A DNA stretch of 64,000 nt from contig JAETTM010000006.1 in assembly GCA_021769135.1 (NCBI GenBank), positions 62,001-126,000 of the forward strand. Reading direction: 5' to 3'. The notes under the pieces are model-generated. The model did no database searches. It saw nothing but the letters and a program-made list of their open reading frames with translations, and was not told where the DNA came from. Positions within the stretch are counted from its first letter, which is position 1, and every line of letters begins with the position of its first letter. This DNA is from Lachnospiraceae bacterium (GTDB lineage: Bacteria > Bacillota > Clostridia > Lachnospirales > Lachnospiraceae). A program made the translations under genes and the position numbers. Positions 1-64,000 of this stretch are shown here, one piece after another.

Positions 1-2
1 GC

Positions 3-536
3 CCTTACTTATATCTGGAAAATAACGGATGGAAAGCGGGGATTTTAAAAGAATTGGAGGAAATCTATCAATGTTTTCCCGGCGACGCGGAGGATGCCCT
101 GCCTTATTTTGAACTGATGGAACATTTCATTTCCATAATGAAAATATTATGCCAGAACCTTACCGCCCAAAACCAGGCCCCGGCCAGGGAGTCATCCGAA
201 CTCGCTTCTTTGAGAAATATGATGACTTATATCGAAGAGCATTTCGCGGAACATATTTCCCTGGAAAACATTGCCCTGTCCGGCGCCTGCTGCAAAAGCA
301 GATGCTCCCTGCTTTTTAAAAAATACCTCCGCGAAACCCCCATCACATATATGACGAAGCTTAAGCTCCGCAAAAGCCTTACCGCATTGCTTAACTCCGA
401 CAAAAGCATTACGGACATCGCCTACGCCTACGGTTTTTGCGGGGCCAGCTATTACTGCGAAACCTTCAAAAAGTATTACGGGGCATCCCCTTCCGTTTAC
501 CGGAAAGAAAACCATTATACGAAGCCAATCCCTTAA
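3..536 (+). CDS. AraC-family helix-turn-helix regulator, 5'-truncated by the window edge
   Basis: Frame is open back to base 3 (PYLYLENNGWKAGILKELEEIYQ...); C-terminus has AraC HTH pattern (ISLENIALSGACCKSRCSLLFKKYLRETPITYM...ITDIAYAYGFCGASYYCETFKKYYGASPSVYRK). Confidence 0.9.
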   Translation, partial: PYLYLENNGWKAGILKELEEIYQCFPGDAEDALPYFELMEHFISIMKILCQNLTAQNQAPARESSELASLRNMMTYIEEHFAEHISLENIALSGACCKSRCSLLFKKYLRETPITYMTKLKLRKSLTALLNSDKSITDIAYAYGFCGASYYCETFKKYYGASPSVYRKENHYTKPIP

Positions 537-700
537 GCAGCGCAGCGGACTGCCCGATGCGGGGCTGCCCTACTCCCTTACTCATGTTTATAATGGCTGG
601 AGAGACCCTTGCATTCATTTTTAATCTCATGTAAAATATAAAAAAGTGTCTTCGACACTTCATTCTACCTAATAACGGACTTTCCTATAAGGTAAAAAAT

Positions 701-2746
701 TTGCTTCGGCAGGATTCCCAAGAATCTACGAAAAAGAAGAGGAGGTTAGCGCTGCAAAATGCGGCGGCAAAAGAGATGAAAAAGATTCAAACAAAAATCA
801 TGATACTGGTTATTTTAGCAACAATGGGCGTTTCATTCATTAATGTGGCGTTGAGTACGGCGATTTCCCGAAATTCCACACTGACAGCCTTGGAACAAAC
901 CTTGATTGAAACCACGGACCTGGCTGCTCTGGCTGCCCAGAACATGATATCAACCTACACTTTAACTATAGCAGAAATTGCTTCTTCCCCTATCCTTACT
1001 TCCCAAGAAAAGACGCCGTCTGAGAAGCAGGCATTTTTACAGGAGAAAGTGGATGCATATTACATGCGGTTCGGCGGGATGGCGGATGCCAAAGGGTACG
1101 ATGCAATCCACGATACAGATATATCCGGCGAACCATTTTTCCAGGCTGCTATTGAGGGGAAAAGTTTCATCTCAACTCCGTATAGGCAGGGAAATGATGC
1201 ATATCTGGTGGTATCCGCCCCTATAATGGAGGATAATACTGTTCAGGGCGTAGTATATTTCCAATGCGATACTAACCTTCTCCAATCCATTATCAGCGAA
1301 ATACAGATTGGTGAGGAAGGGGATGCCTACATTCTGGATAAAGAAGGAACCACCATCGCCGCATTGGAGACAGAGGAAGCGGAAAGCCAGGAGAATCTTA
1401 TCCGGGAATTGGCCAATAACCCCAATGATAAATACTTGCAGGAACTAGGCTCTATTGAACAGAAAATGGTCAATGGCGAAAGCGGGGTTGGAACATACAC
1501 TTATCCGGAAGATAATGCGGTTTACATCCAGGGCTATGCCCCTATCTCCGGCACGGACGGCTGGAGCGTTGGCGTAACTATAAGTGAAGATGAATTTTTG
1601 CATTACGCATACATAGGGAACAACATTCAGCTAGTGGTAGGCGTAGCGCTCTGCATCCTCGTCATTCTGATTTCCGCCTTGGTGTGCCGGTCTATTACAG
1701 GTCCGATTGTTAAATGCGCCAAACGTCTGCATGCCCTTTCGGAAGGAGATCTCAACAGCCCCCTCCCTCAAGTGGCAGCTCGTGACGAGACCCGTATACT
1801 TTCCGATTCCACTGCACATCTGGTGGAAAACTTCAGGGTCATGATGCAGGAAATCGGTGTTATACTCAGCAGCATAGCCAACGGAGACCTAACTACAGAC
1901 AGCACGCCGGAACATTATCCCGGGGATTTCCGTTCCCTTCAGGAAGATTTGCAAACTATAAACAGTAAACTGAACCAGACTCTGGGGGGCATCGCCGAGG
2001 CAAGCAGCCACGTTTCCAATAATTCCGCCCAGGTGGCTTCTTCCAGCACAGCCCTCTCCCAAGGCTCCACGGAACAGGCCAGCGCCATAGTGCAGCTCTC
2101 CGCTACCCTTTCGGACATGGACACGGATGCGAAAAAGACTGCTCAGCTTTCGGAGCAAACAAAAGCTGCTATGGACGGCGCCCAGATGCAGTTGTCGGAA
2201 AGCAGGAAGAATATCGATAACCTGAACCAGGCTATGGAACTGATTACCTCCACCTCCAATGAGATAAAACATATCATAGACACAATTGAAAGCATCGCTT
2301 TTCAGACCAATATTCTCGCATTGAATGCCTCTGTAGAAGCTGCAAGGGCCGGTGAAGCAGGAAAAGGCTTCGCCGTAGTGGCAACCGAAGTGCGGGAACT
2401 GGCATCCAAATCCAATGCTGCGGCAAAGGCTACCATGGAATTGGTTCACCGTTCCATCGAAGCCGTAAACAACGGAGCCGATGCAGTTACCTATGTCACC
2501 TCCTCCGTATCCCAGGTAGTGGAATTGGCCGGGCAGGCCGCTGAGCAAATGGCAATGATGGATGTTGCTGTAGAAAGGCAAACCAACTCCATCAATCAAG
2601 TCAACCAAGCGGTCAGCCAGATTTCCGATGTGGTACAATCCAACTCGGCCACTGCTGAGGAAAGCGCTGCTACCAGCGAAGAACTCTCTAACCAGGCCGC
2701 AGTATTGAACCGTCTGGTAGGCGGGTTTACTTTGCGCAGGCAATAA
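701..2746 (+). CDS. methyl-accepting chemotaxis protein (Cache-like sensor, HAMP, MCP signalling domain); true start may be ATG at 776
   Basis: N-terminal TM, extracytoplasmic region, second TM, HAMP, and canonical MCP hairpin motif ([40 protein letters not shown]). Confidence 0.93.
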
Positions 2747-2756
2747 GATAATGGCA

Positions 2757-2793
2757 AAAGGCCGGAAACCTCTATAACAGATTTCCGGCCTTT
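2757..2793. terminator. bidirectional rho-independent-type terminator between convergent genes
   Basis: AAAGGCCGGAAA...TTTCCGGCCTTT perfect inverted repeat between converging CDS. Confidence 0.8.
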
Positions 2794-2795
2794 GA

Positions 2796-4391
2796 CTATT
2801 GACTGGAAAATCCAGTCTGGGAATACCTCTGATTCCGATACTGCAAAGTGGAGCAGCCTTCGTACTTCTTGAAAATCTGGGCAAAATGCTTATACTCATG
2901 AAATCCCACTTTCTCAGCAATCTCATATGCCTTATCGTTCGTATTTTCCAGATACCACTTTGCCCTGTAAATGCGGTACTGGTTTAAATATTCCCGAAAG
3001 CTCATTTTCATTTCCCTGTTAAAGAGATGGCTTAGATAATTAGGCGTTACGCCCATTTTTTCGGCAATTTTCTCAATGGACAAGTTTTCTGCATAATGCA
3101 CTTTCACATGGGTAAGCACTTCCTGTACCACCTTATTTTGTGTCGGGGAACGATGCTCTTTCATCTTTTCATAAAAGGCTTCATATAAACAGCATATATA
3201 TTCGCCGAATTCCTCTACTGTATCACAGGTTTCATCCATTTCTTCCATGACCCGTTCCCGCGCCTTCCATTGATTCAAATCATATTCCTGACACATCCTG
3301 TACAAAAGATTGATAAGGTCCACTGAAAAATCATGCAAAGCAGTATATGTGCAAGAGCGATGTCTCTGGATTTCATTAAATTTTTCCCGAAGGATTTTCT
3401 GCGCCATCTGTAAATCGCCATTTAAGTACTCTCTCTGAATATTCTCATACATTTTTTTATCTATCAGATAATGGCTTTCCATCTCTCCGTTATTTTTTTC
3501 CTCGCCATAGAAAATCAAAGATGCCCGTCCCGTATAGATTTTTTTCCGAACCGCTGTCTTGCTCTGCATAAACAGGAGATAAAATTCCCCCATAGTTCCT
3601 TCCTCAGAAACCCCCATAGAAAAAGAAACGCCGAATTTTTTTCCCGTTATTTCATTCATATCATAAAACACCAGGGGGATTTTCTTTTTTCCCCCTAAAC
3701 TGGTTTTTATTAAAATAAATGCGGATTCCGCTGTCAGCTTTATCAGGAAAAACTGTTCTTTCCCCAGCCACTTTTCACATAGGAGCATCAGCATTTCCAT
3801 ATATTCTTTGTTATCAAAAAGCAGTTCCTGCCTGCGGCGGCATCGGTCCATCTGCAGATACAGACATAGCACAGATTCCTTCTCTTCCATATGCAGATTC
3901 CTCAGCCCCTGTTCAAATTCCGCTCTTTCCAGCCTGCCCTTTCCCTGCATCAGCTTTTTGATAAAATACTGGCTGTCGGAATAGGCATCAAGCTTCAAGG
4001 CATTTTTTTCCTGCCTTTCTTCCTCTATCTGTTCTTTTAACCTTTTCACCAACTCAATCAGCCGCGAAACCTTAATTGGTTTCAGTTCATAGGATATTAC
4101 TCCCAGGCTAATCGCCTTTTGTGCATAATCAAATTCCGAATAACCGCTCAGCAGAATGCAGCGTGTGTTTTTATCAATTTCTTTTATTTTTTCTATCAGT
4201 TCAATGCCCGACATATGGGGCATACTAATATCTGTAATCACAATCTGCGGCTGTTCTGCCCGAAATACCCTAAGGGCTTCCCTGGCATTTTCCGCCGTAA
4301 AAACCTTATTGATTCCAATTTCTTTCCAGTCTATTCCCTCTTTTATCCCATTCCTGATATCCGGTTCATCATCCACAATCATCAATTTCAT
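2796..4391 (-). CDS. response regulator with AraC output domain (YesN type)
   Basis: Receiver domain start MKLMIVDDEPDIRNGIKEGIDW and D (VITDISMPHMSG); C-terminal AraC HTH. Confidence 0.93.
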   Translation of the reverse strand: MKLMIVDDEPDIRNGIKEGIDWKEIGINKVFTAENAREALRVFRAEQPQIVITDISMPHMSGIELIEKIKEIDKNTRCILLSGYSEFDYAQKAISLGVISYELKPIKVSRLIELVKRLKEQIEEERQEKNALKLDAYSDSQYFIKKLMQGKGRLERAEFEQGLRNLHMEEKESVLCLYLQMDRCRRRQELLFDNKEYMEMLMLLCEKWLGKEQFFLIKLTAESAFILIKTSLGGKKKIPLVFYDMNEITGKKFGVSFSMGVSEEGTMGEFYLLFMQSKTAVRKKIYTGRASLIFYGEEKNNGEMESHYLIDKKMYENIQREYLNGDLQMAQKILREKFNEIQRHRSCTYTALHDFSVDLINLLYRMCQEYDLNQWKARERVMEEMDETCDTVEEFGEYICCLYEAFYEKMKEHRSPTQNKVVQEVLTHVKVHYAENLSIEKIAEKMGVTPNYLSHLFNREMKMSFREYLNQYRIYRAKWYLENTNDKAYEIAEKVGFHEYKHFAQIFKKYEGCSTLQYRNQRYSQTGFSSQ

Positions 4392-6171
4392 TGCCGCACT
4401 CTCTTTCTGTTTTGTAGGGAATTTTTACCGTCACAACCGTTCCTACATTTATCATGCTCTCAAATATAAGCCCGTATTCCTTCCCAAACTGCATTTGAAT
4501 GCGGTCATGAATATTTTTCAGAGCAAAAGCGCCTTCCTCCATATCTTCATGTCCATATATCATGCGACGGATTTCCTTTTCATCGGCCCCCATTCCATCG
4601 TCTTCCACATGAAGGTACAGATTCTCTTCCTTCCGTTCCGCCCACACGCTGATATTTCCCATTCCTTCCTTTTCCTCCATTCCATGCTGGATTGCATTTT
4701 CTACCAGAGATTGAAGGACAAGCTTTACGATTTTGCAATCCAGAAATTGTTCATCCACATCCACACAAATCCGGATTCTTCCTGCAAATTTATTCTTCAG
4801 CAAATACAGATAATTCTGCAGATATTTCATCTCAGCGCGAATCGTTGTAATAGAGTCTCCCTGGTTGAGCACGTGCCGGAAAAGCTCCGACAATGCTTCT
4901 ATTCTGTCGCTGACTTCCCAGTCCTTCTGTTTTACGGCGGCCCAATGAATGGAATCCAGTACATTATACAAGAAATGCGGGTTAATCTGTGCCTCCAGGG
5001 CTTTATATGCGGATTCCTTCTCCTTAATCTGGCTGACGTATACTTTATCTATCAGTTCCTTAATGCGCTTGAGCATTTCTTCACAGGCTTCCGTCAGATA
5101 CCCGATTTCATCCTTCGAGGCGGCGGAAATATGCACATCGAAATTGCCATCCCTGACTTTTGCCAGCTCCCTGGATAAATTATAAACAGGCTGGATAATC
5201 GTATGGTTTTCAATTCCGGAGAATATAATGCTGAAAATAATCAGAAGCGCTATTGCCAGCAGCATAAACAAAAACAAGGATTTGGAAGAAGCAAGGATAA
5301 CCCTCTCCGGAATCGTCTGAACCAGCTTCCACTCCGTTCCTTCGATATTCTGATAAATAACCAGCATGCCGGAATGATTTCCTTTTGATTTAAAAAACCC
5401 CTCCTCACTGTGCAAGACTTTTTCCATTTCCGGATACATATCCTGCAGCCTTGCGCAAATCATTTCCCGATTCGGCGATGACAGTATATTCCCTTCTTCA
5501 TCCACAATAAACGCTTCCGATCCATTGTCGGACACAAGCGCCATATAAACCTGGGCAATTTCCTCTTCCTTCACACTAATACGCTGCATGCCGATTACAT
5601 GGTTAAATCTGGATACGTCCATAAATGCCCTGATATAGGAAATGACATAGTGGGAATCAGAAGCATTTTCCTGAAACGCCAGTTCATATGCCCGAGTCCA
5701 AAAAGCTTTTCCGCCCATCGCCGATGCCTGTTCTTCAAAGGCACCGTCTTCTTTATAGACCTTATTTCCATACTGGAATAACACTTCATTGTTATAGCTA
5801 ATGCTGATAGAATCAATATAGGATTTGGATTTAACCGCATCCTGCATGGATACATAAAGGCTCCGCTTGGCAGAGTCCAGCATCGTATTCTCCAGCGCAT
5901 ATTGTTTGCAGAGGCTTTGGATATTATCATCAATCAGCATAGATAAAGATAAATATTCCGTCTCCTCCACAATGCTTTGAATGCTTCTCTGCGCCTGCTT
6001 CATCGATATTCTGGAATTTTCAATCATTTTATTTTCTAGTTCCTTATAGGAATATAAAAAAATGACAGAAAATATCACGAGCATCGGAATTACAATCATG
6101 ATAATAATCATGAACCGGAATTTTTTAATAATGGACATATCCTGAAGCTTCTTTTCCAGCCGTTTTTTCAT
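4369..6171 (-). CDS. sensor histidine kinase (YesM type, His_kinase family)
   Basis: Two TM, HAMP, EAQINPHFLYNVLDSIHW motif, HATPase region; overlaps the downstream response regulator. Confidence 0.93.
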   Translation of the reverse strand: MKKRLEKKLQDMSIIKKFRFMIIIMIVIPMLVIFSVIFLYSYKELENKMIENSRISMKQAQRSIQSIVEETEYLSLSMLIDDNIQSLCKQYALENTMLDSAKRSLYVSMQDAVKSKSYIDSISISYNNEVLFQYGNKVYKEDGAFEEQASAMGGKAFWTRAYELAFQENASDSHYVISYIRAFMDVSRFNHVIGMQRISVKEEEIAQVYMALVSDNGSEAFIVDEEGNILSSPNREMICARLQDMYPEMEKVLHSEEGFFKSKGNHSGMLVIYQNIEGTEWKLVQTIPERVILASSKSLFLFMLLAIALLIIFSIIFSGIENHTIIQPVYNLSRELAKVRDGNFDVHISAASKDEIGYLTEACEEMLKRIKELIDKVYVSQIKEKESAYKALEAQINPHFLYNVLDSIHWAAVKQKDWEVSDRIEALSELFRHVLNQGDSITTIRAEMKYLQNYLYLLKNKFAGRIRICVDVDEQFLDCKIVKLVLQSLVENAIQHGMEEKEGMGNISVWAERKEENLYLHVEDDGMGADEKEIRRMIYGHEDMEEGAFALKNIHDRIQMQFGKEYGLIFESMINVGTVVTVKIPYKTERECGNEIDDCG

Positions 6172-6181
6172 TATATTACAT

Positions 6182-6215
6182 GCAGGGCAGTATCCGCAAG
6201 GAATGCTGCCCTGTT
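6182..6215. other. intercistronic hairpin between GH116 and histidine kinase genes
   Basis: CAGGGCAG...CTGCCCTG inverted repeat; no clear U-tract. Confidence 0.5.
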
Positions 6216-6222
6216 CCCTTTC

Positions 6223-8682
6223 TTATTTGAATTGTAAATGTTCTTCTTGTCCATAAAGGACTTTGAGTTCTCTTTTTCCGCCGTTTTGCCGGTAAATCCC
6301 CCATGCCTTTCCATTGCACCAAAAGCAGGAAAACTTTTCTACGTTCAGCTGCGGGCAGAAAGAAATCGTATGTTTTATATTATCACACGCAAATCCTGTA
6401 AGGGCAAGATATACACCATAACTTGCCATGGAACGCACGTAATAATTTCCCGACTCCACTTCCGACCATGGATTTCTCCTATATCCGTCATGTCTGTCAC
6501 GAACCGCTTTCACAAGGCTTAAGCCTTCCTCTGTAAACCCTTCGAACAATAGAAGGGAAGCTACCTCATATTCGATTCCTGTCCACACCTCACCATAATA
6601 GGTAAATGGAAATCTTGGTTTGTTCCTCTTCGGCCATGTACATGGAGTAAGCCCGGCTTCATCGTTTAAAATAAAGGCCCGCTCTCCATGAACATAGTCT
6701 CTGGCGCACCGGATGAAATCGTAACGGAAAATGGACTGCACCGCTGCTTTCACATGCTCCTTTGGCAAAACATGCCCCAGCCCTGCACAATGCGCCATAA
6801 ACTGCCCAAGGAGCTGGTCCGCCAGACATCCTTCCCCATACTGATAACGGTAGTTTTCCAGCTGTTCAAGAACCTGTACATAATACTCGCCATTAAAGCT
6901 AAAGGCATCCAGGTTTCTGCTTCCTTTTTCAAATTTCTCTCCATATTCCGCCGCAATCTTTTCTTCTCCCAGATGCTGTGCCATTTCTTTCACAGCTTTC
7001 AGCGCTGCCAGATAAATCGTGCTTACCATGCTCGTTACACCGTACAATTCCGTATCATAGGTGACATGCTGTGCCTGCTCCAGAACGCCATCCTGGTCCT
7101 TATCCCATGTTTTTTGTGCAAATTCCATACATCGGAGAATCTTTTCCCAGCACTGTCTTAAGAAATCGTCATCGCCGCTAATCTTCCACTCCCTGTAAAA
7201 TCGTACAACCGTTCCCAGCTGTCCATCTGCCGACGGAATCATATCCCACTGCTCCAGCCCTAGCCCCCGGAAAGTTCGATAGGCCATATGGCCGTTTTCT
7301 CTTGTTTCTTTTAGGAATTCGATTTTCCGCATAGAACGTTCCAGTTCAGGGAACAGAAATGCAACTGTCTGCGCATAATTCCATACATGGGTACAGTTCC
7401 CCGAACCACAGCCCGCTTTGCGGTCAACGCCCTCCCATCCAAAGAAATCTCCGCCTTCGATTCTGAAACAGGTTGGACTGCGCAGCACAGTAATATTATT
7501 GGCAACTGCTTCCAGCACATATCCTGGCAGAGTTGTCTGATAAAAGGCATCGCAGAATGTTCTGGACAATTCCTCAAGGCGTCCTCTGTTTTTTGACATG
7601 TAATCCGCCACATCCCAGGCATCGGTAAATTTTTCGGCATAGTAATTTCGAACCGTCTCATAATTTCCGTTTTTGACATCTTCCAGCGCTTCCATGGAAT
7701 CGGCCCACCCTTTTACCCGGTTCGGGAAATGCCATGTGAGAATGAATTCAAACAGTTCTGTTCCGCCTGGTTCTATTACCTTCTGGCTGCATACAGACCC
7801 TACCTTGAAGAAAAAATGCAGATAAGTATAATCAAACAGCTCTGCCATTCTGCATCCTTTCGCTTCAACAGAAGAACTTACTTCCAAACGTCCGTCAGCG
7901 GTAAAATCCTCCCAGAAATCTTCGGCTCCATCCGTCCACTGCCCTAAAAGCCAATATGGGCGCACGGTAGAGTCAAAATCCATGGATGCGATTGCCATAC
8001 TGCCGTTGCTCAAAGAATTTTCAGGCACATTCTTTCCCGTCATAAAAACCCCTTTTATGCCTTCCGTTTCTTTCCTCTCATTTTCCCTTTCCCCTTGGAA
8101 AGTCATGATATCAAACATATCATAGCCGGTAAAACCAACTGCATTATTTAAGGAACCGGCAACGGATACCGTCACCGCTTTTTGCCCCGGATTTTTTACC
8201 CTGTACCGGATATATGCGCCGGGGAGTCCCGAATCCAGCGCATTCAGCGGGATAAATGGCGTATATGCTTCCATCGTCACTGCCACAGGCAGCTCTTTAT
8301 CATGAAATTCCACATTGACAAAAGGATATTTCCCGGTCATTGCCGAACCGCTAAACCTCGGCCACCCTGCGGTTTCACACCTTAGAAATCCCTGTGGCTT
8401 ATCAAAGGGCGGCGTGTACTCCGATTCAAGCACTCGGGCAGTTACCCTGCCGTCTTCCTCCTGGGTCCGGATAGCAAAAAATGTATAGGGGTTGATATTT
8501 TCTACCGCAGGCTGGTTAAAAATCTGCCAACTGCGCAGTTCCCCTCTGGTTCCCACCGATATGTTGCCGGTTCCGATTCCTCCCAGCAGAAAATCGCAGG
8601 CACTTGCCGTCCGGTCATAGCTCTTTTGTGAATTATCCGTAAAGATTTGAGTCTGCGAATAAATTCTGTCCTCGTTTTTCAT
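6223..8682 (-). CDS. GH116-family glycoside hydrolase
   Basis: FLLGGIGTGNISVGTRGELRSWQIFNQP N-terminus and catalytic region (GLEQWDMIPSADGQLGTVVRFYREWKISGD). Confidence 0.85.
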   Translation of the reverse strand: MKNEDRIYSQTQIFTDNSQKSYDRTASACDFLLGGIGTGNISVGTRGELRSWQIFNQPAVENINPYTFFAIRTQEEDGRVTARVLESEYTPPFDKPQGFLRCETAGWPRFSGSAMTGKYPFVNVEFHDKELPVAVTMEAYTPFIPLNALDSGLPGAYIRYRVKNPGQKAVTVSVAGSLNNAVGFTGYDMFDIMTFQGERENERKETEGIKGVFMTGKNVPENSLSNGSMAIASMDFDSTVRPYWLLGQWTDGAEDFWEDFTADGRLEVSSSVEAKGCRMAELFDYTYLHFFFKVGSVCSQKVIEPGGTELFEFILTWHFPNRVKGWADSMEALEDVKNGNYETVRNYYAEKFTDAWDVADYMSKNRGRLEELSRTFCDAFYQTTLPGYVLEAVANNITVLRSPTCFRIEGGDFFGWEGVDRKAGCGSGNCTHVWNYAQTVAFLFPELERSMRKIEFLKETRENGHMAYRTFRGLGLEQWDMIPSADGQLGTVVRFYREWKISGDDDFLRQCWEKILRCMEFAQKTWDKDQDGVLEQAQHVTYDTELYGVTSMVSTIYLAALKAVKEMAQHLGEEKIAAEYGEKFEKGSRNLDAFSFNGEYYVQVLEQLENYRYQYGEGCLADQLLGQFMAHCAGLGHVLPKEHVKAAVQSIFRYDFIRCARDYVHGERAFILNDEAGLTPCTWPKRNKPRFPFTYYGEVWTGIEYEVASLLLFEGFTEEGLSLVKAVRDRHDGYRRNPWSEVESGNYYVRSMASYGVYLALTGFACDNIKHTISFCPQLNVEKFSCFWCNGKAWGIYRQNGGKRELKVLYGQEEHLQFK

Positions 8683-8709
8683 ATACCAATTTCCTTTCTG
8701 TTTAACCCT

Positions 8710-10041
8710 CTATTCCTGTACTGCCTCCTGCCTGATTTCTTCCATCCGTTCCAGCAAATCTTCCAGGCTGCTTGTTCCCAGACAATAATCCTCAATCAGC
8801 ACATCCTGCCAAAATGCATTCATTTCTGTGGAAACATACGCTAATTCAGAACCATATATTTTCGTCTTCAAATCCGCAAACTTTTGTACCAAAGGGTCGG
8901 AAGAAACCACATTGACGTTGACTGGCGCAAGACCATACTCAGCATGAATCTGCTGCATTTCCTCGCTGGTAAATTCCTTTAAAATCTCTACCGCCGCTTC
9001 CGGGTTCTGTGCATTGGAAGGAATAAAATATGCATCTGCTCCTCCTAGGCTTATATTCTCCGTTCCGGCTTTCGGCCATGCTGCGATACCGATTTCAAAG
9101 TCACACCCATCCGCCACCATTCCCGACACAGCATTTACATCTCCAATAATCGCTACCTTTCCCTGATGGAATGCTGCAATCACTTCATCCCTTGTTGTAA
9201 TCATCGCTCCATCCTTCGGATACCAGTAACCTTTATCATACAATTCCTTTGTCAGTTCCAGACACTCCTTAAGCAGCGAATCCGTCGCAGGAACTTCGCC
9301 ATTTCCCCACTGTTCCATCGTTCCGGCATCGTTAGATTTGCTCAAAAGGGCATTCCTGGCCATAAAGTCATTGCAAAGCCCGCATATTGCATAAGGATAA
9401 ACATCTGTCTTTTCATTAATCTGTGCGCATACGTCCATAAACTGTTCCCATGTCCATTCATCGGGAATTTCAATACCAGCTTCGTTCAGCAGTTCCGCGT
9501 TATAATAGAAATTCGCATAAACGCCCGTCATTGGAATCGAATAATATTTTCCGTCATATTTTCCCACATCCATCAGGCTCTCGTCCAGACTGCCAAGCCA
9601 TTCACTATCGTTTTCCGTCAAATAAGGAGTCAAATCCAAAGCCTGCCCCGCATCCACATAGGTTTTCATATACTGGCCTTGTTTGAAATAGATATCCGCC
9701 GGCTCGCCGGAAGCAATTCCGGTCTTGATGACAGTATCCAGATTTTCCGTGTCCACTTCCAGAAGTTCGATTTCATATTTATCCGCAAACTTTTCCTTAA
9801 TTGCATTCCATATCGGTTCCTGGGAGGTTGTAGAGGTAACCAAAACATAGCAGACTACCTTTGTTTTTTCCTGGCCTTTCTCCGTTGCTGCCGTGTCGCT
9901 TTCCTGTTCAGCCGCTTCGCTTTCCAAAGCTGCCTGTCCGTTCTGTTCTGCAGCCTCACCCTGTCCGCTGCTGCCGCACCCTGTAAACAGCCCTGCTATG
10001 ACTGCCAACATTGTCATAAATGTCACTAACTTTTTACCCAT
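8710..10041 (-). CDS. carbohydrate ABC transporter substrate-binding lipoprotein
   Basis: Signal/lipobox MGKKLVTFMTMLAVIAGLFTGCGSS; SBP fold family pattern; RBS GGAGAAGG upstream of 10041. Confidence 0.9.
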   Translation of the reverse strand: MGKKLVTFMTMLAVIAGLFTGCGSSGQGEAAEQNGQAALESEAAEQESDTAATEKGQEKTKVVCYVLVTSTTSQEPIWNAIKEKFADKYEIELLEVDTENLDTVIKTGIASGEPADIYFKQGQYMKTYVDAGQALDLTPYLTENDSEWLGSLDESLMDVGKYDGKYYSIPMTGVYANFYYNAELLNEAGIEIPDEWTWEQFMDVCAQINEKTDVYPYAICGLCNDFMARNALLSKSNDAGTMEQWGNGEVPATDSLLKECLELTKELYDKGYWYPKDGAMITTRDEVIAAFHQGKVAIIGDVNAVSGMVADGCDFEIGIAAWPKAGTENISLGGADAYFIPSNAQNPEAAVEILKEFTSEEMQQIHAEYGLAPVNVNVVSSDPLVQKFADLKTKIYGSELAYVSTEMNAFWQDVLIEDYCLGTSSLEDLLERMEEIRQEAVQE

Positions 10042-10171
10042 ATTCCTTCTCCTTCCTATTACTTTTCTCATTTGAAACGGTTCCGTTTTCTTTTTTTATT
10101 CTACGAAATCCAGCCTATCAGCAACAGACCGAAAACCTACAAAAATATCCTGATTTCTATAATCTGAATTT

Positions 10172-11005
10172 TTACCCTTTTACCGCCCCATTGGACAGGC
10201 CCTGTACAAAATATTTCTGCAGAAATCCAAACAGGAGTACCAACGGCAAAATCACAATGCAGATTGCCGCTGACATCGGGCCCCAATCCGTCGAAAACTG
10301 TTGTTTAAAACTAATAATCCCAATGGGAAGCGTTCCAAACCTGGAAGTTGCCGTTGATACGGATGCCCACAGCAGTTCCCCCCAAAGCCCCACGAAATTG
10401 AAGATGGCATTGGTTGCGGTGGCAGGTTTCATCACCGGCATGGCAATTTTTACAAAACACTGCATTTCCGAACACCCGTCTATTCTGGCGGCTTCCATAA
10501 GTTCCCGGGGAATGGTATCAAAATAGTTTTTAAAGATGAGTATGGTCATTGGCATGCCCCATCCAATATAAGGCAAAATTAGGGTAAGATATCCGTTCAG
10601 AAGCTTCATCTTGCTCATCATCAAATAAAGGGGCATGATGACGGATTCCAAAGGCATCAGCTGAGTCACTACAATAATAGCCGCCGCCATAGCGCTCACA
10701 TAAGGAACTCTCAGCCTGGACAACGCATATCCTGCCAACGCACCGAAGGCGAGAATCATAAAAACGCTCGTTCCCACCACAATAATGCTTATCCGAAAAT
10801 AAAATCCGATTCTGCTGCTTATCCACGCGCTATAGTAATTAGACCAGGCAAAATCCCTTGGAATACCCCAGATGTTGCTGTAAAATTCCGATGTTGCTTT
10901 CAAAGAAGTCAGGCTCACGAATATGACAGGGTACAGCGTAACCAGAACCGAGCAAAGTACAATCATGCGGCATATCCAGTCCGTTACATTTCTTCTAGAA
11001 TTCAT
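10172..11005 (-). CDS. carbohydrate ABC transporter permease (MalG type)
   Basis: EAA motif ELMEAARIDGCSEMQCFVKIAMPVMKPA. Confidence 0.92.
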   Translation of the reverse strand: MNSRRNVTDWICRMIVLCSVLVTLYPVIFVSLTSLKATSEFYSNIWGIPRDFAWSNYYSAWISSRIGFYFRISIIVVGTSVFMILAFGALAGYALSRLRVPYVSAMAAAIIVVTQLMPLESVIMPLYLMMSKMKLLNGYLTLILPYIGWGMPMTILIFKNYFDTIPRELMEAARIDGCSEMQCFVKIAMPVMKPATATNAIFNFVGLWGELLWASVSTATSRFGTLPIGIISFKQQFSTDWGPMSAAICIVILPLVLLFGFLQKYFVQGLSNGAVKG

Positions 11006-11888
11006 AGCTTTCTCCTTTCATCGCCCGTTTCGTTATCCATACAATAAAAATTACCATGGCTGCCATCAGCACTCCCATTGTGGAAGAATAGCCGAATTTA
11101 CTGTATGTGAAAGCTGTTTTCTGCATATAGATTGGAACCGTCATGGATATATTCCCGGGTCCTCCCTTGGTCAGTACGTAAACCAAATCATAGGTTTTAA
11201 AAGCATTGAGCAACACAAAGAGCATGGAGAGCCCAATCGTCGGTTTAATGAGAGGAAGCAGAATATACATCATCTGCTGGCGGTAGGTTGCCCCATCAAT
11301 TTTCCCCGCTTCCAGCAAGGCGGAAGGAACCTCCAGCAATGCCACAAAGCACAGCATCATAGGCATTCCAAGCAAGCGCCAGGTACCCACAAATATAATA
11401 CTGGGAAGTACAGTAGAGGCATTTTCCAGCCAGGCAGTTGCAAAATTTTCCAGGCCCATCAGCCGCAGCAATTGATTTAACAGGCCCATATCCGAATTGA
11501 AAACAAAGGTAAACAAAAGGCCTATAATCGATACCGGAATCATGGAAGGCATAAAAATAATCAGCCGGTAAAAAGCTCCTTCCTTTTTACCCAGGCGATA
11601 AATCATCATTGCCAGCAAAAGCCCCAGAAGCGTTGCCCCTATCATAGTGAGCACGGCTATCCCCACAGAATTTCTCAGGCTTCTTAGGAAAAGAGCATCC
11701 GAAAACGCCTTTTTGTAATTTTCCAGAAAAACAAACTCTTTTTCATTAAAGCCATCCCATTCTTGAAAAGACAGGAGCATATTCCATATCCCCGGTATCA
11801 GAAAAGCAAAAAACAAAAAAATATATGCCGGAAGCAAAAATACAACGCTTAATAGTATTCTGTCCTTTTTTTTCTTTCCCATTCTCAA
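10995..11888 (-). CDS. sugar ABC transporter permease (MalF type)
   Basis: EAA-loop region EVPSALLEAGKIDGATYRQQMMYILLPLIKPT; six TM; overlaps MalG-type ORF. Confidence 0.92.
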   Translation of the reverse strand: MRMGKKKKDRILLSVVFLLPAYIFLFFAFLIPGIWNMLLSFQEWDGFNEKEFVFLENYKKAFSDALFLRSLRNSVGIAVLTMIGATLLGLLLAMMIYRLGKKEGAFYRLIIFMPSMIPVSIIGLLFTFVFNSDMGLLNQLLRLMGLENFATAWLENASTVLPSIIFVGTWRLLGMPMMLCFVALLEVPSALLEAGKIDGATYRQQMMYILLPLIKPTIGLSMLFVLLNAFKTYDLVYVLTKGGPGNISMTVPIYMQKTAFTYSKFGYSSTMGVLMAAMVIFIVWITKRAMKGESYEF

Positions 11889-11897
11889 CCCCTCCTC

Positions 11898-14255
11898 TTA
11901 CCATCTGAGCCTGATATCCCGGCCTGCCGGCTGCAAAAGGATTCCCTGGCTGGTCTTTTGGGCTGCGGCGTTCTCCACTTCACTTACCGCTTCTATATTT
12001 CTCAGCAGAAGCGTCAGCCCTTCCGGCAACTTTGACAGTGAAATTTTTAAATACCCCTGTTCCGAGACAGCCTCCCCGTGGAATATCCATTTTCCATCCG
12101 TTCCTGCCACATGGCAGCTTGCCCTCTCCCCTTCCTGCATTTCAAACAGCTGAATCTGCAGGCCGTCTGTATAATCATAATCCGGCTTTGTCAGACAGCT
12201 GCCTATGGGAAGCATCGCTCCCTGTCTCACATAAAGGGGAAGGGAATGGTAATCATAGGTTTCTTTATACCACATTCCGCCCTCTCTGCGTTCCCCGGAC
12301 AATAAATGCGTCCATTTTCCTTTCGGCAGATAATACTCCGCCACCTGGTCCTCCCGGAAAATGGGAGCTACCAATATACTGTCTCCCAGCATGTACTGCA
12401 TATCCAGATATGGCACTGCAGGGTCTCCTTCAAATTCCAGCACCATTGGACGCATTACGGGAACTCCCGTCTCATGGGCATTTACTGCCTGTGCATACAA
12501 ATATGGCATCAGCGAATACTTTAACTGTGTAAATTCCTTACATACCGTACAAGCTTCTTCATCGAACAGCCAAGGAACCCTGTAGCTTTTTGAGCCATGA
12601 AGCCTGCTGTGGGTGGAAAGCAATCCAAACTGTACCCAGCGTTTATACAACGCCGGAGATGCCGTCATCTCAAAACCCCCCATATCATGGCTCCAGAAAG
12701 AAAAGCCTGACATTACAAAAGATAAGCCTCCCCGCAGGGTTTCCGCCATGGACGAAAATGTTGCACAACAATCCCCTCCCCAATGCACCGGGAACTGCTG
12801 ACAGCCTGCTGTTGCACTTCTGGCAAACAATACCGCTTCCTTTTCTCCTTTTTCCTCTTTCAGCAAACTGAAAACACAGGAATTATACAAATAAGTATAA
12901 TAGTTATGCATTGCCACAGGATTGGAGCCATCCCAATATTCCACATCAATCGGAACCCTTTCCCCAAAATCCGTTTTAAAGCAATCCACCCCCACATCCA
13001 GCAATTCTTTCAGTTTTCCCCTGTACCATTCCGCTGCCCTGGGATTTGTAAAATCTACCAGGCCCATTCCGGGCTGCCAGTTGTCCATCTGCCGTACCCC
13101 TTTTTTGTCCGCACGCCGCAGCAGATAACCATTCTCCATTCCTTCCAGGAACATGTCTGTTCCCTGGGCTATGTACGGATTAATCCATACACAGATTTTC
13201 AGCCCCTGTTCTTTATAGCGTTTCAGCATCCCGGGTACATCCGGAAACATTTCTCCGTCCCATTGAAAATCGCACCAGCAAAGAGCCCTCATCCAGTAAC
13301 AGTCAAAATGAAATACCCTCACCGGAATCTGCCGTTCCCTCATCCCCGCGAGAAAGGAATTGACCGTAGCCTCATCATAATCCGTAGTAAAGGAAGTGGA
13401 CAGCCATAAGCCGAAGGACCACGCCGGGGGCAGGGCGGGCCTTCCAGTCAACCCCGTATACATTTCCAATATTTCTTTCATATTTTGCCCGCAAATCAGA
13501 TAATATCTGATTTCCTCTCCAGGTACAGATATTCCCACATACTCCACTTTTTCGCTGGCAATTTCAAATGAAACCGGGTCCGCATGGTCCACAAACACGC
13601 CATAACCTCTGTTTGTCATATAAAACGGAACATTCTTATAGGAAATCTGCGAAGACGTTCCCCCATCCTCATTCCAGCAGTCTACCGTCTGGCCATTTTT
13701 CACGAATGCCGTAAACCGTTCTCCAAGGCCATACACACATTCCCCGGGCTGCAGGGAAAGCTCCGATACCATGTACGGCTGATAGGCAGACTTCATATAA
13801 TCCCCATGGGGAAACATCGTCGCCCGCTCCCTGTCATACTGGGCATATCCCAGATTCCTGAACCCGCAGGAAGTCAGCAGCTGTCCGTCTTTTTCATAAG
13901 TAAGCAGCCATTCTTTTTTATCTACCCTCACCTGGAATCCATCATCTTCCAGTATGACTTCCCTTTCATTTTCCCGTACCATAACCGAAACCGGAGACAC
14001 GTTTTTCTGAAACCTGGGTTCATTTTTCTGATAGCCCTGAAAATGATAACTGCGCACAGAAAATATATGCCTTCCCGCACTGACAATTTCAGTGGTTATC
14101 GTAGGTGTATCCAGCGCATCAGACCGGCTTTCTATCCTTTTTACCGGAGCCGTGATTCGTATGCCGCCCGGTATCTTTTCCACACGGAATGCCTGTACGG
14201 CATACTGCATATTTGCCCGCTCATTTTTTTCCCAATATCCTTCCGTAAATTTCAT
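11898..14255 (-). CDS. yicI: GH31 alpha-xylosidase (YicI-like)
   Basis: MKFTEGYWEKNERANMQYAVQAFRVEKIPGG, GLWLSTSFTTDYDEATVNSFLAGM, DCFKTDFGERVP catalytic motif; RBS AGGAGGAACCC. Confidence 0.88.
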   Translation of the reverse strand: MKFTEGYWEKNERANMQYAVQAFRVEKIPGGIRITAPVKRIESRSDALDTPTITTEIVSAGRHIFSVRSYHFQGYQKNEPRFQKNVSPVSVMVRENEREVILEDDGFQVRVDKKEWLLTYEKDGQLLTSCGFRNLGYAQYDRERATMFPHGDYMKSAYQPYMVSELSLQPGECVYGLGERFTAFVKNGQTVDCWNEDGGTSSQISYKNVPFYMTNRGYGVFVDHADPVSFEIASEKVEYVGISVPGEEIRYYLICGQNMKEILEMYTGLTGRPALPPAWSFGLWLSTSFTTDYDEATVNSFLAGMRERQIPVRVFHFDCYWMRALCWCDFQWDGEMFPDVPGMLKRYKEQGLKICVWINPYIAQGTDMFLEGMENGYLLRRADKKGVRQMDNWQPGMGLVDFTNPRAAEWYRGKLKELLDVGVDCFKTDFGERVPIDVEYWDGSNPVAMHNYYTYLYNSCVFSLLKEEKGEKEAVLFARSATAGCQQFPVHWGGDCCATFSSMAETLRGGLSFVMSGFSFWSHDMGGFEMTASPALYKRWVQFGLLSTHSRLHGSKSYRVPWLFDEEACTVCKEFTQLKYSLMPYLYAQAVNAHETGVPVMRPMVLEFEGDPAVPYLDMQYMLGDSILVAPIFREDQVAEYYLPKGKWTHLLSGERREGGMWYKETYDYHSLPLYVRQGAMLPIGSCLTKPDYDYTDGLQIQLFEMQEGERASCHVAGTDGKWIFHGEAVSEQGYLKISLSKLPEGLTLLLRNIEAVSEVENAAAQKTSQGILLQPAGRDIRLRW

Positions 14256-14613
14256 GGGTTCCTCCTTTTTTCTGTCTGCTCTGCGTAGAACAATACCGTT
14301 TCTTTCTATTTTAAAATCCTCTTTGGGCAAATAATATCCTTAAATCTACAATAACATCTATCCATATGGCAGTGTGTCTATATTCTGCATATTCAAAAGT
14401 TGTCTTGGGCGGTGGTGCAGGCTGAATTTTAAGATATGGAACCCTTCTTACTGTTGGAAAGTGATGGGTAATTATGATTGATGAACGGATTATCAGTCCA
14501 AATTTTACGAGACTATAAAATATCAAAAAGCCTGTTTTGAATAATAATGTGATGGAACAGCAAATCATTCTATGGTACAATATTTCTATCATAAAATGTT
14601 AAGGACATCTGAT

Positions 14614-15012
14614 ATGAATGAAAAAGAAGGGCTACTGAAAGTAGGAAAATATAATTTAAAATTCAATGATATATTAGGAATAGATATAAAGGATTATGAA
14701 ATATACAGGTCAAAAGGTTTGCCGTCACATATGGTTAAACGGAAGCATTTTAATTGTTTGAAATATATTGACTATATACCGGATATAATATTAAAGCCTG
14801 ATTATATTGGAGTGAATCCCAATGAGCATGGGTTAAGTATAGAACTTATTAAGAGATATGCTGATAATGTTTTGATTGGAATAAAATTGGATGCAGAGGG
14901 GGAATATCTATATGTTTCTACTATGCACGATGTACAGGAAACTAAAATCTCAAGGCGATTGCATAGTGGAAGAATTAAAGTATTCTCTGTTGACAATGAG
15001 AAGCGGGAATAG
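14614..15012 (+). CDS. PBECR3-like small nuclease-fold protein (Phage-Barnase-EndoU-ColicinE5/D-RelE-like)
   Basis: LPSHMVKRKHFNCLKYIDYIPDIILKPDYIGVNPNEHGLSIELIKRYADNVLIGIKLDAEGEYLYVSTMHDVQ resembles PBECR-type domains; assigned by recall of the family pattern only. Confidence 0.55.
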   Translation: MNEKEGLLKVGKYNLKFNDILGIDIKDYEIYRSKGLPSHMVKRKHFNCLKYIDYIPDIILKPDYIGVNPNEHGLSIELIKRYADNVLIGIKLDAEGEYLYVSTMHDVQETKISRRLHSGRIKVFSVDNEKRE

Positions 15013-15231
15013 TATATTATAAGTGGAAAAAGAATATGATAGAAATAAGCATGATTATTTTTGAGGTCGGAAATGGTTCCCGACGCACTCTGAAAAGAGT
15101 ACCTGAGATGATGGATACACCGCCCATCCAAAAATAATTGTGCTTTTTATTTAGGGGGTTTTTTTGAATGACCGTTTTCTGCTCAACTGTCTCTTCCATA
15201 CTGTCACCAGTGATGTTTCACGCATGTTTTC

Positions 15232-15735
15232 TGAAAAAAGTAAATGCATATTACATGCATTTCGGCGTAATGGCGGATGATACTGTTCAGGGCGTGGTAT
15301 ACTTCCAATGCGATACCAATATCCTGCATTCCATTATTAACAAAATACAGATTGGAGAAGAAGGGCTACCTACATTTTGGACAAGGAAGGAACCACCATT
15401 GCCGCATTGGAGATAGAAGAAGCGGAAAACAAGAAAAATCTAATCCGGGAAATGGCAGATAACCCCAATGACAAATTCATACAGGAACTAATGGCCGGAG
15501 TATCGGCGTAACCATTCGCGAACAGGCCCAATCGTTAAATGCGCCAAGCGTTTTCATGCCCTTTCGGAAGGTGCCCTGACTACAGCCAATACGCCGGAGA
15601 ATTATCCTGGCGATTTCCGTTCACTTCAGGAGGCCCAGGTAGGAGAACTGGCCGGGCAGGCGGCTGAATAGACGGAACTGATGGCTGTGGCCGTGGAAAG
15701 CCAAACCAGTTCCATCTTCCAGGTCAACTAGGCCG
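15232..15735 (+). pseudogene. degraded copy of the methyl-accepting chemotaxis protein at 701-2746
   Basis: Blocks [125 protein letters not shown] match the intact MCP, with internal deletions, frameshifts and stops. Confidence 0.92.
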
Positions 15736-15765
15736 CCGATTTAAAGATATCCTCTCTATATTTAT

Positions 15766-16297
15766 CTAATTAATCTTTTCTAAAATATCTTTCACTTTCT
15801 CATAGATAATTTCTACTGAATTTCCAAATGTATCTACCGATGTTCCCGCCACATGTGGTGTAATCGTAACATTATCCAATTTTAAAAACGGGCTGTTTTC
15901 GCTTAATATTTTCCAATACTTTTATCAAAGCCTTTTCGTCTACCAGGCCCGCCCTTGCACAATTAATAAAATATGCTGCTTTTTTCATTAATCCGAGTTC
16001 TCTGCTGCCGATATATTTTTCCGTCTTATCCGATAGTCTTAAATGAATGCTGACTAAATCCGATTGCTGCAGAAGTTCGTCTAAATCGACTGTCGTATAA
16101 CCCTGATTCTTCAATATCTCATCGGGAACAAATGAATCATGAACAATATTTTTTATCTCCGCATGCATTATCCCTACGGTACAGTCCGCTACTGCATATG
16201 CGCTGCATTCCAGTGCATTGATAATCTTTATTCCTCTTTCTTCACACAGTTTTTGGTTGACATTTTCAATTCCGCTTCTTAATACTGCAATATACAC
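15766..16297 (-). pseudogene. degraded D-isomer-specific 2-hydroxyacid dehydrogenase
   Basis: IAVLRSGIENVN...AYAVADCTVGIM...SFVPDEILKNQGYTTVDLDELLQQSDLVSIHLRLSDKT...INCARAGLVDEKALI, then a frameshift to SPFLKLDNVTITPHVAGTSVDTFGNSVEIIYEKVKDILEKIN*; the GxGxxG segment and the ALDVxxxEP segment are missing. Confidence 0.88.
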
Positions 16298-16333
16298 ATG
16301 GGCGAATTAAAACCAAGAGTAGCCAATCTATTA

Positions 16334-16377
16334 TTGACTCCAAAGTCAATATATGATAAAATTGACCACAAGGTCAA
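16334..16377 (+). promoter_or_regulatory. promoter with two 16-bp palindromic operators upstream of the TetR-like gene
   Basis: TTGACTCCAAAGTCAA (16334-16349) and TTGACCACAAGGTCAA (16362-16377); -35 TTGACT, 17-nt spacer, -10 TAAAAT. Confidence 0.75.
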
Positions 16378-16391
16378 CAAAGGAGGATATT

Positions 16392-17009
16392 ATGAAACAA
16401 CATGACAGAAAACAGCAAACCAAAAGAAAAATTTTAAATAATGCCTTGAATGAATTTGCGGAAAAAGGCTATGAACGCAGCTCAGTCAATAATATTTACG
16501 ATTCTGCACAAGGAATTTCAAAGGGAATTATCTACCACTATTTTTCTTCTAAAGATGAATTATTCCTTTCATGTGTATGCGAGTGTTTTCTTCAGCTTAA
16601 AGACTACATAGAACAACAATTTATGACGAACAATTTATCTGAGAACATCCAAGATTGTATTACAGAATACTATTTGACCCGCAGAAATTTTTTCGAGAAA
16701 TATCCACGGTATCAAAGAATTTTTTTTGAAGCGGTAATAATCCCTCCGGTGCATTTAAAAGAAGAAATTCAGTTACTTAGACAACCAATGGAAAAATTAA
16801 ATATTCAGATTTTAGAAAATATACTTTCAAAAAGAACTATGCGCATCAAATTGGATCAAAGAAAAGCGGCAGAAGTTTTGATTAATTTCATCCATTTTAT
16901 GGATGTCCAATACAGTACAAATGAAGAGCTTTCGATACAGGACTATGAGAAGAGGGATCTTCAATTATTAGATATATTTTTATATGGAATTTTAGAGGAG
17001 GAAAAATAA
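16392..17009 (+). CDS. TetR/AcrR-family transcriptional regulator
   Basis: N-terminal HTH KRKILNNALNEFAEKGYERSSVNNIYDSAQGISKGIIYHYFSSKDELF; RBS AGGAGG upstream of ATG 16392. Confidence 0.93.
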   Translation: MKQHDRKQQTKRKILNNALNEFAEKGYERSSVNNIYDSAQGISKGIIYHYFSSKDELFLSCVCECFLQLKDYIEQQFMTNNLSENIQDCITEYYLTRRNFFEKYPRYQRIFFEAVIIPPVHLKEEIQLLRQPMEKLNIQILENILSKRTMRIKLDQRKAAEVLINFIHFMDVQYSTNEELSIQDYEKRDLQLLDIFLYGILEEEK

Positions 17010-17010
17010 A

Positions 17011-18276
17011 ATGTTTGAGAATTTAATTCGAGTAGTAATTGCTATTTTAATTGCTATCTTAGCTGGTAAAGCAGCTTCTAAATTGAAAATGCCCGCAGTT
17101 TTAGGCTTTTTAATTGCGGGAATGGCAACAGGTCCATATGCTCTTGATATTCTTAATCAGGAAATTTTGGATTTGCCATCATATCATACATTAATTTCAT
17201 TTCTTGAATGTGGAATGGGACTGATGTTAGGCAGTGAGATGATTTGGAAACGCCTACGTTCTTATGGGAAACAAATAGTGGTTATAACCTTAGCGCAATC
17301 TTTAATGACTTTTGTTGTTGTTAGCTTAGTTTTTTCCGTTATATTCTATTTTATGGATATTCCAGTATTTTTAGGCTTGATTTTTGGGGGAATCGCTTTG
17401 GCAACAGCACCAGCGCCAGCCTTGTCTATCGTAACTGAATATAAAACAGATGGTCCGGTTACAAAAACACTCTTGCCATTAGCTGTTATTGATGATGTTA
17501 TTGCTATTTGTGTATTTTTATCTGTTATGGGATTTATCCTCCAAAAAACAGCAGGAGGCGCAGTTCCAAGCTATATGATTTTACTAGTGATTTTATTTCC
17601 TTTAGCTATCGGCGGAATGGTAGGATTTATTATATCTTTTATAATGAAGAGAATAGATTCGGCAAAAACAAATACAGTCATAGTTTTTGCTGGGGTAATC
17701 ATAACAGGAATTTTGACAATGTTAGCAAACCACTACGTTATGCCTATTCCGATGCTTAATTTTATGTTAAGTGGAATGGTATATTCAGCAGTTTTTGCAA
17801 ATTTGATAGAAGAGTCAAAAATTGAAAAGGTGATGAGCTATTGTACTCCGGTAATAAATAGCTGCTTTGCAATCATCATATTAAATCTTGGCGCCCCATT
17901 AGACTACCATTTGATTATGGGAGCAGGAATTTTTACAGTTGTGTATATTGTCTCACGTGCTATCGGGAAAATTGGCGGGGCATCTTTAGGAGCGAAATTA
18001 TCCAATGCCGCACCTACTGTAAGAAAATATCTCGGAATGGTTATCTTACCTCATTCAGGAGTATCGCTTGTACTCACAGGGATAGCAATATCTGCATTGA
18101 CAGGAGAGTTTGCGCAATATGGCAATATTGTAAGAGGAACAATTGCTGCCGCAGCTGTTATAAATGAAATCATAGCTGTATTTGTGGCTCGTGAAGGATT
18201 TAAGCAATCTGGCGAAATGGGCAAAGCATTGTTGAAAGAAACATTCCAGAAAGGAACAGAAATAATTTCTGCCTGA
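17011..18276 (+). CDS. cation:proton antiporter (CPA2/Kef-type membrane protein)
   Basis: Multi-TM; MPAVLGFLIAGMATGPYALDIL, LALATAPAPALSIVTEY..., ending MVILPHSGVSLVLTGIAI. Confidence 0.85.
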   Translation: MFENLIRVVIAILIAILAGKAASKLKMPAVLGFLIAGMATGPYALDILNQEILDLPSYHTLISFLECGMGLMLGSEMIWKRLRSYGKQIVVITLAQSLMTFVVVSLVFSVIFYFMDIPVFLGLIFGGIALATAPAPALSIVTEYKTDGPVTKTLLPLAVIDDVIAICVFLSVMGFILQKTAGGAVPSYMILLVILFPLAIGGMVGFIISFIMKRIDSAKTNTVIVFAGVIITGILTMLANHYVMPIPMLNFMLSGMVYSAVFANLIEESKIEKVMSYCTPVINSCFAIIILNLGAPLDYHLIMGAGIFTVVYIVSRAIGKIGGASLGAKLSNAAPTVRKYLGMVILPHSGVSLVLTGIAISALTGEFAQYGNIVRGTIAAAAVINEIIAVFVAREGFKQSGEMGKALLKETFQKGTEIISA

Positions 18277-18430
18277 TAAAGCGAAATTGCTTATTGAAGA
18301 AGCAGAACGGCACTATAAAAAGACACATGTTTATCCGACTAATTCTATGGATAAGTGGGCCGATGCCTATGAACAAGCACCTTCTAATACTAAGAAAGTG
18401 CAACCAACTGTAACCAGTTGTTTTAACAAT

Positions 18431-18466
18431 AAAAAATGGGGAAACCTAGTAAAATCAAGGTTTCCC
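18431..18466 (-). terminator. terminator downstream of tRNA-Leu copy 1
   Basis: On minus strand GGGAAACC...GGTTTCCC followed by T-run. Confidence 0.75.
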
Positions 18467-18480
18467 ACACTTTAACCCAA

Positions 18481-18564
18481 TGCGGAAGATGGAACTTGAA
18501 CCCACACGATGTAACCATCACAAGATCCTTAGTCTTGCTCGTCTGCCAATTCCGACACTTCCGC
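18481..18564 (-). tRNA. tRNA-Leu (AAG), variant copy with U61
   Basis: 84-nt type-II tRNA; acceptor GCGGAAG/CTTCCGC, anticodon loop CTAAGGA, T-arm GTGGGTTCAAGTTCCAT. Confidence 0.88.
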
Positions 18565-18858
18565 ATAAAGCCCTGATAAATCATGAATTTACTCTTTTTC
18601 CACGCAAGATACTTTTTAGATTTCTGTCGTAAGACTACCCAATTTGGAGAAAGTAGTCTGACGAGTCACTATTTACTTCTTGTTCCTTTTATTATTTCTA
18701 ATCTTGCGAGAAAAGTAAAGGACTTTTTAAAAATATTGTGCATGGATAAAAGACACTGGTTTTGGCAGAATAGAAATGAGAAAAAACTTGATTCATAGAT
18801 GGGACTATGGTATCTTAAATTAAGAAGTATCAATGGCAAGAAGAAAGCAGGTGAGTTT

Positions 18859-19032
18859 ATGGCATATGCATTACAAAATGAAAAAGCGAATGAAACAATC
18901 AATTACGATAAAATGCTTAAAATGCTTGATCGGGGCATTGACGATATGGAGGCCGGAAGAGAATTGCCTTTAACAGAAGCTTTTGTTAAAATTACTGAAT
19001 TAAGGAACAGGCGGAGAAATGCAGAAGTATAA
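18859..19032 (+). CDS. putative antitoxin of a type II TA pair
   Basis: MAYALQNEKANETINYDKMLKMLDRGIDDMEAGRELPLTEAFVKITELRNRRRNAEV; 14-bp overlap with RelE/ParE-like ORF. Confidence 0.7.
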   Translation: MAYALQNEKANETINYDKMLKMLDRGIDDMEAGRELPLTEAFVKITELRNRRRNAEV

Positions 19033-19351
19033 AGTTATCGTAACGTGGGAAGCTGTTTATGATATAACCGAAATTGCAGATTATATAGAAGCGCAGTTTG
19101 GGATAGCAAGGGCTGACCGCTTTCAGGAAGAGATAAAGGAGCGTTTGGATAAACTTGAAATATTAGGCGGTATTTTTGGAAAGACATATCTATGTTATCG
19201 TGGATATTCTATTTACAAAAACCCATTTCCGCCGTCTATTATTTTTTACATTATCATAGAATCCGAAAAAGAAATCCATGTCTTAAGGGTGTTGAGAGAG
19301 GAACGTGATTGGGAAAGCATTCTTACAAGGCAACGTGATTATACATACTAA
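19019..19351 (+). CDS. RelE/ParE-family toxin
   Basis: YKVIVTWEAVYDITEIADYIEAQFGIARADRFQEEIKERLDKLEILGG...FYIIIESEKEIHVLRVLREERDWESIL. Confidence 0.82.
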   Translation: MQKYKVIVTWEAVYDITEIADYIEAQFGIARADRFQEEIKERLDKLEILGGIFGKTYLCYRGYSIYKNPFPPSIIFYIIIESEKEIHVLRVLREERDWESILTRQRDYTY

Positions 19352-19757
19352 AACGGTAAGATAATAGATTTTCTGAATGGCATATTTTAAAACTTTAAAG
19401 GTTTAAAATTCACACCGCCCACCATTCGGTGCGGACGATTTCCCGAATTTAAAATGAAATACAGAATTAAAGAAATATTTTAAACACCATTTTTCCCACA
19501 GGAAAACATCTTTATGGCAGCAGGGTTTATTTTAAACTCGGAATAGGGGTGTGTTTCCTCCGAACTTCTATTTAGGCGGTATCTATGGAAAAATCCACAT
19601 TCTAATTTAGCCATTTCTTACAATAGCAATAAGCAAGGCAACACCGGACAGGGATTGCTTATTATCTTTGTCGGGAAGTCCAACAAGGGTAGTCTCCACC
19701 CTTTCAGAACGCTTACTGGCAATGATAGGGAATCCTATCGCATAGCAAAAATCGTTT

Positions 19758-19892
19758 CTATACGTTAAATTGATACTGATAAAGTTTGATTGTTTCCCCA
19801 GACAGATTTTTAATCCGGCAATGCGCTTTAAAGTCCTCGAAAGCTTCATCCACGGTTAGGTTGTATGAGTTTTTAAGGGATAATTTTTTCAT
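19758..19892 (-). pseudogene. N-terminal remnant of a tyrosine recombinase/integrase
   Basis: Minus-strand ORF below the 60-aa track cutoff: MKKLSLKNSYNLTVDEAFEDFKAHCRIKNLSGETIKLYQYQFNV*, SAM-like integrase N-terminus; RBS AGGAG upstream; catalytic domain absent. Confidence 0.7.
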
Positions 19893-19985
19893 GAAAATGC
19901 TCCTTTCTTATGCTCGTCAAACGCTTAGAAAACTTCAAAGCAGTCTTGCGAGTAAAAAAAGAACAGATAAAAATTTTTAGAAAAG

Positions 19986-20016
19986 AAAAATCCCCGTAAA
20001 TACCAAATTTACGAGG
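19986..20016 (-). terminator. terminator downstream of tRNA-Leu copy 2
   Basis: Minus-strand CCTCGTAAAT..ATTTACGGGG followed by TTTTTC. Confidence 0.75.
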
Positions 20017-20032
20017 TTTCCCAAGGGTTAAA

Positions 20033-20116
20033 TGCGGAAGATGGGACTTGAACCCACACGATGTAACCATCACAAGATCCTTAGTCTTGCTCGTCTGCCA
20101 ATTCCGACACTTCCGC
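20033..20116 (-). tRNA. tRNA-Leu (AAG), canonical copy
   Basis: 84 nt, identical to copy 1 except C61; complete cloverleaf. Confidence 0.93.
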
Positions 20117-20310
20117 ATACGCAATGGAAAATAACTTTATGTAAATTCCCATGCCGCGAGTAATATAATACCATTGCCCAGTGAAAAAGTCAATGGATTT
20201 CCTCTAATTTTTTCCGGATTTTTTTCGATTGTTTTTCGATGCTTTTTTTGAAAAAATTTCAAATTATCAGTTGACAAATCAAAAAAAAAAAGATACAATA
20301 TGTTTTGCGT

Positions 20311-20394
20311 GCAGGAATGGCGGAATTGGCAGACGCGCACGGTTCAGGTCCGTGTGGTAGCAATACCATGAGAGTTCAAGTCTCTTTTCCTGCA
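20311..20394 (+). tRNA. tRNA-Leu (CAG)
   Basis: GCAGGAA...TTCCTGCA acceptor; anticodon stem-loop CACGG TTCAGGT CCGTG; long variable arm. Confidence 0.93.
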
Positions 20395-20404
20395 TTAAAT
20401 AAAA

Positions 20405-20444
20405 CCTCGGAATACCGGCAAAATGGGATTCCGAGGTTGTTTGT
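20405..20444 (+). terminator. terminator of tRNA-Leu(CAG)
   Basis: CCTCGGAAT...ATTCCGAGG followed by TTGTTTGTT. Confidence 0.85.
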
Positions 20445-20700
20445 TATTAACACGGACTATGGCCCGAACAGATGAAAGCCTATGAAACCATCTTTCTTTT
20501 TATAAGAAACCTACTGACAGCCTTTACGCATACAGAACGAGACGCTTTTGAAATAATTCCAAGATATCCTCTACCGTTTCCATTGTATACCAAAGTTCTT
20601 GGTTGGAAATGTCATATCTCGCCCTGCCGCACAGGCCGTATGCTATAAAACAGCTAATTTCTATATAATCCAATAGCTATCCAAAAATTCAGTAACCTTT

Positions 20701-21798
20701 TCAATCATCACAATATTTTTTTACAATAGCCTCAAATTCCTCACGGACTTCGGTAAAAGCTTGCAGCATCTTAGATGAAAACTCGCCGCTTTGCCCGTTT
20801 ATAATCATCTGAAACGCCTTATCCGTCTTGTACGCCGCTTTGTAGACCCGCCTTGATGTAAGCGCATCATAAACATCCACCAGGGAGACAATCTGTGCAG
20901 CAATGCTGATTTCCTCCCCCTTTAGGCCGTCCGGATAACCCTTCCCATCATATTTCTCATGATGATGCCTTGCGATATCATAGACATAACTGTAGAATTC
21001 TTCATCATCTATATGAATTAGCCTGTCAATAATTTCCGCCCCACGCGTCGTATGGGATTTAATCACTTCGAATTCGTCTTCGTTCAATTTGCTTGCTTTT
21101 AATATAATATTATCCGGAACCACTATCTTGCCAATATCATGCAAAACAGATGCCCGTCCAATCATTTCCACCTTTTCTTTTGTCAGTTCGTACTCCGGAT
21201 ACAGCTTCATTACACTTGTGCCAAGGCTAAAGGAAAACTCCCTGATTCTTTTTATATGCTGCTCCGATTCCAGGTTTCTGAACTCCACAATATTGCTTAA
21301 AGAGTCAACTATGATTTCATCCGTATGCTTTTGCTTTTCCGTCATAAGCTTCAGCATTTCATTTTGCTTTTTCAGCTTTTCCGTCTGCGTTTTTACCGTA
21401 ACCTCAAGCTGCCTTTTATACTGGAACACTTCCACCACGTTATCCACAAGCTGGGTTAACGCATCGGAATGGAACGGCTTTTTAATATAACTCACAATTC
21501 CGTATTCATATCCTATTTTCTCATACTCCGTCGTTTTATCATCAGTTATCATGATAAAAGGAATTCGTTTCAAAAAACCTTTTTGGCTCAGATGATTCAG
21601 CACCTTAAAATTATCTTTAGCCGGTATCATAATATTCACTAAAACAACGGCAATTGCAGAAGCATGCTTTCTGAAAACTTCAATCCCATCCCTTTCGTTC
21701 GCCACTTCCTGGATTTTATATTTGTCCTGTAATAACTCCACCAATCTGGAACGATTAGCATCATCGTCTTCAAGTATTAAAATCGTATCGCGTACCAT
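20701..21798 (-). CDS. response regulator with HD-GYP domain (probable c-di-GMP phosphodiesterase)
   Basis: Receiver (TILILEDDDANRSRLVELLQ), then HDIGK and HHEKYDGKGYPDGLKGEEI motifs. Confidence 0.93.
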   Translation of the reverse strand: MVRDTILILEDDDANRSRLVELLQDKYKIQEVANERDGIEVFRKHASAIAVVLVNIMIPAKDNFKVLNHLSQKGFLKRIPFIMITDDKTTEYEKIGYEYGIVSYIKKPFHSDALTQLVDNVVEVFQYKRQLEVTVKTQTEKLKKQNEMLKLMTEKQKHTDEIIVDSLSNIVEFRNLESEQHIKRIREFSFSLGTSVMKLYPEYELTKEKVEMIGRASVLHDIGKIVVPDNIILKASKLNEDEFEVIKSHTTRGAEIIDRLIHIDDEEFYSYVYDIARHHHEKYDGKGYPDGLKGEEISIAAQIVSLVDVYDALTSRRVYKAAYKTDKAFQMIINGQSGEFSSKMLQAFTEVREEFEAIVKKYCDD

Positions 21799-21818
21799 TC
21801 CCTACATTTATCTCCTTC

Positions 21819-23885
21819 TTATAGTCTAACCATTACCACATTGCTGTTTCTCAGTTTAAAAATAATTCGGAACACCTGAGATGGCAACGTATATCGAATT
21901 GTATTAATGTCGATGATGCTCCCCTCATACGCATATCCTCTGACAATAACCGCTTTCATATCCTGGTCGGTCATATTGGTCAGCTTAGATATATCCGCAT
22001 CCAATTCGGCCAATTCATGATCCTTTGTAACAATAGCTGCATTTAGTTTTTGAATAAGTTCTACAGCCTTCTCTTTATTTGGGGGAAGCGTCTGCAAAAT
22101 CCGATTCCAATGCTCTTCCAACATTGACAATTCCCCTAAAATCTGCTCCCGCTTTGCCGCATATTCGGCTTGCTTCTTGTCGTAAAGTTTATTTTTCCCA
22201 ACCTCCAAAAGCGTCCTTAAGCGAGACTTGTTCCCTAAATTATATGTATCCACGCCCATTACCGCACAGGTTCTGCCGCCAAGAAGCATCCCCTTAGTAC
22301 CGGAAACAATCACTTTTCCCATCGTATAGATATTGCTGTTCATAATGTAATTGGCTTTTACATTGCCTTCCGCATTGATATTGGCGGCCTCGAAAAAGCT
22401 TCCCGAGACTTCCCCTTTCGCCTCAATGAAACAGTCGTATTTCGAGCAGCTGCCTTTCTTTATCATTACATTGCCGCCAGCTATTAACCTTCCCGCCTCC
22501 ACATTATGCTCCACTATAATATCCCCGGTTGCTGAAATATAGCCGCCGGAATAGACGCTGCCAATCACATAAACGGAGCCGTCAACCTCCAGCTTCCCTG
22601 TAACCGCTGTTACGTCTTCCCGGACGATAACCATATTGGTAATAATAATCTGCCCGTTAACATATTCGAATTTTCCGCCAAACGCTGCAAGATATGTCAC
22701 CCCATCCGGCGCAACTGTGAAGCCTTTCCCTTTTAACGGCTTTTTTTCAATTCCGCTGTTTGCGTGAAGCACTTCGCCAAAAACGTTCTGCCCATCCGTT
22801 CCTTTCTTAGCCGGATGATATAGGGCAATCCTTTCCCCTTCATCCACCATCTCAAACGCTTCGATATTTGCATAATCAACGCCCCCGTCCGGGAGAGGGG
22901 CCGGGATACGGGGCAAATCAAGACGGACGAAAAACTCATACCAGCCGTTTTCGCCGGTCTCAGCAGGCGTTCCCTCCGCAATCAATATTTTTTCGTTCAT
23001 CCGCCTTTTTTTAACCATATCGGTAATGGCTTCATGTTTAATTCCAATGGAGATGCCCCTCATCTTCAATGTCTCATAAATGTCGTCTTCTGTAACCGTA
23101 TTCCCTGGAATCCTTTGGATAAAGGCAAAAGCTTTCGTTCCGTTTTCCTCTACAAAAATACTGAATTCCTTTTTCGTCCAAGACTTCAGGTCGATTCCCA
23201 ACTTATCTGCGGTTGTATACTTCGCTGTTTTTTCCTTTAATAATTGCTCCCTTTTTTCCTTCATGTCCGTTCCGGAAAAAATCAGTTTTGCATAAGACGA
23301 CACATCCAGGCCAGCCTCCAGGCCAAGGCGTATTTCCTTCATCTGCCAGTGGCTGAATAAATAATTGGTATAGCAGGATACTTTTAGCTTTTTCTCCAAA
23401 CCAAGGCGTATTTCCCTCATCTGCATCCAGTTATACTGGGAATTAGCATATACAGATACATCCAGTTCCTCATACAGCCCTATCCTGATTTCATGAATCT
23501 GCTGCACATACATGTCGTCGGTAAGCCATGTATCTATAGGGAGGCCGTCTTCCAAGGCAAGCCTAATCTGCTCCAGCTCATCATCCACAAATCCCCTCTC
23601 CAAATAACCGGTAAGGTCATTAGAAGAATAAATGGAAAGCCTAATCTGCTTCATAGTCTCATAGCTGTACGAAGGCTCCGCATATATCGAAACGTCTACT
23701 TTATCTTTAATCCCCATTCGAATCTGCTCCATTTGGAGCCAATTGAATTCCGGATTGGAATACAAAGAGGTATCCAGCCCTTCTTCTTTGCCGAGAAGAA
23801 TTTCCTGGTATTGCTCTTTCATATATTCGGACTTTTCTATTATTTCTAACTGAGAATTTCGGGGCGAATATTGATTCACATGCAT
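21819..23885 (-). CDS. DUF342/FapA-family protein with N-terminal ~26-aa tandem repeats
   Basis: C-terminal FapA-like beta-helix (VDGSVYVIGSVYSGGYISATGDIIVEHNVEAGRLIAGGNVMIKKG); N-terminal repeats of consensus MxxIRxGLexgLDVSxYAxxxxxx. Confidence 0.88.
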   Translation of the reverse strand: MHVNQYSPRNSQLEIIEKSEYMKEQYQEILLGKEEGLDTSLYSNPEFNWLQMEQIRMGIKDKVDVSIYAEPSYSYETMKQIRLSIYSSNDLTGYLERGFVDDELEQIRLALEDGLPIDTWLTDDMYVQQIHEIRIGLYEELDVSVYANSQYNWMQMREIRLGLEKKLKVSCYTNYLFSHWQMKEIRLGLEAGLDVSSYAKLIFSGTDMKEKREQLLKEKTAKYTTADKLGIDLKSWTKKEFSIFVEENGTKAFAFIQRIPGNTVTEDDIYETLKMRGISIGIKHEAITDMVKKRRMNEKILIAEGTPAETGENGWYEFFVRLDLPRIPAPLPDGGVDYANIEAFEMVDEGERIALYHPAKKGTDGQNVFGEVLHANSGIEKKPLKGKGFTVAPDGVTYLAAFGGKFEYVNGQIIITNMVIVREDVTAVTGKLEVDGSVYVIGSVYSGGYISATGDIIVEHNVEAGRLIAGGNVMIKKGSCSKYDCFIEAKGEVSGSFFEAANINAEGNVKANYIMNSNIYTMGKVIVSGTKGMLLGGRTCAVMGVDTYNLGNKSRLRTLLEVGKNKLYDKKQAEYAAKREQILGELSMLEEHWNRILQTLPPNKEKAVELIQKLNAAIVTKDHELAELDADISKLTNMTDQDMKAVIVRGYAYEGSIIDINTIRYTLPSQVFRIIFKLRNSNVVMVRL

Positions 23886-23985
23886 ATCGAAACTTAGCCT
23901 TTCATTAAAATTGTGTAATATACGATATTATACAATATTTATGCGAAAAAATCTATAGGAAATTTACCCTGCAAACACTCTCTTT

Positions 23986-24129
23986 GTAACAGTTCAGCCT
24001 TTCGGCTGCCCTGTTACGGAACCCGGCCATTTTGAGTTTTGCCTGCGGCAAAAGGGCCGGATTCGTTGCCACCTCTGCACATTGGCACGGACTTTGCAGC
24101 AAGTGCAAAGTCCTGGGCTGAACTGTTAC
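23986..24129. other. multi-branched inverted-repeat element (candidate structured RNA or MITE)
   Basis: Closing stem GTAACAGTTCAGCC/GGCTGAACTGTTAC (14 bp perfect) around several internal hairpins. Confidence 0.75.
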
Positions 24130-24156
24130 CTCTCTTTGCCTATTCTCCCTGACGCA

Positions 24157-25971
24157 TCACTTTATGGGCGCCGTCGCCTCCGCCAGCCATTCCCGCTCTT
24201 CTTCGGTCAAATACTCTTGTGTCTTTGCATACACCTGTTCGTGGTAGTGGTTCAGCCGCTCCACATCCGCCGGCTGCATATAGGAAATGTCGATTCCTTC
24301 CCTGTCAATGGGCACAAAGGTAAGGGTGCGGAAGCGCATAAACTGCCCATCCCCATTTTTCTCCGCATTTTCCGCCACAAGGATATTTTCTATACGGATG
24401 CCATGGCTGTTCTCCTTGTAAACCCCCGGTTCGTTGGAAACAATCATCCCCGGCTCGATTACCGCCTCCTTCATTGCGGATGTATAGCGCCAGCGTATGT
24501 TCTGGGGGCCTTCGTGGACATTCAGCATATAGCCGATGCCATGCCCTGTTCCGCATTTATAATCAATCCCTTTCTCCCAAAGGGGCTGCCTGGCCAGGAT
24601 GTCCAGGTTCCTCCCTGTACACCCATATAAAAATTTCGCATCCGTCAGATGCAGCATCCCCATGGCCACTAACGTATAATGCATCCTTATTTCATCGCTT
24701 ATTTCCCCTAGCACAATTGTCCTGGTCACATCCGTAGTTCCGCCCAGATACTGTCCGCCGGAGTCCACCAGGAGCATCCCTTCCTCAGAGAGCACTTTAT
24801 GGTTCTCCTCCGTGGCTTCATAATGCATCATAGCCGCGCTGTCTTTATAAGCGCTGATAGTGGGAAAAGATAAATCCAGGAAGCCTTCCGTATTCCGGCG
24901 CAGGTTATCCAAGTATTCCGCAGCCGATACTTCCGTTATCTCCTGTTTCCCGATATTCTTTTTCAGCCAGTAAATAAATTTGATAACGGCTGCGCTGTCC
25001 TTCCGATACACCTCTTCGATTTTTGAAAGCTCCGTAGCGTTTTTTACCGCCTTCATTAACTCTGTCGGGTTATCCCCCGCCACAGGCTCCGTATGTCCGG
25101 CAACCGCTTTATATAATGCAAAGCTAATGTTATTCTCATCCACCAGGACCTTCCCTTTATAATCGTATCCATCCAGGAAATCCCCGATTTCCTCATATCC
25201 TTTCACCGTAATATGGTTATCCCTGGCATACCGGGCGAATTCCTCCGTCACCTCTGGCTGTTGGATAAAAAAGTACATTTCCTCCATAGTCAGGAAGCCG
25301 TAGGACAGGGCCACCGGGTTGCACTTCACGTCATTTCCCCTGATATTGAGAAGCCACATCAGGTCATCCAGTTTGCTTAATAAAAGGTATTGCGCCCCCG
25401 CTTCTTTTACTTTTTCCCGCACATCCTTTAACTTTTCCCCTACGCTCCTGCCGCTTATTTCGTCCTGCAGAACCGTCACTTCATGACAGGGCAGCTTCGG
25501 GCGGTCCGCCCATACTCCTGCCGCCAAATCCATCCCATAGCAGATTTCTATCCCTTTCCCCCCCGGCGCTTTCCCAGCCAGCTTTTTTTCCAGCTTGCGG
25601 CCTTCCATGCAGCTTACCGTACGCCCATCAAAGCCCAGCTTTTGCCCCTCCTTCATGTTCTCATATAAGAAATCCGGTATCTCCGGCACCCCTTCTTCCT
25701 GCATCCGGAACAAAGTTACCCCCGTTCCCTCCAGTTCCCGTTCCGCTTGTATGAAATACCGCCCGTCCGTCCACAGGCCTGCCATATCCTGCCCGACCAC
25801 CAATGTTCCGTTAGAGCCCGTAAATCCCGAAAAATATTCCCTGGCCTTAAAAAAATCATCCACATATTCCGAATTATGAAAATCGGACGTAGGAATCATA
25901 TAAAAATCCACGCCTTCCTTTCGCATCTCACTCCTTAATAATGTCAGCCTTGTTTGAATCTTCTCATTCAT
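24157..25971 (-). CDS. Xaa-Pro aminopeptidase (M24 family)
   Basis: M24 C-terminal motifs (LLVDSGGQYLGGTTDVTRT; YKCGTGHGIGYMLNVHEGPQ; IVSNEPGVYKENSHGIRIEN). Confidence 0.93.
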   Translation of the reverse strand: MNEKIQTRLTLLRSEMRKEGVDFYMIPTSDFHNSEYVDDFFKAREYFSGFTGSNGTLVVGQDMAGLWTDGRYFIQAERELEGTGVTLFRMQEEGVPEIPDFLYENMKEGQKLGFDGRTVSCMEGRKLEKKLAGKAPGGKGIEICYGMDLAAGVWADRPKLPCHEVTVLQDEISGRSVGEKLKDVREKVKEAGAQYLLLSKLDDLMWLLNIRGNDVKCNPVALSYGFLTMEEMYFFIQQPEVTEEFARYARDNHITVKGYEEIGDFLDGYDYKGKVLVDENNISFALYKAVAGHTEPVAGDNPTELMKAVKNATELSKIEEVYRKDSAAVIKFIYWLKKNIGKQEITEVSAAEYLDNLRRNTEGFLDLSFPTISAYKDSAAMMHYEATEENHKVLSEEGMLLVDSGGQYLGGTTDVTRTIVLGEISDEIRMHYTLVAMGMLHLTDAKFLYGCTGRNLDILARQPLWEKGIDYKCGTGHGIGYMLNVHEGPQNIRWRYTSAMKEAVIEPGMIVSNEPGVYKENSHGIRIENILVAENAEKNGDGQFMRFRTLTFVPIDREGIDISYMQPADVERLNHYHEQVYAKTQEYLTEEEREWLAEATAPIK

Positions 25972-25991
25972 TTTCCATCATTTCCTTTCTT

Positions 25992-26045
25992 ATTCCAGTT
26001 CCGCAAATTTCAGACTTTTGCTGTTTTCCAGTTCCGCAAATCTCC
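25992..26045. repeat. minimal copy of the ATTCCAGTTCCGCA hairpin-repeat family
   Basis: ATTCCAGTTCCGCAAATTTCAGACTTTTGCTGTTTTCCAGTTCCGCA: same boundary sequences as the 37.4-kb array but the interior is missing. Confidence 0.7.
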
Positions 26046-26218
26046 ACAATCGTTTTATCCGTTTTTATCAGTTCTCTTTTGCTTTTTCCGTCCGGCACAA
26101 ATCTGAATACAATAAATTCGACTATATCATCGGTATTATTTTCAAATGTATGAATACTGTTGTGCACTCTCACGATATCACCGGGAACTGCTTTGCCCCT
26201 TTCTGAATTAATTTATTA
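26046..26218 (-). pseudogene. C-terminal remnant of a cupin-domain protein
   Basis: INSERGKAVPGDIVRVHNSIHTFENNTDDIVEFIVFRFVPDGKSKRELIKTDKTIVE; in-frame stop upstream, N-terminal half absent. Confidence 0.6.
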
Positions 26219-26371
26219 TACCAGCTTTCCTGCCAAAGCACAAATATTTCCAGAATTTTTTCACTTTTCCCTACAATTCCTCCCTGTTTTATGGTATGAT
26301 GTAGTTGTTAATGGTCTTTTTTTACCATACCCACCGATAACTTGTAACATAATCTTGAAAGGGGGCCAGCT

Positions 26372-27739
26372 ATGGAACACAACATTTACTCTGAAATAAC
26401 ACCCGAAATCATACAGCTTGCCAAGTTAAACGAAGAGGCCGATATGATTGCTACTGAGCTGTTTACAAAATTTGATGTGAAGAGAGGGCTCAGGGATTTA
26501 AACGGGAAGGGCGTTCTGGCAGGTCTCACCCGCATATCCGATGTGCGCGCTAACCGTATGGTGGACGGCGTACAGATTCCTATTCATGGAGACTTATTTT
26601 ATCGTGGCTACAATGTAAAGGATCTGGTTGCCGGTTTTACGAAAGATAACAGGTTTGGTTTTGAAGAAGTTACATACCTTTTATTATTTGATAAGCTCCC
26701 CAACAAAAAGGAATTGGAGGATTTCCAGAATTTGCTTGCCTTTTACCGCAATCTGCCTACCAGTTTCGTCCGGGATATTATTATGAAAGCGCCCAGCAAG
26801 GATATGATGAATACGTTGGCAAGGAGCGTCCTCACCCTTTATTCTTATGACGACCGTGCCGACGACACTTCTCTGCCCAACGTGCTCAGGCAATGCCTGC
26901 AGCTTATCAGCCTGTTTCCTTTGTTATCCATCTATGGTTATCAGGCATACAGCTATTACCATGACGGAAAGAGCCTGTATATCCACTCCCCGCAGCCGGA
27001 ACTTTCCGCTGCGGAAAATATACTGCATATTCTCCGTCCCGACAGCGCATACACTCCTTTGGAAGCCAGGATTCTGGATATTGCCCTGGTTCTGCATATG
27101 GAACATGGCGGCGGCAACAACTCCACATTCACCACCCATGTGGTAACTTCCTCCCTCACCGATACCTATTCCGTCATCGCTGCGGCTATCGGTTCCCTGA
27201 AAGGGCCCAGGCATGGGGGCGCCAATATAAAAGTGGTGCAAATGTTTGAAGACATGAAACGGGAGGTATATGACTGGACCGATGAGGAAGAAGTATCCGT
27301 TTACTTGACAAAGCTTTTAAACAAAGATGCTTTTGACCATGCCGGGCTCATATACGGCGTAGGGCATGCGGTTTACTCCAAGTCCGACCCCCGTGCTATT
27401 ATTTTCAAGTCTTTTGTGGAAAAATTGTCCGAGGAAAAGGGGTTGCAGCGTGAATTCGCCTTATATTCCCTGGTAGAAAGGCTGGCGCCTGAAGTCATCG
27501 CAAAGGAACGGCAGATTTATAAAGGGGTAAGCATTAACGTAGACTTTTACTCCGGTTTTGTATATCATATGCTGGAGCTGCCCATGGAATTGTATACGCC
27601 TATTTTCGCCATGGCCCGTATTTCCGGATGGAGCGCCCATCGCATGGAGGAGTTGGCCAACAACGGCAAGATTATCCGCCCGGCCTACAAGCCCATAGGG
27701 ATTGACCATCCTTACATGGATATCGCTTCCAGGCCTTGA
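26372..27739 (+). CDS. gltA: citrate synthase
   Basis: HMEHGGGNNSTFTTHVVTSSLTDTYSVIAAAIGSLKGPRHGGAN; GVGHAVYSKSDPRA; GFVYHMLELPMELYTPIFAMARISGWSAHRMEE. Confidence 0.95.
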   Translation: MEHNIYSEITPEIIQLAKLNEEADMIATELFTKFDVKRGLRDLNGKGVLAGLTRISDVRANRMVDGVQIPIHGDLFYRGYNVKDLVAGFTKDNRFGFEEVTYLLLFDKLPNKKELEDFQNLLAFYRNLPTSFVRDIIMKAPSKDMMNTLARSVLTLYSYDDRADDTSLPNVLRQCLQLISLFPLLSIYGYQAYSYYHDGKSLYIHSPQPELSAAENILHILRPDSAYTPLEARILDIALVLHMEHGGGNNSTFTTHVVTSSLTDTYSVIAAAIGSLKGPRHGGANIKVVQMFEDMKREVYDWTDEEEVSVYLTKLLNKDAFDHAGLIYGVGHAVYSKSDPRAIIFKSFVEKLSEEKGLQREFALYSLVERLAPEVIAKERQIYKGVSINVDFYSGFVYHMLELPMELYTPIFAMARISGWSAHRMEELANNGKIIRPAYKPIGIDHPYMDIASRP

Positions 27740-27789
27740 CGCCGTATGATTCGATAAGTTTATAATCGAGCAGGGGAATGTGCTTCTCC

Positions 27790-27850
27790 CCCACTCGCCG
27801 CGTCTCCATGCGCCGCCTTAGCGGCATATTTCCTCTGCATGGGGCTTCGC
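27790..27850 (+). repeat. 3'-UTR hairpin element (ACTCGCCG family, copy 1)
   Basis: ACTCGCCG...CCATGC(27806-27811)/GCATGG(27837-27842) with inner GCCGC-CTTA-GCGGC; similar layout at 62.47 kb. Confidence 0.6.
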
Positions 27851-27858
27851 ATAAAAAC

Positions 27859-27892
27859 GGGGCTGTTATTATTGACAGCCCCACTTTTTTTG
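27859..27892 (+). terminator. rho-independent terminator after citrate synthase
   Basis: GGGGCTGTtattattgACAGCCCC followed by T-run. Confidence 0.9.
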
Positions 27893-27947
27893 CAATTGCC
27901 TTCCTTGGTTTTTAATGCAAAAAGGCAAATTCCAAACTCTTTTTATT

Positions 27948-28289
27948 TTAATCAATAAATTTCTTCCTGGCCTTCGCCGAAGCCACTGCAAAACAGATAA
28001 TTACGATTAAGTAACCGCCGGTAGCCAGCAGAGAAAGATATCCCGGCCAATTCAGCCGGGTACTCAGCACTCCCAGTCCTCCTACCGCAATAGCCAGCAC
28101 GCCGATGACCAGCACCCTGCCATACATATAATTGATAAAGCCTTCTTTATCCCTTATCCTGTTGACATCCACATCCTTGCTGACAATAACCCCCGTTTTT
28201 ACCTCGCCGCTTTGCTTCATATTGACAGCCGTATAAACGAGATACAGCCCGCTTAAAATAATCAGATAGTCAAATAAATTAGTTCCCAT
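27948..28289 (-). CDS. small membrane protein of unknown function
   Basis: 113 aa, three hydrophobic segments, follows thrC on the same strand. Confidence 0.75.
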   Translation of the reverse strand: MGTNLFDYLIILSGLYLVYTAVNMKQSGEVKTGVIVSKDVDVNRIRDKEGFINYMYGRVLVIGVLAIAVGGLGVLSTRLNWPGYLSLLATGGYLIVIICFAVASAKARKKFID

Positions 28290-28309
28290 ATCTTCCTCTT
28301 TTCTCTCCG

Positions 28310-29800
28310 TTACTGTAATCCCAAAAACGTTTCCACCGCCTGTTCCATCCCATCCTTTTCACAAACATGGTCATGCACCACCGGTGCCGAACGTATTTCT
28401 TCAATCGCTTTCGGTATTGCCACTTTGGAAATCGAGGACAGTTCATCCACCAAATCAAAATCCGTCATGGAATCGTATTTTTCATCTATGGCTTTCATCA
28501 CACTTCTTGTAAATTTGTAAGGGCTGGCCGTAGAAGCGATGATTGCCGGCGTATGGTCTTTTGTCTCTTCCACATATTTATGGTATACACAGGCCGCTAC
28601 CGCCGTATGGGTGTCTATGATGTAGCCGCATTTCTCCTGCAAAGCGCGGATAGTCTGCGCCGCTTCCTCTTCCGATGCGAAGCCCCCATAAAAATCCGTA
28701 AGCTTTTCTCCCATTTCCTTGGTAATCTCATATTTTCCGGCTCCCGCCAGGGCATTCATATAGTCCCTGTTCTTTTCCGGGTCATTGCCCGCTATCCGAT
28801 ATATCAAACGTTCCAAATTGCTGGAAATCAGGATATCCATGGACGGGGAGCTGGTCAGCACAAACTCCCTGTTTTTATCATATATCCCTGTACGAAAGAA
28901 ATCGTACAGCACTTTATTGTCATTGGATGCGCAAATCAGCCTGCCGATAGGAAGCCCCATATTTTTCGCATAAAATGCCGCCAGGATATTCCCGAAATTC
29001 CCTGTGGGAACTACAACGTTTATTTTATCCCCTTCCCCAATCTTCCCTGCTTCCAAAAGCTTTACATAAGCGTACACATAGTACACAATCTGGGGCACCA
29101 GACGGCCGATATTAATGGAGTTGGCGGAAGAAAACTGATAACCCTGCCTGTCCATCCTTGCCGCCAGCTCTTTATCTGCAAAAAGCTTCTTCACCCCGCT
29201 CTGGGCATCGTCGAAATTGCCATGGATACCCACCACATATGTATTTTCCCCTTTTTGGGTAACCATCTGCCTTTCCTGGATAGGGCTGACGCCGCTTTTA
29301 GGGTAAAACACGATAATCTTCGTTCCCTTAACTCCCGCAAAGCCGGCCAGGGCCGCTTTCCCCGTATCCCCGGAAGTGGCTGTCAAAATAACGATTTCGT
29401 TTTTAACCTTGTTTTTCCGCGCCGCCGTAATCATCAAATGGGGCAGGATAGACAAAGCCATATCCTTAAAAGCGATAGTTGCCCCATGGAACAGTTCCAG
29501 AAAATACGCGCCGTCCGCCTGGACCAAAGGAGCAATTTCCTTTGTATCGAATTTGGAATCATAGGCGCTGTCAATGCAGCTTTTCAGTTCTTCCTCTGTA
29601 AAATCCGTCAGATAGAGACGCATTACTTCATAGGCAATTTCCTGATAGGTCATCCCCGCCAATTCTTTCAGGCCTTTCCCAAGCGCCGGTATATGGTCCG
29701 GCACGAATAATCCGCCGTCATCGGACAGCCCCTTCAGAATAGCTTCGGAAGCCTTTACCTGAATCCTGTTATCCCTCGTGCTATTGTATACAATTTCCAT
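28310..29800 (-). CDS. thrC: threonine synthase
   Basis: MEIVYNSTRD...; PLP motif FLELFHGATIAFKDMALSILPHLM; TATSGDTGKAALAGF. Confidence 0.96.
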   Translation of the reverse strand: MEIVYNSTRDNRIQVKASEAILKGLSDDGGLFVPDHIPALGKGLKELAGMTYQEIAYEVMRLYLTDFTEEELKSCIDSAYDSKFDTKEIAPLVQADGAYFLELFHGATIAFKDMALSILPHLMITAARKNKVKNEIVILTATSGDTGKAALAGFAGVKGTKIIVFYPKSGVSPIQERQMVTQKGENTYVVGIHGNFDDAQSGVKKLFADKELAARMDRQGYQFSSANSINIGRLVPQIVYYVYAYVKLLEAGKIGEGDKINVVVPTGNFGNILAAFYAKNMGLPIGRLICASNDNKVLYDFFRTGIYDKNREFVLTSSPSMDILISSNLERLIYRIAGNDPEKNRDYMNALAGAGKYEITKEMGEKLTDFYGGFASEEEAAQTIRALQEKCGYIIDTHTAVAACVYHKYVEETKDHTPAIIASTASPYKFTRSVMKAIDEKYDSMTDFDLVDELSSISKVAIPKAIEEIRSAPVVHDHVCEKDGMEQAVETFLGLQ

Positions 29801-29898
29801 TATAATTTTCCCTTTCTGATTTATAGTTCCGCAAATTCCGCAAATTAGGAATAATAATCAATGCTATTCATTATAGCATGTAATCACAGTCTGCGCAA

Positions 29899-30525
29899 TC
29901 AGGAAAAGAACTCATGTCCACCATAAGAGAACAACAAAGTAAGGCTGTTGTCAAACCATTTCATCCGCTCGGGGTCCGCATATTTGCGCGCTGCAAAGTA
30001 TAGGGCCCCCTCCGTAATGTCCTCGCCGTACAAAACCCTCTTCACCGCTTCTTTCGTATCCTCGCTGACCTTTACCTCCGCCAGGCGCCCGTCCTTTACA
30101 GGAGAAAACTGGACCGTTCCGTTACCCCTCTGATATACCACTTCCTTCACGCTGTTCGGGAATTTGCTGCTTTCCACCCGGTTCATAATCACTCCGGCCA
30201 CCAGCATTTTCCCTTTCATATCCTCACAGCCGGCTTCCGCTTCCACAATCTTTAGAAGTATGTCATAGTCCTCCTGGGATAAGGTATATTTGGCTTTCCG
30301 CTCCAAAACGCTGTAATCCACGACCCTCTGCCCGGAAGAGGCTTCCGTTACCATGCCCATAAAGCTGGAAGCATCCAGCCCGGCCCGTTCTTCCATAAAA
30401 CGTATCTGAAACGCCGGGGTAGAGGCAATACGGTTAATCTGCAGCTCTTTCAGGTTAAACCAAGACACCGCAAATATCCCCTGGCACAAAATCAGCATCA
30501 TGATACTCTTTTTATACTTATACAT
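29899..30525 (-). CDS. SleB/CwlJ-type cell wall hydrolase
   Basis: LLKIVEAEAGCEDMKGKMLVAGVIMNRVESSKFPNSVKEVVYQ...GALYFAARK; N-terminal TM. Confidence 0.85.
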   Translation of the reverse strand: MYKYKKSIMMLILCQGIFAVSWFNLKELQINRIASTPAFQIRFMEERAGLDASSFMGMVTEASSGQRVVDYSVLERKAKYTLSQEDYDILLKIVEAEAGCEDMKGKMLVAGVIMNRVESSKFPNSVKEVVYQRGNGTVQFSPVKDGRLAEVKVSEDTKEAVKRVLYGEDITEGALYFAARKYADPERMKWFDNSLTLLFSYGGHEFFS

Positions 30526-30845
30526 TTTTCCATCCTCTTTGATAAAATCTGTTCGGTCAAATTACATTCTCCAAACAGCTTGTATATAAAATACTTCTGT
30601 CATAGAAATGTAACACTTCTTTAATATTTTATACAAAGAGTGCTGGAATTATTTCTAAAAAATTTCTAAATTTGTATTTTTTTTCTGTTTTTACGTCAAC
30701 TCCACAAAATTACGGCCTAATATGACATTCTTGGACATATTTTACCCCATTTCTGCGCGGCCTTTTGCGCATGTCAATTTTCACGGGCGGTATAGATTGC
30801 GGCATGTTTCCCGGCAGTATCATGCCTGCGGCATTCGCCTCCCGT

Positions 30846-32159
30846 CTATTTCTCCCCGTAGTCCACAAAGCAGATGTTTAAATCCACATCTCCCTCCACG
30901 CCCGGTATATCCCCTTCGGTTGTATACTGCCACATCTGGAATTTATAAGGGTAATCCGGTATGTCCTTCTGCTGAGAAAGCCAGATATCATAATCGGTCA
31001 GCTTGGTCAGGTTAATTTCCTTAATCAGCCATTCTTTCGTTCCGTAAATCATCGGCTTATAGCCCGCCGCCTTAATATTTTCCAAAAACGCCCTTGCCAC
31101 TGCAGTCTTTTCTTCTTTGGACAGGACTTCCACCCTCGCCTTATCGTTCTGCACATATTCCATATCGAAGGCCACCGGATAAGTAATATGGCGTTCTGTC
31201 AGCGTCTGAATAATAAAATTGGATTCTTCCACAGCCTCTTCCGCCGTTATTGCCTGGGAAAAGAAATAAACCCCGATTTCCAGCCCGGCCTCTGAAGCTT
31301 TATTCATATATTCATCAAACTTTTCATCCAGCATAATCTGTCCGCTGCCATAACCCCTGGAGCCCAGCCGCAGCATCACAAACTCAATGCCCGATTCCTT
31401 CAGCGCCTGGAAATCCACATCGCCGTTATACTTGGACAAGTCCGCCCCCAAATAGGAGACGCTCCTGCCGCTTTCATAATAAGCCATTTTATCCGCCCTC
31501 ATCTGCAGCTTGGTATAATCATATGTATTTTGTTCCAGGTAGGGGTTGATGAGCACCCATTCTTCCGAACCATCCGCAAAAGTGAGCAGCGTATGCTTAC
31601 CGTCCTTGGACGGGTCCTCTTCCTCTTCCTTTTTGGCCTCTTCCTCCGCCAGCGCCTTGGCCTCTTCATCATAACGGGCAGATTTTTCTTTCTCCGCCTC
31701 CCCGCCGGCATTTCCCGACGTATCGGCAGCGCTTGCCCCAGTTCCCGTTCCGGTTTCCGTTACAAACTCTTCTTCCTCCGGATACATATCCCAAAAATCC
31801 AAATCGGACGCGGTCAGCTTATTTTCCTGGTAAAGCCGCTCTACCTCCTGCATGCTTTTCCTTCCTGCAAATCCCACCACCGGAACCTGTTCGGTTACCG
31901 GCGTCTGGGCATCCTCTTCGTCCGCTCCCTGGCTTCCCTCTTCGCCGGCAGCCCCAGCGCCTTCTTCATGTTCCAAAGCAAGCACCGTTGTCTCCTTCTC
32001 CTGTTCCTGCTGTCTAAGCCGCTGCCTCCTGGCTTCTTCCTGTTTATTAGAAAAGACCACTACCCCAAGAATGAGCAGAACGGACAAGCTGACCCCCATC
32101 AGCATATACTTCATGGACAAGCTTGCATTTCTTTCCTCACTTTCACCGGGCAATTTCAT
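30846..32159 (-). CDS. membrane-anchored GH25 lysozyme-type muramidase
   Basis: YLGADLSKYNGDVDFQALKESGIEFVMLRLGSRGYGSGQIMLDEKFDEYMNKASEAGLEIGVYFFSQAITAEEAVEE...FDMEYV. Confidence 0.9.
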   Translation of the reverse strand: MKLPGESEERNASLSMKYMLMGVSLSVLLILGVVVFSNKQEEARRQRLRQQEQEKETTVLALEHEEGAGAAGEEGSQGADEEDAQTPVTEQVPVVGFAGRKSMQEVERLYQENKLTASDLDFWDMYPEEEEFVTETGTGTGASAADTSGNAGGEAEKEKSARYDEEAKALAEEEAKKEEEEDPSKDGKHTLLTFADGSEEWVLINPYLEQNTYDYTKLQMRADKMAYYESGRSVSYLGADLSKYNGDVDFQALKESGIEFVMLRLGSRGYGSGQIMLDEKFDEYMNKASEAGLEIGVYFFSQAITAEEAVEESNFIIQTLTERHITYPVAFDMEYVQNDKARVEVLSKEEKTAVARAFLENIKAAGYKPMIYGTKEWLIKEINLTKLTDYDIWLSQQKDIPDYPYKFQMWQYTTEGDIPGVEGDVDLNICFVDYGEK

Positions 32160-32387
32160 AGTATTCCTCCCTTTCGCTATTTACTAACAGAGATGTTTCG
32201 TTTACTATAATAATATTATAAAACGGCTATATCATCCTCCGCATATCTATCCGATACTCTAATTAATTTAACATGAAATGAAAAAGTTCGCAATGCTTTT
32301 ACATAATAACATAAAAGCATGCCTGCAATTTAGGTTACGGCCAGGCACAACTGGAAATGGCGCAGCACTGCGCGGAAAAGAGGAAAA

Positions 32388-33389
32388 ATGAATCATATGA
32401 AAACAAGGGAAATCATTGGAAAAATCATAATCTTCCCCCTCCTTTTGGGCATTTCGTTTCTTGCCGGATGCGGCAGGCCCAAGGAGCCTCTCAGCCGGAC
32501 AGGGTTTTATTTCGATACGGTCATAACTATTTCCCTTTATGACAAACGGGAGGAAAAACTATTGGACCAGTGCTTTTCCATGGCCCAGTCTTATGAGAAT
32601 CTGCTCAGCAAAACAGTGGAAAACAGCGATGTATGGAATATTAATCATGGAAACGGCCAGCCGGTTGGCGTAAGCGATGACACACTGACCCTGCTTCGCG
32701 CCGCCCTGTCCTATGCCCGGCTCACCGATGGAAGGATAGACCCCACCATTGGCCCGGTTACAAAACTATGGGATTTCTCCCCTTCTTCCGACGGGCTTAT
32801 CCCCTCCCAGGAAGATTTGGAAGAAGCCTTATCCCATGTGGGGTACGAAAAAATACTTATAGAAGGCAATACGGTATGCCTTTCCGACCCCCAGGCAGAA
32901 ATTGATTTGGGGTTCATCGCCAAAGGCTACATCGCGGACCGGCTCAAAGACTATCTCCTCTCCCAAGGGGTGGAAAGCGCCACCATTAACCTCGGGGGCA
33001 ATGTGCTGGCCATCGGCAGCCGCCCGGACAACTCCCCATTCCGTATAGGAATCCAGGAGCCTTTTGCCCCGGAAGGCACCGCCGCCCTTGTTTTGCCCGT
33101 CACCGATTTATCCGTAGTATCCTCTGGCATCTATGAACGTTATTTTGAAAAGGATAGCACTATTTACCATCATATACTTGATACGAAAACAGGCTATCCC
33201 GTGCAGAATAGCCTGTTTGAAGTCACCATTTTATCCGAATCTTCCATGGACGGGGATGCCCTCTCCACCACCTGTTTCCTTTTGGGGTTGGAAGACGGAA
33301 TGAACCTCATCGAATCCCTGGAAAACACCGAAGCCGTCTTCCTCACGTCCGACGGCTCCGCCCATGCTTCCAGCGGGCTGGATTTTTAA
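32388..33389 (+). CDS. apbE: FAD:protein FMN transferase
   Basis: Lipoprotein signal; RTGFYFDTVITISLYD; EIDLGFIAKGYIADRLKDYL; INLGGNVLAIGSRPDN. Confidence 0.94.
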   Translation: MNHMKTREIIGKIIIFPLLLGISFLAGCGRPKEPLSRTGFYFDTVITISLYDKREEKLLDQCFSMAQSYENLLSKTVENSDVWNINHGNGQPVGVSDDTLTLLRAALSYARLTDGRIDPTIGPVTKLWDFSPSSDGLIPSQEDLEEALSHVGYEKILIEGNTVCLSDPQAEIDLGFIAKGYIADRLKDYLLSQGVESATINLGGNVLAIGSRPDNSPFRIGIQEPFAPEGTAALVLPVTDLSVVSSGIYERYFEKDSTIYHHILDTKTGYPVQNSLFEVTILSESSMDGDALSTTCFLLGLEDGMNLIESLENTEAVFLTSDGSAHASSGLDF

Positions 33390-33447
33390 GCCCATGGAAG
33401 CCTCCTATTTTCGCCAAAAACCATTATAATCCCACTCTTGCCATTCC

Positions 33448-34254
33448 CTACCGCTTCACAATCGATTTCCGGGGGCATTTCTCCGCACAAGTGCCGCAGC
33501 CTGTGCATTTCTCATAATCAATCGCGGCATTAAAGTCCGCCACCGTAACCGCCTCCGAAGGACAGTTCTTTTTGCAGAGCTGGCATCCGATACAGCTTAC
33601 CGTACAAGACTTCATCGCCACCGGCCCTTTATCCTTGGAGCTGCAGGCCACCGCATATGGGGCATCGTAAGGAATCAGCTCGATTAAATGCTTCGGGCAT
33701 ACCTCCACACATTTACCGCAGGCCTTACATGCCTCCTTATCCACTACGGCCACCCCGTTGACCACATGAATCGCATCGAAGGGGCAGGCCGATACGCAGC
33801 TGCCGTAGCCCAGACAGCCATAATTGCATGATTTAGGCCCGCCATTGGGAACAAAAGCCAACATCCTGCAGTCTTCTATTCCGTGATAGTCATAATCCGC
33901 TTTCGTCTTTTCGCAATCCCCCTGGCATTTGACAAAAGCTACCTTTCTTGCCGAATCTTCCGCCTCGACCCCCATAATCCCGGCGATTACTTTGCCCACC
34001 GGCTCGCCGCCCACAGGGCATGCATTGACCGGCGCTTCGCCCTTGGCGATGGCCGCCGCCAGGCCGGAACAGCCCGGGAAACCGCACCCGCCGCAATTAT
34101 TTCCTGGCAATGCATTCAACACCGCTTCTTCCTTCTCATCCACTTCTACCTTAAACTTAATGGCAGCAACGCCCAGAAACAGGCCTATGAAAAGCCCTAC
34201 TCCCCCAACGATTGCCGTTGCTGTAAGTACACCTGATATCATCTCATTAACCAT
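33448..34254 (-). CDS. rnfB: electron transport complex subunit RnfB
   Basis: NNCGGCGFPGCSGLAAAIAKGEAPVNACPVGG and multiple 4Fe-4S CxxCxxCxxxCP motifs. Confidence 0.95.
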   Translation of the reverse strand: MVNEMISGVLTATAIVGGVGLFIGLFLGVAAIKFKVEVDEKEEAVLNALPGNNCGGCGFPGCSGLAAAIAKGEAPVNACPVGGEPVGKVIAGIMGVEAEDSARKVAFVKCQGDCEKTKADYDYHGIEDCRMLAFVPNGGPKSCNYGCLGYGSCVSACPFDAIHVVNGVAVVDKEACKACGKCVEVCPKHLIELIPYDAPYAVACSSKDKGPVAMKSCTVSCIGCQLCKKNCPSEAVTVADFNAAIDYEKCTGCGTCAEKCPRKSIVKR

Positions 34255-34278
34255 GCCCTTTCTGTCATCTGCCCGCAC

Positions 34279-34392
34279 CTATCCATAGATTGCATGCCTA
34301 TCCGTAGATTGCATGCCTATCCGTAGATTGCATGCCTATCCCTTGATTGCATGCCCATCCGTTGTTTGCATGCCTATCCATCGATTGCGCAC
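34279..34392. repeat. 19-bp tandem repeat, six copies, in the rnfA-rnfB spacer
   Basis: CTATCCATAGATTGCATGC, CTATCCGTAGATTGCATGC x2, CTATCCCTTGATTGCATGC, CCATCCGTTGTTTGCATGC, CTATCCATCGATTGCGCAC. Confidence 0.95.
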
Positions 34393-34496
34393 ACTGGGCA
34401 GATACGATATTTACAAAACACATTCCCTGCAAAACAGCTTCTGCCATGGGTTGGCCGCCCCATTGCGGACAACCGGGCACCGAACCCGCTGCACTG

Positions 34497-35075
34497 CTAC
34501 AGCAAACCGGAAAATCCGCAGAATGCAATCGCCATCAGGCCTGCAGTCACAAGCACAATAGGCATGCCCTTAAAGGATTCCGGTATGTCGTTGAATTCTA
34601 TCTTCTCGCGGATTCCTGCCAGAATAATAATAGCGATGGTAAACCCTACCGCAGTAGCAAACCCGTTCACAATACCTGTCAAAATGCCATAATTTTTCTG
34701 CACGTTGGTAAGGGCTATCCCCAAAACGGCACAGTTCGTCGTAATTAACGGCAAGTATACGCCCAATGCCTGATAAAGGGAAGGCATGAATTTCTTTAAA
34801 AACATTTCCACAAACTGTACCAAAGCGGCAATCACCAAAATAAATACGATGGTCTGCAAATATGTCACATCAAATTTTTCCAGTATGAACTTATAAATCA
34901 CCCCGGAAACCGCAGAGGCCAGCGTAATGACGAAAATAACCGCCACGCCCATGCCCGCTGCCGTATTCGTTTTCTTAGATACTCCAAGGAAAGGGCAAAG
35001 CCCCAAAAACTGGCTTAAAACCACGTTATTTACTAAGGAAGAACTGATTAATATAATGAGCAAATCCTGAATCAT
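34497..35075 (-). CDS. rnfA: electron transport complex subunit RnfA
   Basis: MIQDLLIILISSSLVNNVVLSQFLGLCPFLGVSKK; RBS AAGGAGG. Confidence 0.95.
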   Translation of the reverse strand: MIQDLLIILISSSLVNNVVLSQFLGLCPFLGVSKKTNTAAGMGVAVIFVITLASAVSGVIYKFILEKFDVTYLQTIVFILVIAALVQFVEMFLKKFMPSLYQALGVYLPLITTNCAVLGIALTNVQKNYGILTGIVNGFATAVGFTIAIIILAGIREKIEFNDIPESFKGMPIVLVTAGLMAIAFCGFSGLL

Positions 35076-35791
35076 TTTTGCGTATCCTCCTTTCCTTCTC
35101 CGTAAAACCTGCGGCTGCATCCCTTTTCCCCACAGTTCATGCAGTCCTCGTTACAGCCGGACTGAATCTTCGACATATCCTTGCCCTTCTTTTCCCCGTT
35201 AATCCGCACCTTATTCTGCACCGCCGTAAGAGCCGCCAGCACGAAAAATGCGCCGGGAGCCATAATGAAAATAGCGCAGGGAACATAGGCGTCGGGCATT
35301 ATGCGCATTCCGAAGATTTCCCCGGCGCCAAGCAGTTCCCGTACCGCCCCGATGCATGTCAATGCAAAAGAAAATCCTAAGCCCATCCCTATCCCGTCAA
35401 AAAGCGAAGGGATAATGGGGTTCTTGGAAGCGTAAGCTTCAGCCCTTCCCAAAATAATACAGTTCACCACAATCAGCGGGATATAAAGGCCCAGCGCGTC
35501 ATAAAGCGCAGGGATGAATCCCTCCAGCAAAAGCTCTACCATTGTCACGAAAGAAGCGATTACAACGATAAAAGCCGGTATCCTCACTTTATCCGGAATA
35601 ATGTTCCGGAGCATAGAAATAATCATATTGCTCAACGCCAGCACCACCATTGTGGTAAGCCCCATCCCCAAACCGTTCATGGCAGAGGTCGTAACCGCCA
35701 GCGTGGGGCACATCCCCAACATCAATACGAAAGTGGGGTTTTCTTTTATCAGGCCGTTATAAAGCCGTTCCATTGCATTCCCGTTATTCAT
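35072..35791 (-). CDS. rnfE: electron transport complex subunit RnfE
   Basis: NGLIKENPTFVLMLGMCPTLAVTTSAMNGLGMG... Confidence 0.95.
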   Translation of the reverse strand: MNNGNAMERLYNGLIKENPTFVLMLGMCPTLAVTTSAMNGLGMGLTTMVVLALSNMIISMLRNIIPDKVRIPAFIVVIASFVTMVELLLEGFIPALYDALGLYIPLIVVNCIILGRAEAYASKNPIIPSLFDGIGMGLGFSFALTCIGAVRELLGAGEIFGMRIMPDAYVPCAIFIMAPGAFFVLAALTAVQNKVRINGEKKGKDMSKIQSGCNEDCMNCGEKGCSRRFYGEGKEDTQK

Positions 35792-36428
35792 TGCCGCTCC
35801 CCCCTTCCATCAATACTTCCCTGAAATAATACAGTCCGCCGTTTACGCCATTGGTAACAGCGTTGGTCGTAATCGTTGCCCCGCTGATGGCATCGATTTG
35901 GTCATCCCCTGCCGCACCCGTTTTTACATATGTAAAGCTTTCTGCCGTTTTGTCTGCGAACTGGGGTTTCAGCACTTCTTCCGCGCGCATGCCCAGCCCC
36001 GCCGTTTCCGATATGGACAAAAGGGAAATCCCGTTCAGCGTACCGTCATTGCGGACGCCCATCATGAATTCAATATCGCCGCCATAGCCTTCATGGTCGT
36101 TCACGGTAATTACATAGCCCAGCACAGCGCCGCTGCCATCCAGCGCTTTCATCACTTCGCCGATATCCACGCCGGCAAAGCCCTGCTCCGCCCAGCCCTC
36201 CGGCATAAAAATGGTTTCCCCATCCTGTTCAACCACCCCAATCGTCTCAAAGGAAGCAGCATCCTGGAATACCTCCATGCAAGCCTTCTGCTTGGCCTTT
36301 TCCTTCTGTATGGCAATCGGCTCCTTCGTTACCTGATATACTGCGCCTAAAACCAATCCGGCCAGCAGCGTAATAGCGAATAAAATCATAGCGTCCTTTA
36401 ACATGCCGCCGCTCTTTTCCTGATTCAT
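35784..36428 (-). CDS. rnfG: electron transport complex subunit RnfG (FMN-binding)
   Basis: FMN-binding motif region (IDAISGATITTNAVTNGVN), single TM. Confidence 0.94.
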   Translation of the reverse strand: MNQEKSGGMLKDAMILFAITLLAGLVLGAVYQVTKEPIAIQKEKAKQKACMEVFQDAASFETIGVVEQDGETIFMPEGWAEQGFAGVDIGEVMKALDGSGAVLGYVITVNDHEGYGGDIEFMMGVRNDGTLNGISLLSISETAGLGMRAEEVLKPQFADKTAESFTYVKTGAAGDDQIDAISGATITTNAVTNGVNGGLYYFREVLMEGGSGNE

Positions 36429-37360
36429 GCTTTCTTCCCCCCTTTCGTGCCAAATGCTTTTGGCAGGGTTATCTTTTCAATTAACGGCACCAAAAGGTTG
36501 CCGATGATAATCGCATAGGAAACCCCTTCCGAAGAGGGGCCGAAAATACGGAAAATCCCCGTCAGGCACCCAAGTAAAATCCCATAGACATATTGCCCGT
36601 TCTTCGTAATCGGCCTGGTCACATAATCGGTAGCCATAAAGAAAGCGCCTAACATCAACCCACCTCCGGCCAGCTGGGCGCTGATATAAGCCGGGTCGAA
36701 GCCATGCCCCCCAAACAGGCAGGCAAACAAAACGAAGCTGACAATATAGCTGCCCGGAACGCGCAAGTCTATCACGCCCAGCAGGATTAAGAAACAAGCC
36801 CCTAAAACAATGGCTATCATGGACGTTTCCCCGATGGTTCCCGACGTCTTCCCTATAACCATGGATAAGATATCCACCGGCTCCCCGTTTTTCATCGCCG
36901 CCAAAGGCGTTGCTCCCGTATATGTATCGCACTCAAAATTGGTCATAATCGAAGTAAAAGAAATCAGCAAAAAGCACCTTGCCGCCAGCGCAGGGTTCAT
37001 AAAATTCTGCCCCAGCCCGCCGAAAAGCATTTTCACCACCAAAATGGCGAATACGCCGCCGACTACCCCTATCCACCAGGGCGCACTGGAAGGTAAATTC
37101 AATGCCAGCAAAAGCCCCGTGACCACTGCCGAATAATCCCCGATGGTCACCTTCTTATTCATTAGCTTTTCATAGGCAAATTCTGTAAAAACAGTGGTTG
37201 CCACCGTTATCGCTATCAGTATAAGCGCATCAATCCCGAAGTTGTAAATCCCGAAGCCAGCCGCCGGGAGAAGCGCAATCACCACCGCCAGCATGATGCT
37301 GCTTGTGGTCACCTTGCTCCTCACGTGGGGATTGGATGACACCTTCATCAAATCACTCAC
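36425..37360 (-). CDS. rnfD: electron transport complex subunit RnfD; likely GTG start at 37360 (the longer ORF reads into repeats)
   Basis: VSSNPHVRSKVTTSSIMLAVVIALLPAAGFGIYNFG; covalent-FMN region SMVIGKTSGTIGETSMIAI; RBS GGAGG 9 nt before GTG. Confidence 0.93.
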   Translation of the reverse strand: MSDLMKVSSNPHVRSKVTTSSIMLAVVIALLPAAGFGIYNFGIDALILIAITVATTVFTEFAYEKLMNKKVTIGDYSAVVTGLLLALNLPSSAPWWIGVVGGVFAILVVKMLFGGLGQNFMNPALAARCFLLISFTSIMTNFECDTYTGATPLAAMKNGEPVDILSMVIGKTSGTIGETSMIAIVLGACFLILLGVIDLRVPGSYIVSFVLFACLFGGHGFDPAYISAQLAGGGLMLGAFFMATDYVTRPITKNGQYVYGILLGCLTGIFRIFGPSSEGVSYAIIIGNLLVPLIEKITLPKAFGTKGGKKA

Positions 37361-37381
37361 TTGTATGTACCTCCTATTTTT

Positions 37382-37615
37382 ATTCCAGTTCCGCAAATCC
37401 CCTACCAATGCCCTTATCGCAGAGCAATTTCTGGCCGCTTTCGCGTCCACAAATTCTCTGGGGCATTGTCCGGGCACTTGCTGTTTTTTATTCCAGTTCC
37501 GCACATGCCCTACCAATACTCTTTTTCTCGCAGAGCAATTTCCAGCCGCTCCGAGTCTGTAAATTCTCCGGAGTATTGTCCAGGCATGTGCTGTTTTTTA
37601 TTCCAGTTCCGCAAG
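37382..37615 (-). repeat. tandem hairpin-repeat array (2 units + partial third), rnfD-rnfC spacer
   Basis: Units 37393-37481 and 37501-37591, period 108 bp, separated by TGTTTTTTATTCCAGTTCC; each folds into a long hairpin. Confidence 0.9.
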
Positions 37616-37626
37616 TTCCCTTCTTG

Positions 37627-38943
37627 CTACTTCTTGCGCTTGGCCAGCTGCATTTTGCGCATGGATTTGATAGTTTGGGTGAGGGGCCGTTTAGCCGGGC
37701 AGATGAAACTGCAGCAGCCGCATTCGCAGCACTCCATACCGTTATGGGAAAGGAAAGCCTCCTCATCATAATGCTCCGCAAAGTCCGCCAGTTTCCGGGG
37801 TACTACCCTTCCTGGGCAGACTTCCACGCACTTCCCGCAATTTATACATGCGCTCGGTTCCATCCTGGACACATCATCCTGGGTTAAACACAAAAGAGCT
37901 GACGCCGTCTTCGTAGTAGGCACATCCAAATCGAAAATGCCGAAGCCCATCATAGGCCCCCCGGAAACAATTTTCACCGGCTTTTCTTTGAAGCCGCCCG
38001 CCTCCTCAACCAGTTCATGGTAGTTCGTTCCAATCCTCACAATAAAATTGCGCGGATCCGCTACGGCATCCCCCGTCACCGTCACAATACGGTGCATCAG
38101 CGGCTTCCCCAGCATGACCGCATGGTAAATGGCAACAATCGTATCCACATTATCCACTACACAGCCTACGTCCGCCGGGAGCATCTTGGAATTGATGCTT
38201 CTGCCCGTAGTTGCATAAATAAGCTGTCTCTCCGCCCCTTGGGGATATTTCGTTTTTAACGCTTTGACGGTAATCCTGTTTTCGTCCTTCGTCAATTTTT
38301 TCAGCAATTCGATGCAGTCCTGCTTGTTGTCCTCCACCGCCAGAATCCCCCGGGCATTATCGAACAGCCGAAGCATAATTTTCAGGCCCTCCACCAGCTT
38401 CTCCGGCTCTTCTAACATCCTCCGGTAATCTGAAGTTAAATAAGGTTCGCACTCCGCACAGTTAGCAATCACATAATCTATTTTTTCCGGCTCTTTGGGC
38501 GACAGCTTGATAAAAGTAGGAAAACCGGCTCCCCCCATACCTACCACTCCCGCTTCCTTCACTCGGCCGATAATCTCTTCCTTCGTTAATTGCTCTGCCG
38601 ACTCCACCGGTGAATATTCCACTTCCTTATATTCCCCATCATTTTCCACCACAATGCTCATCACATTATCGCCTGTCACTACACGCCTGGGCTCAATTGC
38701 CTTAACGGTTCCCGATACCGTAGCATAAATCGGTGCGGACACAAAGCCGGACGCTTCCGCAATTTTCTGTCCGGTCAATACATAATCGCCTTTTGCCACC
38801 ACCGGCGTCGCCGGTGCGCCGATATGCTGGGATAAGGGATACACTAAATCCCCCTTGGGCAGCACCGCCTTTATCGGCTTATCTTTCGACAAATCCTTCC
38901 CGTCATAAGGATGGATACCGCCCACGAATGTTAATTTTGCCAT
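37627..38943 (-). CDS. rnfC: electron transport complex subunit RnfC
   Basis: GGIHPYDGKDLSKDKPI; VGMGGAGFPTFIKLSP; CINCGKCVEVCPGRVVPRKL. Confidence 0.95.
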   Translation of the reverse strand: MAKLTFVGGIHPYDGKDLSKDKPIKAVLPKGDLVYPLSQHIGAPATPVVAKGDYVLTGQKIAEASGFVSAPIYATVSGTVKAIEPRRVVTGDNVMSIVVENDGEYKEVEYSPVESAEQLTKEEIIGRVKEAGVVGMGGAGFPTFIKLSPKEPEKIDYVIANCAECEPYLTSDYRRMLEEPEKLVEGLKIMLRLFDNARGILAVEDNKQDCIELLKKLTKDENRITVKALKTKYPQGAERQLIYATTGRSINSKMLPADVGCVVDNVDTIVAIYHAVMLGKPLMHRIVTVTGDAVADPRNFIVRIGTNYHELVEEAGGFKEKPVKIVSGGPMMGFGIFDLDVPTTKTASALLCLTQDDVSRMEPSACINCGKCVEVCPGRVVPRKLADFAEHYDEEAFLSHNGMECCECGCCSFICPAKRPLTQTIKSMRKMQLAKRKK

Positions 38944-39087
38944 TTGTCACCCTTCTTTCTCTCAGAATTACAAAGCCGTCACGCGACAACTTTTTAATAA
39001 CAATATACTATTTTTCTACAAAAAATACTACTGAAATTTGAAAAAACATGATATTATAATAGCAGTTCAATGAATTTTAGGTTGAGA

Positions 39088-39243
39088 GAATATTCTGACA
39101 ATATATTCCGTTCAAATCCTGTTGCACCGGGCATTCCGTCAAGCCCCGGAACAGAAGTCAGTCGGGGAGCGGCCCTCCTGACTTCTATGGTCTTGACTCC
39201 ATGGTGCAGAAGGCTTTTCACAGAATATATTGTCAGAATATTC
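39088..39243. repeat. 156-bp long inverted-repeat element (MITE-like)
   Basis: Perfect 21-bp terminal inverted repeats GAATATTCTGACAATATATTC/GAATATATTGTCAGAATATTC plus internal AGAAGTCAG/CTGACTTCT. Confidence 0.85.
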
Positions 39244-39291
39244 GGCCAAGGTTATTGATTATGCGATAGCTTCGTTAAAAGGAGATAATTT

Positions 39292-40404
39292 ATGAGAACA
39301 CTGCGTCAAACTATACATTTGCCCGAATTGGGTTATCCTTTGGAAAAAATTGCGCCTTTGGATAAAATTCTTTTTCTCGATATAGAAACGACTGGGTTTA
39401 CGGCGAAAAGTTCTTCCCTATATTTGATTGGAACCGCTTACCTGGAGGATGGGAAGTGGTATGTGAAGCAATGGTTTGCCAATACTTATGAGGAAGAAAA
39501 GGAAATTATCTCCGCATTTTTCAGCTTTGCCCGGAAATTTACCCATTTGATTCATTTTAATGGGAACAATTTTGACCTTCCTTTTATCCTCCAAAAATGT
39601 AAGCAATATGATTTGCCCTACCAGTTCAGCAATCTGGAAGGGATTGATATTTACCGCAGGATTGCCCCTTATAAATCTTTCCTGCGGCTTCCAAACTGCA
39701 AGCAGAAAACCCTGGAACAGTTCCTTGGGATTGAGCGGGAAGATACGTACAGCGGCGGAGAGCTCATCAGCGTTTATCATACGTATGTAAAGACACCCAC
39801 CGATTATGCTTTGCAGGCGCTTGCACTGCATAATGCGGACGATTTGGCCGGGATGCTTAAGGTTCTTCCTCTGCTTTCCTATTATGATTTACTGAACGAG
39901 CTGCCCCGCCCAAAAAAGGTGCAGGCCAACTACTACAACGATATGAACGGAGACAGGCATCAGGAGCTGATTATGAAGCTCTCCCTTCCCTCCCCGCTTC
40001 CCCGCGCCCTTTCCGGCACTGCCGACGGCTGTTATTTCAAAGGGGAGGGCCTTGAAGGAACTCTGCGCGTTCCCCTCTATGAGGAAGAAATGAAATATTT
40101 TTATTCCAACTATAAAAATTATTATTATCTTCCTGATGAAGATACGGCCATTCATAAATCCGTAGCTTCTTATGTGGACAAAAAGCACCGCGTCCAGGCC
40201 ACTGCCAAAAACTGCTATACCAGAAAACTGTCCACTTATCTTCCTCAATGGGATATCCTATTCCAGCCTTTCTTCAAGAGAAGCTATGATGACAGAAATG
40301 TCTTTTTTGAATTAACTGAAGAAATGAAAAAAGAGCGCCCGCTTTTCGCGCAATACGCCGGACACATCATCAATATGATTGCCAGTTCATATACAAATCC
40401 TTAA
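39292..40404 (+). CDS. ribonuclease H-like (YprB-type exonuclease-fold) protein
   Basis: ILFLDIETTGFTAKSSSLYLIGTAYLEDGKW; HFNGNNFDLPFI; HNADDLAGMLKVL. Confidence 0.88.
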   Translation: MRTLRQTIHLPELGYPLEKIAPLDKILFLDIETTGFTAKSSSLYLIGTAYLEDGKWYVKQWFANTYEEEKEIISAFFSFARKFTHLIHFNGNNFDLPFILQKCKQYDLPYQFSNLEGIDIYRRIAPYKSFLRLPNCKQKTLEQFLGIEREDTYSGGELISVYHTYVKTPTDYALQALALHNADDLAGMLKVLPLLSYYDLLNELPRPKKVQANYYNDMNGDRHQELIMKLSLPSPLPRALSGTADGCYFKGEGLEGTLRVPLYEEEMKYFYSNYKNYYYLPDEDTAIHKSVASYVDKKHRVQATAKNCYTRKLSTYLPQWDILFQPFFKRSYDDRNVFFELTEEMKKERPLFAQYAGHIINMIASSYTNP

Positions 40405-41204
40405 AATGGTTTCTCATAAAAGAACGGATTACGCCTGTCATAGCCGATTTCCCGGTAATTGATAATCTGTTCTGTGTTGCCGATAAACAACACTCCTCTA
40501 CGGGCAAGCGCCTTGTAGAATTTGATGAATACTTCATTTTTTGCTTCTTCGGTAAAATATATCAATACATTGCGGCAAACAATCAGGTGCCAGCCTTCCC
40601 GGTATATATCTTTAATCAGATTATGCTGGGCAAACTGCACCTGTCTTTTTATCTTCTCCGATATCTGATAAGACAAGCCTACCTTGGTAAAATATTTCTT
40701 CTTCAAATCCTCCGGCACATTGGCAACGCTTTTTTCGCCGTACAAGCCTACCTTTGCCTTGGCAATCACCTGCTTATCCAAATCTGTAGCATATATCCTT
40801 ATTTTCTCCAAAGGCATATGCCTGGAAAGTGCCATAACAAGGGAATACGGCTCATCCCCTGTGGAACATGCCGCACTCCATATTTTTAAATCGGTTCCAA
40901 ATTTTCCAATCAATCCTGGAATAATTTCCTTATCCAATATTTTCCACTGCTCTGTATTGCGGTAAAACTCGGATACATTTATGGTAAGGTAATTGACAAA
41001 CTCTTCGAACTTTGCTTTATCGGTCTTAAGCAAATAAACATACTTATCATATCCCTTTACATTGCTTTTGGCAATCAGCGTATCAATACGGCGCTTCATT
41101 TGATTTTCCTTATAAGCGTTCAGGTCGATACCCGTAAGGCCATAAATCGCTTTCTTAAACCATTCGTAATTGTTAGCTGCCAAAATACCTGCCGTTAAGT
41201 CCAT
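40401..41204 (-). CDS. cheR: chemotaxis protein methyltransferase CheR
   Basis: NVSEFYRNTEQWKILDKEIIP; IWSAACSTGDEPYSLVMAL; LIVCRNVLIYFTEEAKNEV. Confidence 0.94.
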   Translation of the reverse strand: MDLTAGILAANNYEWFKKAIYGLTGIDLNAYKENQMKRRIDTLIAKSNVKGYDKYVYLLKTDKAKFEEFVNYLTINVSEFYRNTEQWKILDKEIIPGLIGKFGTDLKIWSAACSTGDEPYSLVMALSRHMPLEKIRIYATDLDKQVIAKAKVGLYGEKSVANVPEDLKKKYFTKVGLSYQISEKIKRQVQFAQHNLIKDIYREGWHLIVCRNVLIYFTEEAKNEVFIKFYKALARRGVLFIGNTEQIINYREIGYDRRNPFFYEKPF

Positions 41205-41225
41205 ATTGTTTCTTCCATTAAACTC

Positions 41226-42386
41226 CTATTCTGCTGATGTTTCTTCCTCTGTTTCCTGCTCGTTTGCAATAACTGCATCGATATCCACAGATACTACATC
41301 TTCATTCTCTTCCGCCGCTTCTTCCTTCGGTTCCGGGGCAAGCATTGCCTTTATGCTTAAGCTGATTTTTTTGTCTTCATCGTTAAAATCAACTACTTTT
41401 GCCGTAATTTCTTCGCCTACTTTTAATACGTCCGCAGGTTTCTCAATATGTTCTTTCGCGATTTGAGATACGTGGAGCAGTGCATCAACGCCCGGCTCCA
41501 GCTCGATGAATGCGCCGAAGCTGGTCATCCTTGCCACTTTGCCTGTAACTACGCTTCCCACCGCATATTTCTCCGCCGCATCCTTCCAGGGATTGGCATC
41601 CGCAAATTTAAGGCTGAGGGCAATCTTATTCCCTGAAATCTCCTTAATCAATACCTTCACTTTCTCGCCAACCTTGAAAACTTTTCTGGGATTCTCTACC
41701 CTGCCCCAGGACATTTCGGAAATATGAAGCAGGCCGTCGGCCCCGCCCAAATCAATAAACGCGCCAAAATCGGTTACGTTCTTAACCGTGCCTTCCACCA
41801 CATCGCCTTCTTTGATGGATTCGAACAGTTTCCTCTGCATTTCTGCTTTTTCCGCTACAATCAGCTGCTTACGGTCGCCGATGTATCTTCTTCTCTTCGG
41901 ATTATATTCGCTGATAACAAATTGTATTTCCTGTCCGGCATACTTGGACAAATCCCTTTCATATACATCCGATACAAGGCTCGCCGGGATGAAGATTCTC
42001 ACTTCTTCCACTACAACGCTTAAGCCGCCTTCCAAAACTTGAGACACCTTCGCGGTAAGCACTTCCTTATTGTTAAACGCTTCCTCAATCCTCTTATTCC
42101 CTCTGTCGGCCGCCAGCCTTTTATAAGTAAGCATGACTTGTCCTTCTCCGTCATTTACTTTTAATACCTTAACCTCCATCGTGTCGCCTGGTTTTGCAAC
42201 AGACGTCAAATCCACATTGGGTTCGTTGGTATACTCGCTCCTCGTCAATACACCGTCCGATTTGTAGCCGATATTGAGAATAATCTCTTCAGGCTTTACA
42301 TCGATAACTGTGCCTTCAACTACCTCTCCCGCATGTATTGTCTTAAATGATTCTTCTAACATTTGTTCAAAAGTTAATTCTGACAT
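41226..42386 (-). CDS. S1-domain RNA-binding protein (ribosomal S1-like)
   Basis: Four S1 repeats (EGTVKNVTDFGAFIDLGGADGLLHISEMSWGR...); RBS GAGGAGG 9 nt before ATG 42386. Confidence 0.93.
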   Translation of the reverse strand: MSELTFEQMLEESFKTIHAGEVVEGTVIDVKPEEIILNIGYKSDGVLTRSEYTNEPNVDLTSVAKPGDTMEVKVLKVNDGEGQVMLTYKRLAADRGNKRIEEAFNNKEVLTAKVSQVLEGGLSVVVEEVRIFIPASLVSDVYERDLSKYAGQEIQFVISEYNPKRRRYIGDRKQLIVAEKAEMQRKLFESIKEGDVVEGTVKNVTDFGAFIDLGGADGLLHISEMSWGRVENPRKVFKVGEKVKVLIKEISGNKIALSLKFADANPWKDAAEKYAVGSVVTGKVARMTSFGAFIELEPGVDALLHVSQIAKEHIEKPADVLKVGEEITAKVVDFNDEDKKISLSIKAMLAPEPKEEAAEENEDVVSVDIDAVIANEQETEEETSAE

Positions 42387-43233
42387 AATTTTGAACCTCC
42401 TCAATAATATTATTTGGGGTCGACGCCCCGGCAGTAATACCGACCGGTGAAGCCGTTTTAGGTAGCTCTAAACGCAAGTCATCCAGTGTCTGTATAAAAT
42501 AAGTATTCTCACATTCTTCTTTACAAATCTCGTACAGCTTCCTTGTATTAGAACTGTGAGTACCCCCTATTACTATCATGCTCCCAACCTGAGCCGCAAC
42601 CCTTCTCGCCTCAGTCTGCCGTTCTTCCGTTGCGTTACATATGGTGTCCGCAACAAGACTATTGTAACCTTTTTTCGAAAAAATTTCAACTAATTCTTTA
42701 AATTTGTTGTAGTTAAATGTCGTTTGGGCTACAATGCATATTTCCTGTTCTTTTAAACGAATATTTTTTTCTTCATTTACGAACTTTTCCGCCTGTTCGA
42801 TGGACTCGATAACCACCGTTTCCGTTACCGACCACCCTCTGATTCCTTCCACTTCAGGATGCCCCGAATTGCCGATAATCACAATCCTCTTCCCCTGCCT
42901 GCTTTCCTTTTCCACAATATTATGTATCCGTTTCACAAAGGGGCATGTGGCATCCACGTATTCCAGCCCTTTTTCTTCCAGCAGGTCATAAACCTCTTTG
43001 GCCACGCCATGGGAACGGATAATGACTACCCCTTCGTCCAGGCCCTTCAGCCCTTCCAGCCCTTCCACTACCCTGACGCCCCGGTTTTCCAGGTCTTTCA
43101 CCACTTCTTCGTTATGGATGATAGGGCCATATGTGAAAATTTTTTTCCCTTCCCCTATCTGCTCATAGACCTTGTCTACCGCCCTTTTCACCCCAAAGCA
43201 GAAACCGGCGCTCTTCGCCCTGATTACTTCCAT
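42367..43233 (-). CDS. ispH: 4-hydroxy-3-methylbut-2-enyl diphosphate reductase
   Basis: MEVIRAKSAGFCFGVKRAVDKV; TCPFVKRIH; GGTHSSNTRKLYEICKE; GITAGASTPNNIIEEV. Confidence 0.96.
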   Translation of the reverse strand: MEVIRAKSAGFCFGVKRAVDKVYEQIGEGKKIFTYGPIIHNEEVVKDLENRGVRVVEGLEGLKGLDEGVVIIRSHGVAKEVYDLLEEKGLEYVDATCPFVKRIHNIVEKESRQGKRIVIIGNSGHPEVEGIRGWSVTETVVIESIEQAEKFVNEEKNIRLKEQEICIVAQTTFNYNKFKELVEIFSKKGYNSLVADTICNATEERQTEARRVAAQVGSMIVIGGTHSSNTRKLYEICKEECENTYFIQTLDDLRLELPKTASPVGITAGASTPNNIIEEVQNYVRINF

Positions 43234-43255
43234 CCCTTTGTCTCCTTGCTGCATA

Positions 43256-43912
43256 TTAACCGCATAAACCAATAATCTTCTCCACCACTTCCTCTATAGA
43301 CATATCGGAAGAATCTACCAGAACCGCATCCTCCGCCTGGCACAGGGGCGAAATATCCCTGTTCATATCCCGCTCATCCCGTTCTATAATCTCTTTTTCG
43401 AGCTGTTCGAAATCGCATTCCTCTCCCTTAGCCAACAGTTCATCATATCTTCTCTTCGCCCGGACTGTGCTGCTCGCCGTCAGGTATACTTTTACGTCCG
43501 CATTCGGCAGCACGCATGTTCCGATATCCCTTCCGTCCATCACCACATCCGCATCCTTTGCCAGCTGCTGCTGCAATTCCACCAGCTTTTTACGCACTTC
43601 CGGATTGGGGCTGGTAACGGAAGCCATGTTTCCCACCTCTTGTGTCCGTATCATCCCGTTTACGTTTTCACCGTTCAGAAATACAACCTGCTCGCCGTCC
43701 ACATACCGGATGGTAATATCCGCATCCTTGCATGTCTCGCTTATTTTCTCTTTTTCTTCCCCGCGGATTCCATTTTTTAAGAAATAAAGCGCCATGGCCC
43801 TGTACATAGCGCCCGTGTCCACATAAATAAACTGCTTCCTCTCCGCAACTTTTTTCGCCACCGTGCTCTTCCCTGCCCCGGCCGGGCCGTCTATCGCTAT
43901 ATTATATCCCAT
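43256..43912 (-). CDS. cmk: (d)CMP kinase
   Basis: MGYNIAIDGPAGAGKSTVAKKVAERKQFIYVDTGAMYRAMALY; DGRDIGTCVLPNADVKVYLTAS. Confidence 0.96.
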   Translation of the reverse strand: MGYNIAIDGPAGAGKSTVAKKVAERKQFIYVDTGAMYRAMALYFLKNGIRGEEKEKISETCKDADITIRYVDGEQVVFLNGENVNGMIRTQEVGNMASVTSPNPEVRKKLVELQQQLAKDADVVMDGRDIGTCVLPNADVKVYLTASSTVRAKRRYDELLAKGEECDFEQLEKEIIERDERDMNRDISPLCQAEDAVLVDSSDMSIEEVVEKIIGLCG

Positions 43913-43933
43913 ACTGTTGTCCTCCTATTAGAA

Positions 43934-44260
43934 GTTCCGCAAGAGCCTTCCCAGTACCCAAACCCTTTGCGGATGGATTGCCGGTTGCTTTCGCACCCAG
44001 TAATCCATCCGGGGTACTGTCCAGGCTCTTGCTGTTTTTAGTTCCGCAAGAGCCCTCCCAATGCCCAAACCCTTTGCGGATGTATTTCCGGCTGCTTTCG
44101 CACCCGGCAATCCATCCGGGGTACTGTCCAGGCTCTTGCTGTTTTTAGTTCCGCAAGAGCCCTCCCAATGCCCAGCCTTTTGCGGATGTATTCCCGGTTG
44201 CTTTCGCACCCGATAATCCATCCGGGGTACTGTCCAGGCTCTTGCTGTTTTTAGTTCCGT
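43934..44260 (-). repeat. tandem hairpin-repeat array (3 units + start of a fourth), yhiN-like/cmk spacer
   Basis: Units 43939-44032, 44046-44139, 44153-44245 (period 107), same architecture as the rnfD-rnfC array. Confidence 0.92.
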
Positions 44261-45501
44261 GTCATAGAGAGCGCCGCCGATGTTCCCGCCAGATAGCCGG
44301 TAGACCAGGCAATCTGTAGGTTAAACCCTCCTGTCAGGGCGTCTACATCCAGCATTTCCCCGGCAAAATAAAGGCCTTTCACTATCTTCGACTCCATGGT
44401 GGAAGGGTTCACTTCCTTTACGCTGATGCCTCCCCGGGTAATTATCGCTTCCTCATAGCCGCGCATTCCCGTTACCGTCATCTCCATATTTTTTATGAGA
44501 TGCACAAAATGCGCCCTCTCCCCTTTTGTAATTTCATGGATTTTCTTCTCCCCCTCAATGCCGGATAAATCCACCATAACCGGAATCAGCTTGGAAGGGA
44601 ACAGGCCCCCCAGGGAATTTTTGAACTGCTTGTTCTTATTTTCTTCAAAATCCCTCAAAAGCCGCTTATCCAGCTGCTCAGGGCTTAATGCGGGCTTTAA
44701 ATCCAGACGCAGCACGGCGCGGCCGCCCTTGCATTTCTTTCCATAATAACTGCTCGCGCTCAAAATCAATGGCCCGCTCACCCCGAAATGGGTAAACAGC
44801 ATCTCCCCGAATCCTTCATAAAAAGCCTTCTTCCCATCCTGGGAAAGGGATATCTTGACATTTTTTAAGGAAAGCCCCTGTAAATCCCGGCACCATTTTT
44901 CCAGGACGGTAAGAGGCACCAGGGAAGGGGAAGTCTCCTTTATCGTATGCCCCTTTTCCTCCGCCATCCGGTAGCCGTCCCCGTCAGAACCCGTCAGAGG
45001 ATAGGAAAGCCCTCCTGTGGCCAGGATTACCCCATCTCCATATTCTGTCTCCCCATCGGAAAATTCCACGCCTTTTACCTTTCCTTCCTGTACCAGCAGG
45101 CTTTTCGCCTGCTTTCGGAGACGGATATCCACCTTTTCCTTTTTCAGCTGATTAGCAAGCGCCCCTATCACATCCGAGGAATGGTCGGAAACAGGAAATA
45201 CCCTTCCTCCCCTCTCCGTCTTCAGCCGGCAGCCCGCCTTTTCAAACCAATCCATGGCTGCCTGATTATCAAAGCCGTAAAACGCACTGTATAAAAACTT
45301 CCCGTTGGTCACCACATTGCCAAACAAAACATCCATATCGCATTGATTGGTAAGGTTACATCTCCCTTTTCCCGTAATGAAAAGCTTCTTCCCTAATTTT
45401 TCATTTTTTTCGCACAGGAGCACTTCGCAGCCCTGCCCTGCCGCAGCAGTCGCCGCCATCATACCCGCAGCTCCACCGCCGATAACAATAATTCTTCCCA
45501 T
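44251..45501 (-). CDS. NAD(P)/FAD-dependent oxidoreductase (HI0933/YhiN family)
   Basis: MGRIIVIGGGAAGMMAATAAAGQGCEVLLCEKNEKLGKKLFITGKGRCNLTN...; GGFNLQIAWSTGYLAG. Confidence 0.94.
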   Translation of the reverse strand: MGRIIVIGGGAAGMMAATAAAGQGCEVLLCEKNEKLGKKLFITGKGRCNLTNQCDMDVLFGNVVTNGKFLYSAFYGFDNQAAMDWFEKAGCRLKTERGGRVFPVSDHSSDVIGALANQLKKEKVDIRLRKQAKSLLVQEGKVKGVEFSDGETEYGDGVILATGGLSYPLTGSDGDGYRMAEEKGHTIKETSPSLVPLTVLEKWCRDLQGLSLKNVKISLSQDGKKAFYEGFGEMLFTHFGVSGPLILSASSYYGKKCKGGRAVLRLDLKPALSPEQLDKRLLRDFEENKNKQFKNSLGGLFPSKLIPVMVDLSGIEGEKKIHEITKGERAHFVHLIKNMEMTVTGMRGYEEAIITRGGISVKEVNPSTMESKIVKGLYFAGEMLDVDALTGGFNLQIAWSTGYLAGTSAALSMTRN

Positions 45502-45518
45502 TTAGCCACTCCCGCATA

Positions 45519-46469
45519 TCATTTTTCGCCGTCTTTCATCAAGGGATAATCCAGCATCGGCACTTCATCAATAAAATTTATTTCATCATTCAAATAAATC
45601 TGATAATTATTCCACGCCTCTTCCAGCATTTCCAGATTCTTCTTCACATCCTCCGGCCTCTTTAGGCACAGCGCCACCACCAGGGCGTTAATCAGGCTAA
45701 GGGGCGCAACCAAAGAATCCACAATGGACACCATATCGCTTCTGGCAAAAAGGTTGCAGGAAGAATAAAGGTTCATTGGGGAATGCACGCTGTCCGTAAT
45801 GGCAATTACTTTCGCATTCCTGTCATTGGCAAACTCCATCGCTTTTAACGTGCGCATGGAATATCTGGGAAAACTGATGCCCACAATCGCATCCTTTTCG
45901 CCAATCCTTATCATCTGCTCAAACATCTCGCTGGCGCTGGTTGTCTTTAACAGCACCACATTTCCCCGAATCATATTCAGGTAAAAATGCAAAAAATCCG
46001 CCAGCGGCTCGCAGCTCCTGATTCCCACTATATATACGGTATGGGCCTCCAATATGGTATCCACCGCTATTTCAAAGGAAGCGCCGTCCAGATTGTCTAT
46101 CGTATCCTGCAATTTTTCGATATCCGCTTTCAGCACCGAAGTCAATATCTCCGACTGAGTACTCCTTCCATATTTCACGCCGATTTTCTGGACGGAATTC
46201 AGCTTATCCTTCACCCATTCCTCCAAAGCCTCCTGAAACTCCGGGTAGCCTTCATAACCGATGCCAGCCGCAAACCTTACTACCGTAGATTCGCTCGTTC
46301 CCACCGTTTCTCCCAGCTTTGCCGCCGTCATGAACACCGCCTGTTCATAATGGTTAGTAATATAAGCCGCAATCGCCTTCTGGCTTTTGCTCATTTTAGG
46401 GTATTTTTCATTTATTTTTGAAATAACATCTATATTTTCTTCCTTCTTCGATTCCGCTTTCATTTCCAT
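45519..46469 (-). CDS. MurR/RpiR-family transcriptional regulator
   Basis: N-terminal HTH_6 (MSKSQKAIAAYITNHYEQAVFMTAAKLGETVGTSESTVVRFAAGIGYEGYPEFQEAL) and SIS domain. Confidence 0.92.
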   Translation of the reverse strand: MEMKAESKKEENIDVISKINEKYPKMSKSQKAIAAYITNHYEQAVFMTAAKLGETVGTSESTVVRFAAGIGYEGYPEFQEALEEWVKDKLNSVQKIGVKYGRSTQSEILTSVLKADIEKLQDTIDNLDGASFEIAVDTILEAHTVYIVGIRSCEPLADFLHFYLNMIRGNVVLLKTTSASEMFEQMIRIGEKDAIVGISFPRYSMRTLKAMEFANDRNAKVIAITDSVHSPMNLYSSCNLFARSDMVSIVDSLVAPLSLINALVVALCLKRPEDVKKNLEMLEEAWNNYQIYLNDEINFIDEVPMLDYPLMKDGEK

Positions 46470-46694
46470 CCTAATGTATCCCTTATGCTGCGGGCAATGA
46501 AACAAACATAAACAAGCCCCTTCCAACCGTGCATCAGGGCTAATGTCTATATTATATTACCGAATCGAAGACCGGTAGTCAATATAAATGTAGTTTGAGT
46601 TTTCCCATTTTTTAAGTTGAAAAAAAGGAAATAAAGAATCGGGGATTGACAGGACAGAAGAAATATATTACTATCGAAAATAAGAAATGGGTTT

Positions 46695-47240
46695 TTACCG
46701 TACAGTGTTTTCGCTCAAGCGGGCTGCTCGTTTCTTTTTTTATTGCCAAGATGTCATACAGATACTTTTGTCATTATCCGCATGGCGGACTAACATACTT
46801 GCTGAATAAATGTTATGCCTTGTTACTCTCACCCTTTTATCATCATATACAGGCAATGCAAACCGGATGTCATACCTATACCATCCAAACATTGCATCTG
46901 TCTTATGCTTTTCTTTTCGGTTTACCTCATGTTTTCGATTGACCGCTATCCTTATAAGTTCCGGGATAGCCTGTGCGGCATTTGCTTTTGCCTTTGCCAC
47001 CGCACCTTTTAAAGTAATACGGCTTTCTGAACTTGCATATTCATCGGGAAAATCTGTCGAAACATATATTTTTTCAGAAGTTTCCTCAATCTCGTAAAAA
47101 TCTCCGATATACTCTTTAAGATATTCTTCGATGGCCGTCCAGTCATCCCGTACTTTCGCTTTAAACCGAATATCGTTAATTAGAACCAGTTTTTTGCCGT
47201 CAGCATCAGTTATGATGTTTATATTCCTGTTTTCAATCAT
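46695..47240 (-). pseudogene. LPD3-like (large polyvalent protein-associated domain) gene with C-terminal frameshift
   Basis: AKANAAQAIPELIRIAVNRKHEVNRKEKHKTDAMFGWYRYDIRFALPVYDDKRVRVTRHNIYSASMLVRHADNDK; shifting frame restores YLYDILAIKKETSSPLE. Confidence 0.65.
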
Positions 47241-47883
47241 CTCTTTTGTTCCCCTTTTTCTTTTCTCTTGATTTGTAGATATTAAACTCCCCTTCCGGCT
47301 TGCAATAAAGGTTTTTTAACAATGCCTGTTCATACGCATATTGTTGTTTTTGTCCGTGAACATAAGTCTCCTTAAAGCCATGTCATAGAAAAACTTGCCG
47401 GAAAGATGCATTTCCCCTGCGCCCCATTCCAAGGGAACAGCAGAGCATCCTGCCTCGTGTCCTCTTTCTGTTTCCTGTTAGTGTCCAGCTTATCCTACCA
47501 GTACAGCACGTTTTCAAAGTCCGTTTCCGTTCTTGCGCTTCCCTCGATACGTCGGACTACAGTAATTCTTTTTATTGATAAAACAATTACAGGAAAGGAG
47601 AGACAATTTATGGAGTACGGATAAAATCAGAATTCAGTTACCGGGTACGGAAGTATAGGAAACATAATAAGGAATATGCGTGTAGTAAGCAAGAAAAAAT
47701 TGCATGATAGAGGCGGTAAAAGTGTATAACAATGAGATAAAAGCCAGCCCCGCCCCGGCTGGTTCTTTTTACCGCAGGATTGGGGGATACGCTTTTCAGA
47801 GTTCGGGATATGCCGACACGCTTGGCGAAAAAATATCCCATTTAATCTGCAATGAATTTGAGACAATATGTAGGTATTGGAAT

Positions 47884-47931
47884 CAAATTTGAGAGGCAGC
47901 GTAAGGGTCCTTGCGCTGCCCCTCAAATTTG
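47884..47931. repeat. inverted repeat overlapping the stop codon of the UlaE-like gene
   Basis: CAAATTTGAGaGGCAGCGtAAGG gt CCTTgCGCTGCCcCTCAAATTTG. Confidence 0.8.
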
Positions 47932-48789
47932 GCTTCGTTCACATTTTTCCAAAATCCTTTCCATCCGCTCTCTGGCATCCAGAATATCCTTCTTCCAGTC
48001 GGCGCTCCCGGTATACCACAGCTCCGTCACATATCTTCGCACGCCCATTTCCCAGAAAACGGAAATCATTCTCGGAAAATCCACATGCCCGGTTCCGAAA
48101 GGAACTTCCCGGAATATGCCTGGCTTCGTTTCCTTCAAATGCACCGCCGCTATATGCCCCTTTCCTTTCACGATATCTTCTTCCATATCGGAATGATACA
48201 GGCAGGAAGCGTTCGTCAGATTTCCCACATCCGGATATACTCCCAGGTAAATGGAATCCATCTCCTGCACAAATTCCATGGATTTGGAAACTGTGTTCAT
48301 GAATTCCGTCTCCATCGTTTCAAACCCCAGCATCACACCCTTCTTGGCCGCCATATGCACAGCCTTTGCCAGATTTTTCTTAAACCTTTGACGGGTTTCC
48401 TCCGTGCTCTTTTCATAATATACGTCATACCCTGCCAGCTGAATCGTCCGGATTCCCAGTTCGTCCGCAAAATCAATGGCTTTCCCCATTATCTCCATGG
48501 CACGCCGCTCTATCTGGGGTGAACTGCTGCCCAAAGGGTTTTTGCGGTGCCCGGAAAGGCACATGGAGCGAATCGGAAGGCCGGTTTCATGCATTGTCCG
48601 CATCAGCTTTTCCATCTCTTCCCTGCCCATATCCAGACGTGCAATCTTTTCCTCTGTTTCGTCAATGCTGATTTCCATATAATCAAAACCCGCCTCTTTT
48701 GCCGCCAATAGCTTATCCCGCCATGACAATTCGGGCGGTACTGCTTTTTCATACAATCCGATTTCGTATTGCTTCTGCCCCGTATACAT
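47923..48789 (-). CDS. L-ribulose-5-phosphate 3-epimerase (UlaE/SgbU-like)
   Basis: YEIGLYEKAVPPELSWRDKLLAAKEAGFDYMEISIDET; SMCLSGHRKNPLGS; ELWYTGSADWKKDI. Confidence 0.9.
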   Translation of the reverse strand: MYTGQKQYEIGLYEKAVPPELSWRDKLLAAKEAGFDYMEISIDETEEKIARLDMGREEMEKLMRTMHETGLPIRSMCLSGHRKNPLGSSSPQIERRAMEIMGKAIDFADELGIRTIQLAGYDVYYEKSTEETRQRFKKNLAKAVHMAAKKGVMLGFETMETEFMNTVSKSMEFVQEMDSIYLGVYPDVGNLTNASCLYHSDMEEDIVKGKGHIAAVHLKETKPGIFREVPFGTGHVDFPRMISVFWEMGVRRYVTELWYTGSADWKKDILDARERMERILEKCERSQI

Positions 48790-48826
48790 ATCCTTCCTAT
48801 CATCCTTTGCATTATATTAATATATT

Positions 48827-48941
48827 CAATCATATAATGTCTTTTAAGATTTGTATATTCATATAATCCACAATTAAAATTCACTTATTCCACATATATT
48901 TGTATATACAATCATATAATTCGAATTATATGATTGTATAT
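48827..48941. promoter_or_regulatory. 38-bp perfect palindrome (48904-48941) plus upstream half-site (48827-48838)
   Basis: ATATACAATCATATAATTCGAATTATATGATTGTATAT; half-site CAATCATATAAT repeated at 48827. Confidence 0.8.
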
Positions 48942-49100
48942 GACCGTTTCAATCATTACAATTGACATACCGCCTTTTCTCTGCTATATTAAAACCAATC
49001 TACCTTTTCGGAATTATGTATGCGCTGAAAATCGGCCTATAAATATGTGGTTGAATATTGTATGATATAGAATATTTTTTAGGGGGTTAATATAGGAACA

Positions 49101-49262
49101 ATGAAAAAAACAGCATTGATTTTGGGAATTATTTTCCTGTTTTTAACATTCATAGGCGGTGGATATGTTATCATAAATAATGGTCAGGTGAATGCAGGAT
49201 ATGCAGTTATTCCGGGAATTTGGGCTATGATATGTTTCGTATATTGCCGAAGCAAAAAATAA
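49101..49262 (+). CDS. 53-aa two-TM small membrane protein (absent from the ORF track because <60 aa)
   Basis: MKKTALILGIIFLFLTFIGGGYVIINNGQVNAGYAVIPGIWAMICFVYCRSKK*; AGGGGG/AGGA upstream. Confidence 0.65.
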   Translation: MKKTALILGIIFLFLTFIGGGYVIINNGQVNAGYAVIPGIWAMICFVYCRSKK

Positions 49263-49310
49263 GGATAGTTTCATAAAGCAAATTTAATTCCCCCGAAAGG
49301 AGCAGCCACA

Positions 49311-50117
49311 ATGAAACGCAGCAAATCGGACGTTTTAAACAGGCAAAGCCTGATTCTTGAATATTTACAGAAACACACCTACGCGAATATTGCGGAAATC
49401 GCAAACGAATTCCAGATTTCAGAAGCGACTGCCAGAAGAGATATCAACGCGCTGAAAAAAAGCGGCGATATCAAACTGGTCTTCAATAATATCGGCCTAA
49501 GCAGCGAGAAAAAATATTTGCCACAATTCGATAAAGGCCGCTGTTCCATGAGCAATGTGGATGCGAAAGAAGCAATCGCCCGCCAGGCCGCCTGCATGAT
49601 TGAGAACGGGGATACCGTATTTATGAATGCCAGTTCCACCGCATTGCGCATATATCCCCACATCAAGGATATTTCCACCATTATTGTCACCAATAACGGA
49701 AAAAGCCTGACGGCTCCAAGAAATCCGGGCACCGAACTGGTATTGGTGGGAGGGGAGGTTTCGCCCCTCTCCTCCTTTGACAATACAAAGCTGTCCCTAA
49801 CCGGCAATTTTGCCATCGAAAATATTAACCGCACCGCCGCCACCAAATGCATTCTCGGCGTCAGCGGCATCAGCGCGGAGCATGGCCTGACCTCTATGGC
49901 CATCCAGGACCCGCCCATCAACCGGGCCATGATACGCAAATGCACCGGCCCGGTAATTATTGTGGCCGACCACCGTAAGGTAGGAATCGAACACAACTTC
50001 CATTTCGCAGATATCTCTGATGTTACCTGCCTGATTACCGACTCCAAAAGCGATAAGCAGGAGCTGGACAAGCTGGAAAAGGCCGGTGTGAAAATTATAC
50101 TGGCGGACGCCCTATAA
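49311..50117 (+). CDS. DeoR/GlpR-family transcriptional regulator
   Basis: RQSLILEYLQKHTYANIAEIANEFQISEATARRDINALKKSGDIK; DeoR sugar-phosphate sensor domain; RBS AAAGGAG. Confidence 0.93.
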   Translation: MKRSKSDVLNRQSLILEYLQKHTYANIAEIANEFQISEATARRDINALKKSGDIKLVFNNIGLSSEKKYLPQFDKGRCSMSNVDAKEAIARQAACMIENGDTVFMNASSTALRIYPHIKDISTIIVTNNGKSLTAPRNPGTELVLVGGEVSPLSSFDNTKLSLTGNFAIENINRTAATKCILGVSGISAEHGLTSMAIQDPPINRAMIRKCTGPVIIVADHRKVGIEHNFHFADISDVTCLITDSKSDKQELDKLEKAGVKIILADAL

Positions 50118-53100
50118 TTCAGTCGTAATAATCACCGGCGCCGAAAGCAGGCCGGAAGGAGCCAGACGGTAAGACTCTGTCCACGCATCCCCCTTGGTTC
50201 TCCATGCATCCGGCCCGCACCACTCGTCCTTGCCGTCCGCCTGATGGAGGGCTCCGAAGGCATTTTGCCGGGAAATATATGCGGTTACTTCCAGCATATG
50301 TTCCCCTTCTTCCATTTTCCCAAGTTCAGCTTCATATGGCGGATATGCAATGATTTTCCCTTCCGATTCATCCGCCCTCACTTCCAGCACCGCGCTGCGG
50401 TAATGAGGAATCCTCACCTTCGTCTCCCCTCCTTTTGTCCAAAACGATATCCGGTAGCAAATGCTTCCTCCGTAAAAAGGGAATCCCTGGACAGCCAGGT
50501 TATCGAACCCAATACGTCCCGGCATGGCTGTGATTATTTTTTTCTCCCCCATTATCCTGACCCCGAATGCCCCGACAAGATAGCACCATTCCGTGTTGGT
50601 TTCCTTTCCGAAGGGAAGAGCCAGTTCCAGAATATTCTTCCCTTTCTTCAATCCGGGAAGCGCCGTCTTGCGAATCGCCCGGTCCGTATACCATCCTGCA
50701 TCCAATTTCTTTGCCACTTCGCCGCCGTTCCAGACAATATGGGCCGTCTGCACTTCTTCCATGGCAAGCCATACCGCCTTGCATTCTATTTCGCTTTCTA
50801 TGGTAAACCGCAGGTGAAGCCAGTATTCCGCTTTTTCTTTTTCCCTCGTCCATGGCTGCGGGGCGGCCGCTCCTCTTACCGTCCATCCCAAAGATTTCCT
50901 GATATCCCCATCCGCCCGAAGCAGCTCCGTTTCCGGCCCGTATGCCATTTTTCCTTCCCCGGCATCCTTATCCAGACAGTATTCCGCTTTATCCAGCACG
51001 AGCACATTGGGCTCCCCCAACGCATATTCCACCAGGGGCTCCACCCCACAGCGGTATTCACCCTGCTGCCCGGATGCCCCCTTTGTAACAGTCAGTTCTC
51101 CCGCTGCAGCTATTTTTCCCGTTGTGGCCATTTCTCCCGTTGCGGCTATTCCTCCCATACCGGCCATTCCACTCATACCGGCTATTCCTCCCGTTCCATC
51201 CCCCTCTTTCCTTCCGTACAACTTCCCCAAACTATCCTCTGCCGCTTCATTCAGCCTAAGAAGCAGGCTGTCATAATCATAAAGGACATGCTCCACCACC
51301 GTCCAGCCTTTTTCATTGGCATACCGGACAGCGCGGCATTCCCCGGATACCGTATCCAGAAGTTCCGGGATATAGCTGCCCCGAACCTTTACCCTGATTT
51401 TCCTCTTCCGCACAATATCCTTATTATAAGGTTCTTTGCCCCTGGCGATAAACAGCCATCGCACTGCTCCCCTTTTCCCCCGCTCTTCCCTCATTTGATA
51501 AAGCATATCTTTGGCCAACGTTCCATCGCCTTCCCGTATTTCCACTTCCCTGAAATCCTTCAGTTCCTCCAACAAGGCATAGCGCTCAAAAGGAATGGCA
51601 TGGGCGGCTTCATAGAGCTGGCCCGGTATGGCCGATTCCATTCCATCCATTAACGCAGGCGCTTTCCCCATGAAAATCAGACGCCCGCCTGCCGCCCGGA
51701 AGGCTTCCAGCCGCTCCACCGTGCTTTGCCGTAAGGTCTCGCACCCCGGAACGATTACCACATCATACTTCATCCCGCCTACCGTAAACGGTGCGCCCCC
51801 TTGTGCACATTGTTCCGGCAGCCTGCTTTCGCATATGAAATCAAAATCCAATCCGCCGAACAAAAGCCATTCCGTGAGGTTTTTAAAATCTTCATCCATC
51901 TGGCCCCTGATTTCCCCGGTCTGGTCCGCCGGACCCCAATGCAACCAGAAGCTTTCTATGGGATGAACCACGCCGATTCTTACCACGGCGCTCCCCCTCC
52001 CCATTGCCATATTGATTCTGGCGAAATGCTCTTCCACATAGCCAAATTTTTTATACCATGGGGATTGATAGCCAAAAGTGGCAGGAAAATCCCTCTTCGC
52101 CTCCCCTTTCATGGATACCCAGGAAAGATGGGGAACCCGCAATATCACCCCCAGGGCCGCCTGCCAGTCGCCATAGAATTTGTAATCCCTGAAATCCGTC
52201 TCCCACCCCATCACTCCGTACAGCTCGCTGGCAATCCCTTTCCGCCCGTGCTGACGGGCCATGGACTGGGCCTGCTTCGCCGTTGTATACTCCAAATCCC
52301 TCCGCAGCATATCAATTCCCGGCAAGGCAAAGCTGCCGTAGGAACGCATTGTCTCCCCCACCGCCGCGCACTGGGATTCCAGAGTTGGCTCTTCCATCAG
52401 ATGGCCTGTAAGCCCAATGCCGTTCTTTTCACACCACTGTCTATAAGTTCCGGCAAAAGCTTCCGCAAACCTCTCCGCAATATAATCGTGATACCGGTAT
52501 CTCGCCCTGGAAATCTTCTTTTCCGGCAATTCCCAAAACAATTCCGGCAAAGTCGCCAGCAGGCTCTCGCCGTATCTGCATGCATAACCTTCCTCGCAGC
52601 TGTCCGTCCAGGGCAAAGTCACGTCCTTTCGGCCCTCTGCAAAATCCAGCGTATGCTTTCTTGCAAACTGGGGTTCATCCGTAAAAACCATGGGAACGGC
52701 TTTTCCGAAATCTTCCCCCACCCACTCCTTATATTTTTCATGGGTAACCTGGAGAAAGCGCTCCACCGCCTCTTTATTCAGCGTATCGCTGTAGGCCTGG
52801 CCATTATACCAGGAATTGGCCCCCGCGGTTTCCAGATAGGCGTACCATATATTCCCTTCGCCTTCCTCCCCCTCTTCCAGCATGCGGTATTGCGCCAGAC
52901 AGCCGTTCCCATCCAAAACAACCGCATACCTGGCCAGCAGCCGTCCTTTTCCATTCCGAAGGGGCTGGCTTAGAAATCCTCCCGGCGTTTCCACCCCGCC
53001 CTTTTCCTCATAAGGCCAGGGGGTAAACAGCAAATATTTCTGGCGATACTTTTCTTCCTTTGTCACCATCCCTCCGGCTGCCCCCGATGACCACCTGTCC

Positions 53101-53363
53101 TCGTCATACAGGCATGCCCGCATGCCTTCAGCCTTCGCCTTCTCAACACAACCCCTGACAATTTCCATATATTCATCGCTCAGATAGGGGGTGTCCATAC
53201 CCGTACGCACATGCATGAAAAAACCCCCGAACCCCATTTCTTTCAGCTCTTCTATCTGGCGTGCCAGTTCCTCCGCTTCCAGCTTGCAGTTCCAGGACCA
53301 AAAAGGCATTCCCCGAAATTCCCCTGGCGGATTCTTAAATTCTTCCAACGAAAATTCTCTCAT
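50112..53363 (-). CDS. large glycoside-hydrolase-like protein (alpha-L-rhamnosidase-related, GH106-like)
   Basis: 1083 aa; GEFRGMPFWSWNCKLEAEELARQIEELKEMGFGGFFMHVRTGMDTPYLSDEYMEIVRGCVEKAKAEGMRACLYDEDRWSSGAAGG. Confidence 0.75.
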   Translation of the reverse strand: MREFSLEEFKNPPGEFRGMPFWSWNCKLEAEELARQIEELKEMGFGGFFMHVRTGMDTPYLSDEYMEIVRGCVEKAKAEGMRACLYDEDRWSSGAAGGMVTKEEKYRQKYLLFTPWPYEEKGGVETPGGFLSQPLRNGKGRLLARYAVVLDGNGCLAQYRMLEEGEEGEGNIWYAYLETAGANSWYNGQAYSDTLNKEAVERFLQVTHEKYKEWVGEDFGKAVPMVFTDEPQFARKHTLDFAEGRKDVTLPWTDSCEEGYACRYGESLLATLPELFWELPEKKISRARYRYHDYIAERFAEAFAGTYRQWCEKNGIGLTGHLMEEPTLESQCAAVGETMRSYGSFALPGIDMLRRDLEYTTAKQAQSMARQHGRKGIASELYGVMGWETDFRDYKFYGDWQAALGVILRVPHLSWVSMKGEAKRDFPATFGYQSPWYKKFGYVEEHFARINMAMGRGSAVVRIGVVHPIESFWLHWGPADQTGEIRGQMDEDFKNLTEWLLFGGLDFDFICESRLPEQCAQGGAPFTVGGMKYDVVIVPGCETLRQSTVERLEAFRAAGGRLIFMGKAPALMDGMESAIPGQLYEAAHAIPFERYALLEELKDFREVEIREGDGTLAKDMLYQMREERGKRGAVRWLFIARGKEPYNKDIVRKRKIRVKVRGSYIPELLDTVSGECRAVRYANEKGWTVVEHVLYDYDSLLLRLNEAAEDSLGKLYGRKEGDGTGGIAGMSGMAGMGGIAATGEMATTGKIAAAGELTVTKGASGQQGEYRCGVEPLVEYALGEPNVLVLDKAEYCLDKDAGEGKMAYGPETELLRADGDIRKSLGWTVRGAAAPQPWTREKEKAEYWLHLRFTIESEIECKAVWLAMEEVQTAHIVWNGGEVAKKLDAGWYTDRAIRKTALPGLKKGKNILELALPFGKETNTEWCYLVGAFGVRIMGEKKIITAMPGRIGFDNLAVQGFPFYGGSICYRISFWTKGGETKVRIPHYRSAVLEVRADESEGKIIAYPPYEAELGKMEEGEHMLEVTAYISRQNAFGALHQADGKDEWCGPDAWRTKGDAWTESYRLAPSGLLSAPVIITTEL

Positions 53364-53398
53364 ATCTTCACCTTAAAACTGCGGCATACTTTCCTTCC

Positions 53399-54463
53399 CT
53401 ATAAAATGGAACGGAAAGGCGTATTGGGCTCTTCCTCAAAACAGTCGGAAAATCCCCTGTCATGATGGTATTGCCTGCGCTCCTTGTCTGTGGGATATAC
53501 ATATTTCCCCCCCACTTCCCATATAAAAGGGTGGAATTGATAATCCAGCCGGTATTTCCTCATTTCATACAGCATCTCTATTTCCCGGGTGTCCGCCATA
53601 AAATTGGTCCACACATCATAATGGATCGGAATCACCACCTTGCACCGCAACGCTTCCGCCATCCGCAAAATATCACAGGAAGTCATCTTGTCGGCAATCC
53701 CCACCGGATTTTCCCCATAGGAGCCAAATGCCACATCAATCTCATGGTCCTTGCCATGCTTTGCGAAATAAATGGAATAATGGCTGTCCCCACTGTGGTA
53801 GATATTTCCGCCCGGCGTTTTAATCAGGTAGTTTACCGCCTTTTCGTCCATATTGTCCGGACAGGTACCACGGATATCCTCCTCCCCGTTGGTTGTCACC
53901 AGGCAGGTCCTGTCAAAAGATTCCAGCACTACAATCTCAATATCCTTAATGCGCACCGTATCCCCTGGTTTTACTTCTATAAAGCGCTCTTCCGGAACCC
54001 CCCAGGAACGCCAAAGCTTCACTGATTCCTTAGGCCCGATAAAGGGCACCTTCTCCTCTATATTTTTCAAAACAGCCGCCGCATAGTTGGGATCCATATG
54101 GTCCTGATGATAATGGGTTGCCAGCACCGCATCCACCTTCTTCACGGCAAAGGGGTCTATCACAAAAGGAACGGCGCGCAAATTGGGCTGAAGCAGGCGC
54201 CCGCCGCACATATTAGCCATTTGATGCCCTTTTGCCATAAATTTATTCTTCTTCGTCCGTTTCCCGTTGCCCACCCAAAGGTCGATGCTGATATCGCATC
54301 CCCCCGGCGTTTTCACCCATAAACCGGTGCAGCCCAGCCACCACATGGCTACCGTGCCGGGCCTGACCTCTTCCTGTTCGATTTCCTCATTCAGCCATGT
54401 TCCCCATTCCGGGCAGCTGTTCATAATCCAGCTTTCCCTCGTAATTTCATCCACTTTAGACAT
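53399..54463 (-). CDS. UlaG-like metallo-beta-lactamase-fold L-ascorbate-6-phosphate lactonase
   Basis: [71 protein letters not shown]; start corrected from 54535 because the N-terminal extension reads a repeat. Confidence 0.88.
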
Positions 54464-54524
54464 CTTTTCTCCTATCTCCTTTCCATCACAAGTCAAATAC
54501 CCACCCCAACCAAAGGCTGGGTTT

Positions 54525-54560
54525 AAGCACGGCACTTAGCTCATTGCTCGCGAGAATAAA
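54525..54560. repeat. 36-bp dispersed repeat, copy 1
   Basis: AAGCACGGCACTTAGCTCATTGCTCGCGAGAATAAA; 34/36 identical to 59199-59234. Confidence 0.9.
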
Positions 54561-54634
54561 GCCAGTTTCGCATAAAAATCTTCCAATATGTAGCGCGTAT
54601 TAACCCGTTCATATATTTTTATCAGACGGCCCCC

Positions 54635-55462
54635 TCATGTTTTAACAGCCCCTGCCATACCTTCCACGAACTGCCTTTGAAATACAAGATAAACAATCAA
54701 CACCGGAATAATCGAAATCAGAACCCCTGCGCTCAAAAGCCCATAGTCCGTACTGAATTCGCCCATAAAGCTAATCAGGCCATTGGGCACCGTCTTCATC
54801 GTATCCTTTGTAATCAGCACGCTCTGCAGCAGGAATTCGTTCCATGTATTTAAGAAATCCAAAATAAACATGGTCGCTACCGCCGGTTTTGCCACCGGCA
54901 TAATAATATTGACATAAAGCCTGTACTTTCCGCAGCCATCCATCGCTGCCGCTTCATCCAGCTCCTTCGGTATGGAACGGAAAAATCCCCGGAATACCAA
55001 CGTTCCAAGAGAAATGCCGAAGCCTATATAAGTAAAAATCAGGCTGAAGTACGTATTGCTCAAATTCAGCTTGGAATACATGATATTCAGCGGAATCAGC
55101 GCCATCTGAACGGGCAGCATCATGCCTACCAGTATAAAAATAAATATTCCGTTGCTGTGGGGTATATTCAGCCTGGTCAGGGCAAATGCGCACATGGAGG
55201 AAATCAGCACGCCAAGGGGCACCTTTATCAGACATGTCCGTATGCCGTTGAACAGATATCTGCCCAGATTTCCATCCGTCCATGCATCCTTGAAATTGCT
55301 CCACTGTATTTTTTCCGGTATGGAGAATAGATTCAGCTTCGCATAGAAATCGCTGGTGCTTCTGATGGCCGATAATACCAGCATCACCAAAGGAAGAAGC
55401 CAGACTGCGGCAACAATCGTCAAAACCACATAAAACCATATTTTTCTGCCTGTTTTATTCAT
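54635..55462 (-). CDS. carbohydrate ABC transporter permease (MalG type)
   Basis: EAA motif KELDEAAAMDGCGKYRLYVNIIMPVAKPA. Confidence 0.93.
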   Translation of the reverse strand: MNKTGRKIWFYVVLTIVAAVWLLPLVMLVLSAIRSTSDFYAKLNLFSIPEKIQWSNFKDAWTDGNLGRYLFNGIRTCLIKVPLGVLISSMCAFALTRLNIPHSNGIFIFILVGMMLPVQMALIPLNIMYSKLNLSNTYFSLIFTYIGFGISLGTLVFRGFFRSIPKELDEAAAMDGCGKYRLYVNIIMPVAKPAVATMFILDFLNTWNEFLLQSVLITKDTMKTVPNGLISFMGEFSTDYGLLSAGVLISIIPVLIVYLVFQRQFVEGMAGAVKT

Positions 55463-55477
55463 CTTCTGCCTCCTCCC

Positions 55478-56341
55478 CTAATCTTCCTTGGTTGAAAATA
55501 TAACGTAGGGCACAATAATAAACATCATAATAATCACCATAATGGTGGCGACCGTGCTGCCCATCCCCAGATTATTATAGGAAAAGGTCTGATTATACAT
55601 ATAGGTGGCCAGCGTCTGCGTCGCATTGGCAGGGCCGCTGTCCGTCATGACATAAATGATGTCATAAACTTTCATGGATGCAATAATCTGGGTCGCCAGT
55701 ACAATGACAAAAGTTTCCTTTAACATCGGCACGATAATCCTTATAAACAGGTTTATCTTTCCCGCGCCGTCTATCCTCGCCGCCTCCAACACGTCGGAAG
55801 ACATTGTCTGCAGGCCCGCCAGGAAATAAAGCATGGGCTGCCCCAGGCCCTGCCACAATGCGGCTGCAAAAATGCAGTAAAGGGCAATTTTAGGGTTGGA
55901 TAAATAGGAGCCCTTTAGCGAATCCAGCCCCACCGCCCCGAGAAAAGTATTAATCATACCGAAATTGGGGTTATACATCCATTTCCATATAATTCCTATT
56001 ACAATCCATGAAAGCATATATGGGAAATAGAAAATGGAACGGTATACAATACGCCCTGTGAATTTTTCATTCAGCACCAATGCCAGAATCAGCGCCAGCA
56101 CTACCGTAATGCATACGGTAAGGACAATCCATATAATATTATTTTTCAGTGCAATCCTAAAAATAACATCGTTGGTAAACAGTTTCACATAATTGGCCAA
56201 CCCGACAAAACGTTTCTCAGACACCCCATTCCATTCAAAAAAGCTTAAAACAACGGAATATATGCCGGGAAATACAATGATGATAATATAAATCAATAAT
56301 GCGGGGGCTAAAAAGGAAAATGCTTTCAGTTTTTCTTTCAA
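55478..56341 (-). CDS. sugar ABC transporter permease (MalF type)
   Basis: EAA region SSDVLEAARIDGAGKINLFIRIIVPMLKET. Confidence 0.93.
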   Translation of the reverse strand: MKEKLKAFSFLAPALLIYIIIIVFPGIYSVVLSFFEWNGVSEKRFVGLANYVKLFTNDVIFRIALKNNIIWIVLTVCITVVLALILALVLNEKFTGRIVYRSIFYFPYMLSWIVIGIIWKWMYNPNFGMINTFLGAVGLDSLKGSYLSNPKIALYCIFAAALWQGLGQPMLYFLAGLQTMSSDVLEAARIDGAGKINLFIRIIVPMLKETFVIVLATQIIASMKVYDIIYVMTDSGPANATQTLATYMYNQTFSYNNLGMGSTVATIMVIIMMFIIVPYVIFSTKED

Positions 56342-56502
56342 AACCCGCCCTCCCTTCTCCTTCCAATCGGGTAATATATTTCTTCATAATCTGTCATGTT
56401 CCTTTAAAGGAAATGGCACAATATCGAACCACTTTCCTGCATTACAGGATGATAGCCGGCTTGTATTGTGCCATTTGGAAATTAACGTTTATAACTTTTT
56501 CT

Positions 56503-57894
56503 TTATTTTGACGCCGCTTTATAAGCATCAATCGCTTTCTGGATTTCCGCACCGGCTGCCGAAGGCTCAATAGTTCCCAGCAGCACTGCTTCTTCCGTTG
56601 CAAATACCACATCCATAATTTCGTTCGGTACATCCTGGTCCGTTGTCGTATAGCTGCCTGCCGCATCAATCATTTCAAGCATACCGTCCGCCAGCTGCAT
56701 GGCTTCGGATAATTCCGCACCGGCTATAGCCGTAGGCTGCTCAATGGACGGATGGGATTTCAGGCTCTCTTCGCTGTAATAGTAATCCCAGAAAATCATT
56801 GCCGCCTCGAACTGGTCATCCGTCAGATTTTTATTAAACTGAGTTGTTTTTACATAGGAAGAAATCCTTCCTGTGTTTCCGTCTTTCCCTGTAGGGAATG
56901 CGAAGAACGAGTACTGGGAAGTATCGTATCCGTTGGCCACAACGTCGGAAGCCATTCCGGAGTTGTCCATAACCATCGCGCTTGTTCCGCCAAATACGTA
57001 CATTTTCGCATTGTTTGCATCTTCCGTCACATATCCATCGATGAAATATCCTTTATCTCCCCATTCCTTTAATTTGGCAAACGCCTGGGCAACCGCTTCC
57101 GAAGAAGCCCAGTCCGCTTCCAACGTGTTCAATGCATCATGCTCTTCCGGCCCCGCATAATACTCCAGCAACGCTTCCAGATAACGGAAAATATGCCATC
57201 CGCCGGTGGAGAAGGATGCCTGTCCGTTCTCCTTAAGTACTTCGCAGATATTTTCCAGTTCTTCAAAAGTCTTCGGAACTTCCAGCCCATACTGCTCTAA
57301 AATATCCGTGCGGTACCACATAACCAGGCCCGTATATACCTGGGGCAGAGCAATTACTTTCCCATCCAGCGTGCACAAATCCAAAGCGGATTTCAAATAC
57401 TTGTCTTCCCATCCGTTCTCCTGGGCATAAGCGGTCAGGTCATAGCACAAATCCGCAGACGCATAATAATTGGCAAAATTAAATCCGCCCCAGTTATACC
57501 ACATATCGGGCAATGTTCCCGAAGATGCCGCCACTTTTGTATTAGTCTTGATATCGTCCGTGGAATAGAATGTAGCTTCAATCTTGATATTAGGGTAGAG
57601 TTTCGCAAAATCTGCAATTACTTGTTCATCCGCATCCTTATGCCAGGTAGGAGACCAAAAAGTGAGGGTCACTTCCTTATCAAACTTCTCCCCATCCGCC
57701 TGGTCCTCATTTCCTGAATCCGCTTCTTGTTCCGGTTCCGCCACAGGTTCCGCTTCTTCCGGTTCCTGCGCCGTATCCGCTGCCGCTTCCGGCTTTGCGC
57801 TGGAATCCGCATTTCCTGCATCGGATCCGCAGCCTGTCAATAGAGAAGCCGTCATCGTCAATGCCAGAATACATGCCAGAATTCTTTTCTTCAT
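56503..57894 (-). CDS. carbohydrate ABC transporter substrate-binding lipoprotein
   Basis: MKKRILACILALTMTASLLTGCGSDAGNADSS; SBP_bac_1 pattern; RBS AGGAGGGAACGAT. Confidence 0.92.
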   Translation of the reverse strand: MKKRILACILALTMTASLLTGCGSDAGNADSSAKPEAAADTAQEPEEAEPVAEPEQEADSGNEDQADGEKFDKEVTLTFWSPTWHKDADEQVIADFAKLYPNIKIEATFYSTDDIKTNTKVAASSGTLPDMWYNWGGFNFANYYASADLCYDLTAYAQENGWEDKYLKSALDLCTLDGKVIALPQVYTGLVMWYRTDILEQYGLEVPKTFEELENICEVLKENGQASFSTGGWHIFRYLEALLEYYAGPEEHDALNTLEADWASSEAVAQAFAKLKEWGDKGYFIDGYVTEDANNAKMYVFGGTSAMVMDNSGMASDVVANGYDTSQYSFFAFPTGKDGNTGRISSYVKTTQFNKNLTDDQFEAAMIFWDYYYSEESLKSHPSIEQPTAIAGAELSEAMQLADGMLEMIDAAGSYTTTDQDVPNEIMDVVFATEEAVLLGTIEPSAAGAEIQKAIDAYKAASK

Positions 57895-58071
57895 ATCGTT
57901 CCCTCCTAATCTCTTGCACGCCTTCTTCAAAAGCGCACATTTTCTCATTTCTACTGCTTTTTGCATGTTTAGGGTAACATTTTCTCACATGATTGGCAAT
58001 AGCGACAAAGGAATAGGCACATATGACTTTTTTTCATGCAACATTTGTACACTTTTCGCTGTCATTTCATC

Positions 58072-59037
58072 CTATTGGGATATTTTCACTATTTTTTCCG
58101 CCATTCGGCTGTCAGAAATCAGCGTATCCACAAGGCCTCCGCGAATCGCCCCAAGCAACGCTTCCGCTTTCATCTCCCCGCTGGCCACAATCACCACTTC
58201 CTTTATTTTCCGTATGTCTTCCAATCCTATTCCAACACAATGCCTGTTCCATTCATTATTGTCCAGAACCTTTCCATTCCGGTCAAAAAAACGGGCCCCT
58301 AAACAACCCACCGCGCCCTGGCTTCGAATCTCCTCAAACATCTCCTTCGTCATATAGCCTAGCCACGGATTCGAGTCCGTAACCTTTTCCAAAGTACCGA
58401 TGCTGGTGAGGACCATATCCGCTCTGGCCGCCATAACCAGCGTAGCTGCGATATTCTTATCCTTCATAATCTGGTTTTTCACATACATGTCCGGAACAAA
58501 AAGCGGGCTGTTTAACCCATGGGCAATACCGCCGTATTTGGATGCCAGGCAATGGGCGATATTATCGCTGTTGCTCATCAGATTGGTTGTTGCCGCAAAG
58601 CCCATAATCTGCACGATATCGATAGGTATTTTTTCCACCTCTCCCAGCACTTCCACCGTTTCCCGAATCGTATTGCCCCAGGAAATGCCCACAACCATCT
58701 TCCGGTTAATCCTTTCCTTCAAAAAGGCAGCGGCAATTTTTACCACCCCATCCATCACTTCCCGCTCACTTTTAGGCCCGCCCCCATTGTACAGGCGGAC
58801 TTCCTTTAAATGAAAACGCTGTTTTATCCTTTCCTCAAAAGAATGGTTCCTTTCCAGAATATGGTTCACATGTATCTCCACCACGCCCATTTCCTGCGCC
58901 CTTTTTAAAATCCTGGAAATCCTCGTCCTGGACAGATATAATGCATTGCCGATTTCCTCCTGCGTCATTCCCTTTTCATAATACATAGATGCAACTTCCG
59001 TCATCAGGCTAAGCTGAAGCATTTCTTTCTTATTCAT
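58072..59037 (-). CDS. SorC/DeoR-type sugar-binding transcriptional regulator
   Basis: EVASMYYEKGMTQEEIGNALYLSRTRISRILKRAQEMGVVEIHVN; sugar-binding domain GISWGNTIRETVEVL. Confidence 0.92.
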   Translation of the reverse strand: MNKKEMLQLSLMTEVASMYYEKGMTQEEIGNALYLSRTRISRILKRAQEMGVVEIHVNHILERNHSFEERIKQRFHLKEVRLYNGGGPKSEREVMDGVVKIAAAFLKERINRKMVVGISWGNTIRETVEVLGEVEKIPIDIVQIMGFAATTNLMSNSDNIAHCLASKYGGIAHGLNSPLFVPDMYVKNQIMKDKNIAATLVMAARADMVLTSIGTLEKVTDSNPWLGYMTKEMFEEIRSQGAVGCLGARFFDRNGKVLDNNEWNRHCVGIGLEDIRKIKEVVIVASGEMKAEALLGAIRGGLVDTLISDSRMAEKIVKISQ

Positions 59038-59109
59038 ACCCTGTTTCCTCCTTCTTCATACAGGACTCCCGGAATCTCTTACAGCCTTTTTATGCGGCTT
59101 CGAGTCAAC

Positions 59110-59234
59110 AACCCCGCTGCAAGCAACGGGGCATCAAATTTGCAGCGCTACAGAGCAGCGGGGTATTGACCCTCGCGGCATTCGCCAAATGCTCGTGCAA
59201 GCACGGCACTTGGCTCATTGCTCGCGGGAATAAA
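59110..59234. repeat. composite hairpin element including dispersed-repeat copy 2
   Basis: ACCCCGCTGC...GCAGCGGGGT followed by CCCTCGCGGCATTCGCCAAATGCTCGTGC/GCACGGCACTTGGCTCATTGCTCGCGGG imperfect inverted repeat. Confidence 0.8.
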
Positions 59235-59505
59235 TACACGCTGCTTTTTGCATTCTTTCCCAATGCCTCTTCATCCGGAGATTTCAAGTCTTTTTTTGAA
59301 CAAATGTGCCATTATTATATCGATTATATACTTTTTCCGCAATTATGTTATGATAATAGCATAATAAGACAAATTGCACAAGTTTTATCGAAAAGGGAAA
59401 CGGAAATTGGTTTGCCAAGTAATTGCGAAGCGATAGGCTGTAAGAATATTCAGCAAGCGTATTGATTTCGCAATTGGCTGAAATTTATTTCCGTAGGAAA
59501 GGAGT

Positions 59506-61038
59506 ATGTGCCCCATGAAATCATCCAAAATCATTCTTGACCGTTCTTATATTATCGGCAAGGTGGACAAGCGACTGTTTGGCTCTTTTGTGGAACATCT
59601 GGGCCGATGCGTCTACGAGGGGATTTATGAACCGGAACATCCTCTGGCCGATGCCGACGGTTTCCGCACGGATGTCCTGGAATTAGTCAAAAACTTAGGA
59701 GTTACTCTCGTCCGATATCCCGGCGGGAATTTCGTATCCGGCTTCCACTGGGAAGACTCCATAGGGCCGATGGCCGAGCGCCCCCGGCGGATGGACCTGG
59801 CATGGAAAACTACCGAAACCAATGAAGTCGGCCTTCATGAATTTGCCGAATGGTGCGGGAAGGCAGGTACCACCCTTATGTATACGGTCAATTTGGGAAC
59901 GCGGGGAGCCGATGATGCAAAAAACATCCTCGAATACGCCAACCATCCAGGCGGCAGCTATTGGTCCGATTTGCGGGGAAAAAACGGGGCGGATGCCCCA
60001 TTCCGAATTCCGGTCTGGTGCCTTGGCAACGAAATGGATGCCCCCTGGCAGATAGGTCAAAAAAGCGCCCGGGAATATGGACACATAGCCCGGGAAACGG
60101 CCAAAGTAATGAAACTCCTGGACCCGTCCATAGAACTGGTGGCCTGCGGCGCCACCGGGCCAGACATCGAGACCTTCGGCAGCTGGGAATTAACCGTGCT
60201 GGACGAATGCTATGACTATATAGACTACATTTCCCTGCACCGTTATTATGAAAATTATCAAAACGATACCGCCAGTTTCCTGGCGGAAACTTTGGATATG
60301 GAAAACTATATCCATTCCGTCATCAGCTTCTGCGATGCCATCAAGGGCAAACGCCATGCACAAAAGACGCTGAACCTTTCCTTCGATGAATGGAATATTT
60401 GGTATCACTCCAAGGAACAGGATAAAAAAATCCTTAGGGAGGAATGCTGGAAACAGACTCTTCCTATATTAGAAGATATCTATAACTTTGAAGATGCGCT
60501 TCTGGCAGGCCTGATGCTGATTACCATGTTAAAGCATGCCGACCGGATAAAAATTGCCTGCCTCGCCCAGCTTGTCAACGTCATCGCTCCCATTATGACG
60601 CAAAAATGCGGCAAAGCCTGGGTGCAGACCATTTATTATCCCTTTATGTATACTTCAAAATACGCCAAAGGGGCCACCGTACTCAACACCTTGGTGGAGA
60701 CTCCCGAATACCGCTGCCATAAATATGACGCAGTTCCTTATATTGATGCCGTTGCCGTTTTGGGCGAAGACGATTCTTTGACAGTCTTCTGCGTCAACCG
60801 GGATATGGAAGAAGACCATATGGTCACCTTGGATTTGCGTTCCTTTGGCCCCCTTCGCATCAAGGAGCATATACTCCTTAGCGGTCATTATCCGAATGAC
60901 TGCAACACCGCGGACAACCCGGATTGCGTACAGCCCAAAAAGGGGCCCGGCGGAACCATCCAAGGCCATACTGTTACTTTTACAGCGCCCGCCCTTAGCT
61001 GGAACCTCCTCCGGCTGGAAACAGATACCAACGGCTAA
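59506..61038 (+). CDS. alpha-N-arabinofuranosidase (GH51)
   Basis: LFGSFVEHLGRCVYEGIYEP; VTLVRYPGGNFVSGFHWEDSIGP; PVWCLGNEMDAPWQIGQKSAREYG; LSFDEWNIWYH. Confidence 0.94.
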   Translation: MCPMKSSKIILDRSYIIGKVDKRLFGSFVEHLGRCVYEGIYEPEHPLADADGFRTDVLELVKNLGVTLVRYPGGNFVSGFHWEDSIGPMAERPRRMDLAWKTTETNEVGLHEFAEWCGKAGTTLMYTVNLGTRGADDAKNILEYANHPGGSYWSDLRGKNGADAPFRIPVWCLGNEMDAPWQIGQKSAREYGHIARETAKVMKLLDPSIELVACGATGPDIETFGSWELTVLDECYDYIDYISLHRYYENYQNDTASFLAETLDMENYIHSVISFCDAIKGKRHAQKTLNLSFDEWNIWYHSKEQDKKILREECWKQTLPILEDIYNFEDALLAGLMLITMLKHADRIKIACLAQLVNVIAPIMTQKCGKAWVQTIYYPFMYTSKYAKGATVLNTLVETPEYRCHKYDAVPYIDAVAVLGEDDSLTVFCVNRDMEEDHMVTLDLRSFGPLRIKEHILLSGHYPNDCNTADNPDCVQPKKGPGGTIQGHTVTFTAPALSWNLLRLETDTNG

Positions 61039-61127
61039 CATGACCTTATAATAACCTACAGTAGCCTATAATAACTTATAAGCAATTGTGAAACTATCAT
61101 TTTCCAATTACGAAAGGAGCACTATCT

Positions 61128-62468
61128 ATGAAATATCTACCCGAAATGGATTCCATCCGCACACACACTATTCCCCAATGGTACAATGATTGCAAATTCG
61201 GCATTTTTATCCACTGGGGCATCTATTCCGTTCCCGCATGGGCTTATCCCTCCGGTCAGCTGGGAACAATCCCCTTCGATGAACGCTGGTTCGCCTACAA
61301 CCCTTACGCGGAATGGTATTGCAATACTGTCCGCGCCGGCTTCGGCCCGGCTTATGAGCATCATGTGAAAACTTACGGCGCGGATTTCGACTATGAATCC
61401 TTCGCCGATATGTGGAAAGCGGAAAAATGGGAGCCGGGACAATGGGCCGACTTATTCAAAAAATCAGGGGCACAATATGTTATCCCCACATCCAAGCACC
61501 ATGACGGCTTCTGTCTGTGGAATACAAAGTACTCGGATTACAATTCTTATCTCAGAGGGCCGAAAAGGGATATTATCAAAGAGCTGGGAGACGCGGTCCG
61601 AGCTGTGGGCATCCGCTATGGCGTTTACTATTCCGGCATGTTGAACTGGCATATCACCCGCAATGCCATGATGAGCGACTATGAAGTACATCATCCCAAC
61701 AACATTACAAATGCCTACGCTGACCTGGCTTACAACCAAATGATGGAAATCGTCGATAATTTCCAGCCTTCCGTGCTTTGGAACGATTTGGACTGGCCGC
61801 TCAAGGGGCTGGATGACCTCCCTTATCTGTTTGCCCACTATTACAATTCCGTACCGGAAGGCGTTGTCAATGACCGCTGGCATGATGTATGGCATGATTA
61901 CACAACCAAGGAATACCACAGGGGCGAAAAATTCCTGAACCAGAAATGGGAATGCTGCCGGGGTATGGGCCTTTCCTTCGGCTATAATCAGGTGGAAACG
62001 GAACAGGAACACTATCTGGCCCCCAATGACCTGATTACCCTGTTAATCGATACCGTAGCTTTTAACGGCAACCTCCTCATTAACATCGGGCCAAAGGCCG
62101 ATGGCACCATACCGCCCGAGCAGGAAAGCCGCCTTCTCCATCTGGGAAAATGGCTGGAAACAAACGGCGAAGCCATCTATTCCACCCGCCCCTTCTCCAC
62201 CCAGAAGATAGAAAGCGAAAACGGCACAACCATTTATTTTACACAAAATGACTCCGCCGTATATGCCATCATCGCCCGCCCCGCGTCCGGAGACAGCACC
62301 ATACTCCTTCCCCATTCCGTCCTTTCCTGCGGAAAACACCGGATATTGGAAAACCATAATCTTCATCTGGCTGACGGGCCGGAGGGCACCCTCATCCAGC
62401 TGTCGAATATCCCTTCGGACAGCGTGCCCGTTGTCATAAAGTTTTTTAAGGAGGGTGGCGAAGGTTGA
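61128..62468 (+). CDS. alpha-L-fucosidase (GH29)
   Basis: WYNDCKFGIFIHWGIYSVPAWA; YVIPTSKHHDGFCLWNTKYSDYNS; LWNDLDWP; NGNLLINIGPKADGTIPPEQ. Confidence 0.94.
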   Translation: MKYLPEMDSIRTHTIPQWYNDCKFGIFIHWGIYSVPAWAYPSGQLGTIPFDERWFAYNPYAEWYCNTVRAGFGPAYEHHVKTYGADFDYESFADMWKAEKWEPGQWADLFKKSGAQYVIPTSKHHDGFCLWNTKYSDYNSYLRGPKRDIIKELGDAVRAVGIRYGVYYSGMLNWHITRNAMMSDYEVHHPNNITNAYADLAYNQMMEIVDNFQPSVLWNDLDWPLKGLDDLPYLFAHYYNSVPEGVVNDRWHDVWHDYTTKEYHRGEKFLNQKWECCRGMGLSFGYNQVETEQEHYLAPNDLITLLIDTVAFNGNLLINIGPKADGTIPPEQESRLLHLGKWLETNGEAIYSTRPFSTQKIESENGTTIYFTQNDSAVYAIIARPASGDSTILLPHSVLSCGKHRILENHNLHLADGPEGTLIQLSNIPSDSVPVVIKFFKEGGEG

Positions 62469-62474
62469 TTTTCC

Positions 62475-62535
62475 CCTACTCGCCGTGCGGGGCGCGTGCT
62501 GCCTTGGCAACAAACTTCCTTACGCGCCCCTGCAC
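62475..62535 (+). repeat. 3'-UTR hairpin element (ACTCGCCG family, copy 2)
   Basis: ACTCGCCGTGC + GGGGCGCGT(62489-62497)/ACGCGCCCC(62522-62530), inner TGC-CTTG-GCA, CTTCCT before the 3' arm. Confidence 0.6.
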
Positions 62536-62609
62536 ACGAAAAAAGAAGCCGCTGCAAAACACAACGGCTCCTCAAAATTATTCAAATTCCATTTCACACA
62601 AATCGACCA

Positions 62610-64000
62610 TTATACCGGATAAGCCCCATTCTTCGTATCCGCCTGGCTCATATCCACTTTCTCCTGCTGTGCCTGACGATACTTGAAGAAATCGGTCGCT
62701 ACCTGAGGGAACAATGCGTAAGACAATACGTCTTCGTCCTGCTGTTTCCATTCCTTCATTTCCGCTTCCAGTTTATCCAGCTCGTTCTCTATTAAATCCG
62801 CCGGACGGCAAGTAATCCTTTCTTCGCCCGGAATAACCTTGTCGATAACCTCCTGGTTCATCGGCTTGATGGTCTGGCCATATTCGCCCCGAAGAACCGC
62901 CTTCGTCTCTTTGGTTGCCATTTTATAGCGTTCGCCCAGAAGTACGTTGAATACGGCCTGTGTGCCTACAATCTGGGAAGAAGGGGTTACTAACGGCGGC
63001 TCGCCCAAATCCTTACGCACTGCAGGAATCTCGCGCAGCACATCGTAGTATCTATCTTCTGCATTCTGCTCCTTCAGCTGGCTCACCATGTTAGAGAGCA
63101 TGCCGCCCGGAACCTGATACAGCAATGTTTTAATATCCACGCCCATAACCTTCGGATTAAGCAGCCCGCTTGCCAGGCATTCATCCCTGTAAGGCCTGAA
63201 ATAATCGGCGATTTCTGCCAGAAGATTCTGGTCATAACCAGTATCGTACGGCGTTCCTTTGAAGGTTTCCACCATAACTTCCGTTGCCGGCTGGGAAGTA
63301 CCCAAAGCAAAAGGTGAAATTGCACAGTCAATCACATCAACACCCGCTTCTACTGCCTTTAAGTAAGTCATACTTGCCACACCGGAAGTATAATGAGTAT
63401 GCAACTGAATCGGAAGCTTGGTCGCGCTCTTCATGGCGGAAATCATTTCCGTTGCTTTATAAGGAACAAGAAGACCTGCCATATCTTTGATACAGATAGA
63501 ATCTGCGCCCATTTCTTCGATTTTCTTTGCCATGCTTACCCAATATTCCAAAGTATAAGCATCTCCCAAAGTATAGGACAATGCCACCTGAGCGTGCCCC
63601 CTGCCTTCTCTTTGCTTTACTTTATTTGTAGCATTAACCGCTTCCTGCAAATTCCTCAAATCATTGAGGCAGTCAAAAATCCTGATAATATCAATTCCGT
63701 TTGCAATGGATTTCTCTACAAAATAATCCACCACATCATCTGCATAAGGGCGATATCCCAAGATATTCTGACCCCTGAAAAGCATCTGCAATTTTGTATT
63801 TTTGAAACCGTCTCTTAACTTCCGCAGCCTCTCCCACGGGTCTTCCTTCAGGAAACGAAGGGAAGCGTCAAAAGTAGCTCCTCCCCAGCACTCCACTGCA
63901 TGATAGCCTACTTTATCCATCTTCTCAACAATAGGAAGCATTTTCTCGGTAGGCATTCTCGTAGCAATCAAAGACTGATGCGCATCGCGGAGAACGGTTT
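62610..64000 (-). CDS. biotin-dependent oxaloacetate decarboxylase/pyruvate carboxylase carboxyltransferase subunit, 5'-truncated by the window edge
   Basis: RDAHQSLIATRMPTEKMLPIVEKMDKVGYHAVECWGGATFDASLRFLKEDPWERLRKLR; frame remains open to the window end. Confidence 0.93.
   Translation of the reverse strand, partial: TVLRDAHQSLIATRMPTEKMLPIVEKMDKVGYHAVECWGGATFDASLRFLKEDPWERLRKLRDGFKNTKLQMLFRGQNILGYRPYADDVVDYFVEKSIANGIDIIRIFDCLNDLRNLQEAVNATNKVKQREGRGHAQVALSYTLGDAYTLEYWVSMAKKIEEMGADSICIKDMAGLLVPYKATEMISAMKSATKLPIQLHTHYTSGVASMTYLKAVEAGVDVIDCAISPFALGTSQPATEVMVETFKGTPYDTGYDQNLLAEIADYFRPYRDECLASGLLNPKVMGVDIKTLLYQVPGGMLSNMVSQLKEQNAEDRYYDVLREIPAVRKDLGEPPLVTPSSQIVGTQAVFNVLLGERYKMATKETKAVLRGEYGQTIKPMNQEVIDKVIPGEERITCRPADLIENELDKLEAEMKEWKQQDEDVLSYALFPQVATDFFKYRQAQQEKVDMSQADTKNGAYPV

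Follow-up and report, generated by a model that had tools for sequence, protein, structure and literature searches.

A dispersed family of tandem RNA hairpin repeats set before ribosome-binding sites in Lachnospiraceae

What are the two tandem hairpins that lie between two rnf genes of this Lachnospiraceae bacterium, and why do their arms differ in sequence yet remain able to pair? In the 64,000-nucleotide stretch of DNA analysed here (the window), the initial annotation had described two units at this place with a period of 108 bp and three more in a second array, and all five are confirmed at the positions listed below. It was also right that stem 2 is perfectly complementary, with full pairing in both rnf units, and that the array lies between the rnf genes, although the order had to be corrected: on the mRNA (minus) strand it reads rnfC, array, rnfD. 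The GNRA tetraloop that it noted in unit 1 is present there but does not characterize the family, as it occurs in 24 of 127 distinct units, among which the commonest loop is a triloop.

25995-26037, minus strand: deletion-derived mini-unit, outer stem only, before an aminopeptidase-like ORF starting at 25971 (the name is our reading of the sequence, not tool output)
36425-37360, minus strand: rnfD (TIGR01946), downstream gene of the rnf array
37370-37375, minus strand: Shine-Dalgarno AGGAGG of rnfD, with a GTG start at 37360
37377-37394, minus strand: conserved 3' terminus GCGGAACTGGAATAAAAA of the rnf array
37393-37481, minus strand: unit 1 hairpin, nearest rnfD, by folding and shuffles (model match 37385-37496); the outer stem GCAAGTGCCC/GGGGATTTGC has a single G.G mismatch, stem 2 is CAATGCCC/GGGCATTG and a GAAA loop caps the inner arm
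37501-37591, minus strand: unit 2 hairpin, nearest rnfC (model match 37493-37606); outer stem GCACATGCCT/GGGCATGTGC, stem 2 CAATACTC/GAGTATTG
37611-37627, minus strand: remnant mini-hairpin GCAAG...CTTGC at the rnfC stop, then GCGGAACTGG, by sequence
37627-38943, minus strand: rnfC (TIGR01945), upstream gene of the rnf array
43256-43912, minus strand: cmk, (d)CMP kinase (TIGR00017), downstream of the second array
43921-43926, minus strand: Shine-Dalgarno AGGAGG of cmk, with its ATG at 43910-43912
43939-44032, minus strand: second-array unit nearest cmk, by folding and model match
44046-44139, minus strand: second-array middle unit, by folding and model match
44153-44245, minus strand: second-array third unit, with the flavoprotein stop TAA inside its 5' linker (GGAACTAAAAACAG)
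44251-45501, minus strand: FAD-binding (aminoacetone oxidase family) gene (TIGR00275), upstream of the second array

Compared with dinucleotide shuffles, the five window units fold with z = -4.6 to -8.3, and none of 200 shuffles folds as well. The terminus GCGGAACTGGAATAAAAA occurs exactly three times in the rnf array, against 0.12 matches expected at up to three mismatches. At the gathering score, Rfam recognizes only a skipping-rope RNA (RF02924; 15056-15136, 76.8 bits) and one tRNA in the window and nothing for the hairpin units, and a permissive threshold (E up to 5) gave no relevant match.

Several other features of the window can be recorded here. Tandem repeats of 19 bp (CCTATCCGTAGATTGCATG) lie between rnfA and rnfB at 34278-34388, and an inverted repeat with 41-nt arms, 85% complementary and 74 nt apart, lies near the 5' side of rnfC at 39088-39243. 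Two tRNA-like stretches (18479-18567 and 20031-20119) are 99% identical and 1.5 kb apart; one of them passes the Rfam gathering score, and they could mark a tRNA pseudogene or an attachment site. The segments at 1028-2610 and 15219-15733, 14 kb apart, are partly duplicated and 77-88% alike.

Each unit is about 110 nt long and runs from AAACAG through a long interrupted hairpin to GCGGWACTnnAATAGGAGG, its 3' end running into the Shine-Dalgarno (SD) sequence. In an alignment of 129 units, 91.8% of pair cells are standard pairs (at most 44% in slid controls), double changes occur at 34 of the 35 pairs and doubly changed cells number 769, as against 198 in shuffles; because it was fitted to the model, this alignment leans towards structure. 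Stronger structural evidence comes from a tree-aware test, a G-test with average-product correction judged against null alignments evolved along a FastTree tree, in our own implementation on model-fitted rows rather than R-scape. Here the significant column pairs fell inside the hairpin in 7 of 7 cases for genome G000, 4 of 4 for G028 and 13 of 14 for G004 (24 of 25 in total), and the single exception extends the outer stem. The structural constraint lies on the sense strand: G-U outnumbers A-C in well-paired columns by 173 to 45, an excess that favours the sense-strand RNA fold as the form selected. On this comparative evidence from sequence, the predicted folding of the hairpin in cis is well supported. 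The initial annotation had read the paired changes as selection on RNA or DNA structure rather than sequence; the tree-aware pairs bear out its first part, whereas 'rather than sequence' goes too far, given that sequence conservation is also seen in the inner helix and in both flanks, AACAGC and GCGGWACT. The inner arm is conserved across genera, and the outer stems vary freely between loci.

Quasi-palindromes are known to be corrected by template switching, and mutation alone might thus copy one arm onto the other with no structural selection at all. The outer stems, often nearly perfect, would suit such a process. It predicts equal numbers of G-U and A-C on a given strand, however, rather than the ratio that we found, and it explains neither the fixed placement of the units nor the sequence-conserved inner arm. 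Already disfavoured, template switching seems to us a very improbable source of the pairing.

We also considered an intrinsic terminator or attenuator and rejected it: there is no U-run, and GCGGWACTnnAATAGGAGG or close variants follow the hairpin in the copies read. Separately, a 48-nt mini-hairpin, GTCCTAAGGAATCCACCAGGC..GCCTGATACCCCCTTAGGAC, lies in or beside units at L116, L090, L076, L087 and L099, usually in the 3' arm; it is absent from the 64-kb window.

All five window units are members of an undescribed family of RNA hairpins that recur, often in tandem, at scattered places in the genomes of a few gut Lachnospiraceae. The initial annotation had proposed a covariance-model search of related genomes, and a first model, built from these five units, recovered the repeat in other genomes: it finds about 80 copies, many of them in tandem, in the source genome (a 4.43-Mb draft) and detects the family in 6 of 60 relatives searched, with 107 matches in G028, which represents another genus, and 110 in G004, or about 105-110 copies in each of these two relatives. 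Bearer genomes that were fully counted hold between 25 and about 110 copies. The distribution is patchy. A second model, built from 129 units, finds the family in 8 of 397 members of the Lachnospiraceae, every bearer belonging to a different genus, and 391 other genomes sampled from the class yielded none; as these wide searches scored no more than the nine top candidates in each genome, rare copies may have been missed. By name, the family is found in Lachnospiraceae strain 526-35 (25 matches) and IMSAGC_002 (53), while strain 28-4 and the MAG S10_Bin3 gave no family matches. Within a set of 21 genomes, the 18-mer GCGGWACTGGAATAGGAG is present in 5 of 5 that bear the element versus 0 of 16 that are free of it. 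Two units also occur in a viral contig, where they lie after terL and before a small head gene, and phages are possible carriers of the family; two further viral-contig matches (L391 and L393) were set aside as bare 18-mer matches with no hairpin.

The fixed point of placement is the SD of the next gene, and this abutment is a feature that the initial annotation had overlooked. Behind all 154 testable arrays (those with at least 300 nt behind them) a mechanically called ORF, 60 aa or longer and in the same direction, follows within 200 nt, with an SD-like motif in 145; the distance from unit end to start codon is mostly 12-25 nt, and the usual ending is ...GCGGWACTnnAATAGGAGG. Because that criterion is loose, we ran a stricter test that demands an ORF of at least 100 aa at 6-35 nt, and found one on the sense side of 124 of 147 arrays, on the antisense side of none of the 147 and at 5.2% of random positions. 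Orientation and position are fixed. Enrichment inside operons, which the initial annotation had named as a sign of support, is not significant (78% versus 72%, P = 0.26). A known Rfam, REP or MITE family with random placement would, by the same annotation, have refuted its reading; there is no Rfam match, and the placement is highly non-random. The genes that follow, where sampled, are unrelated housekeeping genes (dnaG, gyrA-like, hisS, fabF, purA, gpsA, cmk, rnfD, uppP and dapA), and few orthologous targets are common to different genomes.

Replichore-driven orientation was rejected: on contig C5 of G028, a minority of arrays are reversed along with their own gene, and orientation therefore follows the gene.

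The relatives differ at orthologous loci. Two close relatives carry one unit between rnfC and rnfD, and four others (RnfC 95% identical) carry none. We extended the comparison to 20 loci picked for having a unit in G000; at these, G001 and G002 show full units, mini-units, SD-proximal scars, sometimes another hairpin repeat and, at a few loci, nothing, and G003 shows no units. One close relative has lost its hairpins from over half of the loci sampled, so any benefit to each gene would be weak or absent. The GGAACTGG repeats that flank the hairpin are part of the unit, and deletion between them would leave a scar of the kind that the 18-mer GCGGWACTGGAATAGGAG represents. Between G000 and G001/G002, the mutual identity of orthologous units tends to rank high, but weakly so (about 75% against a background of 70.6%), and several of these units kept many pairs through double changes.

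A second hairpin repeat, GATTGAAAATT..AATTTTCAATC..AAGTTTGTGTCTGCGCAGCATCCACAAACTT..GCTGCGCAGAAATGGAGTCAAAAATG, sits directly at start codons in G001 and G002 (L339, L345, L346, L351, L361, L364 and L371), in part at the loci of the family itself; it is absent from the 64-kb window.

What might a hairpin do so close to the SD? Computed access to the SD region is 0.615 for native leaders, 0.611 with the hairpin removed and 0.574 with the hairpin shuffled (P = 5e-7 versus native), differences that are small and that come near zero in G028. In the same folding analysis the hairpin does not sequester the SD. Since access resembles that of hairpin-free leaders and exceeds that of shuffled ones, a self-folding leader cassette fused to the SD is favoured.

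The units could instead be the leaders of a single regulon, in which the conserved inner arm is recognized by a protein or small molecule that governs translation of the targets jointly. Conservation of that arm (GGAAGGATTT..CGGAYGC..GCRGCCGGAAAT) across genera, with outer stems left free, and the position of the unit beside the SD are what one would expect of it. We nevertheless think it improbable: the targets are unrelated and have no common theme, few of their orthologs recur between genomes, loss is frequent and the SD is predicted to stay unsequestered.

Our own reading, held with confidence a little better than even, is an expandable, self-folding RNA leader cassette that brings its own SD and insulates it, growing in tandem and gained by an SD-directed route. 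Such a cassette would make up the end of the leader in the mRNA of the gene that follows. Its hairpin would fold on itself during transcription and thereby prevent base-pairing between the SD and RNA further upstream. Once folded, the hairpin would also set a structured boundary to the downstream message, at which nucleases could cut or be stopped; together, an insulated SD and a structured boundary would provide the downstream gene with an autonomous start. Copies would multiply in tandem, or be deleted, between the GGAACTGG direct repeats, and new loci would be gained by the SD-directed route, with phages as possible carriers. Effects on expression, SD insulation and a role in mRNA decay may follow from this arrangement, and the high loss rate warns against assuming a strong benefit at each gene. 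The covariation itself could also have another source: a hairpin damaged this close to the SD would trap that sequence, and the only copies to survive would be those left intact or deleted in full.

A selfish DNA element of MITE-like or REP-like kind, whose transposase or reverse transcriptase needs the hairpin and which targets the SD (CCTCCT on the other strand), would also account for many copies, genome-specific subfamilies, patchy presence, relatives with empty sites and units in a viral contig; the surviving copies would then be only those insertions that left the SD usable. Near-identical copies at different loci are lacking, however, apart from contig-end pairs that resemble assembly splits, and recent transposition is ruled against on this ground. 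A Y1 transposase is missing from four bearer genomes, no target duplication was seen (in G003 and L119-L122, divergence at the empty sites is too great for junctions to be placed) and the G-U excess favours folding of the sense strand, although single-stranded DNA also prefers G-T to A-C. We regard a selfish element of this kind as rather unlikely. Somewhat less doubtful, but still tentative, is a mobile element of a new class, with ribosome-binding sites as its specific targets for insertion; by donating a folded leader with its SD, it would give new 5' leaders to dozens of unrelated genes in one genome. If that were true, the second hairpin repeat at the start codons of the relatives would be another member of the class.

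Orthologous genes with alleles of four kinds, full, mini, scar and empty, amount to natural replicates, which could show how a stable SD-proximal hairpin affects initiation and mRNA decay, and the family offers a way to ask how an element finds ribosome-binding sites.

Several known repeat systems invite comparison with the family. ERIC/IRU and NEMIS/Correia elements are MITE-like intergenic palindromes that are often co-transcribed with their neighbours and can affect mRNA stability (PMC2229807); like the family, they measure about 100-200 bp, are multicopy and form long RNA stem-loops. They are set apart by terminal inverted repeats, by duplication of a TA target and by an intergenic placement of a generic kind, and the source describes none that runs in fixed orientation into the SD of a following gene (PMC2229807). 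A MITE of the ERIC or Correia/NEMIS type was rejected, as gene-start-independent placement is not what we observe (124/147 sense, 0/147 antisense, 5.2% random). The pneumococcal BOX element is modular (boxA-boxB-boxC): its tandem internal units vary in number, it is predicted to form RNA stem-loops and it affects genes downstream, but it is over-represented between convergent genes, whereas each testable array here precedes a gene, and its described module architecture differs from that of the family (PMC3049150). The bcr repeats of the Bacillus cereus group are, like the family, interspersed repeats of Firmicutes, some of which have a conserved RNA structure and lie in 5' UTRs and inside operons; they are not described as SD-fused and are set apart on that basis (PMC3446304). 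REP sequences and REPINs share interspersed hairpins and genome-specific families with the units described here, but REPs are 20-40 bp long, carry a GTAG or CGTC tag and depend on a RAYT (PMC3733652), whereas our units are about 110 nt long with flanks AACAG and GCGGWAC. A RAYT-mobilised REP or REPIN was rejected, PF01797 (Y1_Tnp) being absent from the bearers G001, G028, G320 and G409 (drafts 92-97% complete). In the part of the literature that we covered, no SD-fused, fixed-orientation hairpin repeat was found for Lachnospiraceae, and the novelty of the family is provisional because that coverage is partial. Hairpin repeats scattered through bacterial genomes often pass for generic intergenic repeats; the family described here is linked to the place where translation starts, its orientation is fixed, its covariation is clear and its copies number up to about 110.
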